This document shows positions 1 through 41,429 of a stretch of DNA of 41,429 nucleotides, piece after piece. The stretch spans positions 1-41,429 of the forward strand of contig QKHC01000014.1 in assembly GCA_003251175.1 (NCBI GenBank), in the 5' to 3' direction. The position numbers and the translations under genes are program-made. This DNA is from Gemmatimonadota bacterium. GTDB taxonomy: Bacteria > Gemmatimonadota > Gemmatimonadetes > Gemmatimonadales > GWC2-71-9. The notes beneath the pieces were generated by a model. The model worked only from the letters and a program-made list of their open reading frames with translations. It ran no database searches and was not told the origin of the DNA. The stretch's first letter is position 1; each line of letters starts with the position of its first letter.

Positions 1-1262
1 ACGATCTCCGTCGCGAGACGGTCGCCACTGCGGACATCGTGGACCTTGGCCTCGACCACCAGGGTGTCGCCCTGCAGGCGGAGGTCGCCCAGCACCATGG
101 TGCCCACGTGCGCTTGTTGCGCCAGGTCCTGTGCCAGGGCGAAGTCGAGCTCGCCAGGCGACGTCACGCCACGGCGTCGCAGCAGGGACGCGGTACGCTC
201 GTCGTCGAACACCCGCATGTCCTCCCAGTGCGACACCGCGAGGCCCAGCAGGTTGAATGATGCGTCCTGGAGGTAGTCGCGGGACGGATCGCCCGTGCGG
301 TTGTCGAACGGGAAGATCACGAGGCTGCGGCGCGGGTCGCCCTCGACCCGGTACCCGCGCGGCCACAGCACCACAGCGGCGACAACAGCCGCCACCGCCG
401 CCGCACCGGCGATCAGCCCGGCACGCCGCCGGTGGCGCACGCCGCGCACGGCGGCCGGCGCCCGCAGCGCCGCCTCCATCTCTCCCGCCGTCTGGAATCG
501 CGCGCCGGGCTCCTTGGCCATCGCCCGATCGATCAACGCCTGAAAGCCGCGCGTGTCACCCTGCAGCTGTGGCACCGGTGCCGAGATGCTCTGCGCCACG
601 ATCGACTGTGGTGTCGCGCCGGCGTAGGGCGCCCGTCCGGTCAGCATTTCGAACAGCACACAGCCGAGCGCATACACGTCGGATCGCGCGTCGACATCCT
701 GCTGACCCAGCGCCTGCTCGGGGCTCATGTACGCGGGCGTCCCGATGGCCATGCCGGCCTGGGTGAGTGCGGGGCCTCCGGAGGCGCTCAGGGCGCGCGC
801 GATGCCGAAGTCCGCGACCTGCGCGTGTCCCTGCGAGAGGAGAATGTTGGCGGGCTTGACGTCGCGGTGCACGATGCCCTGCCGGTGCGCGTAGTCGAGG
901 GCGCTGGCCACTTCACGGGCGATCTGCACCGCATCCTCCACCGGGAGCGCGCCTCCATGAGAGATGCGCTGCTGCAGCGATTCGCCGGCGACAAAGGGCA
1001 TCACGTAGTAGAGCAGGCCGCTCACCTCGCCCGAATCGTAGACCGGGAGGATGTGCGGGTGCTGCAGCCGGGCGGCGATCTCGATCTCCCGCAGGAACCG
1101 CGCTGGCCCAATCACCGCCGCAAGCTCGGGCTGCAGGACCTTGATCGCGACCTCGCGGTCGTGGCGCAGGTCGGTGGCCAGGTAGACGACGGCCATCCCC
1201 CCCTGACCCAGCTCGCGCTCCACGCGGTAGCGTGCGGCGAGACCGGTCTGCAGACGCTCCAT
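1..1262 (-). CDS. Ser/Thr protein kinase, one TM segment, TolB-like C-terminal region (3' end outside window)
   Basis: A Hanks-type Ser/Thr kinase read on the - strand from ATG at 1262; the reading frame is still open at position 1. The kinase domain is at about residues 12-270. It has a glycine loop GQGGMAVVY (19-27), the ATP-binding Lys in AIKV (K41), the catalytic loop HRDVKPAN (D134), the metal-binding DFG (D151) and the activation-segment motif GTPAYMSPEQ. An Arg-rich stretch is followed by one hydrophobic segment (GLIAGAAAVAAVVAAVV), so the kinase should be cytoplasmic and the rest periplasmic. The distal part contains FPFDNRTGDPSRDYL, which resembles the TolB-like domain attached to many Gemmatimonadota and Acidobacteria kinases; that assignment is less certain. 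No PASTA repeats are visible. It is divergent from the next gene. Substrate and stimulus are unknown. Confidence 0.93.
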   Translation of the reverse strand, partial: MERLQTGLAARYRVERELGQGGMAVVYLATDLRHDREVAIKVLQPELAAVIGPARFLREIEIAARLQHPHILPVYDSGEVSGLLYYVMPFVAGESLQQRISHGGALPVEDAVQIAREVASALDYAHRQGIVHRDVKPANILLSQGHAQVADFGIARALSASGGPALTQAGMAIGTPAYMSPEQALGQQDVDARSDVYALGCVLFEMLTGRAPYAGATPQSIVAQSISAPVPQLQGDTRGFQALIDRAMAKEPGARFQTAGEMEAALRAPAAVRGVRHRRRAGLIAGAAAVAAVVAAVVLWPRGYRVEGDPRRSLVIFPFDNRTGDPSRDYLQDASFNLLGLAVSHWEDMRVFDDERTASLLRRRGVTSPGELDFALAQDLAQQAHVGTMVLGDLRLQGDTLVVEAKVHDVRSGDRLATEI

Positions 1263-1381
1263 TGAATTTGTCACCGCGCCCCGGGCTCCTGATGACAACG
1301 ACGCAAGTTGGCATTGGGTCAGGTTTTGCGCTATCCCCGTGGATTGAAACCGCCGTGGCGGGACGCGCCGTAGGGGAGTGC
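1263..1381. promoter_or_regulatory. Divergent intergenic region between kinase and small membrane protein
   Basis: This stretch lies between the kinase start (1262, - strand) and the preferred GTG start at 1382, so promoters for both directions should be here. A possible + strand -35 is TTGGCA (1309-1314), followed 17 nt later by the weak -10 CTATCC. No operator palindrome or clear - strand promoter was recognised. Confidence 0.3.
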
Positions 1382-1669
1382 GTGGAAGAGATCATTTTCT
1401 TCGGGGTCTTCGGCGGAATTGCCGTCGCCGCCGGCGCCTTTGCCACCGCCTGGCTGGCCGCGCGGCGGCGCGCCCGGACCCTGGACCGGCTGTTGACCCG
1501 GCTCACGTCGTCCGACGACCGGCTCGACCTCGTCGACCAGCGACTCGAGGACATCGCAGCCCGTCTGGAGCAGCTGGCCCGCGGCCAGGAGTTCCTCGGC
1601 AAGCTGCTGTCGCGCGGCACGAGCCGCTCGCGCACTCCGTCGGAGTCCCACCCGCTGACCCCGCACTAA
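1382..1669 (+). CDS. Small membrane-anchored coiled-coil protein, function unknown
   Basis: An unrecognised 95-residue protein. An N-terminal hydrophobic segment (IIFFGVFGGIAVAAGAFATA) is followed by a basic patch (AARRRAR) and a heptad-rich helix (about residues 35-75, LTSSDDRLDLVDQRLEDIAA) that is probably a coiled coil. The expected form is one membrane helix with the coiled coil in the cytoplasm. An upstream in-frame ATG at 1292 would add 30 residues. GTG 1382 is preferred because the hydrophobic segment then begins at the N-terminus, AGGGGAG (1372-1378) lies just upstream, and more room is left for the divergent promoters. The frame is convincing but the start is not certain. Confidence 0.6.
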   Translation: MEEIIFFGVFGGIAVAAGAFATAWLAARRRARTLDRLLTRLTSSDDRLDLVDQRLEDIAARLEQLARGQEFLGKLLSRGTSRSRTPSESHPLTPH

Positions 1670-1736
1670 CGGCGCGCGCATCTTGCCGGCACGCGGAGGG
1701 AGTCCCACTTTGGGGGCACCTCCACCCGGAGCGTTC

Positions 1737-2162
1737 GTGTCCGAGCCCGCCAGCGCCGATCGAGAGCCGCTCGATCGCGGCCTGCACGCGATTCTCGTTC
1801 TCGTCTGCGCCACGGCTGTGGCCGCGGCGATTGCGTTTCTGCGCATGATCCCGGAGTGGATTGGCGCGACCATGACCGGCCATCCCGAGGCGTACCCTTC
1901 GATCTGGGTGGCACTGGTCATCGCGATCGCAGCGGCCGTGGCCGCATTCGCCATCTGGCGCCGGCGCGCGTGGGCGCGCGAGGCCTTCTTCATCTGGGCG
2001 GTGCTGGCGGCGCTGTGGCAGCTGGCGACGGTGATCGTGAGCGGCAGCCTGGGGGAGATCGAGTTCCGCGCCTGGATCGGGATCGGCGCGGTCGCCGCAG
2101 CGGGCCTGGTCCTGGCCGGAGGCCTGGTGGTCTATGTGTGGCGGACGGCGCGATTCGACTGA
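1737..2162 (+). CDS. Integral membrane protein with about four TM helices, function unknown
   Basis: A 141-residue hydrophobic protein with about four membrane spans: AILVLVCATAVAAAIAFL, IWVALVIAIAAAVAAFAI, FFIWAVLAALWQLATVIV and WIGIGAVAAAGLVLAGG. The second and third are joined by a basic loop (WRRRAWARE). The GTG start at 1737 is preceded by CCGGAG at about 6 nt. A TTG at 1683 in the same frame would add 18 residues with no obvious feature. It sits 67 nt after the coiled-coil gene and could be co-transcribed with it. No family recognised. Confidence 0.62.
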   Translation: MSEPASADREPLDRGLHAILVLVCATAVAAAIAFLRMIPEWIGATMTGHPEAYPSIWVALVIAIAAAVAAFAIWRRRAWAREAFFIWAVLAALWQLATVIVSGSLGEIEFRAWIGIGAVAAAGLVLAGGLVVYVWRTARFD

Positions 2163-2243
2163 CCGGGTATCACGACAGCACTGAGCCACGAACCGGCCCG
2201 CTGGCGCCGTGGTCTCCGGTCTCGCCGTAAGCGCCGCGGCGGT

Positions 2244-2272
2244 TTGTGCCCGGGCCGCCACCCGTGTATCGT
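2244..2272 (+). promoter_or_regulatory. Putative promoter TTGTGC-17-TATCGT
   Basis: TTGTGC (2244-2249) is separated by 17 nt from TATCGT (2267-2272). Transcription would start about 7 nt later, at or next to the ATG at 2280, giving an essentially leaderless mRNA. It is the only promoter-like sequence seen ahead of the signalling cluster. The 117 nt between 2162 and 2280 hold no gene. Confidence 0.4.
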
Positions 2273-2279
2273 CTCCCCC

Positions 2280-2336
2280 ATGCGACCCCCGATCACTCCC
2301 GCGTCGCCCGCTTCGCCCCGACGAGGCACGCGGTGA
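2280..2336 (+). CDS. Possible 18-residue leader peptide overlapping the DinB gene
   Basis: A short frame starts at ATG 2280 and stops at TGA 2334-2336. It encodes a Pro/Arg-rich peptide beginning MRPPITPASP. Its stop overlaps the DinB start in GTGA (2333-2336), the same arrangement used between most real genes here. The ATG is 7 nt after a -10-like hexamer, so it could be read as a leaderless start and couple translation into the DinB gene. It may also be chance; there is no homology support. Confidence 0.25.
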   Translation: MRPPITPASPASPRRGTR

Positions 2337-2890
2337 CCGCAGGGCGCACGGTGCCTTTCGATCTGGCGGACGTTCCGGTGCTCCTGGCTCGCACTCCCGC
2401 CGTGCTGCGGGTGTGGCTCGGCGACCTGCCCAGTCCGTGGCTGCAGGCGAACGAAGGGCCCGATACCTTCAGCCCGCACGAAGTGCTCGGCCATCTGATT
2501 CACGGCGAGGAGGCGGACTGGATTCCCCGTGCCCGCCTCATTCTCGAGCACGGTCCGGATCGGCCCTTCGAGTCGTTCGATCGATTTGCTCACCGGCGGC
2601 GTCTCGCCGACCGGTCGACGGCCGAGCTGCTGGAGCTGTTCGCGCGGCTTCGGGCTGACAACCTGGCGGTCCTGGCGCAGTGGGATCTCGCGGCGGAGCA
2701 GCTCGCGCTGCGTGGTCGCCATCCGGAGCTGGGTGAGGTCACGCTCGGTCAGCTGCTGGCCACCTGGGTGGCGCACGACCTGGGGCATCTCGCACAGATC
2801 GCGCGCGTGATGGCGACGCAGTTCGCCGCGGCAGTCGGCCCATGGCACGCCTACCTTCCCGTCCTGCACCGCGCGACCCGATCGCCGTGA
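2333..2890 (+). CDS. DinB-family (DinB/YfiT-like) putative metal-dependent protein
   Basis: A 185-residue protein of the DinB/YfiT-like four-helix-bundle superfamily, whose members include metal-dependent thiol transferases and uncharacterised hydrolases. Visible metal-ligand motifs are HEVLGHLIHGEEADW near residue 47 and AHDLGHLAQIARVM near the C-terminus, matching the three-His site of the family. No signal peptide or membrane segment. GTG 2333 is chosen because GAGG (2323-2326) lies 6 nt upstream and the conserved region begins soon after; an in-frame GTG at 2246 would add a Pro-rich stretch. The stop overlaps the histidine-kinase start by 4 nt, so the two are probably co-translated. The substrate cannot be inferred. 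Confidence 0.8.
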   Translation: MTAGRTVPFDLADVPVLLARTPAVLRVWLGDLPSPWLQANEGPDTFSPHEVLGHLIHGEEADWIPRARLILEHGPDRPFESFDRFAHRRRLADRSTAELLELFARLRADNLAVLAQWDLAAEQLALRGRHPELGEVTLGQLLATWVAHDLGHLAQIARVMATQFAAAVGPWHAYLPVLHRATRSP

Positions 2891-4677
2891 GCGCGTCAAC
2901 CTCGGCCGCCCGGCGCGTCCACCCGCTGGTCCGGCTCGCGTTCCTGCTGCGGGTCGCGTCCTTCCCGCTGGTGGCCTTGATGCTGGCCTCGCTCCTGTGG
3001 GAGCGGGGGGCCGGCGCACCACTGTGGGTGGCGCTGGCGCTCACCGGCCTCGTGGTACCGCACGTCTACTATCGTATCGCGCTGGGGCGATCCGACCCGC
3101 GACGGGCCGAGCACTGGAACCTGCGGGTCGACTCCCTGCTGGCCGGGCTGTGGAGTGGTCTCATTGGGTTCGCCCTGTGGCCGACGACGGTTCTGATGGC
3201 GATCTACAACATGGTCAATCTCAGCCTTGGCGGCCTGCGCTTCGGTCTCCAGGGCGCGGTAGCGATAGCCACCGGCGCCGTGACTGGATTCCTGCTGCAG
3301 GGGATGCGGGTCGAGCCCCACGCGGGCGCCATCACGGTCGGGCTCAGCGTGGCGCTGCTCATCTATTTCCCCTCGCTGTTCGGGCTGCAGTCGTTCGCGC
3401 AGGCGCGGCGTCTGATCGCCACGCGACGTCTGGCCGAGCAGCAGCGCGAGGAGATTGTACGCCAGCAATCGCTGCTCGAGGAAGCGAAAGACGCCGCCGA
3501 GCAGGCCAGTCGGGCGAAGAGTGCCTTTCTCGCGAGCATGAGCCACGAGCTACGGACGCCGCTCAACGCGGTGATCGGGTACAGTGAGATGCTCGAGGAG
3601 GAGGTCACCGAGGCGGGTCAGTCGGAATTCGTGCCCGATCTCCGCAAGATCCGCGCGGCCGGCAAGCACCTTCTCCATCTGATCAACTCCGTGCTCGATC
3701 TCTCCAAGGTCGAAGCCGGCAAGATGGATGTGCATCTCGAGACCGCGGAGCTGGAGCCGTTGCTGGAGGAAGTGACCAGCACGGTGGAGCCGCTGGTGCG
3801 CGAGCGGAACAACACGCTGCACGTGCGCATCGCCCCCGGCCTGGGGTCGATGAGCGTGGATCCGGTGAAGCTGCGTCAGGTGCTTCTCAATCTGCTGTCG
3901 AACGCCTGCAAGTTCACCGAGCACGGGACCGTCACGCTCACTGCCGACCGCGGCGATGGGTGGGCAACCTTCGCCGTCACCGATACCGGAATCGGCATGA
4001 CGCCGGACCAGCAACAGCGTCTCTTTACCGCGTTCTCCCAGGCCGACAGTGAGATCAGCCGCAAGTATGGCGGCACCGGTCTCGGTCTCGCGCTCTCACG
4101 CCGTTTCTGCCAGCTGATGGGCGGGGATGTCACCGTGGACAGCGCAGCTGGCGAAGGATCCACCTTCACCGTCCGGCTCCCGATTCGCCAGGTCGCGTCG
4201 CGCCCGTCCCGGCGGACGGGCATCGTGCCCGTGGGCGCGACCACCGCGGGCACGATGCGCGCCATGCGCCGCAGCTCCGGAGCCATCGTCCGCACCGATG
4301 CGCCTGCCGTTCTGGTGATCGACGATGATCCGATGGTGCAGGATCTGATGGAGTGGGGGCTCGAGCGGGCGGGGTTTCGCGTTACCGCGGCCGGCTCCAT
4401 CAGCGATGGTCTGCGGCTGGCGCGGGAGCAGACCTTTGCCCTCGTCACGCTGGAGGTCGAGATGACCGACGGCTGGGATGCGCTCCAGCGACTGACACAC
4501 GCACCAGCCTTCAAGCACGTCCCCGTGGTGGTGGTGAGCGTCGACGCTGACCTGGAGCGCGCGCGCGCGCTGGGGGCCATTGATTGCCTCGTCAAGCCGA
4601 TCGATCGAGAGCGGCTGGTCACGCTCCTCGAGCAGTACCGCCGCCGGCTCACTTTTCCGTCCACCGATGTCCCGTGA
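2887..4677 (+). CDS. Hybrid histidine kinase: MASE2-like sensor, HisKA/HATPase, degenerate receiver
   Basis: A membrane histidine kinase of 596 residues starting at GTG 2887 (GTGA overlap with the DinB gene). Residues about 10-175 are hydrophobic with a MASE2-like pattern (HWNLRVDSLLAGLW, IYNMVNLSLGG), a sensor known from DgcC/AdrA cyclases. A helix linker is followed by HisKA with phospho-His H220 in SMSHELRTPLNAVIGY. HATPase has N box NLLSNACKF, G1 DTGIGM and G2 YGGTGLGLALS. A C-terminal receiver-like domain keeps the acidic triad (D479-D481) and the KP motif. The phospho-acceptor Asp, however, is Glu (E523, in TLEVEMTDGWD), and the loop after it is about two residues short. The kinase should be active, but this receiver probably cannot be phosphorylated in the normal way. 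Likely partners are the receivers of the next gene or of 6676-7872. Confidence 0.92.
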   Translation: MSASTSAARRVHPLVRLAFLLRVASFPLVALMLASLLWERGAGAPLWVALALTGLVVPHVYYRIALGRSDPRRAEHWNLRVDSLLAGLWSGLIGFALWPTTVLMAIYNMVNLSLGGLRFGLQGAVAIATGAVTGFLLQGMRVEPHAGAITVGLSVALLIYFPSLFGLQSFAQARRLIATRRLAEQQREEIVRQQSLLEEAKDAAEQASRAKSAFLASMSHELRTPLNAVIGYSEMLEEEVTEAGQSEFVPDLRKIRAAGKHLLHLINSVLDLSKVEAGKMDVHLETAELEPLLEEVTSTVEPLVRERNNTLHVRIAPGLGSMSVDPVKLRQVLLNLLSNACKFTEHGTVTLTADRGDGWATFAVTDTGIGMTPDQQQRLFTAFSQADSEISRKYGGTGLGLALSRRFCQLMGGDVTVDSAAGEGSTFTVRLPIRQVASRPSRRTGIVPVGATTAGTMRAMRRSSGAIVRTDAPAVLVIDDDPMVQDLMEWGLERAGFRVTAAGSISDGLRLAREQTFALVTLEVEMTDGWDALQRLTHAPAFKHVPVVVVSVDADLERARALGAIDCLVKPIDRERLVTLLEQYRRRLTFPSTDVP

Positions 4678-5456
4678 GCGCGACGATCCTCCTGGTCGAA
4701 GACAATCCCATGAATCGCGACATGCTCTCGCGGCGACTCGCCAAACGCGGGTACCGGGTGGTGCTGGCGGGTGACGGCGGTCAGGCCCTGGAGCAGGTGC
4801 GCGCCAGCACCCCTGATCTCGTGCTGATGGACATGAGCCTGCCGGTGCTCGACGGCTGGGAGGTGACCCGACGCCTCAAAGCGGATCCGGTTACGCGCGG
4901 GATTCCGGTCATCGGTCTCACCGCCCACGCCATGGCCGGGGACCGCGAGCGGGCGCTCGCTGCGGGGGCGGACGACTTCGACACCAAGCCGGTGGATCTG
5001 GCGCGTCTCCTGGCCACGATCGAGGCGGCGCTCGCGCGGGCTGCCACGCCACAGATCGAACGGCCGGCCATCCATGAGAATCTCGCCACGCTCGTGGATC
5101 ACGCGGTGCGGCGGTGCGGCGCCCTCGGCGGTGGCGACGCCGTCTGCAACGACGTGCGCCTGTCGGTCGAGGAGGTCTGCATGAACGTGATCCAGCACGG
5201 CTATCGCGGCCGCGATCCGGGGCCGGTCCGCGTCGCGGTGCGGCGCGAGGGGAGTGCTCTGATGATCGTCATTGCCGACGAGGCGCCGCCCTTTGACCCC
5301 GCCGATGCGCCGCCGCCAGATCTCTCGTCGAACTGGCGCCAACGTCGCGAGGGTGGCCTCGGGTGGCACGTGGTGCGGTCGGTGATGGACGAGGTGCGCT
5401 ATACCCGCTCGGCGACCGGGAACGTCGTCACGCTCATCAAACGGCTGGAGGGCTGA
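4674..5456 (+). CDS. Response-regulator receiver fused to RsbW-like HATPase (anti-sigma/switch kinase)
   Basis: A 260-residue two-domain protein from GTG 4674 (GTGA overlap with the kinase). Residues 1-120 form an intact receiver: acidic pair ED near residue 9, phospho-acceptor D53 in LVLMDMSLPVLDGWE, switch Thr in IGLTAHA and Lys in TKPVD. Residues about 130-260 form an RsbW/SpoIIAB-type HATPase with N box SVEEVCMNVIQHGY, G1-like IADEAPPFDP and GGLGWHVVRSVMDEVRY. RsbW-type proteins bind sigma factors or other partners and phosphorylate STAS antagonists; the STAS protein is the next gene, 7 nt away. The inference is that phosphorylation of D53 by the upstream kinase adjusts the switch kinase. 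No sigma factor is encoded nearby, so the final target is unknown. Confidence 0.9.
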   Translation: MSATILLVEDNPMNRDMLSRRLAKRGYRVVLAGDGGQALEQVRASTPDLVLMDMSLPVLDGWEVTRRLKADPVTRGIPVIGLTAHAMAGDRERALAAGADDFDTKPVDLARLLATIEAALARAATPQIERPAIHENLATLVDHAVRRCGALGGGDAVCNDVRLSVEEVCMNVIQHGYRGRDPGPVRVAVRREGSALMIVIADEAPPFDPADAPPPDLSSNWRQRREGGLGWHVVRSVMDEVRYTRSATGNVVTLIKRLEG

Positions 5457-5463
5457 GACGGTC

Positions 5464-5805
5464 ATGTTGGCGATCGAAATCGAAGCGCGCGGCGCCGTGA
5501 CCCTGGTCGAGATCACCGGCAGCTTGGACGGTCTCACCGCCGGCGACCTGCTCGAGCGATGCACCGCCGAGCTGGCGCGCGGGCGTGCCAGCCTGGTCGC
5601 CGGATTCGGCGGCGTCGAGTACACCAGCAGTGCCGGCCTGCGCGTGCTGCTCGCCGTCATGAAGGACGCGCGGGCGCGTGAGGGAGACCTGCGGCTGGCA
5701 GCAGTGCGGCCTGAGGTGATGCGGGTGCTCGATCTCGCCGGGTTCAGCGGCATCCTGAAGATCTACGACGACGCCGAGGCCGCGATCGCGAGCTTCGGCG
5801 CGTGA
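5464..5805 (+). CDS. STAS-domain anti-anti-sigma factor
   Basis: A single STAS domain of 113 residues, the usual size of SpoIIAA/RsbV proteins. The motif VEYTSSAGLRVLL contains the Ser phosphorylated by RsbW-type kinases (S56, possibly S55). The N-terminus (LAIEIEARGAVTLVEITGSLD) has the standard alternating beta pattern. It lies between its predicted kinase (4674-5456) and, one gene further on, its predicted phosphatase (6676-7872). In the known mechanism the unphosphorylated STAS protein sequesters the HATPase protein and frees its partner. The ATG at 5464 follows the preceding stop by 7 nt. Confidence 0.93.
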   Translation: MLAIEIEARGAVTLVEITGSLDGLTAGDLLERCTAELARGRASLVAGFGGVEYTSSAGLRVLLAVMKDARAREGDLRLAAVRPEVMRVLDLAGFSGILKIYDDAEAAIASFGA

Positions 5806-5821
5806 ACCCCGGGATCGCGTT

Positions 5822-6679
5822 GTGACGACCCCGCGCGGCAAGGTCGCCCTGGTCATCGGTTCGGGGGGCGTCAAGTGCGCCGCCGCGATCGGCCTGCAAT
5901 ACGCGCTCGCGCGCGCCGGGATCGGACTGGACATGGTGGTGGGGTGCTCGGGTGGCGCCCTCTATGCGGCGATCGCAGCGCTGGGGTTCACGCCCGAAGA
6001 GGTTCATGAGAAGACGCTGCAGCTGTGGACCCGCGAGGTCACGAGCACTCGGCGGCGCGGCGCACGCTGGCAGCTGCTGTTTCCACGACTGTTCGGATTC
6101 TCGGCCGAATGGGGGTTCCGCGACGATCGACTCATACTCGAGCGGCTGCGGGCCGCGTTCGGTGATCGGACCTTCAGCGACGCGCGCATCCCGCTGTACC
6201 TCACGGCCACCGATTTCGCGACCGGGGAGCAGGTGGTGCTCTCCAGCGGACCGCTGGTGCCGGCCATGCGGGCCAGTCTCGCCATCCCGTTCATCTTCGC
6301 TCCCTATCGCGTGGATGACCGCCTCCTGGTTGATGGGTTCCTGTCCGACCCGCTGCCCGTGAACGTGGCCATCCGCGAGGGGGCCAACATCATCGTGGCG
6401 ATGGGGTTCGAGAGCCCCTACCAGCGGGCGATTCGCACCCCCGCGCGGTTCGCGTTCCAAGTGTCGAGCATCATGACCAACAACCTCCTCAAGTCGCGGT
6501 TCGCATTCCACAACGCCGTGCACCACGCTGAGGTCATCCTGGTCGTTCCCGAGTTCGCCAAGCGGGTGGGGGTGTTCGATACGTGGCAGATCCCGTACGT
6601 GATCGAGGTCGGTGAGCGCGCGGCGGAGCCGCATGCGGCCTACATCCGACGACTGCTCGACGCCGGGGGGACCGGGTGA
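5822..6679 (+). CDS. Patatin-like phospholipase (RssA/NTE type)
   Basis: A 285-residue soluble patatin-family hydrolase. The oxyanion-hole motif is IGSGGVKCAA near the N-terminus. The nucleophile elbow is VGCSGGAL (S43). The second catalytic residue is D171 in LLVDGFLSDPLPV, where the family usually has DGG or DGA. Known members are Ser-Asp dyad acyl hydrolases acting on phospholipids, but this substrate is unknown. No signal peptide is seen. Start GTG 5822 follows the STAS stop by 16 nt; the stop overlaps the next gene's GTG by 4 nt. Placement between the STAS protein and the phosphatase suggests it is an output or partner of the signalling switch, which is inference from position only. Confidence 0.9.
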   Translation: MTTPRGKVALVIGSGGVKCAAAIGLQYALARAGIGLDMVVGCSGGALYAAIAALGFTPEEVHEKTLQLWTREVTSTRRRGARWQLLFPRLFGFSAEWGFRDDRLILERLRAAFGDRTFSDARIPLYLTATDFATGEQVVLSSGPLVPAMRASLAIPFIFAPYRVDDRLLVDGFLSDPLPVNVAIREGANIIVAMGFESPYQRAIRTPARFAFQVSSIMTNNLLKSRFAFHNAVHHAEVILVVPEFAKRVGVFDTWQIPYVIEVGERAAEPHAAYIRRLLDAGGTG

Positions 6680-7872
6680 CGGACGCCGCCGGCGACGCCC
6701 CGGACGGGGCGCGGGTGCTGATCGTGGACGACGTGGCCATGAACCGCGAGCTCCTGGCGAAGCGGGTCACGCGCCTGGGCCATACGGTGGCGCTGGCCGA
6801 GAACGGTGAGACGGCGCTCGCGCGGCTGCACGCCGAGTCCTTCGACCTCGTGCTGCTCGACGTCACGATGCCGGTCCTGGACGGCTACGAGGTCTTGACC
6901 CGACTCAAGGCCGATCCCGAGCGCGCGCACATTCCGGTCATCATGATCTCGGCGGTGGACCAGACCGAGAGCATCGCCCGCTGCATCGAGCTGGGGGCCG
7001 ACGACTTCCTGCCGAAGCCTTTCAGCCCGGTGCTGCTCAAGGCCCGTGTGGGCGCCTCTCTCGCCAAAAAGCGGCTTCACGACCGCGAGCGACTGTACGC
7101 CGCGAGCCTCGAGCGCGAGCTCGAGCTGGGCCGCAACATCCAGTCGAGCTTCTTGCCGCTGACGCTGCCCGCTCCACCCGGGTACGAGCTGGCCGCGCGC
7201 TTCAGGGCGGCCCGCCAGGTCTCGGGTGACTTCTACGATGCGTTCTGCCCGCCGGGCCGCCCCGAAGTGGTGCTGGTGCTCGGCGACGTCTGCGGCAAGG
7301 GCGTTCCGGCCGCGCTGTTCATGGCGGTGCTCCGCAGTCTGGTACGGGCCCTCGCCGACGAGTGGGCTCTCGGGTCTGCGACGGGAGGCAGCCAGGCGGA
7401 GCTGCTGGAGCGCACGGCGCAGCTCATCAACCACCAGATCGCGGAGACCCACGGGGCGACGAACATGTTCGCGACGTTGTTCCTCGCCGTGCTCGACCCC
7501 GCCAGCGGCGCGATCGTCTATCTCAACGCCGGCCACGATCCCCCCGTGCTGCTCGACGCGGCCGGCGGCGTTGCCCGGCTCGATCCTGGCGGGCCAGCGG
7601 TGGGCTTGCTGCCCGGCCTGGAGTTCCGCGTGGGGCGCGCGGCGCTCGCGCCGGGTGGTCTGCTCGTGGGGTTCACCGACGGCGTGTCCGAATCCCGGAG
7701 CGCGGCGGGCGAGCTCTACGGGGAGACCCGCCTGCTGGCACGCCTGGCCGCCGGCGCGGGCGGGGCCGAGACCGCACTCGCCAGCGTCGTCGCCGATCTC
7801 GACGCCTTTGCCCTCGGCGCCGAGCAGGCGGACGATATCACGATGCTGGCGGTCTGTCGCAGCGCCACGTAG
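6676..7872 (+). CDS. Response regulator with PP2C/SpoIIE (RsbU-type) phosphatase output
   Basis: A 398-residue protein: N-terminal receiver (residues about 12-130), short helical linker (ERELELGRNIQSSFLP) and PP2C/SpoIIE phosphatase (about 170-398). The receiver is intact: DD near 19, phospho-acceptor D62 in LVLLDVTMPVLDGYE, Lys in LPKPF. Phosphatase metal ligands are D185 in SGDFYDAF and D204 in LGDVCGKG, with GHDPPVLLD and FTDGVSES further on. RsbU-type enzymes dephosphorylate STAS anti-anti-sigma factors, so it should oppose the kinase at 4674-5456 on the STAS protein at 5464-5805. GTG 6676 overlaps the patatin stop (GTGA). Both the kinase and the phosphatase arm of the switch thus carry an intact receiver. 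Confidence 0.93.
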   Translation: MTDAAGDAPDGARVLIVDDVAMNRELLAKRVTRLGHTVALAENGETALARLHAESFDLVLLDVTMPVLDGYEVLTRLKADPERAHIPVIMISAVDQTESIARCIELGADDFLPKPFSPVLLKARVGASLAKKRLHDRERLYAASLERELELGRNIQSSFLPLTLPAPPGYELAARFRAARQVSGDFYDAFCPPGRPEVVLVLGDVCGKGVPAALFMAVLRSLVRALADEWALGSATGGSQAELLERTAQLINHQIAETHGATNMFATLFLAVLDPASGAIVYLNAGHDPPVLLDAAGGVARLDPGGPAVGLLPGLEFRVGRAALAPGGLLVGFTDGVSESRSAAGELYGETRLLARLAAGAGGAETALASVVADLDAFALGAEQADDITMLAVCRSAT

Positions 7873-7891
7873 CGGCGGCGCGAGGCGTCGC

Positions 7892-8635
7892 GTGACGACC
7901 GATCACTTCTCCGCGGTGGCGCGCGAGTACGCGCGCTTTCGACCCACCTACCCACCGGCGCTGTTCGCCTACCTCGCCGAGCTCGCACCTGCTGGAGCGC
8001 GCGCCTGGGACTGCGCCACGGGGACGGGTCAGGCCGCGGTGGGCCTCGTCACCCACTTTGCGCAGGTCGTGGCCACCGACATGAGTCCCGCGCTGCTGCG
8101 GCAGGCACCCCGGCATACGCGGTTGCGCTATGCGGCGGCGCGGGGCGAAGCAGCGCCGCTGGCGGCGCGATCGGTTGCGCTGGTGACCGTGGCGCAGGCA
8201 CTCCACTGGCTCGATCGCACCCGCTTCTTCGCCGAAGTGCGCCGCGTACTGGTATCCGGCGGAGTCCTGGCCGTGTGGACCTATCCCTCGCTCGAACTCG
8301 GGGACCCCGCCGTTGATCGCGTGCTGCGCCAGTTCTACACGCAGCGCATCGGTCCCTATTGGCCGCCGCAACGTGCGCTGGTTGAGGATGGCTATCGGCG
8401 CATCGCGCTCCCCTTCGACGAGCTGGCCGCTCCGCAGTTCGCGATGACTGCGCGGTGGACGCTCACTGCCGTATTGGGCCACCTGCAGACCTGGTCGGGT
8501 GTGCGGCGGTTTCAGGCGGCCCGCGGTGTCGATCCGGTGGCTCTGGTCGAGCCCGATCTCTCGGCCGCCTGGCCCTCGCACGGTGGACCCATTGACGTGA
8601 CGTGGCCGCTCGCCCTTCGCATCGCCCGGGTGTAA
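7892..8635 (+). CDS. Class I SAM-dependent methyltransferase
   Basis: A 247-residue methyltransferase of the Methyltransf_11/25 type. The SAM-binding motif I is WDCATGTGQAAVGL (about residues 33-46), the acidic end of beta-2 is VVATDMSPALL, and the post-motif strand is VALVTVAQALHWLD. The HWLD pattern resembles YafE-like and related small-molecule methyltransferases, but the acceptor cannot be named. Start GTG 7892 is 19 nt after the phosphatase stop. The TAA stop (8633-8635) coincides with a -10-like hexamer for the next gene. No membrane segment. Confidence 0.88.
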   Translation: MTTDHFSAVAREYARFRPTYPPALFAYLAELAPAGARAWDCATGTGQAAVGLVTHFAQVVATDMSPALLRQAPRHTRLRYAAARGEAAPLAARSVALVTVAQALHWLDRTRFFAEVRRVLVSGGVLAVWTYPSLELGDPAVDRVLRQFYTQRIGPYWPPQRALVEDGYRRIALPFDELAAPQFAMTARWTLTAVLGHLQTWSGVRRFQAARGVDPVALVEPDLSAAWPSHGGPIDVTWPLALRIARV

Positions 8636-8638
8636 ACT
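8633..8638 (+). promoter_or_regulatory. Putative -10 element TAAACT for the FtsX-type permease
   Basis: TAAACT overlaps the methyltransferase stop and lies 6 nt ahead of ATG 8645. No Shine-Dalgarno sequence precedes that ATG, so a leaderless mRNA is plausible. No matching -35 at the normal spacing was found, hence low confidence. Confidence 0.3.
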
Positions 8639-8644
8639 GCCAAG

Positions 8645-10426
8645 ATGCACCGGGTCTCGACCCGTCTGGTCGCCCTCGTCGCACCAGCCCGCTGGGCGCT
8701 GCGCCAGCACAGACGGAGTGCCGCGGTCGTCGCGATCGCGGCGGGGCTGGCCGTGGGCGCCATCCTGCCGCTGCGCCTGAGCGGGGCTCTGCAGTACACC
8801 AGCGTGCGCGACACGGAGTGGCCGATCCGCAGCAGTCCACTCCTCGCGACCCCCAGCGACACGCAGCGGCACGCCGTGACCGACCTCGCCGCACTGGCAC
8901 GCGGGATCGCCGTTGCGGCCATGCTCGCCGCCGCGGTGACGATCCTGGTGACCGCGGTGGCACGGGCTCGCGCGCGCGGCGTGGACATCGGTATCCGTCG
9001 CGCCGTTGGCGCGTCGCGGCGGGTCCTCGCTGGCACTGCCATGCTGGAGGCGGCGGTGATCGCGGGGGCGGGGCTGATCGCGGGCGCCGCGATCGCCGCA
9101 GTAATCGAGCGAGTGCTGGTCACCACCTGGCCGGGAACGGTGGCCGGGGGGCCGACCGGCGGCGTGCTGGCCCCGATCCTGGTCATCGGTGGCCTCGTGA
9201 TCCTCGGTGGGCTGATGCCGCTTGTCCATGCCCGACATCGGGCGGCACCACCGGTCGTTGGGGACGAGCCGTTGTGGCTCCCCGTGCCGGCCACGCAATT
9301 CGCGATCGCGCTGGTCCTGCTGGTGCTGGCGGCGCAGCTCGCTCGGGCGGCGACCGCACCTGCTCAGGCTGCGGGCGGGGCGTCGTCCGTCGGCACGGTG
9401 GCGGCGGTCACGCCGCGGTCGGCATCGTCGGCCGACCGCGCCATCGCATATCACGCGCTGCTCACGGCGCAGCATGACCGCACGTCGATGGCGAGCCTGA
9501 CGAGCCCGGGCATGCTGCTGGGGCTGGGACGCGTCGATATCGTCATCACCGACTGCGGGTGGTGCTCGCAGGGCGGGATCATGGTGCCGCACCATGCCGT
9601 CCCGGTAGTCCATCACCTCGTCAGCGCGGACACGTTTCGGGCGATCGGGCTGCCGGTCCTCGCGGGTCGGGGGATCACCGATGTGGACGCCTGGGAGGCC
9701 CCTCGCGTCGCAGTAGTGAGCCGCCGGCTGGCCCGGGATCACTTCCAGGACGGACAGGCGGTCGGCCGGCTGATCCGGGTGGGTCGCGGAACGGACGAGT
9801 GGTATGCGGTGGTTGGAATCGTCGCGGACCGCGCTCCGTCCGGCTTCGGCGGCCAGCGGCAGCCCCCGCACGCCGTGTATCTCAGCGTGCTCCAGCATCC
9901 GCCGGGCTCGGCCGACCTGCTCGTGCCCGCAACGGATTCGCCGCCACGGACCCTGTCGGCGGTCGCGGACGTGGACGTCGGTCGCCCCGAGGCGCTCGAG
10001 GATCTGCGGCATCGCGAGTCGGCACCGACGGAGTGGTTCGCTCGACTGATCCGCCTCGAGGGGTGGCTCGCCGTCCTCGCTGCCGCGTTCGGCATGTTCG
10101 CCGCGATGCGTCTCTGGGTGACCGGATTGTTGCCCGAGCTCGGTCTCCGCCGTGCCGTCGGGGCCCCGCGGCACCGCATCCTCGGCCATGTGGCGGCGCG
10201 GGCGCTCGCGGTGACGTGCGCGGGCGTGGTGGTAGCTGCCTGGGCCGGGCCGATGGTGTCGGACGCCGCACGCGGCGTCGTGGCCGGACTGTCGTCCTGG
10301 GATCCCCGGTTGGCGGCGCAGCCGCTGGCGATGCTTGCGAGCGTGACCCTGCTGGCCGCATTGGGGCCCGCTTGGGGTGCTGTCTCACGCACGCCCGCGG
10401 CGACGCTCGAGCAGCGGGGATCGTGA
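8645..10426 (+). CDS. FtsX/MacB-type permease with two FtsX modules, no cognate ATPase nearby
   Basis: A 593-residue membrane protein with two related halves. Each half carries the FtsX signature at a cytoplasmic loop: IGIRRAVGASRR near residue 120 and LGLRRAVGAPRHRI near residue 505. Hydrophobic spans lie at about 27-50, 88-110, 135-160, 175-195, 215-235, 475-500 and 520-540, and near the C-terminus. Between the halves is a soluble, probably periplasmic, MacB-like domain (about 240-460). The form resembles the duplicated orphan permeases common in Acidobacteria and Gemmatimonadota. No ABC ATPase is adjacent; the nearest is btuD, 20 kb away in the B12 operon. Substrate unknown. ATG 8645 is the likely start. 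Confidence 0.82.
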   Translation: MHRVSTRLVALVAPARWALRQHRRSAAVVAIAAGLAVGAILPLRLSGALQYTSVRDTEWPIRSSPLLATPSDTQRHAVTDLAALARGIAVAAMLAAAVTILVTAVARARARGVDIGIRRAVGASRRVLAGTAMLEAAVIAGAGLIAGAAIAAVIERVLVTTWPGTVAGGPTGGVLAPILVIGGLVILGGLMPLVHARHRAAPPVVGDEPLWLPVPATQFAIALVLLVLAAQLARAATAPAQAAGGASSVGTVAAVTPRSASSADRAIAYHALLTAQHDRTSMASLTSPGMLLGLGRVDIVITDCGWCSQGGIMVPHHAVPVVHHLVSADTFRAIGLPVLAGRGITDVDAWEAPRVAVVSRRLARDHFQDGQAVGRLIRVGRGTDEWYAVVGIVADRAPSGFGGQRQPPHAVYLSVLQHPPGSADLLVPATDSPPRTLSAVADVDVGRPEALEDLRHRESAPTEWFARLIRLEGWLAVLAAAFGMFAAMRLWVTGLLPELGLRRAVGAPRHRILGHVAARALAVTCAGVVVAAWAGPMVSDAARGVVAGLSSWDPRLAAQPLAMLASVTLLAALGPAWGAVSRTPAATLEQRGS

Positions 10427-10477
10427 CCTGGTGAAGTGGCGCGCGCGGTGCCGCGCCCGAGGCACAAGGAGAACGGC

Positions 10478-10744
10478 ATGAACGCACAGGTGCTCGGCGT
10501 GATGATCCCGCTGCTCGCGCTAGCGATTCCGGTGCTGGCGGTGACCTTCTGGGGTCTCACCAAGCTGGCGAGCGTGAGGGCGCAGCAGCGGGCGCAGCTG
10601 GCGGACGGGGACACGCTACAGCGGGTGGAGGTCCTCGAGGAACAGGTGGTCGTGCTGCAGCAACAACTGAGCGAGACGCAGGAGCGGCTCGACTTCGCTG
10701 AGCGCCTGTTGCCGCGGCCGGGGGAGGAGGGGCGGTCCCACTGA
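10478..10744 (+). CDS. PspB-like small membrane protein with coiled coil
   Basis: An 88-residue protein with one N-terminal TM helix (VMIPLLALAIPVLAVTFWGL) followed by a heptad-rich helix (about residues 45-75) ending in ERLDFAERLLPRP. This layout, and the ending in particular, resemble phage-shock protein B, although no pspA or pspC is nearby. AAGGAG lies about 7 nt upstream of ATG 10478, one of the clearest ribosome binding sites in the window, and decides the start. The gene is 51 nt downstream of the permease and could share its transcript. Function is a guess from shape. Confidence 0.7.
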   Translation: MNAQVLGVMIPLLALAIPVLAVTFWGLTKLASVRAQQRAQLADGDTLQRVEVLEEQVVVLQQQLSETQERLDFAERLLPRPGEEGRSH

Positions 10745-10760
10745 GGCGCGGCGACCGTGC

Positions 10761-10790
10761 TTGACCGGTCGCGACCGAATCAGCTAAGTT
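10761..10790 (+). promoter_or_regulatory. Promoter TTGACC-18-TAAGTT ahead of the 18-gene run
   Basis: TTGACC (10761-10766) matches five of six bases of the -35 consensus. An 18-nt spacer follows, then TAAGTT (10785-10790). Transcription would start about 7-9 nt later, on or next to ATG 10799, which has no Shine-Dalgarno sequence. It is the only promoter recognised upstream of the closely packed genes from 10799 to 25200. Confidence 0.5.
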
Positions 10791-10798
10791 GTTGCCGT

Positions 10799-11122
10799 AT
10801 GCCGACCTACGAGTACCGCTGCCCACGCGGCCATGTGTTCGAGAAGTTCTATCCCCGCATCGTCGGACACCGGACCATGAAGTGTCCTACCTGTGGCAAG
10901 CGGGCGCGTCGTTTGATCTCGGGGGGGGCGGGACTCGTGTTCAAAGGCTCGGGGTTTTACATCACCGATTACAAGCGGGGTGCTGAGCGCACGGGTGGCG
11001 GTGGGCGCGACGCGAAGGCCGACGAGCGGGCCGGTACCCCGTCCACCGATTCCAAGGCGGCAGACCACAAGCCGGCCCCCACGCGCGACGCAGCGCGCAA
11101 GAAGGACACCGGCGAGCGGTGA
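10799..11122 (+). CDS. FmdB-family putative zinc-ribbon protein
   Basis: A 107-residue protein starting MPTYEYRCPRGHVFEKF, the hallmark of the FmdB/CxxC_CxxC_SSSS small regulatory zinc-ribbon family. The distal knuckle CPTCGK is intact. The first knuckle reads CPRGH rather than CxxCGH, so one Cys is missing and a His may take its place. GSGFYITDY after the ribbon is also typical of the family. The C-terminal 40 residues are charged and low-complexity. The real start is ATG 10799, not an in-frame codon at 10757, because the family begins exactly here. The stop overlaps argS by 4 nt. Confidence 0.9.
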   Translation: MPTYEYRCPRGHVFEKFYPRIVGHRTMKCPTCGKRARRLISGGAGLVFKGSGFYITDYKRGAERTGGGGRDAKADERAGTPSTDSKAADHKPAPTRDAARKKDTGER

Positions 11123-12765
11123 CCCCGCATGCGGTGGTGCGTGCCGCGCTGCTCGAGGCGGCACGGGCGATCGGCGCGCTTGCCGACGATGTCGGGTTCA
11201 CGCTCGGCCCGACGCGCGACCCGTCTCACGGCGATCTCGCGACCAATCTGGCGATGCTGCTGGCCCGGCAGCTGGGTCGCCCGCCGCGCGCGGTCGCAGC
11301 GGCGCTGCGCGACGCGCTGCAGCTCCCGCCGGGGTTCGCGCGCAAGGTCGAGGTCGCCGGCCCCGGCTTCCTCAATGTGTTTCTCGAGGGCGAGCAGGTG
11401 GCCGCCGTGCTGCCGGAGGTGCTGGCGCGCGGGGCGGCGTTTGGCCGCAGCGACGCCGCACGCGGGCAGCGCGTCAATGTCGAGTTTGTATCGGCGAACC
11501 CCACCGGCCCGCTTCACGTCGGCCATGGTCGCGGTGCGGCCCTCGGTGATGCTATCGCCTCGTTGCTCCAATGGACCGGTGCGGAGGCGGTGCGCGAGTT
11601 CTACGTGAACGATGCCGGGGTGCAGATCGACCGGCTGGCGCAGTCGCTGTGGGCGCGCATCCAGCAGGCTGCCGGTCGCGACGCGGCGATTCCCGAGGGG
11701 GGCTATCAGGGGGCATACCTCCAGGAGCTGGCCGCCCGCGTGCTGCAGGCGGAGGGGCGCGGGTTCGCCGACCTGCCGCCTGACGAGGGGGTGCGGCGCT
11801 GCCGGACGATCGGGATGCTCTCCCAGCGCGAGGAGCAGGACGACGATCTACGCGCCTTTGGTGTGCGCTACGATGTCGTTTCGGCGGAGAGCGACCTGTA
11901 CGCGCAGGACCGCATCGGGCCGATGCTGGCCGATCTGGCGGCGCGGGGCCACACCTTCGAGGCCGACGGGGCACTGTGGCTGCGCACCACGGCATTCGGC
12001 GACGACAAGGACCGCGTGCTGCGCAAGTCAGACGGCACCTTCACGTATTTCGTTCCCGACATCGCGTATCACCGGGACAAGCACGAGCGCGGGTTCACCC
12101 GGGCCATCGACGTGTGGGGTGCCGACCACCACGGGTACGTCGCGCGGATGCGCGCGGCGATGCGGGCACTCGGGTACGGCGACGAGTTCTTTCACGCGGA
12201 GATCGTGCAGCTGGTACGTGTCATGCGCGGCGGCCAGGAGGTGCGCTTCTCCAAGCGGAGCGGCGAATTCGTCACCCTGCGCGATCTGATCGACGAAACG
12301 GGGGTGGACGCGGCACGCTACTTTTTCTTGATGCGGCGGGGTGACGCGCAGTTCGTTTTCGACATCGACCTCGCCACGAGTCAGACCGACGACAACCCGG
12401 TGTTCTACGTGCAGATGGCGCACGCCCGCCTCAGTGGCATCTTCCGCGTGGCGGGGCGGGCGGCCGAGACCGTGGCGGCGGCGGGTGCCGATCTCGCGGC
12501 GCTGACCCAGCCGGAGGAGACGGAAATGCTGAAGCAGATCCGTGCGTTTCCTGACGTCGTGGCGCGCGCGGCGGCGACCTTGGAGCCGCATCGCGTCACC
12601 GGGTTTCTCGAAGGCCTGGCCCGGCTGGTTCACCTGTGGTACCACAAGTACCGTGTCCTCGGCGAGCCCGAGGAGCAGCCGCGACTGGTGCTGGCGCGCG
12701 CGGCCCGGCAGGTACTGGCGAACGGTCTCGCGGTGCTGGGCATCCGCGCCCCTGAACGGATGTGA
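11119..12765 (+). CDS. argS: Arginyl-tRNA synthetase
   Basis: A class I aminoacyl-tRNA synthetase of 548 residues that charges tRNA-Arg with arginine. The N-terminal Arg-tRNA-synthetase domain precedes the Rossmann fold. The HIGH motif is HVGH (H133-H136) in NPTGPLHVGHGRGAAL. The KMSKS equivalent is the degenerate FSKRSGEFVTL near residue 377, normal for many ArgRS. The C-terminal anticodon-binding DALR domain begins near FYVQMAHARLSGI. Length is normal. The start GTG 11119 overlaps the zinc-ribbon stop (GTGA). Confidence 0.97.
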   Translation: MTPHAVVRAALLEAARAIGALADDVGFTLGPTRDPSHGDLATNLAMLLARQLGRPPRAVAAALRDALQLPPGFARKVEVAGPGFLNVFLEGEQVAAVLPEVLARGAAFGRSDAARGQRVNVEFVSANPTGPLHVGHGRGAALGDAIASLLQWTGAEAVREFYVNDAGVQIDRLAQSLWARIQQAAGRDAAIPEGGYQGAYLQELAARVLQAEGRGFADLPPDEGVRRCRTIGMLSQREEQDDDLRAFGVRYDVVSAESDLYAQDRIGPMLADLAARGHTFEADGALWLRTTAFGDDKDRVLRKSDGTFTYFVPDIAYHRDKHERGFTRAIDVWGADHHGYVARMRAAMRALGYGDEFFHAEIVQLVRVMRGGQEVRFSKRSGEFVTLRDLIDETGVDAARYFFLMRRGDAQFVFDIDLATSQTDDNPVFYVQMAHARLSGIFRVAGRAAETVAAAGADLAALTQPEETEMLKQIRAFPDVVARAAATLEPHRVTGFLEGLARLVHLWYHKYRVLGEPEEQPRLVLARAARQVLANGLAVLGIRAPERM

Positions 12766-12769
12766 GCCG

Positions 12770-13693
12770 ATGAGCCTGCTCGTGGTCGGGTCGATCGCGC
12801 TCGATTCGGTGGCAACCCCGTTCGGGGAAACGGCCGACGATCCCGGCGGATCGGTGCTGTTCTTCGCTGCCGCGGCTGCGCTGCTGCATCCGGTCAAGGT
12901 CGTCGGCGTGGTGGGACGGGACTTCCCGCTGGGTGTGCTGCGCCGGCTCGAGGAGCGCGGCGTCGACTTCAGCGGTGTCGAGACCGCGGACGGGGAATCG
13001 TTCCGCTGGAAGGCCCGGTATTCCTACGATCTTATCAGTCGCGAGACGCTGGACACCCGGCTCGGCGTGTTCGCCGGTTTCCAGCCCAAGCTGCCGGCCG
13101 CCTTTCGGTCCGCTGACTACGTCTTCCTGGGCAACATCGACCCCGAGCTGCAGCTCGGGGTGCTCGATCAGGTGCGGGAGCCCAAGCTGGTCGCGTGCGA
13201 CACCATGAACTACTGGATCCAGTCCAAACGCGACGTGCTGCTGGAGCTGCTTCGTCACATCGACTACTTGATCATCAACGACTCCGAAGCGCGCGAGCTC
13301 TCCGGCGACTGGAACATCTACCGCGCGGCGCGCTGGGTACTGACCCACGGTCCGCGGGGCGTCGTCATCAAACAGGGGGAGTATGGTGCACTCCTCATGG
13401 ATGCGGAGCGGCTCTTCAAGGTTCCCGCCTACCCGCTGGAAGAAGTGTTCGACCCCACCGGCGCGGGCGACGCGTTTGCTGGTGGCTTCATGGGCCATCT
13501 CGCGCGGACCGGCGATCTGTCCTCGGACAACCTCCGCCGGGCAATGGTGTATGGAGCGGCGATGGGGTCGTTTGCCGTCGAGGAGTTCGGGATCCGACGC
13601 TTCGACGGCGTGACCGGGGGCGAGGTGGACGCGCGCGTCAGAGCGTTTCGCGACCTGGTGCACTTCGACCACGGTCTGGAGGACGGGCCGTGA
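12770..13693 (+). CDS. PfkB-family carbohydrate/nucleoside kinase
   Basis: A 307-residue ribokinase-fold kinase. The C-terminal PfkB signature is DPTGAGDAFAGGF, with the catalytic-base Asp in GAGD. The N-terminal substrate-side glycines (PGGSVLFFAAAAALL) and VGVVGRDFPLG are also typical. YLIINDSEARELSG is the usual conserved middle segment. The exact substrate is not clear. Lying between argS and purM, a nucleoside such as adenosine is possible, but that is positional inference. ATG 12770 is 4 nt after argS; the stop overlaps purM by 4 nt. Confidence 0.88.
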   Translation: MSLLVVGSIALDSVATPFGETADDPGGSVLFFAAAAALLHPVKVVGVVGRDFPLGVLRRLEERGVDFSGVETADGESFRWKARYSYDLISRETLDTRLGVFAGFQPKLPAAFRSADYVFLGNIDPELQLGVLDQVREPKLVACDTMNYWIQSKRDVLLELLRHIDYLIINDSEARELSGDWNIYRAARWVLTHGPRGVVIKQGEYGALLMDAERLFKVPAYPLEEVFDPTGAGDAFAGGFMGHLARTGDLSSDNLRRAMVYGAAMGSFAVEEFGIRRFDGVTGGEVDARVRAFRDLVHFDHGLEDGP

Positions 13694-14715
13694 GCGAGCG
13701 ATATGCGGCGGCCGGCGTCTCGCTCGGCGCCGCGGACGAGGCCAAGCGACGGATCGCTGACCTCGTCGCCAGCGCGCGGACGCCGCTGGCGCTGGGGCTG
13801 CCCGGCGCGTTCGGGGGGATGGTGCGCGTGCCCGCCGATGTCGAGCGGCCGGTGCTGGTGCTGTCGACCGACGGGGTTGGCACCAAGGTGCTGGTCGCCG
13901 CCCGCACCGGCGTCCACCACACCGTGGGTGAAGACCTCGTCAATCACTGCGTCAACGACATCCTCGTCCATGGTGCGCGTCCGATCGCGTTCCTGGATTA
14001 CATCGCGACGGGTCGACTCGACCCAACCGTGGCCGCCGCGCTCGTGGAGGGTGTGGCGCGGGGCTGTCGGGCGCACGAGATGACCCTTGCGGGAGGCGAG
14101 ACGGCGGAGCTCCCGGATCTCTATCAGCCGGGGCACTTCGATCTCGCGGGGTCGGTCGTGGGCGTGGTGGACGAGCGGCGCGCCCTGCATGGCGACCACG
14201 TCCGGGCGGGGGACGTGCTGGTGGGATACGGATCCACGGGACTGCACACCAACGGGTACACGCTGGCCCGGCGGATCGTGTTCGAGACGATGCACCTGGA
14301 TGTGAGCGACCGGTTCCCTGACACCGAAGCGACGGTCGGCGATCTGCTGCTCGCGGTGCATCGCAGCTACTTCGCGGCGATCGCACCCGTGTTGTCGCAC
14401 GTCCACGCGCTGGCGCACATCACCGGGGGGGGCATTCCCGGCAATCTCGTCCGCGTGCTCCCGGAAGGCCGCGAGGCGATCGTGGATTCGGGCGGTTGGC
14501 GCTGGCCAGCGTTGTTCCGCGTCCTGGCGCGCGAGGGTCGCGTGTCGCTGGCGGAAATGCGCCGCGTGTTCAACCTGGGGATCGGCATGATCGCGGTCGT
14601 TCCGTTCGAGGGCGTCGATCCCGTGCGGCGCGCGGCGGAAGCCGCCGGCGTACCAACGTGGGTGATCGGCGAGGTCCGCGCAGGCCCCCGGGGCGTGCGG
14701 TTCAGCGCGCGGTGA
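13690..14715 (+). CDS. purM: Phosphoribosylformylglycinamidine cyclo-ligase (AIR synthetase)
   Basis: Converts FGAM plus ATP to AIR in purine synthesis. It has 341 residues, normal for PurM. Visible family segments are LSTDGVGTKVLVA near the N-terminus, HCVNDILVHGARPIAFLDY, LAGGETAELPDLY, STGLHTNGYTLAR and HITGGGIPGNLVRVLP. The AIR product is not needed by its riboflavin neighbours, but GTP made from purines is the precursor of riboflavin, which may explain the position next to ribD. GTG 13690 overlaps the PfkB stop (GTGA). Confidence 0.96.
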   Translation: MSERYAAAGVSLGAADEAKRRIADLVASARTPLALGLPGAFGGMVRVPADVERPVLVLSTDGVGTKVLVAARTGVHHTVGEDLVNHCVNDILVHGARPIAFLDYIATGRLDPTVAAALVEGVARGCRAHEMTLAGGETAELPDLYQPGHFDLAGSVVGVVDERRALHGDHVRAGDVLVGYGSTGLHTNGYTLARRIVFETMHLDVSDRFPDTEATVGDLLLAVHRSYFAAIAPVLSHVHALAHITGGGIPGNLVRVLPEGREAIVDSGGWRWPALFRVLAREGRVSLAEMRRVFNLGIGMIAVVPFEGVDPVRRAAEAAGVPTWVIGEVRAGPRGVRFSAR

Positions 14716-15827
14716 GCGCGGTTCCCGCCTTCTCAGCGGACGAGCGGGCGGCCATGCGGCAGGCCCTGGCGCTGGCCTGGCGCGGGTGGGGACGAGTGGC
14801 GCCCAATCCGCTCGTGGGCGCGGTGGTGTGCAAACGGGGCCGTATGCTCGGCGAGGGGTGGCACGCGGAGTTCGGCGGGCCGCACGCCGAGGTAGCCGCG
14901 CTGCGCGCCGCGGGCCGGGCGGCGCGCGGGGCGACGCTGGTGGTGACGCTCGAGCCTTGCGCCCACCATGGAAAGACCCCGCCCTGTAGTGACGCGATCG
15001 CCGCCGCCGCCATCGCCCGGGTGGTGTGCGGCGTGCGGGATCCCGATCGGGCCGCGCGCGGCGGGCTCGATCTCCTGCGATCGCGCGGGATCGAGGCCGC
15101 ATCCGGGCTCATGGCGCTCGAAGTGTCCGCCCAGATCGCACCGTTCCTCTTCAGCCGCAGCCGTACCGATCGTCCCTTTGTAGCGCTCAAGCTCGTGACC
15201 TCGATCGATGGTCGCATCGCCGACGCCGCCGGCCAGTCGCGCTGGATCTCGGGCGAGGCGGCCCGGGAGTGGGTGCACTGGCTGCGCGCCGGCTTCGATG
15301 CGATCGCCGTCGGTGGCGTGACGGCGCTGCGCGACGACCCCAGCCTCACGGTGCGGGGTGTCGTCGTTCCACGGTCCGCTCCGGTACGCATCGTGTTCGA
15401 CCGGCGGGCGATGCTCAACGCGGGCGTTCGTCTGGTCGCGACGGCGCGCGAGATCCCCACCTGGGTCGTGGCCTCGCCCGCCGCGCCGCGTGCCTCAATC
15501 GAAGTGCTGGAGGCCAACGGCGTGCGGGTGTTCCAGCCGATCGACCTGGCGGCCGGGCTCGCCGCGGTGCGCGCGGCCGGGGTGGCGTCGCTCCTGTGCG
15601 AGGGGGGCGGAGCGCTCGGCGCGCGACTGTTGGCGGATGGCCTCGTTGACCGCGTCTACTGGATCCAGTCGCCGGTGTGGCTCGGCGCGCACGGGGTTCC
15701 GGCGTTTCCCGATCTCCCGAGCGCGCCACTCGCCGAGGCCCCGCGCTGGGTACCCATCGAGCGCCGCGCGCTCGGCCCGGATACATTGGTGGTGTTGGAT
15801 CGGGAGCCATGTTTACCGGCATCGTGA
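14712..15827 (+). CDS. ribD: Bifunctional riboflavin deaminase/reductase RibD
   Basis: A 371-residue enzyme for the second and third steps of riboflavin synthesis after GTP cyclohydrolase II. The N-terminal cytidine-deaminase-like domain carries the zinc motif: H58 and catalytic E60 in GPHAEVAAL, then C83 in LEPCAHHGKTPPC. The C-terminal RibD_C reductase begins near VALKLVTSIDGRIAD and contains SRWISGEAAREWVH and LLCEGGGALGARLL. GTG 14712 overlaps the purM stop (GTGA). Its own 3' end overlaps ribE by 19 nt. There is no room for an FMN riboswitch. Confidence 0.96.
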   Translation: MSAVPAFSADERAAMRQALALAWRGWGRVAPNPLVGAVVCKRGRMLGEGWHAEFGGPHAEVAALRAAGRAARGATLVVTLEPCAHHGKTPPCSDAIAAAAIARVVCGVRDPDRAARGGLDLLRSRGIEAASGLMALEVSAQIAPFLFSRSRTDRPFVALKLVTSIDGRIADAAGQSRWISGEAAREWVHWLRAGFDAIAVGGVTALRDDPSLTVRGVVVPRSAPVRIVFDRRAMLNAGVRLVATAREIPTWVVASPAAPRASIEVLEANGVRVFQPIDLAAGLAAVRAAGVASLLCEGGGALGARLLADGLVDRVYWIQSPVWLGAHGVPAFPDLPSAPLAEAPRWVPIERRALGPDTLVVLDREPCLPAS

Positions 15828-16417
15828 CCGCCGTCGGGACCGTCACGGCGGTGCGCCCTGCGGCCGTGACGGCGGGGGATGGGGGCGCGCGCGTGCTGCG
15901 CATTCGCGCTCCCTTCCGGGGGGTGAAGCGCGGTGAGAGCATCGCGGTCAACGGCGCGTGCCTCACCGTCACACGGGTGCTGCGGGGCGCGTTCGAAGTC
16001 GAGGCCGTGGATACCACCCTCGATCGGACCTTGTTCCGGGAGTACACCGCAGGCCGACGCGTGAACCTCGAGCGCGCCGTCCGCGCGGCGGACCGCCTGG
16101 GCGGTCATTTGGTGCAGGGCCACGTCGATGGCGTGGCGACCGTGGAGGGGATGGCGCAGCGCGGCGCGGCATGGGTCTACGATCTCCGCGTACCGTCCGC
16201 GGTCGCCGAGGTAACGCTGCTCCACGGCTCCATTGCGGTGGATGGCGTGAGCATGACGGTGAACGCGCGCCCTGCGGCGGATGTCGTGCAGATCAGCGTC
16301 ATCCCGCACACCCGGGCCGCGACCACCCTGGGTGCGCTGGCACCGGGGGCGCGGGTGCACGTCGAGGGCGATGTCGTCGGCAAGTATGTGAGGCAGTTAT
16401 GCAGCTCGGAACGATAG
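15809..16417 (+). CDS. ribE: Riboflavin synthase alpha subunit
   Basis: Catalyses dismutation of two 6,7-dimethyl-8-ribityllumazine molecules to riboflavin. It has 202 residues, with the diagnostic N-terminus [10 protein letters not shown] and two lumazine-binding repeats: [15 protein letters not shown] in the first, [14 protein letters not shown] in the second. [14 protein letters not shown] marks the barrel boundary. ATG 15809 lies inside the end of ribD (19-nt overlap), and the MFTGIV start is conserved in the family. It overlaps ribBA by a further 19 nt. Confidence 0.96.
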
Positions 16418-17604
16418 AGCAGGCGATTCGCGACATCCGCGACGGGAAGCTCGTCATCGTGGCGGATGATGAGCACCGTGAGAATGAGGGTGATCTCGTC
16501 GGCGCGGCCGAACGGGTCAGCGCCGAGATGATCAACTTCATGGCTACGCACGGCCGCGGGTTGATCTGCCTCACGCTGATGCCGGAGCGCTGTCAGGCGC
16601 TGGGCCTGACGCAGATGGCGGAGGTGAATACCGAGGCGCACGAGACGGCGTTCACCGTGAGCATCGACGCCGCCGGCCGGTTCGGCGTCACCACGGGCAT
16701 TTCGGCCGCTGACCGTGCCGCCACGGTACGCGTCGCCATCGATCCGGCCACGGTGCCCGCCGACCTGCGTCGACCGGGCCACGTGTTCCCGCTGCGCGCC
16801 CGCCCCGGGGGAGTGTTGCAGCGCGTGGGCCAGACTGAGGCGAGCGTCGATCTGGCCCGGCTCGCCGGTCTCTATCCCGCTGGCGTCATCTGCGAGATTC
16901 TCAACCCCGACGGATCAATGGCGCGCCGGGCCGATCTCGAAGCCGTCGCGCAACGCCACGGCCTGACCTTCGTCACCGTGGCGCAGCTGGTGGCGCATCG
17001 CCTCACCACCGAGCGTCTGGTCCACCGCGTGGCGCAGGCGCGCCTGCCGACCCCGTACGGGGAGTTCCGCATTATCGCGTACCGCAACGACGTGGACGCT
17101 GCCGAGCACGTGGCGCTGGTGTTCGGCGACGTGGCGGGGCAGTCCGAGGTGCTCGTGCGGATGCACTCCAAGTGCCTCACCGGCGATGTCTTCGGGTCGG
17201 GCCGCTGCGATTGTGGCTGGCAGCTGCAATCGGCGATGCGCATGATCGCCGAGGCGGGAGGGGGTGTCGTCGTCTATCTCGACCAGGAAGGGCGGGGCAT
17301 CGGGTTGCTCAACAAGCTCAAGGCATACGAGCTGCAGGATGCCGGCTACGACACGGTGTCGGCGAATGAGTCCCTGGGTTTCAAGGCCGACCTGCGGAAC
17401 TACGGTATCGGGGCGCAGATCCTCCTGGATCTGGGCCTGTCGTCCATCCGGGTGCTCACGAACAACCCCATGAAGCTCGTGGGCCTCGAGGGGTATGGGC
17501 TGGAGATTGCGGCGCGGGTTCCCATCGTTCCCGCGCCATCCGATGAGAACCGTGCCTACCTCGACGTCAAGCGTGACAAGCTCGGTCACCTGCTGACGCA
17601 CTGA
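16399..17604 (+). CDS. ribBA: Bifunctional DHBP synthase / GTP cyclohydrolase II
   Basis: A 401-residue fusion supplying both precursors of riboflavin. The N-terminal RibB half makes 3,4-dihydroxy-2-butanone 4-phosphate from ribulose 5-phosphate, with [17 protein letters not shown] and THGRGLICL. The C-terminal RibA half opens GTP and has zinc ligands in [20 protein letters not shown] and the catalytic loop [12 protein letters not shown]. Both active-site sets look intact, so it should be truly bifunctional. ATG 16399 is inside ribE. ribH follows after 2 nt. Confidence 0.97.
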
Positions 17605-17606
17605 CG

Positions 17607-18092
17607 GTGACCGAGTTCGAGGGCACCCCGTGCGCGCCGGCCAGCGGCCGAGTCGCGCTCGTCGCCAGTCGCTTCAATGAGACGGTCACCACCGAGCTCG
17701 TGGCCGGTGCCCGCGAGTGCCTGGCGGCCCACGGCGTCCCTGATGCGCGGATCGATGTCGTCTGGGTGCCGGGGGCCTTCGAGCTGCCGCTCGCGGCGGC
17801 CGCCGCCGCGGCGAGCGGCCGCTACGCGGCCATCGTCGCGCTGGGGTGTGTGATCCGCGGGGAGACGCCGCACTTCGAGTACGTGGCCAGCGAAGCCGCC
17901 CGCGGCCTCGGGGCCGTGGCGCGCGAGCGACGCGTGGCGATCGGCTTCGGTGTCCTGACCACCGACACGGTGGAGCAGGCGATGGCCCGGGCGGGCGGCC
18001 CGTCGGGCAACAAGGGGTACGAGGCCGCCGAGGCCGCTCTCCGCATGGCGGACGTGCTGGGGCGGGTGAGCGGTGCTGCGGGTCGAGACTAG
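17607..18092 (+). CDS. ribH: 6,7-dimethyl-8-ribityllumazine synthase
   Basis: Condenses the RibD product with the RibB product to form lumazine, the substrate of RibE. It has 161 residues, normal for the family. Recognisable segments are ASRFNETVTTELVAGA (phosphate and pyrimidine site), WVPGAFELPLAA, GCVIRGETPHFEYVASEA and GVLTTDTVEQA. The end overlaps nusB by 20 nt, a common partnership in bacteria. Confidence 0.96.
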   Translation: MTEFEGTPCAPASGRVALVASRFNETVTTELVAGARECLAAHGVPDARIDVVWVPGAFELPLAAAAAAASGRYAAIVALGCVIRGETPHFEYVASEAARGLGAVARERRVAIGFGVLTTDTVEQAMARAGGPSGNKGYEAAEAALRMADVLGRVSGAAGRD

Positions 18093-18483
18093 GGCACGCG
18101 CGCGGGCGCTGCAAATCCTGTACGCGTGGGACGTGGCGGGACAGCCCGCGATCGAGTCGATCGTGGCACGACTGGCGCCGCTGTGGGGACCCGTCGCCGG
18201 GCTGGATCGCGCGGCCGACCTCGCCGCCCGGGCCGCGGCGGGCCAGCCGGACTTCGATCGCACCATCGCCGCGGCGGCGCAACACTGGCGCCTGGAGCGG
18301 TTCGGTATCGTGGAGCGCAACATCGTTCGTCTGGCGCTCGCAGAACTGGCGGAAGGGGTGACGCCCGCGCGCGTGGTGATCAACGAAGCAGTCGCGCTGG
18401 CGCATTGGTTCGCCGGGCCCCGCGCTCCGGCGTTCGTGAACGGCATCCTCGATGCCGTCGCGCGCGACGCCGGCGCCCTGTGA
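18073..18483 (+). CDS. nusB: Transcription antitermination factor NusB
   Basis: A 136-residue all-helical protein that, with NusE (S10), binds boxA RNA and supports antitermination of rRNA operons. Family features are the Arg-rich start (ETRARARALQILYAWD), FGIVERNIVRLALAEL in the middle, and VVINEAVALAHWFAGPRAPAFVNGILDAVAR at the end, noted here as two blocks. The GTG start at 18073 lies within ribH. The stop overlaps the glycosyltransferase start by 4 nt. Confidence 0.94.
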   Translation: MLRVETRARARALQILYAWDVAGQPAIESIVARLAPLWGPVAGLDRAADLAARAAAGQPDFDRTIAAAAQHWRLERFGIVERNIVRLALAELAEGVTPARVVINEAVALAHWFAGPRAPAFVNGILDAVARDAGAL

Positions 18484-19595
18484 ACATCCTCGTCGTCAAC
18501 TGGAATGATCGGCACAACCCGCACGCCGGGGGTGCCGAAGTGCACCTGCACGAGCTGTTCGGGCGTCTGGCCGGCTGGGGCCATCGCATCGAGCTCATCG
18601 CCAGCGGCTGGCCGGGTGCGCCGCGGGACGCCACCATCGACGGCATCCGGGTGCGGCGGGTCGGCGGTCGCCACAGCTTTGCCCTGCGGGCGCGCGGCGC
18701 GGTGCGCCGCGCGTTGCGTGGAGGCGCGCACGACATCCTGGTCGAGGACATCAACAAGGTGCCCCTGTACCTGCCGGCGCTGACGCGACTGCCATGCTGT
18801 GCCGTCGTGCCCCACCTGTTCGGAACGACGGCGTTCGCTGAAGCGAGCTGGCCGCTGGCCGCGGCGGTGTGGATGGCCGAGCGGCCGATCCCGTGGGTGT
18901 ACCGACGGGCATGGTTTCACGCCATTTCCGACAGCACCCGCGCCGATCTGGTACGGCGGGGCGTGCCGCGCGAGCGGATCACCGTGATCCACCCGGGGGT
19001 GGACAGCGGGTACTACCATCCGGATCCGGCATTCCCCCGGTCCCCGGTGCCGCAGTTCCTGTACGTCGGCCGGCTCAAGCGTTATAAAGGAGTGGAAACG
19101 GCGCTGCGTGCCCTCGCCACCGCCCGTCGGGCGCGTCCCGATATGGTGCTGTTGATCGCGGGGCAGGGCGACGACCGTCGGCGGCTGGAGCGGGTCGCCA
19201 GCGCGCTGGGCCTGGATGGGGCGGCGCGCTTTCTGGGGTTTGTGTCCGAGGAGGACAAGCGGCGGCTGTTGTGTGAGTCGTGGGCGGTCGTCTTTCCGAG
19301 TCCCAAGGAGGGCTGGGGTATCACGAACGTCGAGGCGGCAGCCAGCGCGACGCCGGCGGTCGCCTCGGACAGTCCCGGTTTGCGCGAGTCGGTGCGCCAT
19401 GGGGAGACTGGGTTCCTCGTTCCCCACGGGGACTCGGATGCGCTGGCCGAGCGCCTCCTCGCCCTCGCCACCGACCCGGACTTGGTCGCGCGCCTGGGGG
19501 CCCGGGCGCGCGCGTTCGCCGAGGGGCTGACCTGGGAAGCGGCGGCACGCGCCACTGAAGCGCATCTCCTGCGAACGATTCAATCTGGAGGATGA
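18480..19595 (+). CDS. GT4-family glycosyltransferase
   Basis: A 371-residue GT-B fold glycosyltransferase. The N-terminal half has the acceptor-side GGAEVHLHELFGRLA. The C-terminal half has FLYVGRLKRYKGVETALRA, LIAGQGDD and the donor-binding E-x7-E motif in PKEGWGITNVEAAA. These mark family GT4, retaining enzymes using nucleotide sugars. The sugar and acceptor are unknown; cell-envelope or exopolysaccharide work is typical. GTG 18480 overlaps the nusB stop. No other glycan gene is nearby, so its place between nusB and hpf is unexplained. Confidence 0.9.
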   Translation: MNILVVNWNDRHNPHAGGAEVHLHELFGRLAGWGHRIELIASGWPGAPRDATIDGIRVRRVGGRHSFALRARGAVRRALRGGAHDILVEDINKVPLYLPALTRLPCCAVVPHLFGTTAFAEASWPLAAAVWMAERPIPWVYRRAWFHAISDSTRADLVRRGVPRERITVIHPGVDSGYYHPDPAFPRSPVPQFLYVGRLKRYKGVETALRALATARRARPDMVLLIAGQGDDRRRLERVASALGLDGAARFLGFVSEEDKRRLLCESWAVVFPSPKEGWGITNVEAAASATPAVASDSPGLRESVRHGETGFLVPHGDSDALAERLLALATDPDLVARLGARARAFAEGLTWEAAARATEAHLLRTIQSGG

Positions 19596-19598
19596 CAC

Positions 19599-19904
19599 GT
19601 GCGCATCACGATCACGGCACGTCACTGTGACGTTTCTGATCACCTGCGCGAGCGGGCGCGCGACTTGGTGGCCCGTCTCGAAAAGGTGGCCCCGCGGCTC
19701 GACGTGGCCCGCGTGACGTTCAGCGAGGACCACGGGGCAGCGGAGGTGGAGCTGCAGATGCGTGGCGTGCGGGGGCAGGCACACGTCGCGCGGGGCTCCG
19801 GCGCGGACCATCGGTCGGCGCTCGATCGTGCCGTCGAGCGCATGCGGCGACAGGTGCGGCGCGCTCCGGCGCGGCGCCGCGCGCTGCAGCGTCAGGCCCG
19901 GTGA
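19599..19904 (+). CDS. hpf: Short ribosome hibernation promoting factor (HPF/RaiA family)
   Basis: A 101-residue ribosome-binding protein of the HPF/YfiA family. It starts VRITITARHCDVSDHLRERA and continues with KVAPRLDVARVTFSEDHGAAEVELQ, matching the beta-alpha-beta-beta-beta-alpha fold (noted as two blocks). The long-form C-terminal dimerisation domain is absent; instead the protein ends in an Arg-rich tail. Family members stop or dimerise idle ribosomes in stationary phase. GTG 19599 is supported by GGAGG at 19587-19591, 7 nt upstream. The stop overlaps hprK, recalling the hpf-hprK order in PTS-Ntr clusters. Confidence 0.9.
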   Translation: MRITITARHCDVSDHLRERARDLVARLEKVAPRLDVARVTFSEDHGAAEVELQMRGVRGQAHVARGSGADHRSALDRAVERMRRQVRRAPARRRALQRQAR

Positions 19905-20875
19905 CCGATACGACGCTGCGCGTCCGCGACCTCCTGGTCCGCAAGGGCGATCCGCTCCAGCTGCACGTCCTGGCCGGCGCCAGCGGCCTCGATCGCGCGA
20001 TCCACACGCTCGAGGCCTCCAGTCCCGGACTCGCGCTGGCCGGTTACACGGCGCGCTTTGTGGCCGATCGCATCCACATCCTCGGCGAGACGGAAGTGCA
20101 CTATCTCGCCGATCTCGCTCCTGCCGACCGCCTCGCCCGCTTGGAGACGCTGTTCGCCTTCGATCTGCCCTGTGTGCTGGTCACCAAGGGGCAGGATCCG
20201 CCGGCCGAGCTGCGCGAGATGGCCGAGCGCAAGGACGTGCCGCTGATCCAGACCGGTCTCAAGACCGGCGAGCTCTACCGACGCCTGCGTCCGTTCCTCG
20301 ACGACCTCCTCTCTCCCTCCACGACGGTGCACGCTTCGCTCGCCGACGTGTACGGGGTCGGGCTCTTGTTCGTCGGCCGGTCCGGTATCGGCAAGAGCGA
20401 GTGTGTCCTCGACCTGGTGGAGCGCGGGCATCGCCTCGTTGCGGATGACATCGTCCACGTCAGCCGCCGTGGCAACGACGTGCTCCTCGGTCGCGGAAAC
20501 GAGTTGTCCCAGCATCACATGGAGATCCGTGGCATCGGTCTGGTGGACATCAAGGCGCTGTTCGGCATCCGCGCCGTGCGTCAGCAGAAGCGTGTGGAGG
20601 TCGTCGTGCGCCTGGAGGATTGGGACAACAGCCGCGAATACGACCGCACGGGTCTCGACGTCGAAGGCACAGAATACCTCGGGGTGCGGCTGCCGCTCGT
20701 CACCATCCCGCTGAACCCCGGGAAGAACCTCACCGTGATCTGCGAAGTCGTGGCGATGCACCATCTGCTGCGCTACACGGGGGTCGACACGGCGCGCGCC
20801 TTCAACGAGCGGCTCATCCGGCATATGCGCGAGAAGCGCGAGGTGGAGGAGTATCTCGAGGAGGACTATGAGTGA
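19901..20875 (+). CDS. hprK: HPr kinase/phosphorylase
   Basis: A 324-residue bifunctional enzyme that phosphorylates and dephosphorylates HPr on Ser46. The N-terminal domain (about 1-130) precedes the P-loop GRSGIGKSE (G159-S166). The family signature MEIRGIGLVDIKALFGI follows, and NPGKNLTVICEVVAMHHLL lies near the end. Length is normal. HPr with the target Ser is encoded five genes downstream. GTG 19901 overlaps hpf by 4 nt; the end overlaps the EIIA gene by 8 nt. Confidence 0.96.
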   Translation: MTDTTLRVRDLLVRKGDPLQLHVLAGASGLDRAIHTLEASSPGLALAGYTARFVADRIHILGETEVHYLADLAPADRLARLETLFAFDLPCVLVTKGQDPPAELREMAERKDVPLIQTGLKTGELYRRLRPFLDDLLSPSTTVHASLADVYGVGLLFVGRSGIGKSECVLDLVERGHRLVADDIVHVSRRGNDVLLGRGNELSQHHMEIRGIGLVDIKALFGIRAVRQQKRVEVVVRLEDWDNSREYDRTGLDVEGTEYLGVRLPLVTIPLNPGKNLTVICEVVAMHHLLRYTGVDTARAFNERLIRHMREKREVEEYLEEDYE

Positions 20876-21248
20876 GTCGGTACGTGGCGTGGTCGTTTCC
20901 CACGCCGCGGTGGCCGAGGCGCTGGTGCGGGCGGTGGCCGTGATCGCCGGCCAGTCCGACGCGCTGGTGGCGGTGAGCAACGAGGGCTGTGATACGGCCG
21001 CCCTGGTCGCGCGCATTGGTGCGGCGGTCGGGAGCGAGCCGGCCGTGCTGTTCATCGATCTCCCCGGCGGATCGTGTCTCACCAGCGCCCTGCGGCTGGC
21101 GCACGATCGCCCCGACCTCGCGGTGGTGACGGGCGTGAACCTCGCGATGCTGCTCGAGTTCGTGTTCCATCGCGATCTGCCACCGATCGAGGCGGCGCGC
21201 CGAGCGGCAGAGGCGGGCGGGCGGGCGATCGAGGCCCGCGGAACATGA
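20868..21248 (+). CDS. PTS mannose-family EIIA protein
   Basis: A 126-residue EIIA-Man domain. The phospho-accepting His is H12 in VVVSHAAVAEALVRA. The middle strand LFIDLPGGSCLTSAL and the segment VVTGVNLAMLLEF are typical of the family. It receives phosphate from HPr and should pass it to the EIIB encoded next. ATG 20868 lies 8 nt inside hprK; the stop overlaps EIIB in ATGA. The direct link to hprK suggests a regulatory as well as a transport role. Confidence 0.92.
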   Translation: MSESVRGVVVSHAAVAEALVRAVAVIAGQSDALVAVSNEGCDTAALVARIGAAVGSEPAVLFIDLPGGSCLTSALRLAHDRPDLAVVTGVNLAMLLEFVFHRDLPPIEAARRAAEAGGRAIEARGT

Positions 21249-21718
21249 GCATCGCGCTGTGCCGAGTAGACGATCGTCTCATTCACGGCCAGGTCGTGGT
21301 CGGGTGGGGTCAACCGCTGCACTGCGGCCTGATCGCCCTGGTAGACGATGAGGTCCGGCGCAGCGAATGGGAGCAGGATCTCTACCGGATGGGAGTGCCG
21401 TCACACATCGAAGTTGTCTTCGCATCGGTCGACGAGGCCGTGGAGCAGTTTGCAGCGTGGGAGTCCGATCCACGTGTCGCCATGATGCTGATGGGTGACC
21501 TCGACACGGCACGGGCCCTCTGCGAGCGCTGCCCGAGCATGCGGCGGCTCAACATCGGTGGAATCCATCACCGCGTCGGTCGGACCGAGCGGCTGCGCTA
21601 TGTCTACCTCAGCGACGGCGAGGTGGCCACCCTCCGGGCCATCGCCGCGCGCGGGGTCACGGTGACGGCGCAGGACGTGCCGACCGCACCGCCGGTGCCG
21701 CTCGAGGACTTCACATGA
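21245..21718 (+). CDS. PTS mannose-family EIIB protein
   Basis: A 157-residue PTSIIB sorbose/mannose-family protein. The N-terminal signature CRVDDRLIHGQVVVGWG contains the phospho-His H14. LNIGGIHHRV and YLSDGEVATLRAIAARGV are also family-typical. It transfers phosphate from EIIA to sugar bound by the EIIC-EIID pair. It is a stand-alone EIIB rather than an EIIAB fusion. Both ends are 4-nt ATGA overlaps with the neighbouring PTS genes. Confidence 0.93.
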   Translation: MSIALCRVDDRLIHGQVVVGWGQPLHCGLIALVDDEVRRSEWEQDLYRMGVPSHIEVVFASVDEAVEQFAAWESDPRVAMMLMGDLDTARALCERCPSMRRLNIGGIHHRVGRTERLRYVYLSDGEVATLRAIAARGVTVTAQDVPTAPPVPLEDFT

Positions 21719-22395
21719 GCTCGCCGGAGACGCTCCTCGTGCTGCTGGCGTGGGGCACGCTGGTGGGCGTGGACCTCGTGACGATGCCCCAGGTGATGGT
21801 GGCACGGCCGCTGGTGGCCGGTACGGTCGCGGGCCTCGTGGTCGGCGAGCCCGTCACCGGTCTGGTAGCGGGAGTGCTGTTCGAGTTGTTCCAGTTCGAT
21901 GTGCTCCCGGTGGGGGCGTCGCGCTATCCTGAGTACGGGCCGGCGACGGTCGCCGCCGTCGCGGCCGCGCACGGGGCGGTGGAGCCCGCGGGGCTCGCGC
22001 TCGGCGCGCTCGTGGGACTCGCCACGGCGCTGGTCGGCGGACTGAGTCTGGGGCTGGTGCGGCGACTCAATACGGTCGCCGTGCGGGCGGCGGCGTCGCG
22101 TCTCGAAGGCGGGGATCCGCACGCCATCGCGCGTGTGCATGGCGGTGGCGTGGCGCGCGATGCTGCCCGCGCCCTGCTCGTCACGGCGGGGGGGCTGCTG
22201 TTGGCGGCAGCGGGACGCGTGAGCGTCCTGCCGGTGCTGGAGACGCGGACGGGCGCGCTGGTTGCCGCGGTCGCAGCGGGCGTCGCGGTGGCGGCAGCGA
22301 CCTCGGGGACGCTGCGTCTGGTGGGACGGGGCAGGGATCTGCGCTGGCTGGTCGCCGGCATCGTCCTGGGAGCGGGCCTGCTGTGGCTGCGGTGA
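21715..22395 (+). CDS. PTS mannose-family EIIC membrane subunit
   Basis: A 226-residue membrane protein of the EII-Sor/Man C family. Hydrophobic helices run through most of the length, and the conserved patch PLVAGTVAGLVVGEPVTGLV is followed by LFELFQFDVLPVG. It is somewhat shorter than E. coli ManY (about 266 residues). With EIID it forms the sugar-translocating unit in the inner membrane. ATG 21715 overlaps EIIB (ATGA), and its stop overlaps EIID (GTGA). Confidence 0.88.
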   Translation: MSSPETLLVLLAWGTLVGVDLVTMPQVMVARPLVAGTVAGLVVGEPVTGLVAGVLFELFQFDVLPVGASRYPEYGPATVAAVAAAHGAVEPAGLALGALVGLATALVGGLSLGLVRRLNTVAVRAAASRLEGGDPHAIARVHGGGVARDAARALLVTAGGLLLAAAGRVSVLPVLETRTGALVAAVAAGVAVAAATSGTLRLVGRGRDLRWLVAGIVLGAGLLWLR

Positions 22396-23132
22396 CGCCG
22401 TCGCTGCGGCGCAGCTTTCTGCGCCTGTTCGCCGTGCAGGGGTCGTGGAACTACGACCGCATGCTCGGGCTCGGCATCGGCGTGGCCGAGGAGCCGCTGC
22501 TGCGCGACCTCGCGGCCCGGGACGGCGAGGCGGCGTATCGCGCTGCTGTGGGACGGGGCGCGGGATTCTTCAATTCCCATCCCTATCTCGCCGGGCTCGT
22601 CGTGGGAGCAACGGCGCGGGCGGAGCATGACCACGTTGCTCCCGAACGTATCGAGCGGTTGCGCGCCGCCCTGTGCGGTCCACTGGGATCGTTGGGTGAC
22701 CGGCTCGTCTGGGCGGGGTGGCTGCCGTTCCTCAGCGCGCTGGCCGTGGTGGGGGTGGCGCTCGGCGCGGGGTGGCTGGCCGTGGTGGCGTTCCTGGTGG
22801 TGTACAACGTCGGTCATCTGTGGCTGCGCTGGTGGGCGCTGCGAGCGGGGTGGGAGCACGGGGTGCGCGTGGCCGCGGCGCTGCATGCGCCAGGGTTGCA
22901 GCGCGCTGCCCGCCTCGTCGCGCCGGCGATGGCATTCGCTGCGGGCCTGGCTATCCCGGCGGGCGTTGCCGTGCTGGCAGGGCACGTGCCGGCGTGGAGC
23001 TTCGTGGATCTCGGCGGCGCGGCCGTGGCGGGATTCGGGGTGCTGTGGTGGCGGCACAGTGTGTTCGACGGCGCCCGTCTCGGGCTGGTGGCGGTGCTGA
23101 TCGCGCTGATCGTCGGAGCCGTGGTGTGGTGA
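22392..23132 (+). CDS. PTS mannose-family EIID membrane subunit
   Basis: A 246-residue EIID-Man homologue. VQGSWNYDRMLGLGIG near the N-terminus corresponds to the QGSWNFERM segment of E. coli ManZ. GAGFFNSHPYLAGLVVGA and LCGPLGSLGDRLVWA are the other family blocks. Several hydrophobic helices fill the C-terminal half. It is shorter than ManZ (about 280 residues). GTG 22392 is chosen over the in-frame GTG at 22383 because it gives the GTGA overlap seen at nearly every junction here. Confidence 0.88.
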   Translation: MTPSLRRSFLRLFAVQGSWNYDRMLGLGIGVAEEPLLRDLAARDGEAAYRAAVGRGAGFFNSHPYLAGLVVGATARAEHDHVAPERIERLRAALCGPLGSLGDRLVWAGWLPFLSALAVVGVALGAGWLAVVAFLVVYNVGHLWLRWWALRAGWEHGVRVAAALHAPGLQRAARLVAPAMAFAAGLAIPAGVAVLAGHVPAWSFVDLGGAAVAGFGVLWWRHSVFDGARLGLVAVLIALIVGAVVW

Positions 23133-23407
23133 TCGAGCGCGAGGTGCGGATCGTCAACCCGCTGGGGATGCACGCCCGGCCGGCGGCGGCGTTCGTGAAG
23201 ACCGCCAACCAGTTTCGCAGCCGGGTGTCGGTGCGTCGGGGGACGGTGGTCGTGAACGGCAAGAGCATCATGGGCATGATGATGCTCGCCGCCGAACAGG
23301 GCGCCGCTATTGCGATCGCCGTCGAGGGCGATGACGCCGAGGCGGCCCTGACGGCGCTGTGCGGCCTGGTGGCCGACGGCTTCAACGAGATGGACCTGAC
23401 CGAATGA
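23129..23407 (+). CDS. ptsH: Phosphocarrier protein HPr
   Basis: A 92-residue HPr. The active-site His is H15 in NPLGMHARPAAAF, phosphorylated by enzyme I. The regulatory Ser is S46 in NGKSIMGMMMLAAEQG, the target of HprK. Both fall at the canonical numbering when the GTG at 23129 is used, which supports that start. It overlaps EIID by GTGA and ptsI by ATGA. Confidence 0.96.
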   Translation: MIEREVRIVNPLGMHARPAAAFVKTANQFRSRVSVRRGTVVVNGKSIMGMMMLAAEQGAAIAIAVEGDDAEAALTALCGLVADGFNEMDLTE

Positions 23408-25200
23408 GCGAACGGCTGCTGCGCGGGAGCGGTGTGTCCCCCGGGATGGCGGTGGGACCGGCGGTAGTCGTCCGCTGGACCATGCCTGAAGTTCCGCACC
23501 GCATCGTCCCCCGATCGCAGGTCGAGGGCGAGGTGCGACGCCTGCGGGCCGCGGTGCGGGACATTACCCGCCATCTCGCCGAACTGAAGGAGCGCGCCGA
23601 GGACCGTGCCGGCGTCGACGAAGCTCGCATCTTCGACGCGCAGATCCTGATGCTCGAAGACGAGGTGTTCCTCGGTGGCGTGGAGGACCTGATTCGCGAG
23701 AATCACCTCACAGCGGAGAAGGCATTCGAGTACAAGGCTCTCGAGGTGCGCGACGCGTGGTCGGCCGTGGGCAGTCCAATGCTCTCCGAGCGCCTCGCCG
23801 ATCTCACCGGCGTTACGATCCGCGTGGTGCAGCACCTGATGCACGTCGGGGCCGACGACATCTGGGGGAGTGTTCCGGCCCGATCGGTAGTGGTGGCGCG
23901 CGAGCTCACGCCGGGCCTCACGGTGCAGCTCGACCGCGATTACGTCGTGGGCCTGATCAGCGAGCAGGGGACACGCACTTCGCATGCCGCGATCCTGGCC
24001 CATTCGATCGGGATTCCCGCGGTGTTCGGCGTGCCGGACGCGGTAGAGCGGATCGCCGCGGGGACAGTGGTGGTGGTGGACGGGGCGCGCGGCACGGTGC
24101 TGCTGGAGCCGACCGCTGACGAGCTAGCCGAAGCGCAGGTGCGGGAGGCGAGCCGCCTCGAGTTCGAGCGGCAGCTCGAGGCCGCGCTCGACCAGCCGCC
24201 GCTGACCAGCGACGGTCATCGCATCGCGCTGCGGGGCAACGTGGACCTCCCCGACGAGATCGGGTCCGCGCAACGCCACGGCGCCGAAGGCGTGGGCCTG
24301 CTGCGCACCGAGTTTCTGATCACCGGGCACAGCCGCCTGCCGAGCGAGGACGAGCAGAGCGCGTATTTCCAGCGGGTGGGGCTGGCGTTCCGCGGGCATC
24401 CGATCGTGGTCCGCACGTTCGACCTGGGCGGAGACAAGTTTCCGGCCGCGTTCCGCGCGCCGACCGAGCCGAATCCGTTTCTCGGATGGCGGGCGATCCG
24501 TGTCTGCCTCGATCAGGAGGACATGTTTCGTACCCAGATCCGGGCGGCGTTGCGCGCCGCCGCACGGACGCAGATTCACCTCATGATTCCTCTGGTCACG
24601 AGGCTCGACGAGGTGGAGCGGACGCGCGAGCTGGTGATGGACGAGGGGCAGCGACTGGCGCGGGAGGGAATCGAGGCGGCGCCGACCGTTCCGGTCGGTG
24701 TGATGATCGAAACACCGGCGGCCGCCATCCTCGCCGATCGGCTCGCTGCCGTCAGCGACTTCCTGTCTGTCGGGACGAACGACCTGACCCAGTACACGCT
24801 CGTGGTCGATCGGGGCAATGCCCGGCTCGCCGATCGCTTCACGCCCCATGATCCCAGCGTCCTGCGGCTGCTGCGGATGGTGGCCGATGCGGCGCGTGCG
24901 GCGGGGAAGCCCGCCAGCGTCTGCGGTGAGATGGCCTCCGAGCCGCTGCCCGCGGTGCTGCTGATCGGCCTCGGGTACGACGCGCTCTCGGTGGCACCGC
25001 CCGCCCTGCCCCTGCTGCGATGGCTGGTGCGGCACGTGAGCCTGGAGCGAGCGCGGGCTGCGGCCGAGGAGGCGCTGGCCGCCCACAGCGCCGCGGAGGT
25101 GCTCGCCGTGGCACACCGCGCGCTCGCGGAACTCATTGACTTGCGGTTGCTTGCGGACAACGTCCCCGGTTGCCCGGAGATTGAGCCCGGGGTAGCTTGA
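23404..25200 (+). CDS. ptsI: PTS enzyme I (phosphoenolpyruvate-protein phosphotransferase)
   Basis: A 598-residue enzyme that moves phosphate from PEP to HPr. The phospho-His is H194 in GTRTSHAAILAHSIGIPAV. The PEP-binding barrel has GVGLLRTEFL, VRTFDLGGDKFP, VGTNDLTQYTLVVDR and the catalytic C507 in SVCGEMASEPL. An N-terminal HPr-binding helical region is present (about 30-140). The length is normal. ATG 23404 overlaps HPr by 4 nt. The stop TGA (25198-25200) touches the likely metK promoter. Confidence 0.97.
   Translation: MSERLLRGSGVSPGMAVGPAVVVRWTMPEVPHRIVPRSQVEGEVRRLRAAVRDITRHLAELKERAEDRAGVDEARIFDAQILMLEDEVFLGGVEDLIRENHLTAEKAFEYKALEVRDAWSAVGSPMLSERLADLTGVTIRVVQHLMHVGADDIWGSVPARSVVVARELTPGLTVQLDRDYVVGLISEQGTRTSHAAILAHSIGIPAVFGVPDAVERIAAGTVVVVDGARGTVLLEPTADELAEAQVREASRLEFERQLEAALDQPPLTSDGHRIALRGNVDLPDEIGSAQRHGAEGVGLLRTEFLITGHSRLPSEDEQSAYFQRVGLAFRGHPIVVRTFDLGGDKFPAAFRAPTEPNPFLGWRAIRVCLDQEDMFRTQIRAALRAAARTQIHLMIPLVTRLDEVERTRELVMDEGQRLAREGIEAAPTVPVGVMIETPAAAILADRLAAVSDFLSVGTNDLTQYTLVVDRGNARLADRFTPHDPSVLRLLRMVADAARAAGKPASVCGEMASEPLPAVLLIGLGYDALSVAPPALPLLRWLVRHVSLERARAAAEEALAAHSAAEVLAVAHRALAELIDLRLLADNVPGCPEIEPGVA
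25170..25198 (+). promoter_or_regulatory. Promoter TTGCCC-17-TAGCTT for metK-ahcY
   Basis: TTGCCC (25170-25175), a 17-nt spacer, and TAGCTT (25193-25198) lie inside the last codons of ptsI; the final T of the -10 is the first base of the ptsI stop. Transcription would start near 25205, giving a leader of about 28 nt. This leaves space for a ribosome binding site but not for a riboswitch. Confidence 0.45.
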
Positions 25201-25232
25201 AGTCTTCACCCCGAAAGGAACGGTGACGCCGC

Positions 25233-27799
<2,567 letters not shown>

Positions 27800-27818
27800 C
27801 CAGGGCGCCAGGTTTGCA

Positions 27819-28316
27819 GTGATTCAGGTGCGCGTCGCCCACCTCGGGCTCGACCCGTCGACGAAATCGCCGGTCGTCATACTGCAGGAGCAGGACGGCG
27901 AGCGGGTGCTCCCCATCTGGATCGGGCCGAACGAGGCGAGCGCGATCGCGATGGAGCTGGCGGGGATGAAGTTCGCCCGCCCTCTGACGCATGATCTCAT
28001 CAAGCAGGTGATCGTCGGCCTGGGCGCCGAGCTGCGCAAGGTGATCATCACGCAGGTGAAGGACAACACGTACTACGCGGAGCTGCATGTCTACCGCGGT
28101 GACACGGTGATCCAGATCGATGCGCGCCCGTCGGACTCGATCGCGGTCGCGCTGCGCCTCGGGTCGCCGATCTTCACGTCCGACGCGCTCCTCGAGCAAT
28201 CGTCGATTGCGGTCGATGACGGGTCGTCTCGCGAACCCGAGGCGCTCGATCCGGAGACGTTCAAGCAGTACCTCCAGGGGCTGGATCCTGAGGACTTCGG
28301 CAAGTTCAAGCCGTAG
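27819..28316 (+). CDS. Bifunctional nuclease (BFN/DUF151) family protein
   Basis: A 165-residue protein with a DUF151/bifunctional-nuclease domain. Typical segments are LPIWIGPNEASAIAMEL, RPLTHDLIKQVIVGLGAEL and DARPSDSIAVALRLGSPIF. The C-terminal 30 residues are acidic and end in the helix FKQYLQGLDPEDFGKF, often seen in this family. Plant members have nuclease activity, but the bacterial role is unsettled. GTG 27819 is 19 nt after ahcY. A link to SAM metabolism is not implied by family knowledge. Confidence 0.92.
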   Translation: MIQVRVAHLGLDPSTKSPVVILQEQDGERVLPIWIGPNEASAIAMELAGMKFARPLTHDLIKQVIVGLGAELRKVIITQVKDNTYYAELHVYRGDTVIQIDARPSDSIAVALRLGSPIFTSDALLEQSSIAVDDGSSREPEALDPETFKQYLQGLDPEDFGKFKP

Positions 28317-29286
28317 CCTCCTCGCCGGTCTGCTGACGCTGTGCGGCGCCGCCCCCGCCGCGCGCGCCAATGCTCAGGCGTTCACCGTTGTTGGGGATGT
28401 CACGCATGCCGGGGAGTCGGGCCGGCGGCCCGCTGCCGGTCGCTGGGCCGTGCTGCACCGCGTCACGGTGCAGGGTGGCGCACCGCTCGACTCGACGCGC
28501 ACCGACGGCTCGGGACGCTATCGGTTTCGCCTCGCCAGCGTGGATACCACCGCGGTGTACCTCGTCAGCACCGAGTGGGACGGGGTCGGATACTTTTCGG
28601 CGCCGGTACGCCTGATCGGCCGCCCGGTCGACACGCTCGAGGCCCTGGTCGTCTACGACACCAGCTCGGTGGGGCCACCGATCCGGCTGATCCGGCGCTT
28701 GATCACCATCGTTCGCGGGCAGACGGCCGACGGTGCCTTCGACGTGCTCGAGGCCTGGTCGATCGAGAACCCGGGCCGGACGGCCCGCGTGACGCAGGAT
28801 ACGGCGCGTCCCGTGTGGGCCGTCACCCTGCCCGCCACGGCGCTGCAGCTCCGGATCGGTGAGGGCGACATCTCACCCGATGCGGTACGGCGTCGGGGCG
28901 ATGCGGCCGCGGTGTTCGGCACCATCGCCCCGGGCGCCATCCGCCAACTGACGGCCACCTACGTCCTGCCCGCCGATTCTCGGGTGATCGAAATCCCCCT
29001 CACGCAGTGGACCGGACAGCTCGACCTGCTGGTGGAAGGGGCAGGGGCCAGCGTCTCGGCGGCGGGGGTCGAAGCGGTGGGCACGGAGGTCATCGAGGGA
29101 CGGACCCTGCAGCGGTTCGTGGGCGGTCCGCTGGAGCCCGGGCCGGCGGTGATCGTCGCGCTGCCCCGAGCGCCACCGGGCACACGGGTGGTGGTTCCCG
29201 TCATCGTCGGTGTGCTCACACTCGCCCTCGGGGCCGGGATGTGGATCGCGCTGCACCCGCGCGCAGGCTCGGTACGCCCCACCTGA
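28216..29286 (+). CDS. Exported protein with carboxypeptidase-regulatory-like domain and C-terminal TM, function unknown
   Basis: The product is not recognised. A signal-peptide hydrophobic core (SLLAGLLTLCGAAPAARANA) is followed by a beta-rich domain with TDGSGRYRFRLASVDTTAVY, which looks like a carboxypeptidase-D regulatory (transthyretin-like) domain. About 170 residues without known motifs follow. A C-terminal TM helix (VVVPVIVGVLTLALGAG) leaves a short basic tail. It is probably periplasmic and membrane-tethered. The start is unclear. ATG 28216 overlaps the preceding gene by 101 nt and gives a long Arg-rich leader. CTG 28288 has AGGGG 7 nt upstream and gives a normal signal peptide. No other ATG, GTG or TTG lies between. 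Coordinates use the ATG; the stop is certain. Confidence 0.7.
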   Translation: MTGRLANPRRSIRRRSSSTSRGWILRTSASSSRSLLAGLLTLCGAAPAARANAQAFTVVGDVTHAGESGRRPAAGRWAVLHRVTVQGGAPLDSTRTDGSGRYRFRLASVDTTAVYLVSTEWDGVGYFSAPVRLIGRPVDTLEALVVYDTSSVGPPIRLIRRLITIVRGQTADGAFDVLEAWSIENPGRTARVTQDTARPVWAVTLPATALQLRIGEGDISPDAVRRRGDAAAVFGTIAPGAIRQLTATYVLPADSRVIEIPLTQWTGQLDLLVEGAGASVSAAGVEAVGTEVIEGRTLQRFVGGPLEPGPAVIVALPRAPPGTRVVVPVIVGVLTLALGAGMWIALHPRAGSVRPT

Positions 29287-29293
29287 CCGTCGG

Positions 29294-29322
29294 TTGCGCC
29301 CCGACGGGGCGCGCGATATCAT
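29294..29322 (+). promoter_or_regulatory. Promoter TTGCGC-17-TATCAT for the B12 operon
   Basis: TTGCGC (29294-29299), 17-nt spacer, TATCAT (29317-29322, five of six consensus bases). Transcription should start near 29329, a few bases before the first paired base of the cobalamin riboswitch (29335). The agreement between promoter position and RNA structure supports both calls. Confidence 0.65.
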
Positions 29323-29334
29323 CGAGGCGTTCTA

Positions 29335-29472
29335 GCGAACGGGCTGTACGGAAGCCGGTGCGATGCCGGCGCGGCCCCGCCACTGTAACGGGCAGCAGCA
29401 CGCGGCTCTACGCCACTGGGTGAACCGGGAAGGCGAGCCGCGAGCCCGGAGCCAGGAGACGACCCCGTTCGC
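29335..29472 (+). promoter_or_regulatory. Cobalamin (adenosylcobalamin-type) riboswitch
   Basis: The aptamer is closed by a perfect 9-bp P1 stem: GCGAACGGG (29335-29343) pairs with CCCGTTCGC (29464-29472). Inside are the conserved cobalamin elements: GGAAGCCGGTGCGATGCCGG beginning at 29350, GCCACTGTAACGGG (29379-29392), CCACTGGG, CCGGGAAGGCG, and the B12 box AGCCAGGAGAC (29450-29460). This class represses B12 uptake or synthesis genes when adenosylcobalamin is bound. The btuFCDB operon follows directly. Confidence 0.96.
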
Positions 29473-29509
29473 GCCACCTCATGATCCCTCGCGGGAGGGA
29501 TGGTGGCGC
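29471..29509 (+). promoter_or_regulatory. Expression-platform hairpin 1, overlapping the riboswitch P1 stem
   Basis: GCGCCACC (29471-29478) pairs with GGTGGCGC (29502-29509). Inside it ATCCCTC (29484-29490) pairs with GAGGGAT (29495-29501) around a GCGG loop, with a 5-nt bulge. The first two bases belong also to the 3' strand of P1, so full P1 and full hairpin compete at those bases. No T-run follows, so it is not a simple terminator. Confidence 0.6.
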
Positions 29510-29530
29510 TGCGCGGCGTGGCGTGGCGCT

Positions 29531-29561
29531 GACCCATCCTCCGATCGTCGGGGGGTGGGTC
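29531..29561 (+). promoter_or_regulatory. Expression-platform hairpin 2, probable ribosome-binding-site sequestering stem for btuF
   Basis: GACCCATCCTCCGA (29531-29544) pairs with TCGGGGGGTGGGTC (29548-29561) around a three-base TCG loop, giving 14 bp with two G-U wobbles. The 3' strand is G-rich and is the only Shine-Dalgarno-like sequence in front of ATG 29571, 9 nt away. Only three T residues follow, so translational control is more likely than termination. Confidence 0.6.
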
Positions 29562-29570
29562 GTTTGCCTG

Positions 29571-30461
29571 ATGTGCCAGACGCACGGCGGCCGGTCGATC
29601 GTTGCCGGGCTCGCGTTGTTGCTCGGATGCGGGCGGTCGCCTGACCGCGCCGGTCACGTCGCCGTTGTGGACGATGCGGCGCGAGAGGTTCAGGTCGACG
29701 TCCCGGTGCAGCGCATCGTCTCGCTGGCTCCGTCGGTGACGGAGCTGGTGTTCGCGATCGGGGCGGGTGACCGTCTCGTCGGTCGCACCACCTGGTGCCG
29801 CTACCCGCCGGCGGCGCTCGCCGTCCCGGATCTGGGTGACGGCCTCAATCCCAATCTCGAAGCGGTCGTCGCCCGCGCCCCCGATCTCGTGGTGCTGTAT
29901 CGCTCGCCGCTCAACGAGACGGCGGCGGAGCAACTGGAGCGGCTCGGCATCGCCACCCTGCTGCTGCGCCAGGATCGTCACGCCGACGTCGCCCGGCACG
30001 CGAGACTGCTGGGCCGCCTCACTGACCGCGTGGCGGCTGCCGACTCCATTGCGGCGTCGCTCGACAGCCTCCTGGCCGGACCCGTGCCCGAGGGTGACAC
30101 GCGCATCGCCTTCGTCGTGTGGGACACCCCCCCCACGATCATCGGCTCCGGCAGCTATCTCGACGAGCTCGCGGGGCTTGCCGGGGCCCACAATGTGTTT
30201 CATGACATCAGGGCGGCGTCGGCGGCGGTGTCGCTCGAGACCCTCGCGGCCCGCGACCCCGACGTCATCGTGCTGCTCGCGGACTCGGCGACGTCGCCGC
30301 TGCCAGCCTGGGTCAATCGGCCCGAATGGCGTGTCGTGCCCGCCGTGCGGGAGCGTCGGCTGCTGATGTTGCCCGCCGCGCTGTTCGGCCGTCCCTCGCC
30401 GCGCGCGCCAGAAGCCGTGACCGAGCTGCGGCGCCTGATGCCGGGACGCCGCGCGCCGTGA
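29571..30461 (+). CDS. btuF: Vitamin B12 ABC transporter, substrate-binding lipoprotein
   Basis: A 296-residue periplasmic-binding protein of the BtuF/FecB family. The N-terminus has a lipoprotein signal with lipobox LLLGC, so it is probably anchored by the Cys after cleavage. Family features are RIVSLAPSVTELVFAIGAGD, LGDGLNPNLEAVVARAPDLVV and WDTPPTIIGSGSYLDELAGL. Identity as a B12 protein rests on the upstream cobalamin riboswitch and the operon. ATG 29571 is chosen because it starts the lipoprotein signal and lies just after the sequestering hairpin; an in-frame ATG at 29481 lies within expression-platform hairpin 1. Confidence 0.93.
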   Translation: MCQTHGGRSIVAGLALLLGCGRSPDRAGHVAVVDDAAREVQVDVPVQRIVSLAPSVTELVFAIGAGDRLVGRTTWCRYPPAALAVPDLGDGLNPNLEAVVARAPDLVVLYRSPLNETAAEQLERLGIATLLLRQDRHADVARHARLLGRLTDRVAAADSIAASLDSLLAGPVPEGDTRIAFVVWDTPPTIIGSGSYLDELAGLAGAHNVFHDIRAASAAVSLETLAARDPDVIVLLADSATSPLPAWVNRPEWRVVPAVRERRLLMLPAALFGRPSPRAPEAVTELRRLMPGRRAP

Positions 30462-31399
30462 GATGGACGGTGCTGGCGGTGCTGGCGGTCGCCGCCCTCG
30501 CGAGCGGCGTGGCCATCGGTCCCGCGAGTATCCCGTGGGGTGAGCTCCTGGCTTCGCCCATCGTCCGGGAGCTGCGCCTCCCTCGGACGCTGCTCGCCTT
30601 CATCGTGGGTGGGTCGCTCGCCAGCGCAGGGACGGGGTTGCAGGGGCTGTTGCGCAACCCGCTGGCGGACCCGTTCCTGCTGGGTCTGTCGGGAGGGGCG
30701 AGCCTCGGCGCGGTCCTCGCCATCGCACTCGGGTGGGGCGGTCCCTGGAGTCTCCCGGTGGCGGCGTTCGCCGGTGCCCTGGTCGCCATGGCGCTCGTGT
30801 ACCGCCTGGGACTGGTGGCGGGAGGGGCGCTCGACCCCCGCATCATGCTGCTGGCGGGGGTCGCCGTGGGGGCCTTCGCGGCCGCCGTCACGACCGCGAT
30901 TGTGTCGCTCGCGGAGGCGACCCAGCTGCGCAACGCGTTCCTGTGGCTGTGGGGGGGCCTCTCCGGCGCCTCGTGGCAGACCCTCGGCGTGATGGCGCTC
31001 TACGTCCCGATTCCGGTGGCGGTGCTTGCCGCGGCCGCTCGGCCGCTCGATCTCCTGGCTCTTGGCGAGGAGCCCGCCCGCTACCTAGGCGCCGACGTCG
31101 AGCGCGTCAAACGGCGTGTGTATCTCGCCGCCTCGCTGCTCACGGCGGCCGCGGTCGCTGTCTCCGGCGTCATCGGGTTCGTCGGGCTGGTCGTGCCGCA
31201 TCTGGGGCGGCTCGTGTGGGGTCACCGGCACCGGGTGCTGTTGCCCGCCGCGTTCGTCGGAGGGGGCACATTACTCACTTTCGCCGACACCCTGGCGCGG
31301 ACGGCGGTCGCACCGCGTGAGCTGCCGGTCGGCATCGTGACGGCGCTGGTGGGTGTGCCGGTATTCGCGCTGCTGCTGCGGCGCTGGACGGCCGCGTGA
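30458..31399 (+). CDS. btuC: Vitamin B12 ABC transporter, permease (FecCD family)
   Basis: A 313-residue inner-membrane permease with about nine or ten hydrophobic helices. RLPRTLLAFIVGGSLASAGT and GLLRNPLADPFLLGLSGGAS are the FecCD-family hallmark near the N-terminus. The cytoplasmic coupling loop follows GEEPARYLGADVERVKRR, and VSGVIGFVGLVVPHLGRL is conserved near the end. GTG 30458 overlaps the btuF stop (GTGA) and its stop overlaps btuD. It is expected to act as a dimer with two BtuD subunits. Confidence 0.94.
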   Translation: MRWTVLAVLAVAALASGVAIGPASIPWGELLASPIVRELRLPRTLLAFIVGGSLASAGTGLQGLLRNPLADPFLLGLSGGASLGAVLAIALGWGGPWSLPVAAFAGALVAMALVYRLGLVAGGALDPRIMLLAGVAVGAFAAAVTTAIVSLAEATQLRNAFLWLWGGLSGASWQTLGVMALYVPIPVAVLAAAARPLDLLALGEEPARYLGADVERVKRRVYLAASLLTAAAVAVSGVIGFVGLVVPHLGRLVWGHRHRVLLPAAFVGGGTLLTFADTLARTAVAPRELPVGIVTALVGVPVFALLLRRWTAA

Positions 31400-32187
31400 T
31401 CCTCGAGCTGCGCGAGGTGAGCTTTCGCTATCCAGGCGCGCCGCGCGCCGCGCTCGAGGGCGTTTCACTCGGGCTCGGGCCGGGCGAGTTCGTCGCTGTC
31501 CTCGGGCCGAATGGCAGCGGCAAGACGACCCTGGTGCGCGTCGCCCTGGGCGCGGTCCGCCCCATGGCCGGAAGCGTTCTGGTGGCCGGCCGGCCGGTGC
31601 ACACCTGGACACCGCGTGCCCTCGCCCGGATCGTCGCGGTGGTGCCGCAACGCGAGGAGCAGGCGTTCCCGTTGCGCGTGCGGGACGCCGTGCTGCTGGG
31701 ACGCTACCCGCACCTGTCGCCGTGGGCGCGAGCCGGGCAGGGCGATTACCGCGCGGCCGCGCGCGCGCTCGCCGCGGTGGACGCCGAGGACCTGGCCGAC
31801 CGCTGGATCGACACGCTGTCAGGCGGTGAGTATCAGCGCGTGCGGCTGGCACGCGCTCTCGCCCAGGAGCCACGGCTGCTGGTGCTCGACGAGCCGACGG
31901 TATCGCTCGATCTGCGCCACGAGATGGAGTTGTTCGAGCGGGCGCGCCGCCTCGCTGGTGTGGGCGGTCCGGGCGTGCTGCTGATCACCCATCACGTCAA
32001 CCTGGCGGCTCGGTTCGCTGATCGTGTCCTCGTGCTCCACCGCGGTCATTCGGTGGGGCAGGGGCGGCCGGCCGACGTGCTCACTCGCGAGCGCGTCGCG
32101 CGGGTGTTTGAGTGGCCGGTGGCCATCGCGCCGTTCGAGGGGGCGCCGCAGATCGTTCCTCTGCGCACAAGGGAGTCGTCAGGATGA
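31396..32187 (+). CDS. btuD: Vitamin B12 ABC transporter, ATP-binding protein
   Basis: A 263-residue ABC ATPase of the FecE/BtuD type. Walker A is LGPNGSGKTTL, the Q-loop lies in VVPQREEQAFPL, the signature is LSGGEYQRVRLARAL, Walker B is LLVLDEPTVSLD and the H-loop is LLITHH. All catalytic elements are intact. GTG 31396 overlaps btuC by 4 nt; the stop overlaps btuB in ATGA. Confidence 0.94.
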   Translation: MILELREVSFRYPGAPRAALEGVSLGLGPGEFVAVLGPNGSGKTTLVRVALGAVRPMAGSVLVAGRPVHTWTPRALARIVAVVPQREEQAFPLRVRDAVLLGRYPHLSPWARAGQGDYRAAARALAAVDAEDLADRWIDTLSGGEYQRVRLARALAQEPRLLVLDEPTVSLDLRHEMELFERARRLAGVGGPGVLLITHHVNLAARFADRVLVLHRGHSVGQGRPADVLTRERVARVFEWPVAIAPFEGAPQIVPLRTRESSG

Positions 32188-34127
32188 GAGCTGTCCTCCC
32201 GGTGATCGTTGCGTGCTGGACCGTTCCGGCGGTGGCGCAGCAGCGAGACACGGTGGTGCTGCGACCCGTGGTGGTCACCGCCACGCGAGTGCCGATGTCA
32301 CGGGATGCCGTCCCGGCGGCGGTGACGGTACTCCGCGGTGAGGACCTGGTCGCGCGGGGGATCCGCTCCGTGGCGGACGCGCTCCGCGACGTCGTGGGCG
32401 TGGCGGCGGCCCGCGCGGGATCCTATGGCAGCCAGACGTCGCTCTTCGTGCGCGGCGGCGAGAGTGACTATGTCAAGGTGCTCGTGGACGGTGTGCCGGT
32501 GAACGCGCCAGGCGGCGCGTTCGACTTCGCCTATCTCACGACCGACGCGATCGATCGCATCGAGATCGTGCGCGGCCCGGTGAGCGTACTCTACGGCTCG
32601 GATGCCGTCACCGGCGTGGTCCAGATCTTCACGCGGCGGGAGCAGGGGCCGACGCGGGGATCACTCGAGGCTGGCGGCGGCACCTACGGGTCGGGCCGCC
32701 TCGCGGGCTCGCTGGCCGGTGCCCACGGGCGGGTGTCGTACACGGTCGCGGCCAGCGGGACGCGCGGCGACGGGATCTACCCGTTCAACAACTCCTACGA
32801 GAATCGCACCGCCGTCGGCGCGCTGCGGCTGACTCCGGATGCCGCGACCGACCTGGCGCTCACCATGCGCTGGGGTGATGCGACGGCGCACTTCCCGACG
32901 GATGGGGCGGGCCGCGCGGTGGATTCGAACCAGGTCCGCGGTGAACGTGGGCCCACGCTGGGTCTCGCGGTGGAGCATCGGTTCAGCCCCGCCCTCGCGG
33001 CGCGGGCGCAGCTCGCCTGGCACGACACGGATGCCCGCTACGACGACGCCCCGGACGGCCCTGCCGATACCGCTGGGGTCTACGCTTCGCGCAGCCGCTC
33101 CGAGACCCGGCGGACCGGGGCGGGCGCCCGACTCGACTGGTGGGCTGGCCCCGCGACCGTGATCAGCGGTGCCGTCGACTTCGAGCGGCAACGGCTGCGC
33201 CAGTCCGGCGTGGTGGAGTCTGATTTCGGCCGGTTCGGCGACACGGTCGACGCCGTGCGACACACCCTCGCCTACTCGCTGCAGGCCCTGGCGGGAGTCC
33301 ATTCCCGTCTGTCGCTGTCTGCGGGCGCGCGGCTCGAAGACAACGAGCGTTTCGGCACCGCGCTCACGGGCCGCGCGGGCCTCTCCTGGCAGTTGGGTGC
33401 GGGGTCGCGAGTCCGGGCGGCGGTGGGGACGGGGTTCAAGGAGCCCAGCTTCATCGAGCAGTATGGCGGCGCCGGTACGGTGGGCAACCGCGACCTGGCC
33501 CCGGAACGCTCGCGGAGCTGGGAGATCGGGATCGAACAGGACCTGTTCCGCCGCCAGGTCACCGTGGTCATCACCTACTTCAACCAGCGCTTCACCGATC
33601 TCGTGGAGTACACCTTCGCCCCCGCGCCGCCCGATTCGAGCAACTACTTCAACATCGGCGGCGCCCTGGCGAACGGTATCGAGGCGAGCGGGCGCTGGCA
33701 CCTGGGCGCGGCCATCAGCACCCGACTCGGGTATGCGTATCTGGTCACCAGGGTCACCGATCCCGGGTTCGAGCCGGGGGCCGGCACGCCGCTGGCTGCC
33801 GGCGAGCGGCTGCTGCGGCGTCCCGCCCACAGCGGTCATGCCCTGGTGGCATGGACGCCGGCGGGTCGCTGGAGCCTCGGTGCCGAGGTGCGCGTCGTCA
33901 GCGCGCGGGAGGACCTGGATTTCTCGGGCTTCCCGTTCAGCCGGGTGCGTCTCGCACCCTACGGGTTGGTCGGTCTGACCGCTGCCGCGGATCTGGGCCG
34001 GGGCCCCGCCGTGACCACGCGGCTGCGGTTCGACAATCTCCTCGGCGCCCGCTACGAAGAGGTGTGGGGCTTTCGTGCGCCGGGGCGGGCGGTGGTGCTG
34101 ACGCTGGAGGCCCGGCTGCCGTCGTGA
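32184..34127 (+). CDS. btuB: TonB-dependent outer-membrane receptor, BtuB-like
   Basis: A 647-residue outer-membrane receptor. A signal peptide (cleavage after AVA near residue 18) is followed by a TonB-box-like segment VVLRPVVVTATRVP. The plug domain contains LFVRGGESDYVKVLVDGVP and IEIVRGPVSVLYGSDAVTGV. The rest forms the beta-barrel, ending EARLPS without the usual final aromatic residue. Cobalamin as substrate is inferred from the riboswitch and the adjacent BtuFCD transporter. ATG 32184 overlaps the btuD stop. Outer- and inner-membrane steps of B12 uptake are therefore in one transcript. Confidence 0.93.
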   Translation: MRAVLPVIVACWTVPAVAQQRDTVVLRPVVVTATRVPMSRDAVPAAVTVLRGEDLVARGIRSVADALRDVVGVAAARAGSYGSQTSLFVRGGESDYVKVLVDGVPVNAPGGAFDFAYLTTDAIDRIEIVRGPVSVLYGSDAVTGVVQIFTRREQGPTRGSLEAGGGTYGSGRLAGSLAGAHGRVSYTVAASGTRGDGIYPFNNSYENRTAVGALRLTPDAATDLALTMRWGDATAHFPTDGAGRAVDSNQVRGERGPTLGLAVEHRFSPALAARAQLAWHDTDARYDDAPDGPADTAGVYASRSRSETRRTGAGARLDWWAGPATVISGAVDFERQRLRQSGVVESDFGRFGDTVDAVRHTLAYSLQALAGVHSRLSLSAGARLEDNERFGTALTGRAGLSWQLGAGSRVRAAVGTGFKEPSFIEQYGGAGTVGNRDLAPERSRSWEIGIEQDLFRRQVTVVITYFNQRFTDLVEYTFAPAPPDSSNYFNIGGALANGIEASGRWHLGAAISTRLGYAYLVTRVTDPGFEPGAGTPLAAGERLLRRPAHSGHALVAWTPAGRWSLGAEVRVVSAREDLDFSGFPFSRVRLAPYGLVGLTAAADLGRGPAVTTRLRFDNLLGARYEEVWGFRAPGRAVVLTLEARLPS

Positions 34128-34149
34128 ACCGCGGGGCACCGGACGGGGT

Positions 34150-34155
34150 TAATAT
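34150..34155 (+). promoter_or_regulatory. Putative -10 element TAATAT ahead of the transglutaminase-like gene
   Basis: TAATAT lies 6 nt before ATG 34162, in an AT-rich patch that stands out from the surrounding sequence. No Shine-Dalgarno sequence is seen, so a leaderless mRNA is plausible. No good -35 was found at normal spacing. Confidence 0.4.
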
Positions 34156-34161
34156 TCAATA

Positions 34162-36150
34162 ATGACCCCTGTTCGAACCCCAGCTGCCAGCCGGTGGCGC
34201 TTCATATCGCTCGTCACCCTCCTCGCCGCTGCCGGCGTGCAGGCCGCGGCGCAGGCGCCGCGTATCACGCCGGCCGGTGATCCGTCCGTCGATCCGGATA
34301 CGATCTACCACCTCGCCGTCGACCCGGCCGAGCACACCGGGGAGGACTTCGTGTACCTCCTCGATGACGGTGTGCTGCGGTTCGAGGCGGACGGGCGTGG
34401 CAGTCGCACGTATCGCCAGATCGTCCAGATCCTGACCAAGGACGGCGCCGAGCGCTGGGGCGAGCAGACCTTCGGCTACACGGCGGATCGGGAGTCGCTC
34501 ACCGTCAACTGGATCCGGGTGCTGCGCACCGACGGCACCGTGGTGGCCGAAGGGCCGACCCATGAGCAGGAATCGCTGGCCCCGGTGGCACTCGAGGCGC
34601 CGGTGTACTCCGACAGCCGCATCCGGCGTGTGACGATCGGGGGCATCGAGCCCGGCACGCTGCTCGACTTCAGCTGGACCACGGTGCAGTTCAAGCCGGT
34701 GCTCGCGGGGGACTTCTATTCCGGGTGGCGGGTGACAACCGGGCGCCTGGTGCGCCGCTCCCGCTTCATCGTGGACGTTCCCGAGCTGCTGACGCCGCGG
34801 ATCAAGGAGGAAAACTGGCGCGCGCCGCGGGACATCACCACGCGCGGCGGGCGCCGCACCTACGTGTGGGCCACCCAGGATGTGCCGCCGGTGGATGGTG
34901 AACCGTACGCCGCCGTGCCGAACGACGTGTACGTCGGCATCACGGTGGCCGGCCGCATCGGGTGGAACGATATCGCGCGGTGGTACTCGGGGCTGTCGCG
35001 GGATCGCTACGCGCTCACGCCGGAGCTCGAGCAGCAGCTGACCCGTGTCGTGGCTGGTGCAGCTACGCTCGAGGACTCGCTGCGAGCCGTACACCGCTGG
35101 GTGGCGCAGGACTTCCGTTACGTTTCCCTGTCGCTCGGCATCGGTGGCTACCAGCCACGCACCCCGGCCGCCGTCCTGCAGACGCGCTATGGCGACTGCA
35201 AGGACAAGGCGACGTTGTTCATCGCCCTGGCCCGGCGTCTCGGCGTCCGCGCCTATCCGGTGCTGCTGTCGGGTACCGGCGGCGTTGACCGCGAGCTGCC
35301 GTCGATCCTGCAGTTCAACCACATGATCGCCGCGGTGGCCCGTCCCGACGGGGGCTATCGCTACGTCGACCTCACCTCGGAGCTGACGCCGTGGGGCGAG
35401 CTGCCCCCGTCCGAGCAGGGCGAGTTTGCCCTGGTCGTGCGCGAGGGCGGGACGGGGGAAGAGGTCACGCTGCCGCTCGATTCGGCCACGACCAACCGCA
35501 CGGAGATCCGCATCGAGGGTGAGCTGTCTCCCGAGGGTGTGTTCGCCGGCCGGTACAGCGAGACGCGGACGGGCACGGAGCAGTATGCGCTGCGCGGAGC
35601 GTTCAACCGGGAGTTCACGGCGAGCGAGCGTCAGCAGCTCGCACGGGCGGTGGCAAACAGCGTCTACGAGGGCGCGCAGGGGGACAGCGTGGCGGTGTTC
35701 AACGGGCGTGACCTGACGGCGACGCCGCGCATCGCCGTCTCGCTGCGCACGACGCGGGCGGTGCAGAGCGCCGGCGGGACTCATATCCTCACGTTACCGC
35801 TGCGCGAATATGCCTCCCCGGGTCTGGTCGCCGACCTCGAGAGCCGGGGGCCACGCCGCTATCCCATCGATGTGGCGGCGGTGATCGGGCCGGTCGAGGA
35901 GATCTCGGAGTTTCGCCTGCGCCTTCCCGAGGGGTGGCGCGCGCGGCTCCCGCAGGGCATCGCGGCGTCCAGTGAGTTCGGCGCGTACACCTCGGAGTAT
36001 CGGCAGGAGGGTCGGGAGCTGCTGGTGACGCGCCGCATGGTCGGGCGCCGCGGCACCCAGCCGCCCGACCGTATCGACGCGCTGGTGGCCTGGTTGCGCG
36101 CGGTCGCCCGGGACGACGTCAAGTACCTCGTCTTGGAGGCGCCGAACTGA
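34162..36150 (+). CDS. DUF3857 and transglutaminase-like domain protein, exported
   Basis: A 662-residue protein. A signal peptide (hydrophobic FISLVTLLAAAGVQAAAQA) precedes a DUF3857 region (about residues 60-250). A transglutaminase-like domain (about 280-410) follows with a complete triad: C346 in YGDCKDKATLF, H387 in LQFNHMIAAV and D403 in YRYVDLTSE. The C-terminal 250 residues are beta-rich without a recognised motif. Such proteins are common in the FCB group and are thought to be periplasmic peptidase- or transferase-like enzymes, but no substrate is known. It is 16 nt from recO. Confidence 0.88.
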   Translation: MTPVRTPAASRWRFISLVTLLAAAGVQAAAQAPRITPAGDPSVDPDTIYHLAVDPAEHTGEDFVYLLDDGVLRFEADGRGSRTYRQIVQILTKDGAERWGEQTFGYTADRESLTVNWIRVLRTDGTVVAEGPTHEQESLAPVALEAPVYSDSRIRRVTIGGIEPGTLLDFSWTTVQFKPVLAGDFYSGWRVTTGRLVRRSRFIVDVPELLTPRIKEENWRAPRDITTRGGRRTYVWATQDVPPVDGEPYAAVPNDVYVGITVAGRIGWNDIARWYSGLSRDRYALTPELEQQLTRVVAGAATLEDSLRAVHRWVAQDFRYVSLSLGIGGYQPRTPAAVLQTRYGDCKDKATLFIALARRLGVRAYPVLLSGTGGVDRELPSILQFNHMIAAVARPDGGYRYVDLTSELTPWGELPPSEQGEFALVVREGGTGEEVTLPLDSATTNRTEIRIEGELSPEGVFAGRYSETRTGTEQYALRGAFNREFTASERQQLARAVANSVYEGAQGDSVAVFNGRDLTATPRIAVSLRTTRAVQSAGGTHILTLPLREYASPGLVADLESRGPRRYPIDVAAVIGPVEEISEFRLRLPEGWRARLPQGIAASSEFGAYTSEYRQEGRELLVTRRMVGRRGTQPPDRIDALVAWLRAVARDDVKYLVLEAPN

Positions 36151-36165
36151 CCTCGGCGGAGCCCC

Positions 36166-36936
36166 GTGGCCCCCGTCACCACTCCCGCCGTCGTGCTGCA
36201 GGCCTGGCGATACAGCGAGACGTCCAAGATCGTGCGGCTGGCCACGCGGGATCTCGGCGTCCAGAGCGCCATCGCCAAGGGCGCGCTGCGACCGCGCAGC
36301 CGTTTCGGAGCGGGGCTGGAGTGGCTCAGCGAGGGTGTCGCGCATCTCTATCACCGCGAGTCGCGTGACCTCCAGGTCCTCGGCGCGTTCGATCTCATCG
36401 ATCTGCGTCGGGGGCTCGCGCGCGACGTCGCCCGCTGTGCCGGTGCCGCTGCCATCGCCGAGATCGTGCTGCGGATGGCGCCTGCCGCGCCGTTGCCGGG
36501 AGCTTACGACGCGCTCACTACAGGGCTGACCTCCCTCGTGACGGCTCCCGCCGCCGACGTGGATGCAGCCGCGCTGCGCGCCGCCTGGTGCGTGCTCGGC
36601 GCACTGGGGTTCGAGCCGTCCCTGGCCCGGTGCGCGCGTGACGGAACGCCGCTCGAGCCCGATCCGGCTCGCAGCGTACCATTCTCGATCGCCGAGGGCG
36701 GGGTGTTGTGCCCGCGCTGCGCCGCGGCGCGAGGCGTGATCCGCCTGCCCCCGACTGCCTACCGCGATCTGCGCGCGCTGGTCGACCCGGCGCACCCATT
36801 GCCCACCCTTGACGCCGCCCACGCCGCGGCGCATCGCCGACTCATCGCCCGCTTCGTCCGCCACCACTACGGTGAGGCGGGCGCCCTCCATGCGCTCGAC
36901 TTCTGGACCAGGCGCTCATGGGACGCCGCGTCGTAG
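36166..36936 (+). CDS. recO: DNA repair protein RecO
   Basis: A 256-residue RecO, which loads RecA onto SSB-coated DNA in the RecFOR pathway. The N-terminal OB fold carries [20 protein letters not shown] and [16 protein letters not shown]. The C-terminal zinc site reads CARDGTPLE and later GGVLCPRC, so one of the four usual Cys is an Asp; many RecO proteins vary here. GTG 36166 is the likely start. The last 19 nt overlap selB. Confidence 0.92.
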
Positions 36937-38822
36937 TCGGCACTGCCGGCCACATTGACCACGGCAAGACGGCGCTGGTACGCGCGCTCACCGGCATCGA
37001 CACGGATCGCTGGGAGGAGGAAAAGCGGCGCGGGATCACGATCGACCTGGGCTTCGCACCGTTCGCCGTGGGTGAGGACATCACGGCGAGCATCGTGGAT
37101 GTGCCCGGTCACGAGGGATTCGTCCGCAACATGGTGGCGGGAGCGACGGGCATCGACGTGGCGCTGCTCGTGGTGGCGGCCGACGAGGGCACCATGCCGC
37201 AGACCGAGGAACACCTGGCGATCCTCGAGCTCCTCGGTGTACGCCACGGCGTGCCCGTGCTGGCGAAGGCGGATCTCGTGGAGCGGGAGTGGCTCGATCT
37301 CGTCCGGGCTGAGCTGACGACGCGGCTGACGGCGAGCCGGGTGCACTGGGAGGCGCCGGTCGTGTGCTCGGCGGTCACGGGGCAGGGGCTCGACGAGGTA
37401 CGTAGCGCGGTGCGCCGCATCGCCCGGAATCTCGAGCAGCGCGCGGAAGTCGATCTGTATCGGCTACCCATCGATCGGGCGTTCGCCGTGGCCGGAGCCG
37501 GGACCGTGGTGACGGGCACCACCTGGTCCGGGACGCTCTCGGTCGGCGAGGCGGTGCAGCTCCTCCCCGCCGGCCGCGATGCGCGCGTCCGCTCGATTGA
37601 AGCACACGGCGCGGCGACGGACCGGGCCCTGCCCGGCCGCCGCACCGCCCTCGCGCTGGTCGGTGTGCGACGGGAGGAGATTACGCGCGGCGATGTGGCG
37701 GTAACCGGTGACGGATGGCGCGCCACCACACGTCTGGAAGCGGACATCGAGCTGCTGCCGGGCGCCCCGCGCCCCCTGGCGCACCGCACGCGCGTGCGGG
37801 TCCACCTGGGCACGGCGGAAGTGCTGGCACGGGTCGTCATGGCGCGGCCGCTCGAGCCGGGCGGGCGCAGCCTCGCCCGCCTCGCGCTCGAGCGACCGCT
37901 GGTGGCCCGGGGAGGGGATCGGTTCGTCCTGCGCAGCTTCTCCCCGGTCACCACCATCGGAGGCGGGATCGTGACTGATCCGTTCCCCCGCTGGACCCCG
38001 GGTCGGGCGGCGATCGCGCTGGGCGGGCTGTCGCCGGCGGAGCGCGTCCGCGCGTGGATCGATGCCGCGGGACTGCTCGGGGTCGACACGCGCTCGCTGC
38101 CGGTGCGCCTAGGCGTCACCCCCGGCCAGGTCCCCGGGGTGCTCGCCGCCCTGGGGCAGGGCGTCCTCACGACGGGGGAGCTCGTGGTGGCGCGGGCCGC
38201 AGTGGTGGCGGAGGGACAGCGCCTGGCGACACTGGTGGACGCCCATCATGCGGGTCACCCCCTGGAACCGGGCATGTCGCGGCAGGCGCTGCGCGCGACC
38301 GTAGGGACGGCGGGCGCAGGGGAGGGGGTGCCTGCGACGGTCGCGGACCTGGCGCTGGATCTGGCGGTACGCAAGCGGCTGCTGGTGGCCGAGGGGGCGG
38401 TGGTGCGACGCCCCGATTTCGCGGTCGCCGTCGTGGGCGCCGTGGCGGACCAGCGCGAGCGGCTGGCTCGGCGGCTGGGGGACGCCGGCTGGGAGGTGCC
38501 CACGATTGCCGAGCTGATGCGGGAATTCCCCGACGCGCCCGTGCGGGCGCTGCTGGCGAACCTCGCGCGGGAGGGACGGGTAGAACAGATGGATCCCGAG
38601 CGGTATGCCGATCCCGAGGGACTGCGCCGGTTTCGCGCCGCCCTCACCGAGACCCTCGCGGAGCTGGTGCGTGCGACTCCGGCGCAGTTACGAGCGCGTT
38701 TCGGATTGACACGGAAGTATCTGATTCCGCTGCTGGAATGGGCGGATCGACGGGGACTGACACGCCGCGATGGAGACGCGAGAACCCTGGTGCGCTTGAC
38801 GGACCCGCGTGGCGCCACTTAG
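36918..38822 (+). CDS. selB: Selenocysteine-specific translation elongation factor
   Basis: A 634-residue GTPase that brings Sec-tRNA to UGA codons with a SECIS element. G motifs are [40 protein letters not shown] and AKADL. EF-Tu-like domains 2 and 3 follow, then winged-helix repeats (about residues 380-634) ending in [20 protein letters not shown], which bind SECIS RNA. The C-terminal winged helices separate SelB from EF-Tu. ATG 36918 lies inside recO. No selA, selD or tRNA-Sec is in the window, and no selenoprotein gene was recognised. Confidence 0.95.
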
Positions 38823-38825
38823 CTT
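38796..38825 (+). promoter_or_regulatory. Promoter TTGACG-18-TAGCTT at the end of selB
   Basis: TTGACG (38796-38801), an 18-nt spacer, and TAGCTT (38820-38825). The first three bases of the -10 are the selB stop codon. Transcription would start near 38832, leaving an untranslated leader of about 80 nt before ATG 38913. The -10 is identical to that proposed for metK. Confidence 0.5.
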
Positions 38826-38912
38826 CCGAAGGCGGCGTGCGCGTCGCACTCGTTTCGCACCAACTGTCACAAGGAGAGCGGTCCGAGGAACCTTTATCGT
38901 TCGAGGCTTCAG

Positions 38913-39350
38913 ATGAAGCGGTTCGCCTGGGTGGTGTTGGGGTTGGGGCTCGGGCTATGGGCGGTTGGGGTACGGACGTCGTGGGGTCAAGGCAGTCAGC
39001 CCCCGCCGGCGGTGGATTTGCGGCAGAATTACCCGAACCCCTTCAATCCGGCGACGACGATCCCGTTCCGCCTCAGCGCGGACGTGTTCGAAAATGGTCA
39101 CCGGCCGAAGGTTACGCTGAAGGTGTACAACGTGCTGGCGCAGCTCGTCGCGGTCCCGATTCTCCAGGGGTCCGGCGAGCCGCTGGAGAGCGTGGAGTTG
39201 GCGTGCGCCAATCCCGCGGGGTGCGAGTATGCCGCCTACTGGGACGGCAAGATCCTCAATACCGGGAAAGAGGCGGCGTCGGGCGTGTACATCTACCAGC
39301 TCGTGGTGGACGGACGGCGGTTCACGCGCAAGATGATCGTGATGAAGTAG
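38913..39350 (+). CDS. Small exported protein made almost only of a Por/T9SS-like C-terminal sorting domain
   Basis: A 145-residue protein. A signal peptide ([20 protein letters not shown]) leads straight into [19 protein letters not shown], the hallmark start of the Por-secretion (T9SS type A) or FlgD-Ig-like C-terminal domain. It ends [20 protein letters not shown], the normal last strands of that domain. The pair of Cys in [11 protein letters not shown] could form a disulphide. There is no room for a separate cargo domain. GAGG at 38903-38906 lies 6 nt before ATG 38913. A strong terminator follows, so it is a single-gene unit. Role unknown. Confidence 0.82.
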
Positions 39351-39380
39351 CCGCGTCCGCTGCCGTCACGCGGTCGAACG

Positions 39381-39414
39381 AAGGCGCCGGGGATCCGTAT
39401 CCCCGGCGCCTTTT
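39381..39414 (+). terminator. Intrinsic terminator, 14-bp perfect stem
   Basis: AAGGCGCCGGGGAT (39381-39394) pairs perfectly with ATCCCCGGCGCCTT (39399-39412) around a CCGT loop, and the T-run TTTT covers 39411-39414. It separates the sorting-domain gene from clpB and may work in both directions because of the A residues at its 5' side. It is the only classic terminator seen in the window. Confidence 0.9.
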
Positions 39415-39425
39415 GACGTCCTTCC

Positions 39426-39451
39426 TGCCGAAACGGCACCTTTTTTCGGTA
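39426..39451 (+). promoter_or_regulatory. U-rich hairpin upstream of clpB
   Basis: TGCCGAAA (39426-39433) can pair with TTTCGGTA (39444-39451), 8 bp with one G-U pair and a 10-nt loop. It ends 26 nt before the clpB ATG. It could be a second weak terminator, part of the clpB leader, or chance. No clear clpB promoter was found: TTGACG at 39413 has no matching -10. Confidence 0.3.
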
Positions 39452-39477
39452 TGCGAGTTGCCCCAGGACAGGTCACC

Positions 39478-41429
<1,952 letters not shown>

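Follow-up and report, generated by a model that had tools for sequence, protein, structure and literature searches.

A conserved stand-alone type A sorting domain in Gemmatimonadota whose gene and NYPNPF motif track SprA

The locus

The DNA analysed here, termed the window, is a single stretch of 41,429 nucleotides from a member of the Gemmatimonadales. Close to its 3' end lies a short gene for a protein that consists of a presumed signal peptide and a C-terminal domain (CTD) of the T9SS type. The features of the locus and the basis of each are as follows.

36918..38822, + strand: selB homologue, conserved upstream neighbour (ORF list; neighbour survey)
38869..38880, + strand: upstream half of a promoter-like element, ACAAGGAGAGCG, with its GGAG core at 38873-38876 (PWM)
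38897..38906, + strand: downstream half of the element, TCGTTCGAGG, consensus T[CT]GT[CT][AC]G (PWM)
38913..39350, + strand: stand-alone type A CTD protein of 145 aa (ORF with ATG start and TAG stop; family matches)
38913..38987, + strand: putative signal peptide, residues 1-25, with SPI-like cleavage before Gln26 (predicted from the sequence)
39003..39347, + strand: Ig-like CTD, residues 31-145 (AlphaFold2 model; VIA rows PorU CTD and PorZ CTD)
39027..39050, + strand: NYPNPFNP motif, residues 39-46 (translation and orthologue alignment)
39204..39224, + strand: codons of Cys98 (39204-39206) and Cys104 (39222-39224) (co-occurrence of Cys in orthologues; putative bond)
39380..39413, + strand: intrinsic terminator hairpin, then T-rich sequence (folding)
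39451..41429, running past the contig end, + strand: clpB homologue, frequent downstream neighbour (ORF list; neighbour survey)

The frames at 36918-38822 and 39451-41429 were named from sequence knowledge, and we take them to be selB and clpB, respectively. This arrangement is conserved. Three families of the order yielded 76 stand-alone loci with open frames of up to 219 aa. Of these, 75 have SelB or RecO on the same strand upstream and 72 have ClpB downstream, with an extra gene intervening in some. The gap to the upstream gene ranges from 75 to 617 nt (median 114, n=76) and is never shorter than 75 nt. SelB or RecO is also the upstream neighbour in 31 of 32 loci from other families of the class, and ClpB was not seen downstream in these 32 loci. 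A homologue of the window ORF 34162-36150 was noted downstream, on the opposite strand, in three loci (L118, L120 and L123).

The terminator hairpin has a stem of 15 bp, and the 54-nt stretch containing it folds with -35.1 kcal/mol (z -5.8), which agrees with the strong terminator described in an earlier note on this DNA; the hairpin at 39380-39413 was not listed by a pattern scan. Terminator-like hairpins were found 3' of 54 of the 76 orthologues; among 76 shuffled controls there were 9. An RNA element in the leader or terminator was considered and set aside, as the two Rfam matches were weak and far under the gathering scores.

A presumed signal peptide and a single CTD

The protein scored 22.6 bits with TIGR04183 and 22.2 bits with PF18962, just below the curated cut-offs of 23 and 27, respectively, and the TIGR04183 cut-off is passed by some orthologues (for example, 27.5 bits for the copy in G051). 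With these families it shares the fold, the NYPNP-type start, the WDG and GVY motifs and a Lys close to the C-terminal end (column K140; 84% of 75 orthologues); it differs from them in having no passenger, in forming its own clade and in scoring just under the cut-offs. The layout is a presumed signal peptide, a linker of a few residues and one CTD. About five residues separate the presumed SPI site before Gln26 from residue 31, leaving no passenger ahead of the CTD, and the stand-alone orthologues have the same layout without a passenger domain. The analysis confirmed that ORF 38913-39350 encodes a presumed signal peptide and a single T9SS type A CTD without cargo, as the earlier note had proposed.

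An SPI-like site was found by pattern match in 113 of 119 family members, and Gln occupies the Gln26 column in 89% of 75 orthologues. By eye, the two neighbouring exported proteins encoded from 32112 and 34162 also have a Gln after the presumed SPI site. The 'Q-rule' known from Bacteroidetes may extend here, and the excerpt of PMC5837995 available to us makes no mention of Gemmatimonad-.

An AlphaFold2 model built with 56 orthologues had a mean pLDDT of 89.3, with values mostly of 97-98 in the domain, and contains an Ig-like beta sandwich as in solved CTDs. In the VIA comparison, row 1 was the PorU CTD (Z 9.9, 99 residues, 3.1 A, 21% identity, model residues 30-145) and row 10 the PorZ CTD (Z 8.8, 19% identity, model residues 31-145). 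The rows are mostly generic Ig folds and several tie with row 1; by VIA's own rule the PorU CTD is level with unrelated Ig-type rows of Z 9.2 and 9.1. Foldseek returned nothing for the model at E<=0.001, and no T9SS CTD was among its best 50 matches. The CTD assignment is carried by the sequence match and not by the structure.

The earlier note had also pointed out a Cys pair, and Cys98 and Cys104 are indeed present. Among 75 full-length orthologues, exactly two Cys occur after residue 25 in 57, none in 15 and another number in three. Cys98 is kept in 59 of 75 and acts as the fixed partner, the second Cys moving between columns 104 (15), 58 (25), 59 (17) and 56 (2). Because Cys residues co-occur pairwise across the orthologues, the Cys98-Cys104 pair is likely a disulfide.

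Distribution, selection and phylogeny of the family

At E<=1e-3 the family was matched in 82 of the 101 genomes of the order. In five the match lies only in long frames; the other 77 (window included) have a stand-alone copy, so that the stand-alone domains which the earlier note proposed to seek in relatives do exist. In a draw of 298 genomes from the phylum, in which at most 13 candidates were scored per genome, the family profile had a match at E<=1e-8 in 229. Among them are six genomes of f11, a family outside the class, with many matches each (9 to 13 of the 13 scored); the matching genomes other than these nearly always carry one family match. One f11 genome, G101 (L293, L300), contained 33 CTD matches, nearly all in long frames. 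A small number of stop-to-stop frames are long, such as that of 548 aa in G285, which overlaps the SelB match there. Among the best 80 matches in named GTDB contigs, one is clearly stand-alone, from Gemmatimonadales and beside SelB, another is a short frame cut by the contig end, and the rest lie in frames of at least 263 aa.

A tree of 131 CTDs was calculated from 101 columns, with 88 cargo CTDs, namely those among 93 loci whose match was C-terminal and whose frame had 170 aa or more. In this tree, in which most other forks are unresolved and long-branch warnings occurred among the cargo rows, one clade (SH-aLRT 96) unites 41 of the 43 family members apart from the cargo CTDs. The two members outside the main clade both come from one distant family (f8), and a tree holding all 43 members together was not rejected (p-AU 0.96). 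Pairs from SprA-positive genomes that differ in the protein gave dN/dS values of 0.07-0.38. The window ORF is a copy of an old, mostly single-copy and vertically inherited stand-alone CTD family of the class. A broken copy, split into two frames (L149:4038-4253 and just upstream), was observed in the SprA-positive genome G039; it is perhaps an assembly error (the genome is in ~600 contigs).

T9SS genes in the order

The order has a T9SS. SprA was found in 80 of the 101 order genomes (75 above the cut-off) and PorV-family matches in 84 (68 above the cut-off). A lineage-specific SprA profile, which gave 1989 bits with its positive control, found no SprA in the 21 negative genomes. SprA was likewise not found in the window's own genome, which is 56% complete; that genome has a PorV-family gene (G000:C104:2401-3255) of 105.5 bits against a cut-off of 90 that covers the PorV/PorQ family as a whole. 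The check for porU and sov that the earlier note had suggested thus gave SprA in 80 of the 101 order genomes. On the PorU side, PF01364 (PorU C25) matched none of the 101 genomes and none of the control genomes either, and NF033707 matched in 20 of 101, in every case at the C-terminal tail of the profile and never above the cut-off. A CTD protein of ~1300 aa near SprA was considered as PorU and rejected, since Pfam and NCBIfam matched its tail only in the two copies scanned.

TIGR04183 matched in 33 of the 101 genomes and missed the window's own genome. The search of that genome with PF18962 returned nothing, not even ORF 38913-39350, so this HMM is too strict for a cargo census. Likely CTD cargo includes an S8 subtilase and an M14 carboxypeptidase (L200:3346-6141 and L201:4846-7626), whose tails match the T9SS type weakly. 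In L195, L197, L199 and L303-L319 the ~1300 aa CTD protein belongs to a conserved cluster, together with a PorV-family barrel and a protein of ~1100 aa that looks by eye like an outer-membrane barrel; the cluster and SprA lie on one contig in at least 11 genomes.

The gene and its NYPNPF motif track SprA

Within the order, 69 genomes have both SprA and the gene, 8 have the gene only, 11 have SprA only and 13 have neither (n=101; Fisher p 2e-5, related genomes being counted as independent in this and the following Fisher test). The 24 gene-negative genomes were searched for the ClpB neighbour. In the 11 that are SprA-positive, ClpB was not found or, in G018, the contig begins at ClpB; those lacking ClpB had no match, or matches of at most 60% identity that were taken as other Clp ATPases. 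These 11 genomes are undecided because ClpB is missing or at the contig start. Two SprA-negative genomes, G022 and G092, were dropped likewise, ClpB being missing or at the contig edge. With these 13 removed, the absence of ClpB being judged by identity, the counts become 69, 8, 0 and 11 (p 2e-9). All 11 order genomes that have ClpB and sequence upstream of it and do not have the gene are therefore SprA-negative. In 10 of these, SelB or RecO ends shortly upstream and leaves too little room for the gene; in G002 neither neighbour was recognised. No credible remnant of the gene was detected at any of the 11 loci.

The class shows the same tendency, with exceptions both ways. In the class draw of 292 genomes, from which the six f11 genomes were excluded, 188 have both, 35 the gene only, 20 SprA only and 49 neither. 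Five of the 20 (among 208 SprA-positive genomes) have an assembly gap. In a renewed search of twelve others, in which every candidate was scored, no stand-alone match appeared (G241 had one match in a long frame); gap status was settled for the five, and the other 15 (these 12 and three more) may have a gap.

On a ClpB tree of 92 rows, without G018 (contig edge) and six genomes with too little ClpB, 6 changes were counted for the gene and 18 for SprA. Across independent pairs on supported (starred) branches the gene never changed opposite to SprA, and the pairs were too few for the sign tests to reach significance.

The sorting motif follows the same pattern. In a set of 119 fetched genomes, for which SprA-negatives were deliberately sought, N[YF]PNPF is intact in 72 of 87 SprA-positive versus 11 of 32 SprA-negative genomes (p 1e-6), excluding L149 (broken), L186 (cut by the contig end), G315 and cargo or second matches. 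Counted by genus, the ratio of intact to degraded motifs is 52:9 with SprA versus 9:12 without it (p 3e-4). For each of two control fold motifs, the corresponding counts of intact copies are 82 of 87 and 29 of 32. In genus g25 the one SprA-positive genome has NYPNPF and the five SprA-negative genomes have NRSSP, NRSSS or NRSNP. Three further genera with both SprA states (g56, g50 and g76) have an intact motif in both, and g75 has a degraded motif in both. The gene and its motif thus track SprA, in keeping with the link to the Por/T9SS system that the earlier note had drawn.

The gene is also kept in lineages that lack SprA, with dN/dS values of 0.11-0.27 in g25, 0.13-0.24 in g51, 0.12 in g62 and 0.15 in g60; purifying selection is less strict in g92 and family f6 (0.28-0.52). 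SprA is not needed for whatever is selected in these lineages. Since purifying selection is maintained there, the protein has some use without SprA and may also act without the SprA pore; in the SprA-negative lineages it is not only a T9SS modulator.

A promoter-like element, possibly shared with some PorV-family operons

A pattern scan of the gene's upstream region detected no sigma-70 site. The sigma-70 promoter was replaced in the analysis by a conserved bipartite element, (A)AGGAG followed by T[CT]GT[CT][AC]G, that lies upstream of the gene in the order. Its downstream half begins mostly 18-21 nt 5' of the ATG (16 nt in the window), and the element ends 6 nt 5' of the window ATG. The PWM was derived from sites in 73 of 83 order upstreams, L149, L186 and L188-L190 being excluded as fragments or doubtful starts; the sites were chosen via a GGAG...GT pattern, so that the core letters are partly built in. 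The window site scores 23.1.

Using the lower quartile of the gene's own scores as the threshold, a scan of both strands of 1.49 Mb of fetched sequence gave 54 sites at the gene and 12 elsewhere; shuffled sequence gave 6. Of the 12, two are probably the gene again (L149 and L188), and one precedes an operon of the same make-up as the cluster described above (~1100 aa protein, ~1300 aa CTD protein, PorV-family barrel). A score of at least 14 was reached before 4 of 12 such operons versus 0 of 264 other ORF starts, and a score of at least 12 before 5 of 12 versus 4 of 264; one of the four positive operons had prompted the test, so that 3 of 11 are new, and the four come from three genera, with two from one genus. 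The score was below 14 before the other 8 of the 12 operons, and three SprA upstreams had no good element (best score 9.1). The counts are suggestive of an element common to the gene and some PorV-family operons.

Ending in its terminator and likely beginning at a promoter of its own, the gene appears to form a separate transcription unit. The earlier note had claimed its own promoter and a long leader. A promoter is likely in view of the conserved element in the 75-617 nt gap, albeit not one with a sigma-70 site; the long leader is unsupported if the element is the promoter, since the element ends only 6 nt upstream of the ATG. Its interpretation as an ECF-type site (GGAG ... CGTC) was not adopted, the spacing being a few bases too long; that of ECF promoters is a few bases shorter.

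Proposed role and alternatives

Tentatively, and with slightly less than an even chance, we regard the protein as an accessory component of the T9SS that uses its CTD to dock and remains uncleaved. Sec would carry it to the periplasm; the CTD would fold and, in the window copy, close the disulfide, and would then dock in the SprA/PorV cavity as any type A CTD. According to the part of PMC10994853 that was available, a CTD sits within SprA, bound by loops of PorV and by the SprA walls, and its conserved motifs set the fold and not the contacts, the Lys near the end perhaps excepted. As the motifs specify the fold and the CTD is bound inside SprA, a CTD without cargo should be able to dock. Without a passenger, and with no PorU sortase found, the product would keep its CTD uncleaved, either on a PorV-type shuttle or at the cell surface, and it would stay there as in PorU and PorZ, serving as an accessory subunit (occupancy, tethering or signalling) and not as cargo.

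A possible but rather less probable explanation is that this small protein, historically derived from a CTD, has a function of its own in the envelope or at the surface, that it rides the T9SS only where one happens to be present and that it can reach its site without SprA. It would account for the purifying selection that persists in SprA-negative genera, for the retention of the fold motifs where NYPNPF is lost and for the 12 SprA-positive class genomes without a stand-alone match, and passages of PMC7712824 offer two precedents, PorA, which reaches the surface in T9SS mutants, and Fjoh_0547, which is secreted in sprA and porV mutants. Two observations would be unexpected for an independent protein: the 11 genomes that lack the gene at an assembled ClpB locus are all SprA-negative, and motif loss is biased towards SprA-negative genomes. 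Three points, namely the structural tie with generic Ig folds, the 12 SprA-positive negatives and the one operon site that prompted its own test, slightly lower the odds for the accessory reading and slightly raise those for an independent protein.

The accessory protein could be cast more boldly, in a form that we hold to be unlikely, and slightly more so in view of these three points: the T9SS of the class would lack a PorU-type sortase, and the uncleaved CTD would be a near-obligatory lodger of the SprA/PorV site (plug, primer or tether), co-regulated with the PorV operon in some lineages, its NYPNPF motif eroding and the gene then being deleted once SprA is lost.

That the CTD without cargo is a decoy or regulator, filling the SprA/PorV site and tuning secretion or signalling T9SS status, like PorA upstream of PorXY-SigP, seems quite improbable. 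When bound at the SprA/PorV site, a type A CTD does bury nearly 40% of its surface (part of PMC10994853), and the promoter-like element shared with some PorV-family operons would suit such a function, but RecO, SelB and ClpB, the genes conserved next to it, are no sensors, and the gene persists without SprA.

The truncated remnant of a larger cargo gene, which the earlier note had raised beside a competitor or regulator of secretion and a surface protein by itself, is refuted for practical purposes, and a truncated gene or pseudogene is rejected, by order- and class-wide conservation, synteny (31 of 32 other class loci beside SelB or RecO), stand-alone frames at 76 loci, purifying selection and the separate clade; the fetched loci include no syntenic orthologue with a cargo domain upstream, and nothing was found in its favour, the single broken copy being that in G039.

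Relation to known proteins

In passages of PMC7712824, PorU and PorZ of Porphyromonas gingivalis are surface proteins that retain their CTD. They resemble the present protein as VIA rows 1 and 10, tied with generic Ig folds, and differ from it in being large and multidomain, whereas the family described here is a CTD only. Closer in size is Fjoh_0547 of Flavobacterium johnsoniae (112 aa), likened here by its description in the same passages, which likewise has a CTD and hardly any space for cargo. Another small CTD protein tied to the T9SS is, again from PMC7712824 in part, the 246-aa PorA of P. gingivalis; unlike the present family, it has a second, FimH-like N-terminal domain.

A 2016 survey detected the T9SS in Bacteroidetes only (PMC4793230, in the part available), and the available part of a 2024 paper states that a T9SS may be present in Gemmatimonadetes (PMC11285876). 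The literature searched on the T9SS in Gemmatimonadota or Gemmatimonadetes, on sorting-domain proteins and on stand-alone sorting domains contained no description of the family, and that on the T9SS in the phylum no experimental study. As far as this literature shows, the CTD is a known domain and the conserved, pore-linked, free-standing family is new. T9SS research treats the CTD as a cargo label; if a CTD is kept alone as a gene tied to the pore, it can be a part of the machine, and the family offers a small handle for testing the T9SS outside Bacteroidota. A further difference from cargo CTDs lies in the tail, which by eye mostly reads YN[VIL]L[AQVS]Q in the family and LGQ in cargo proteins.
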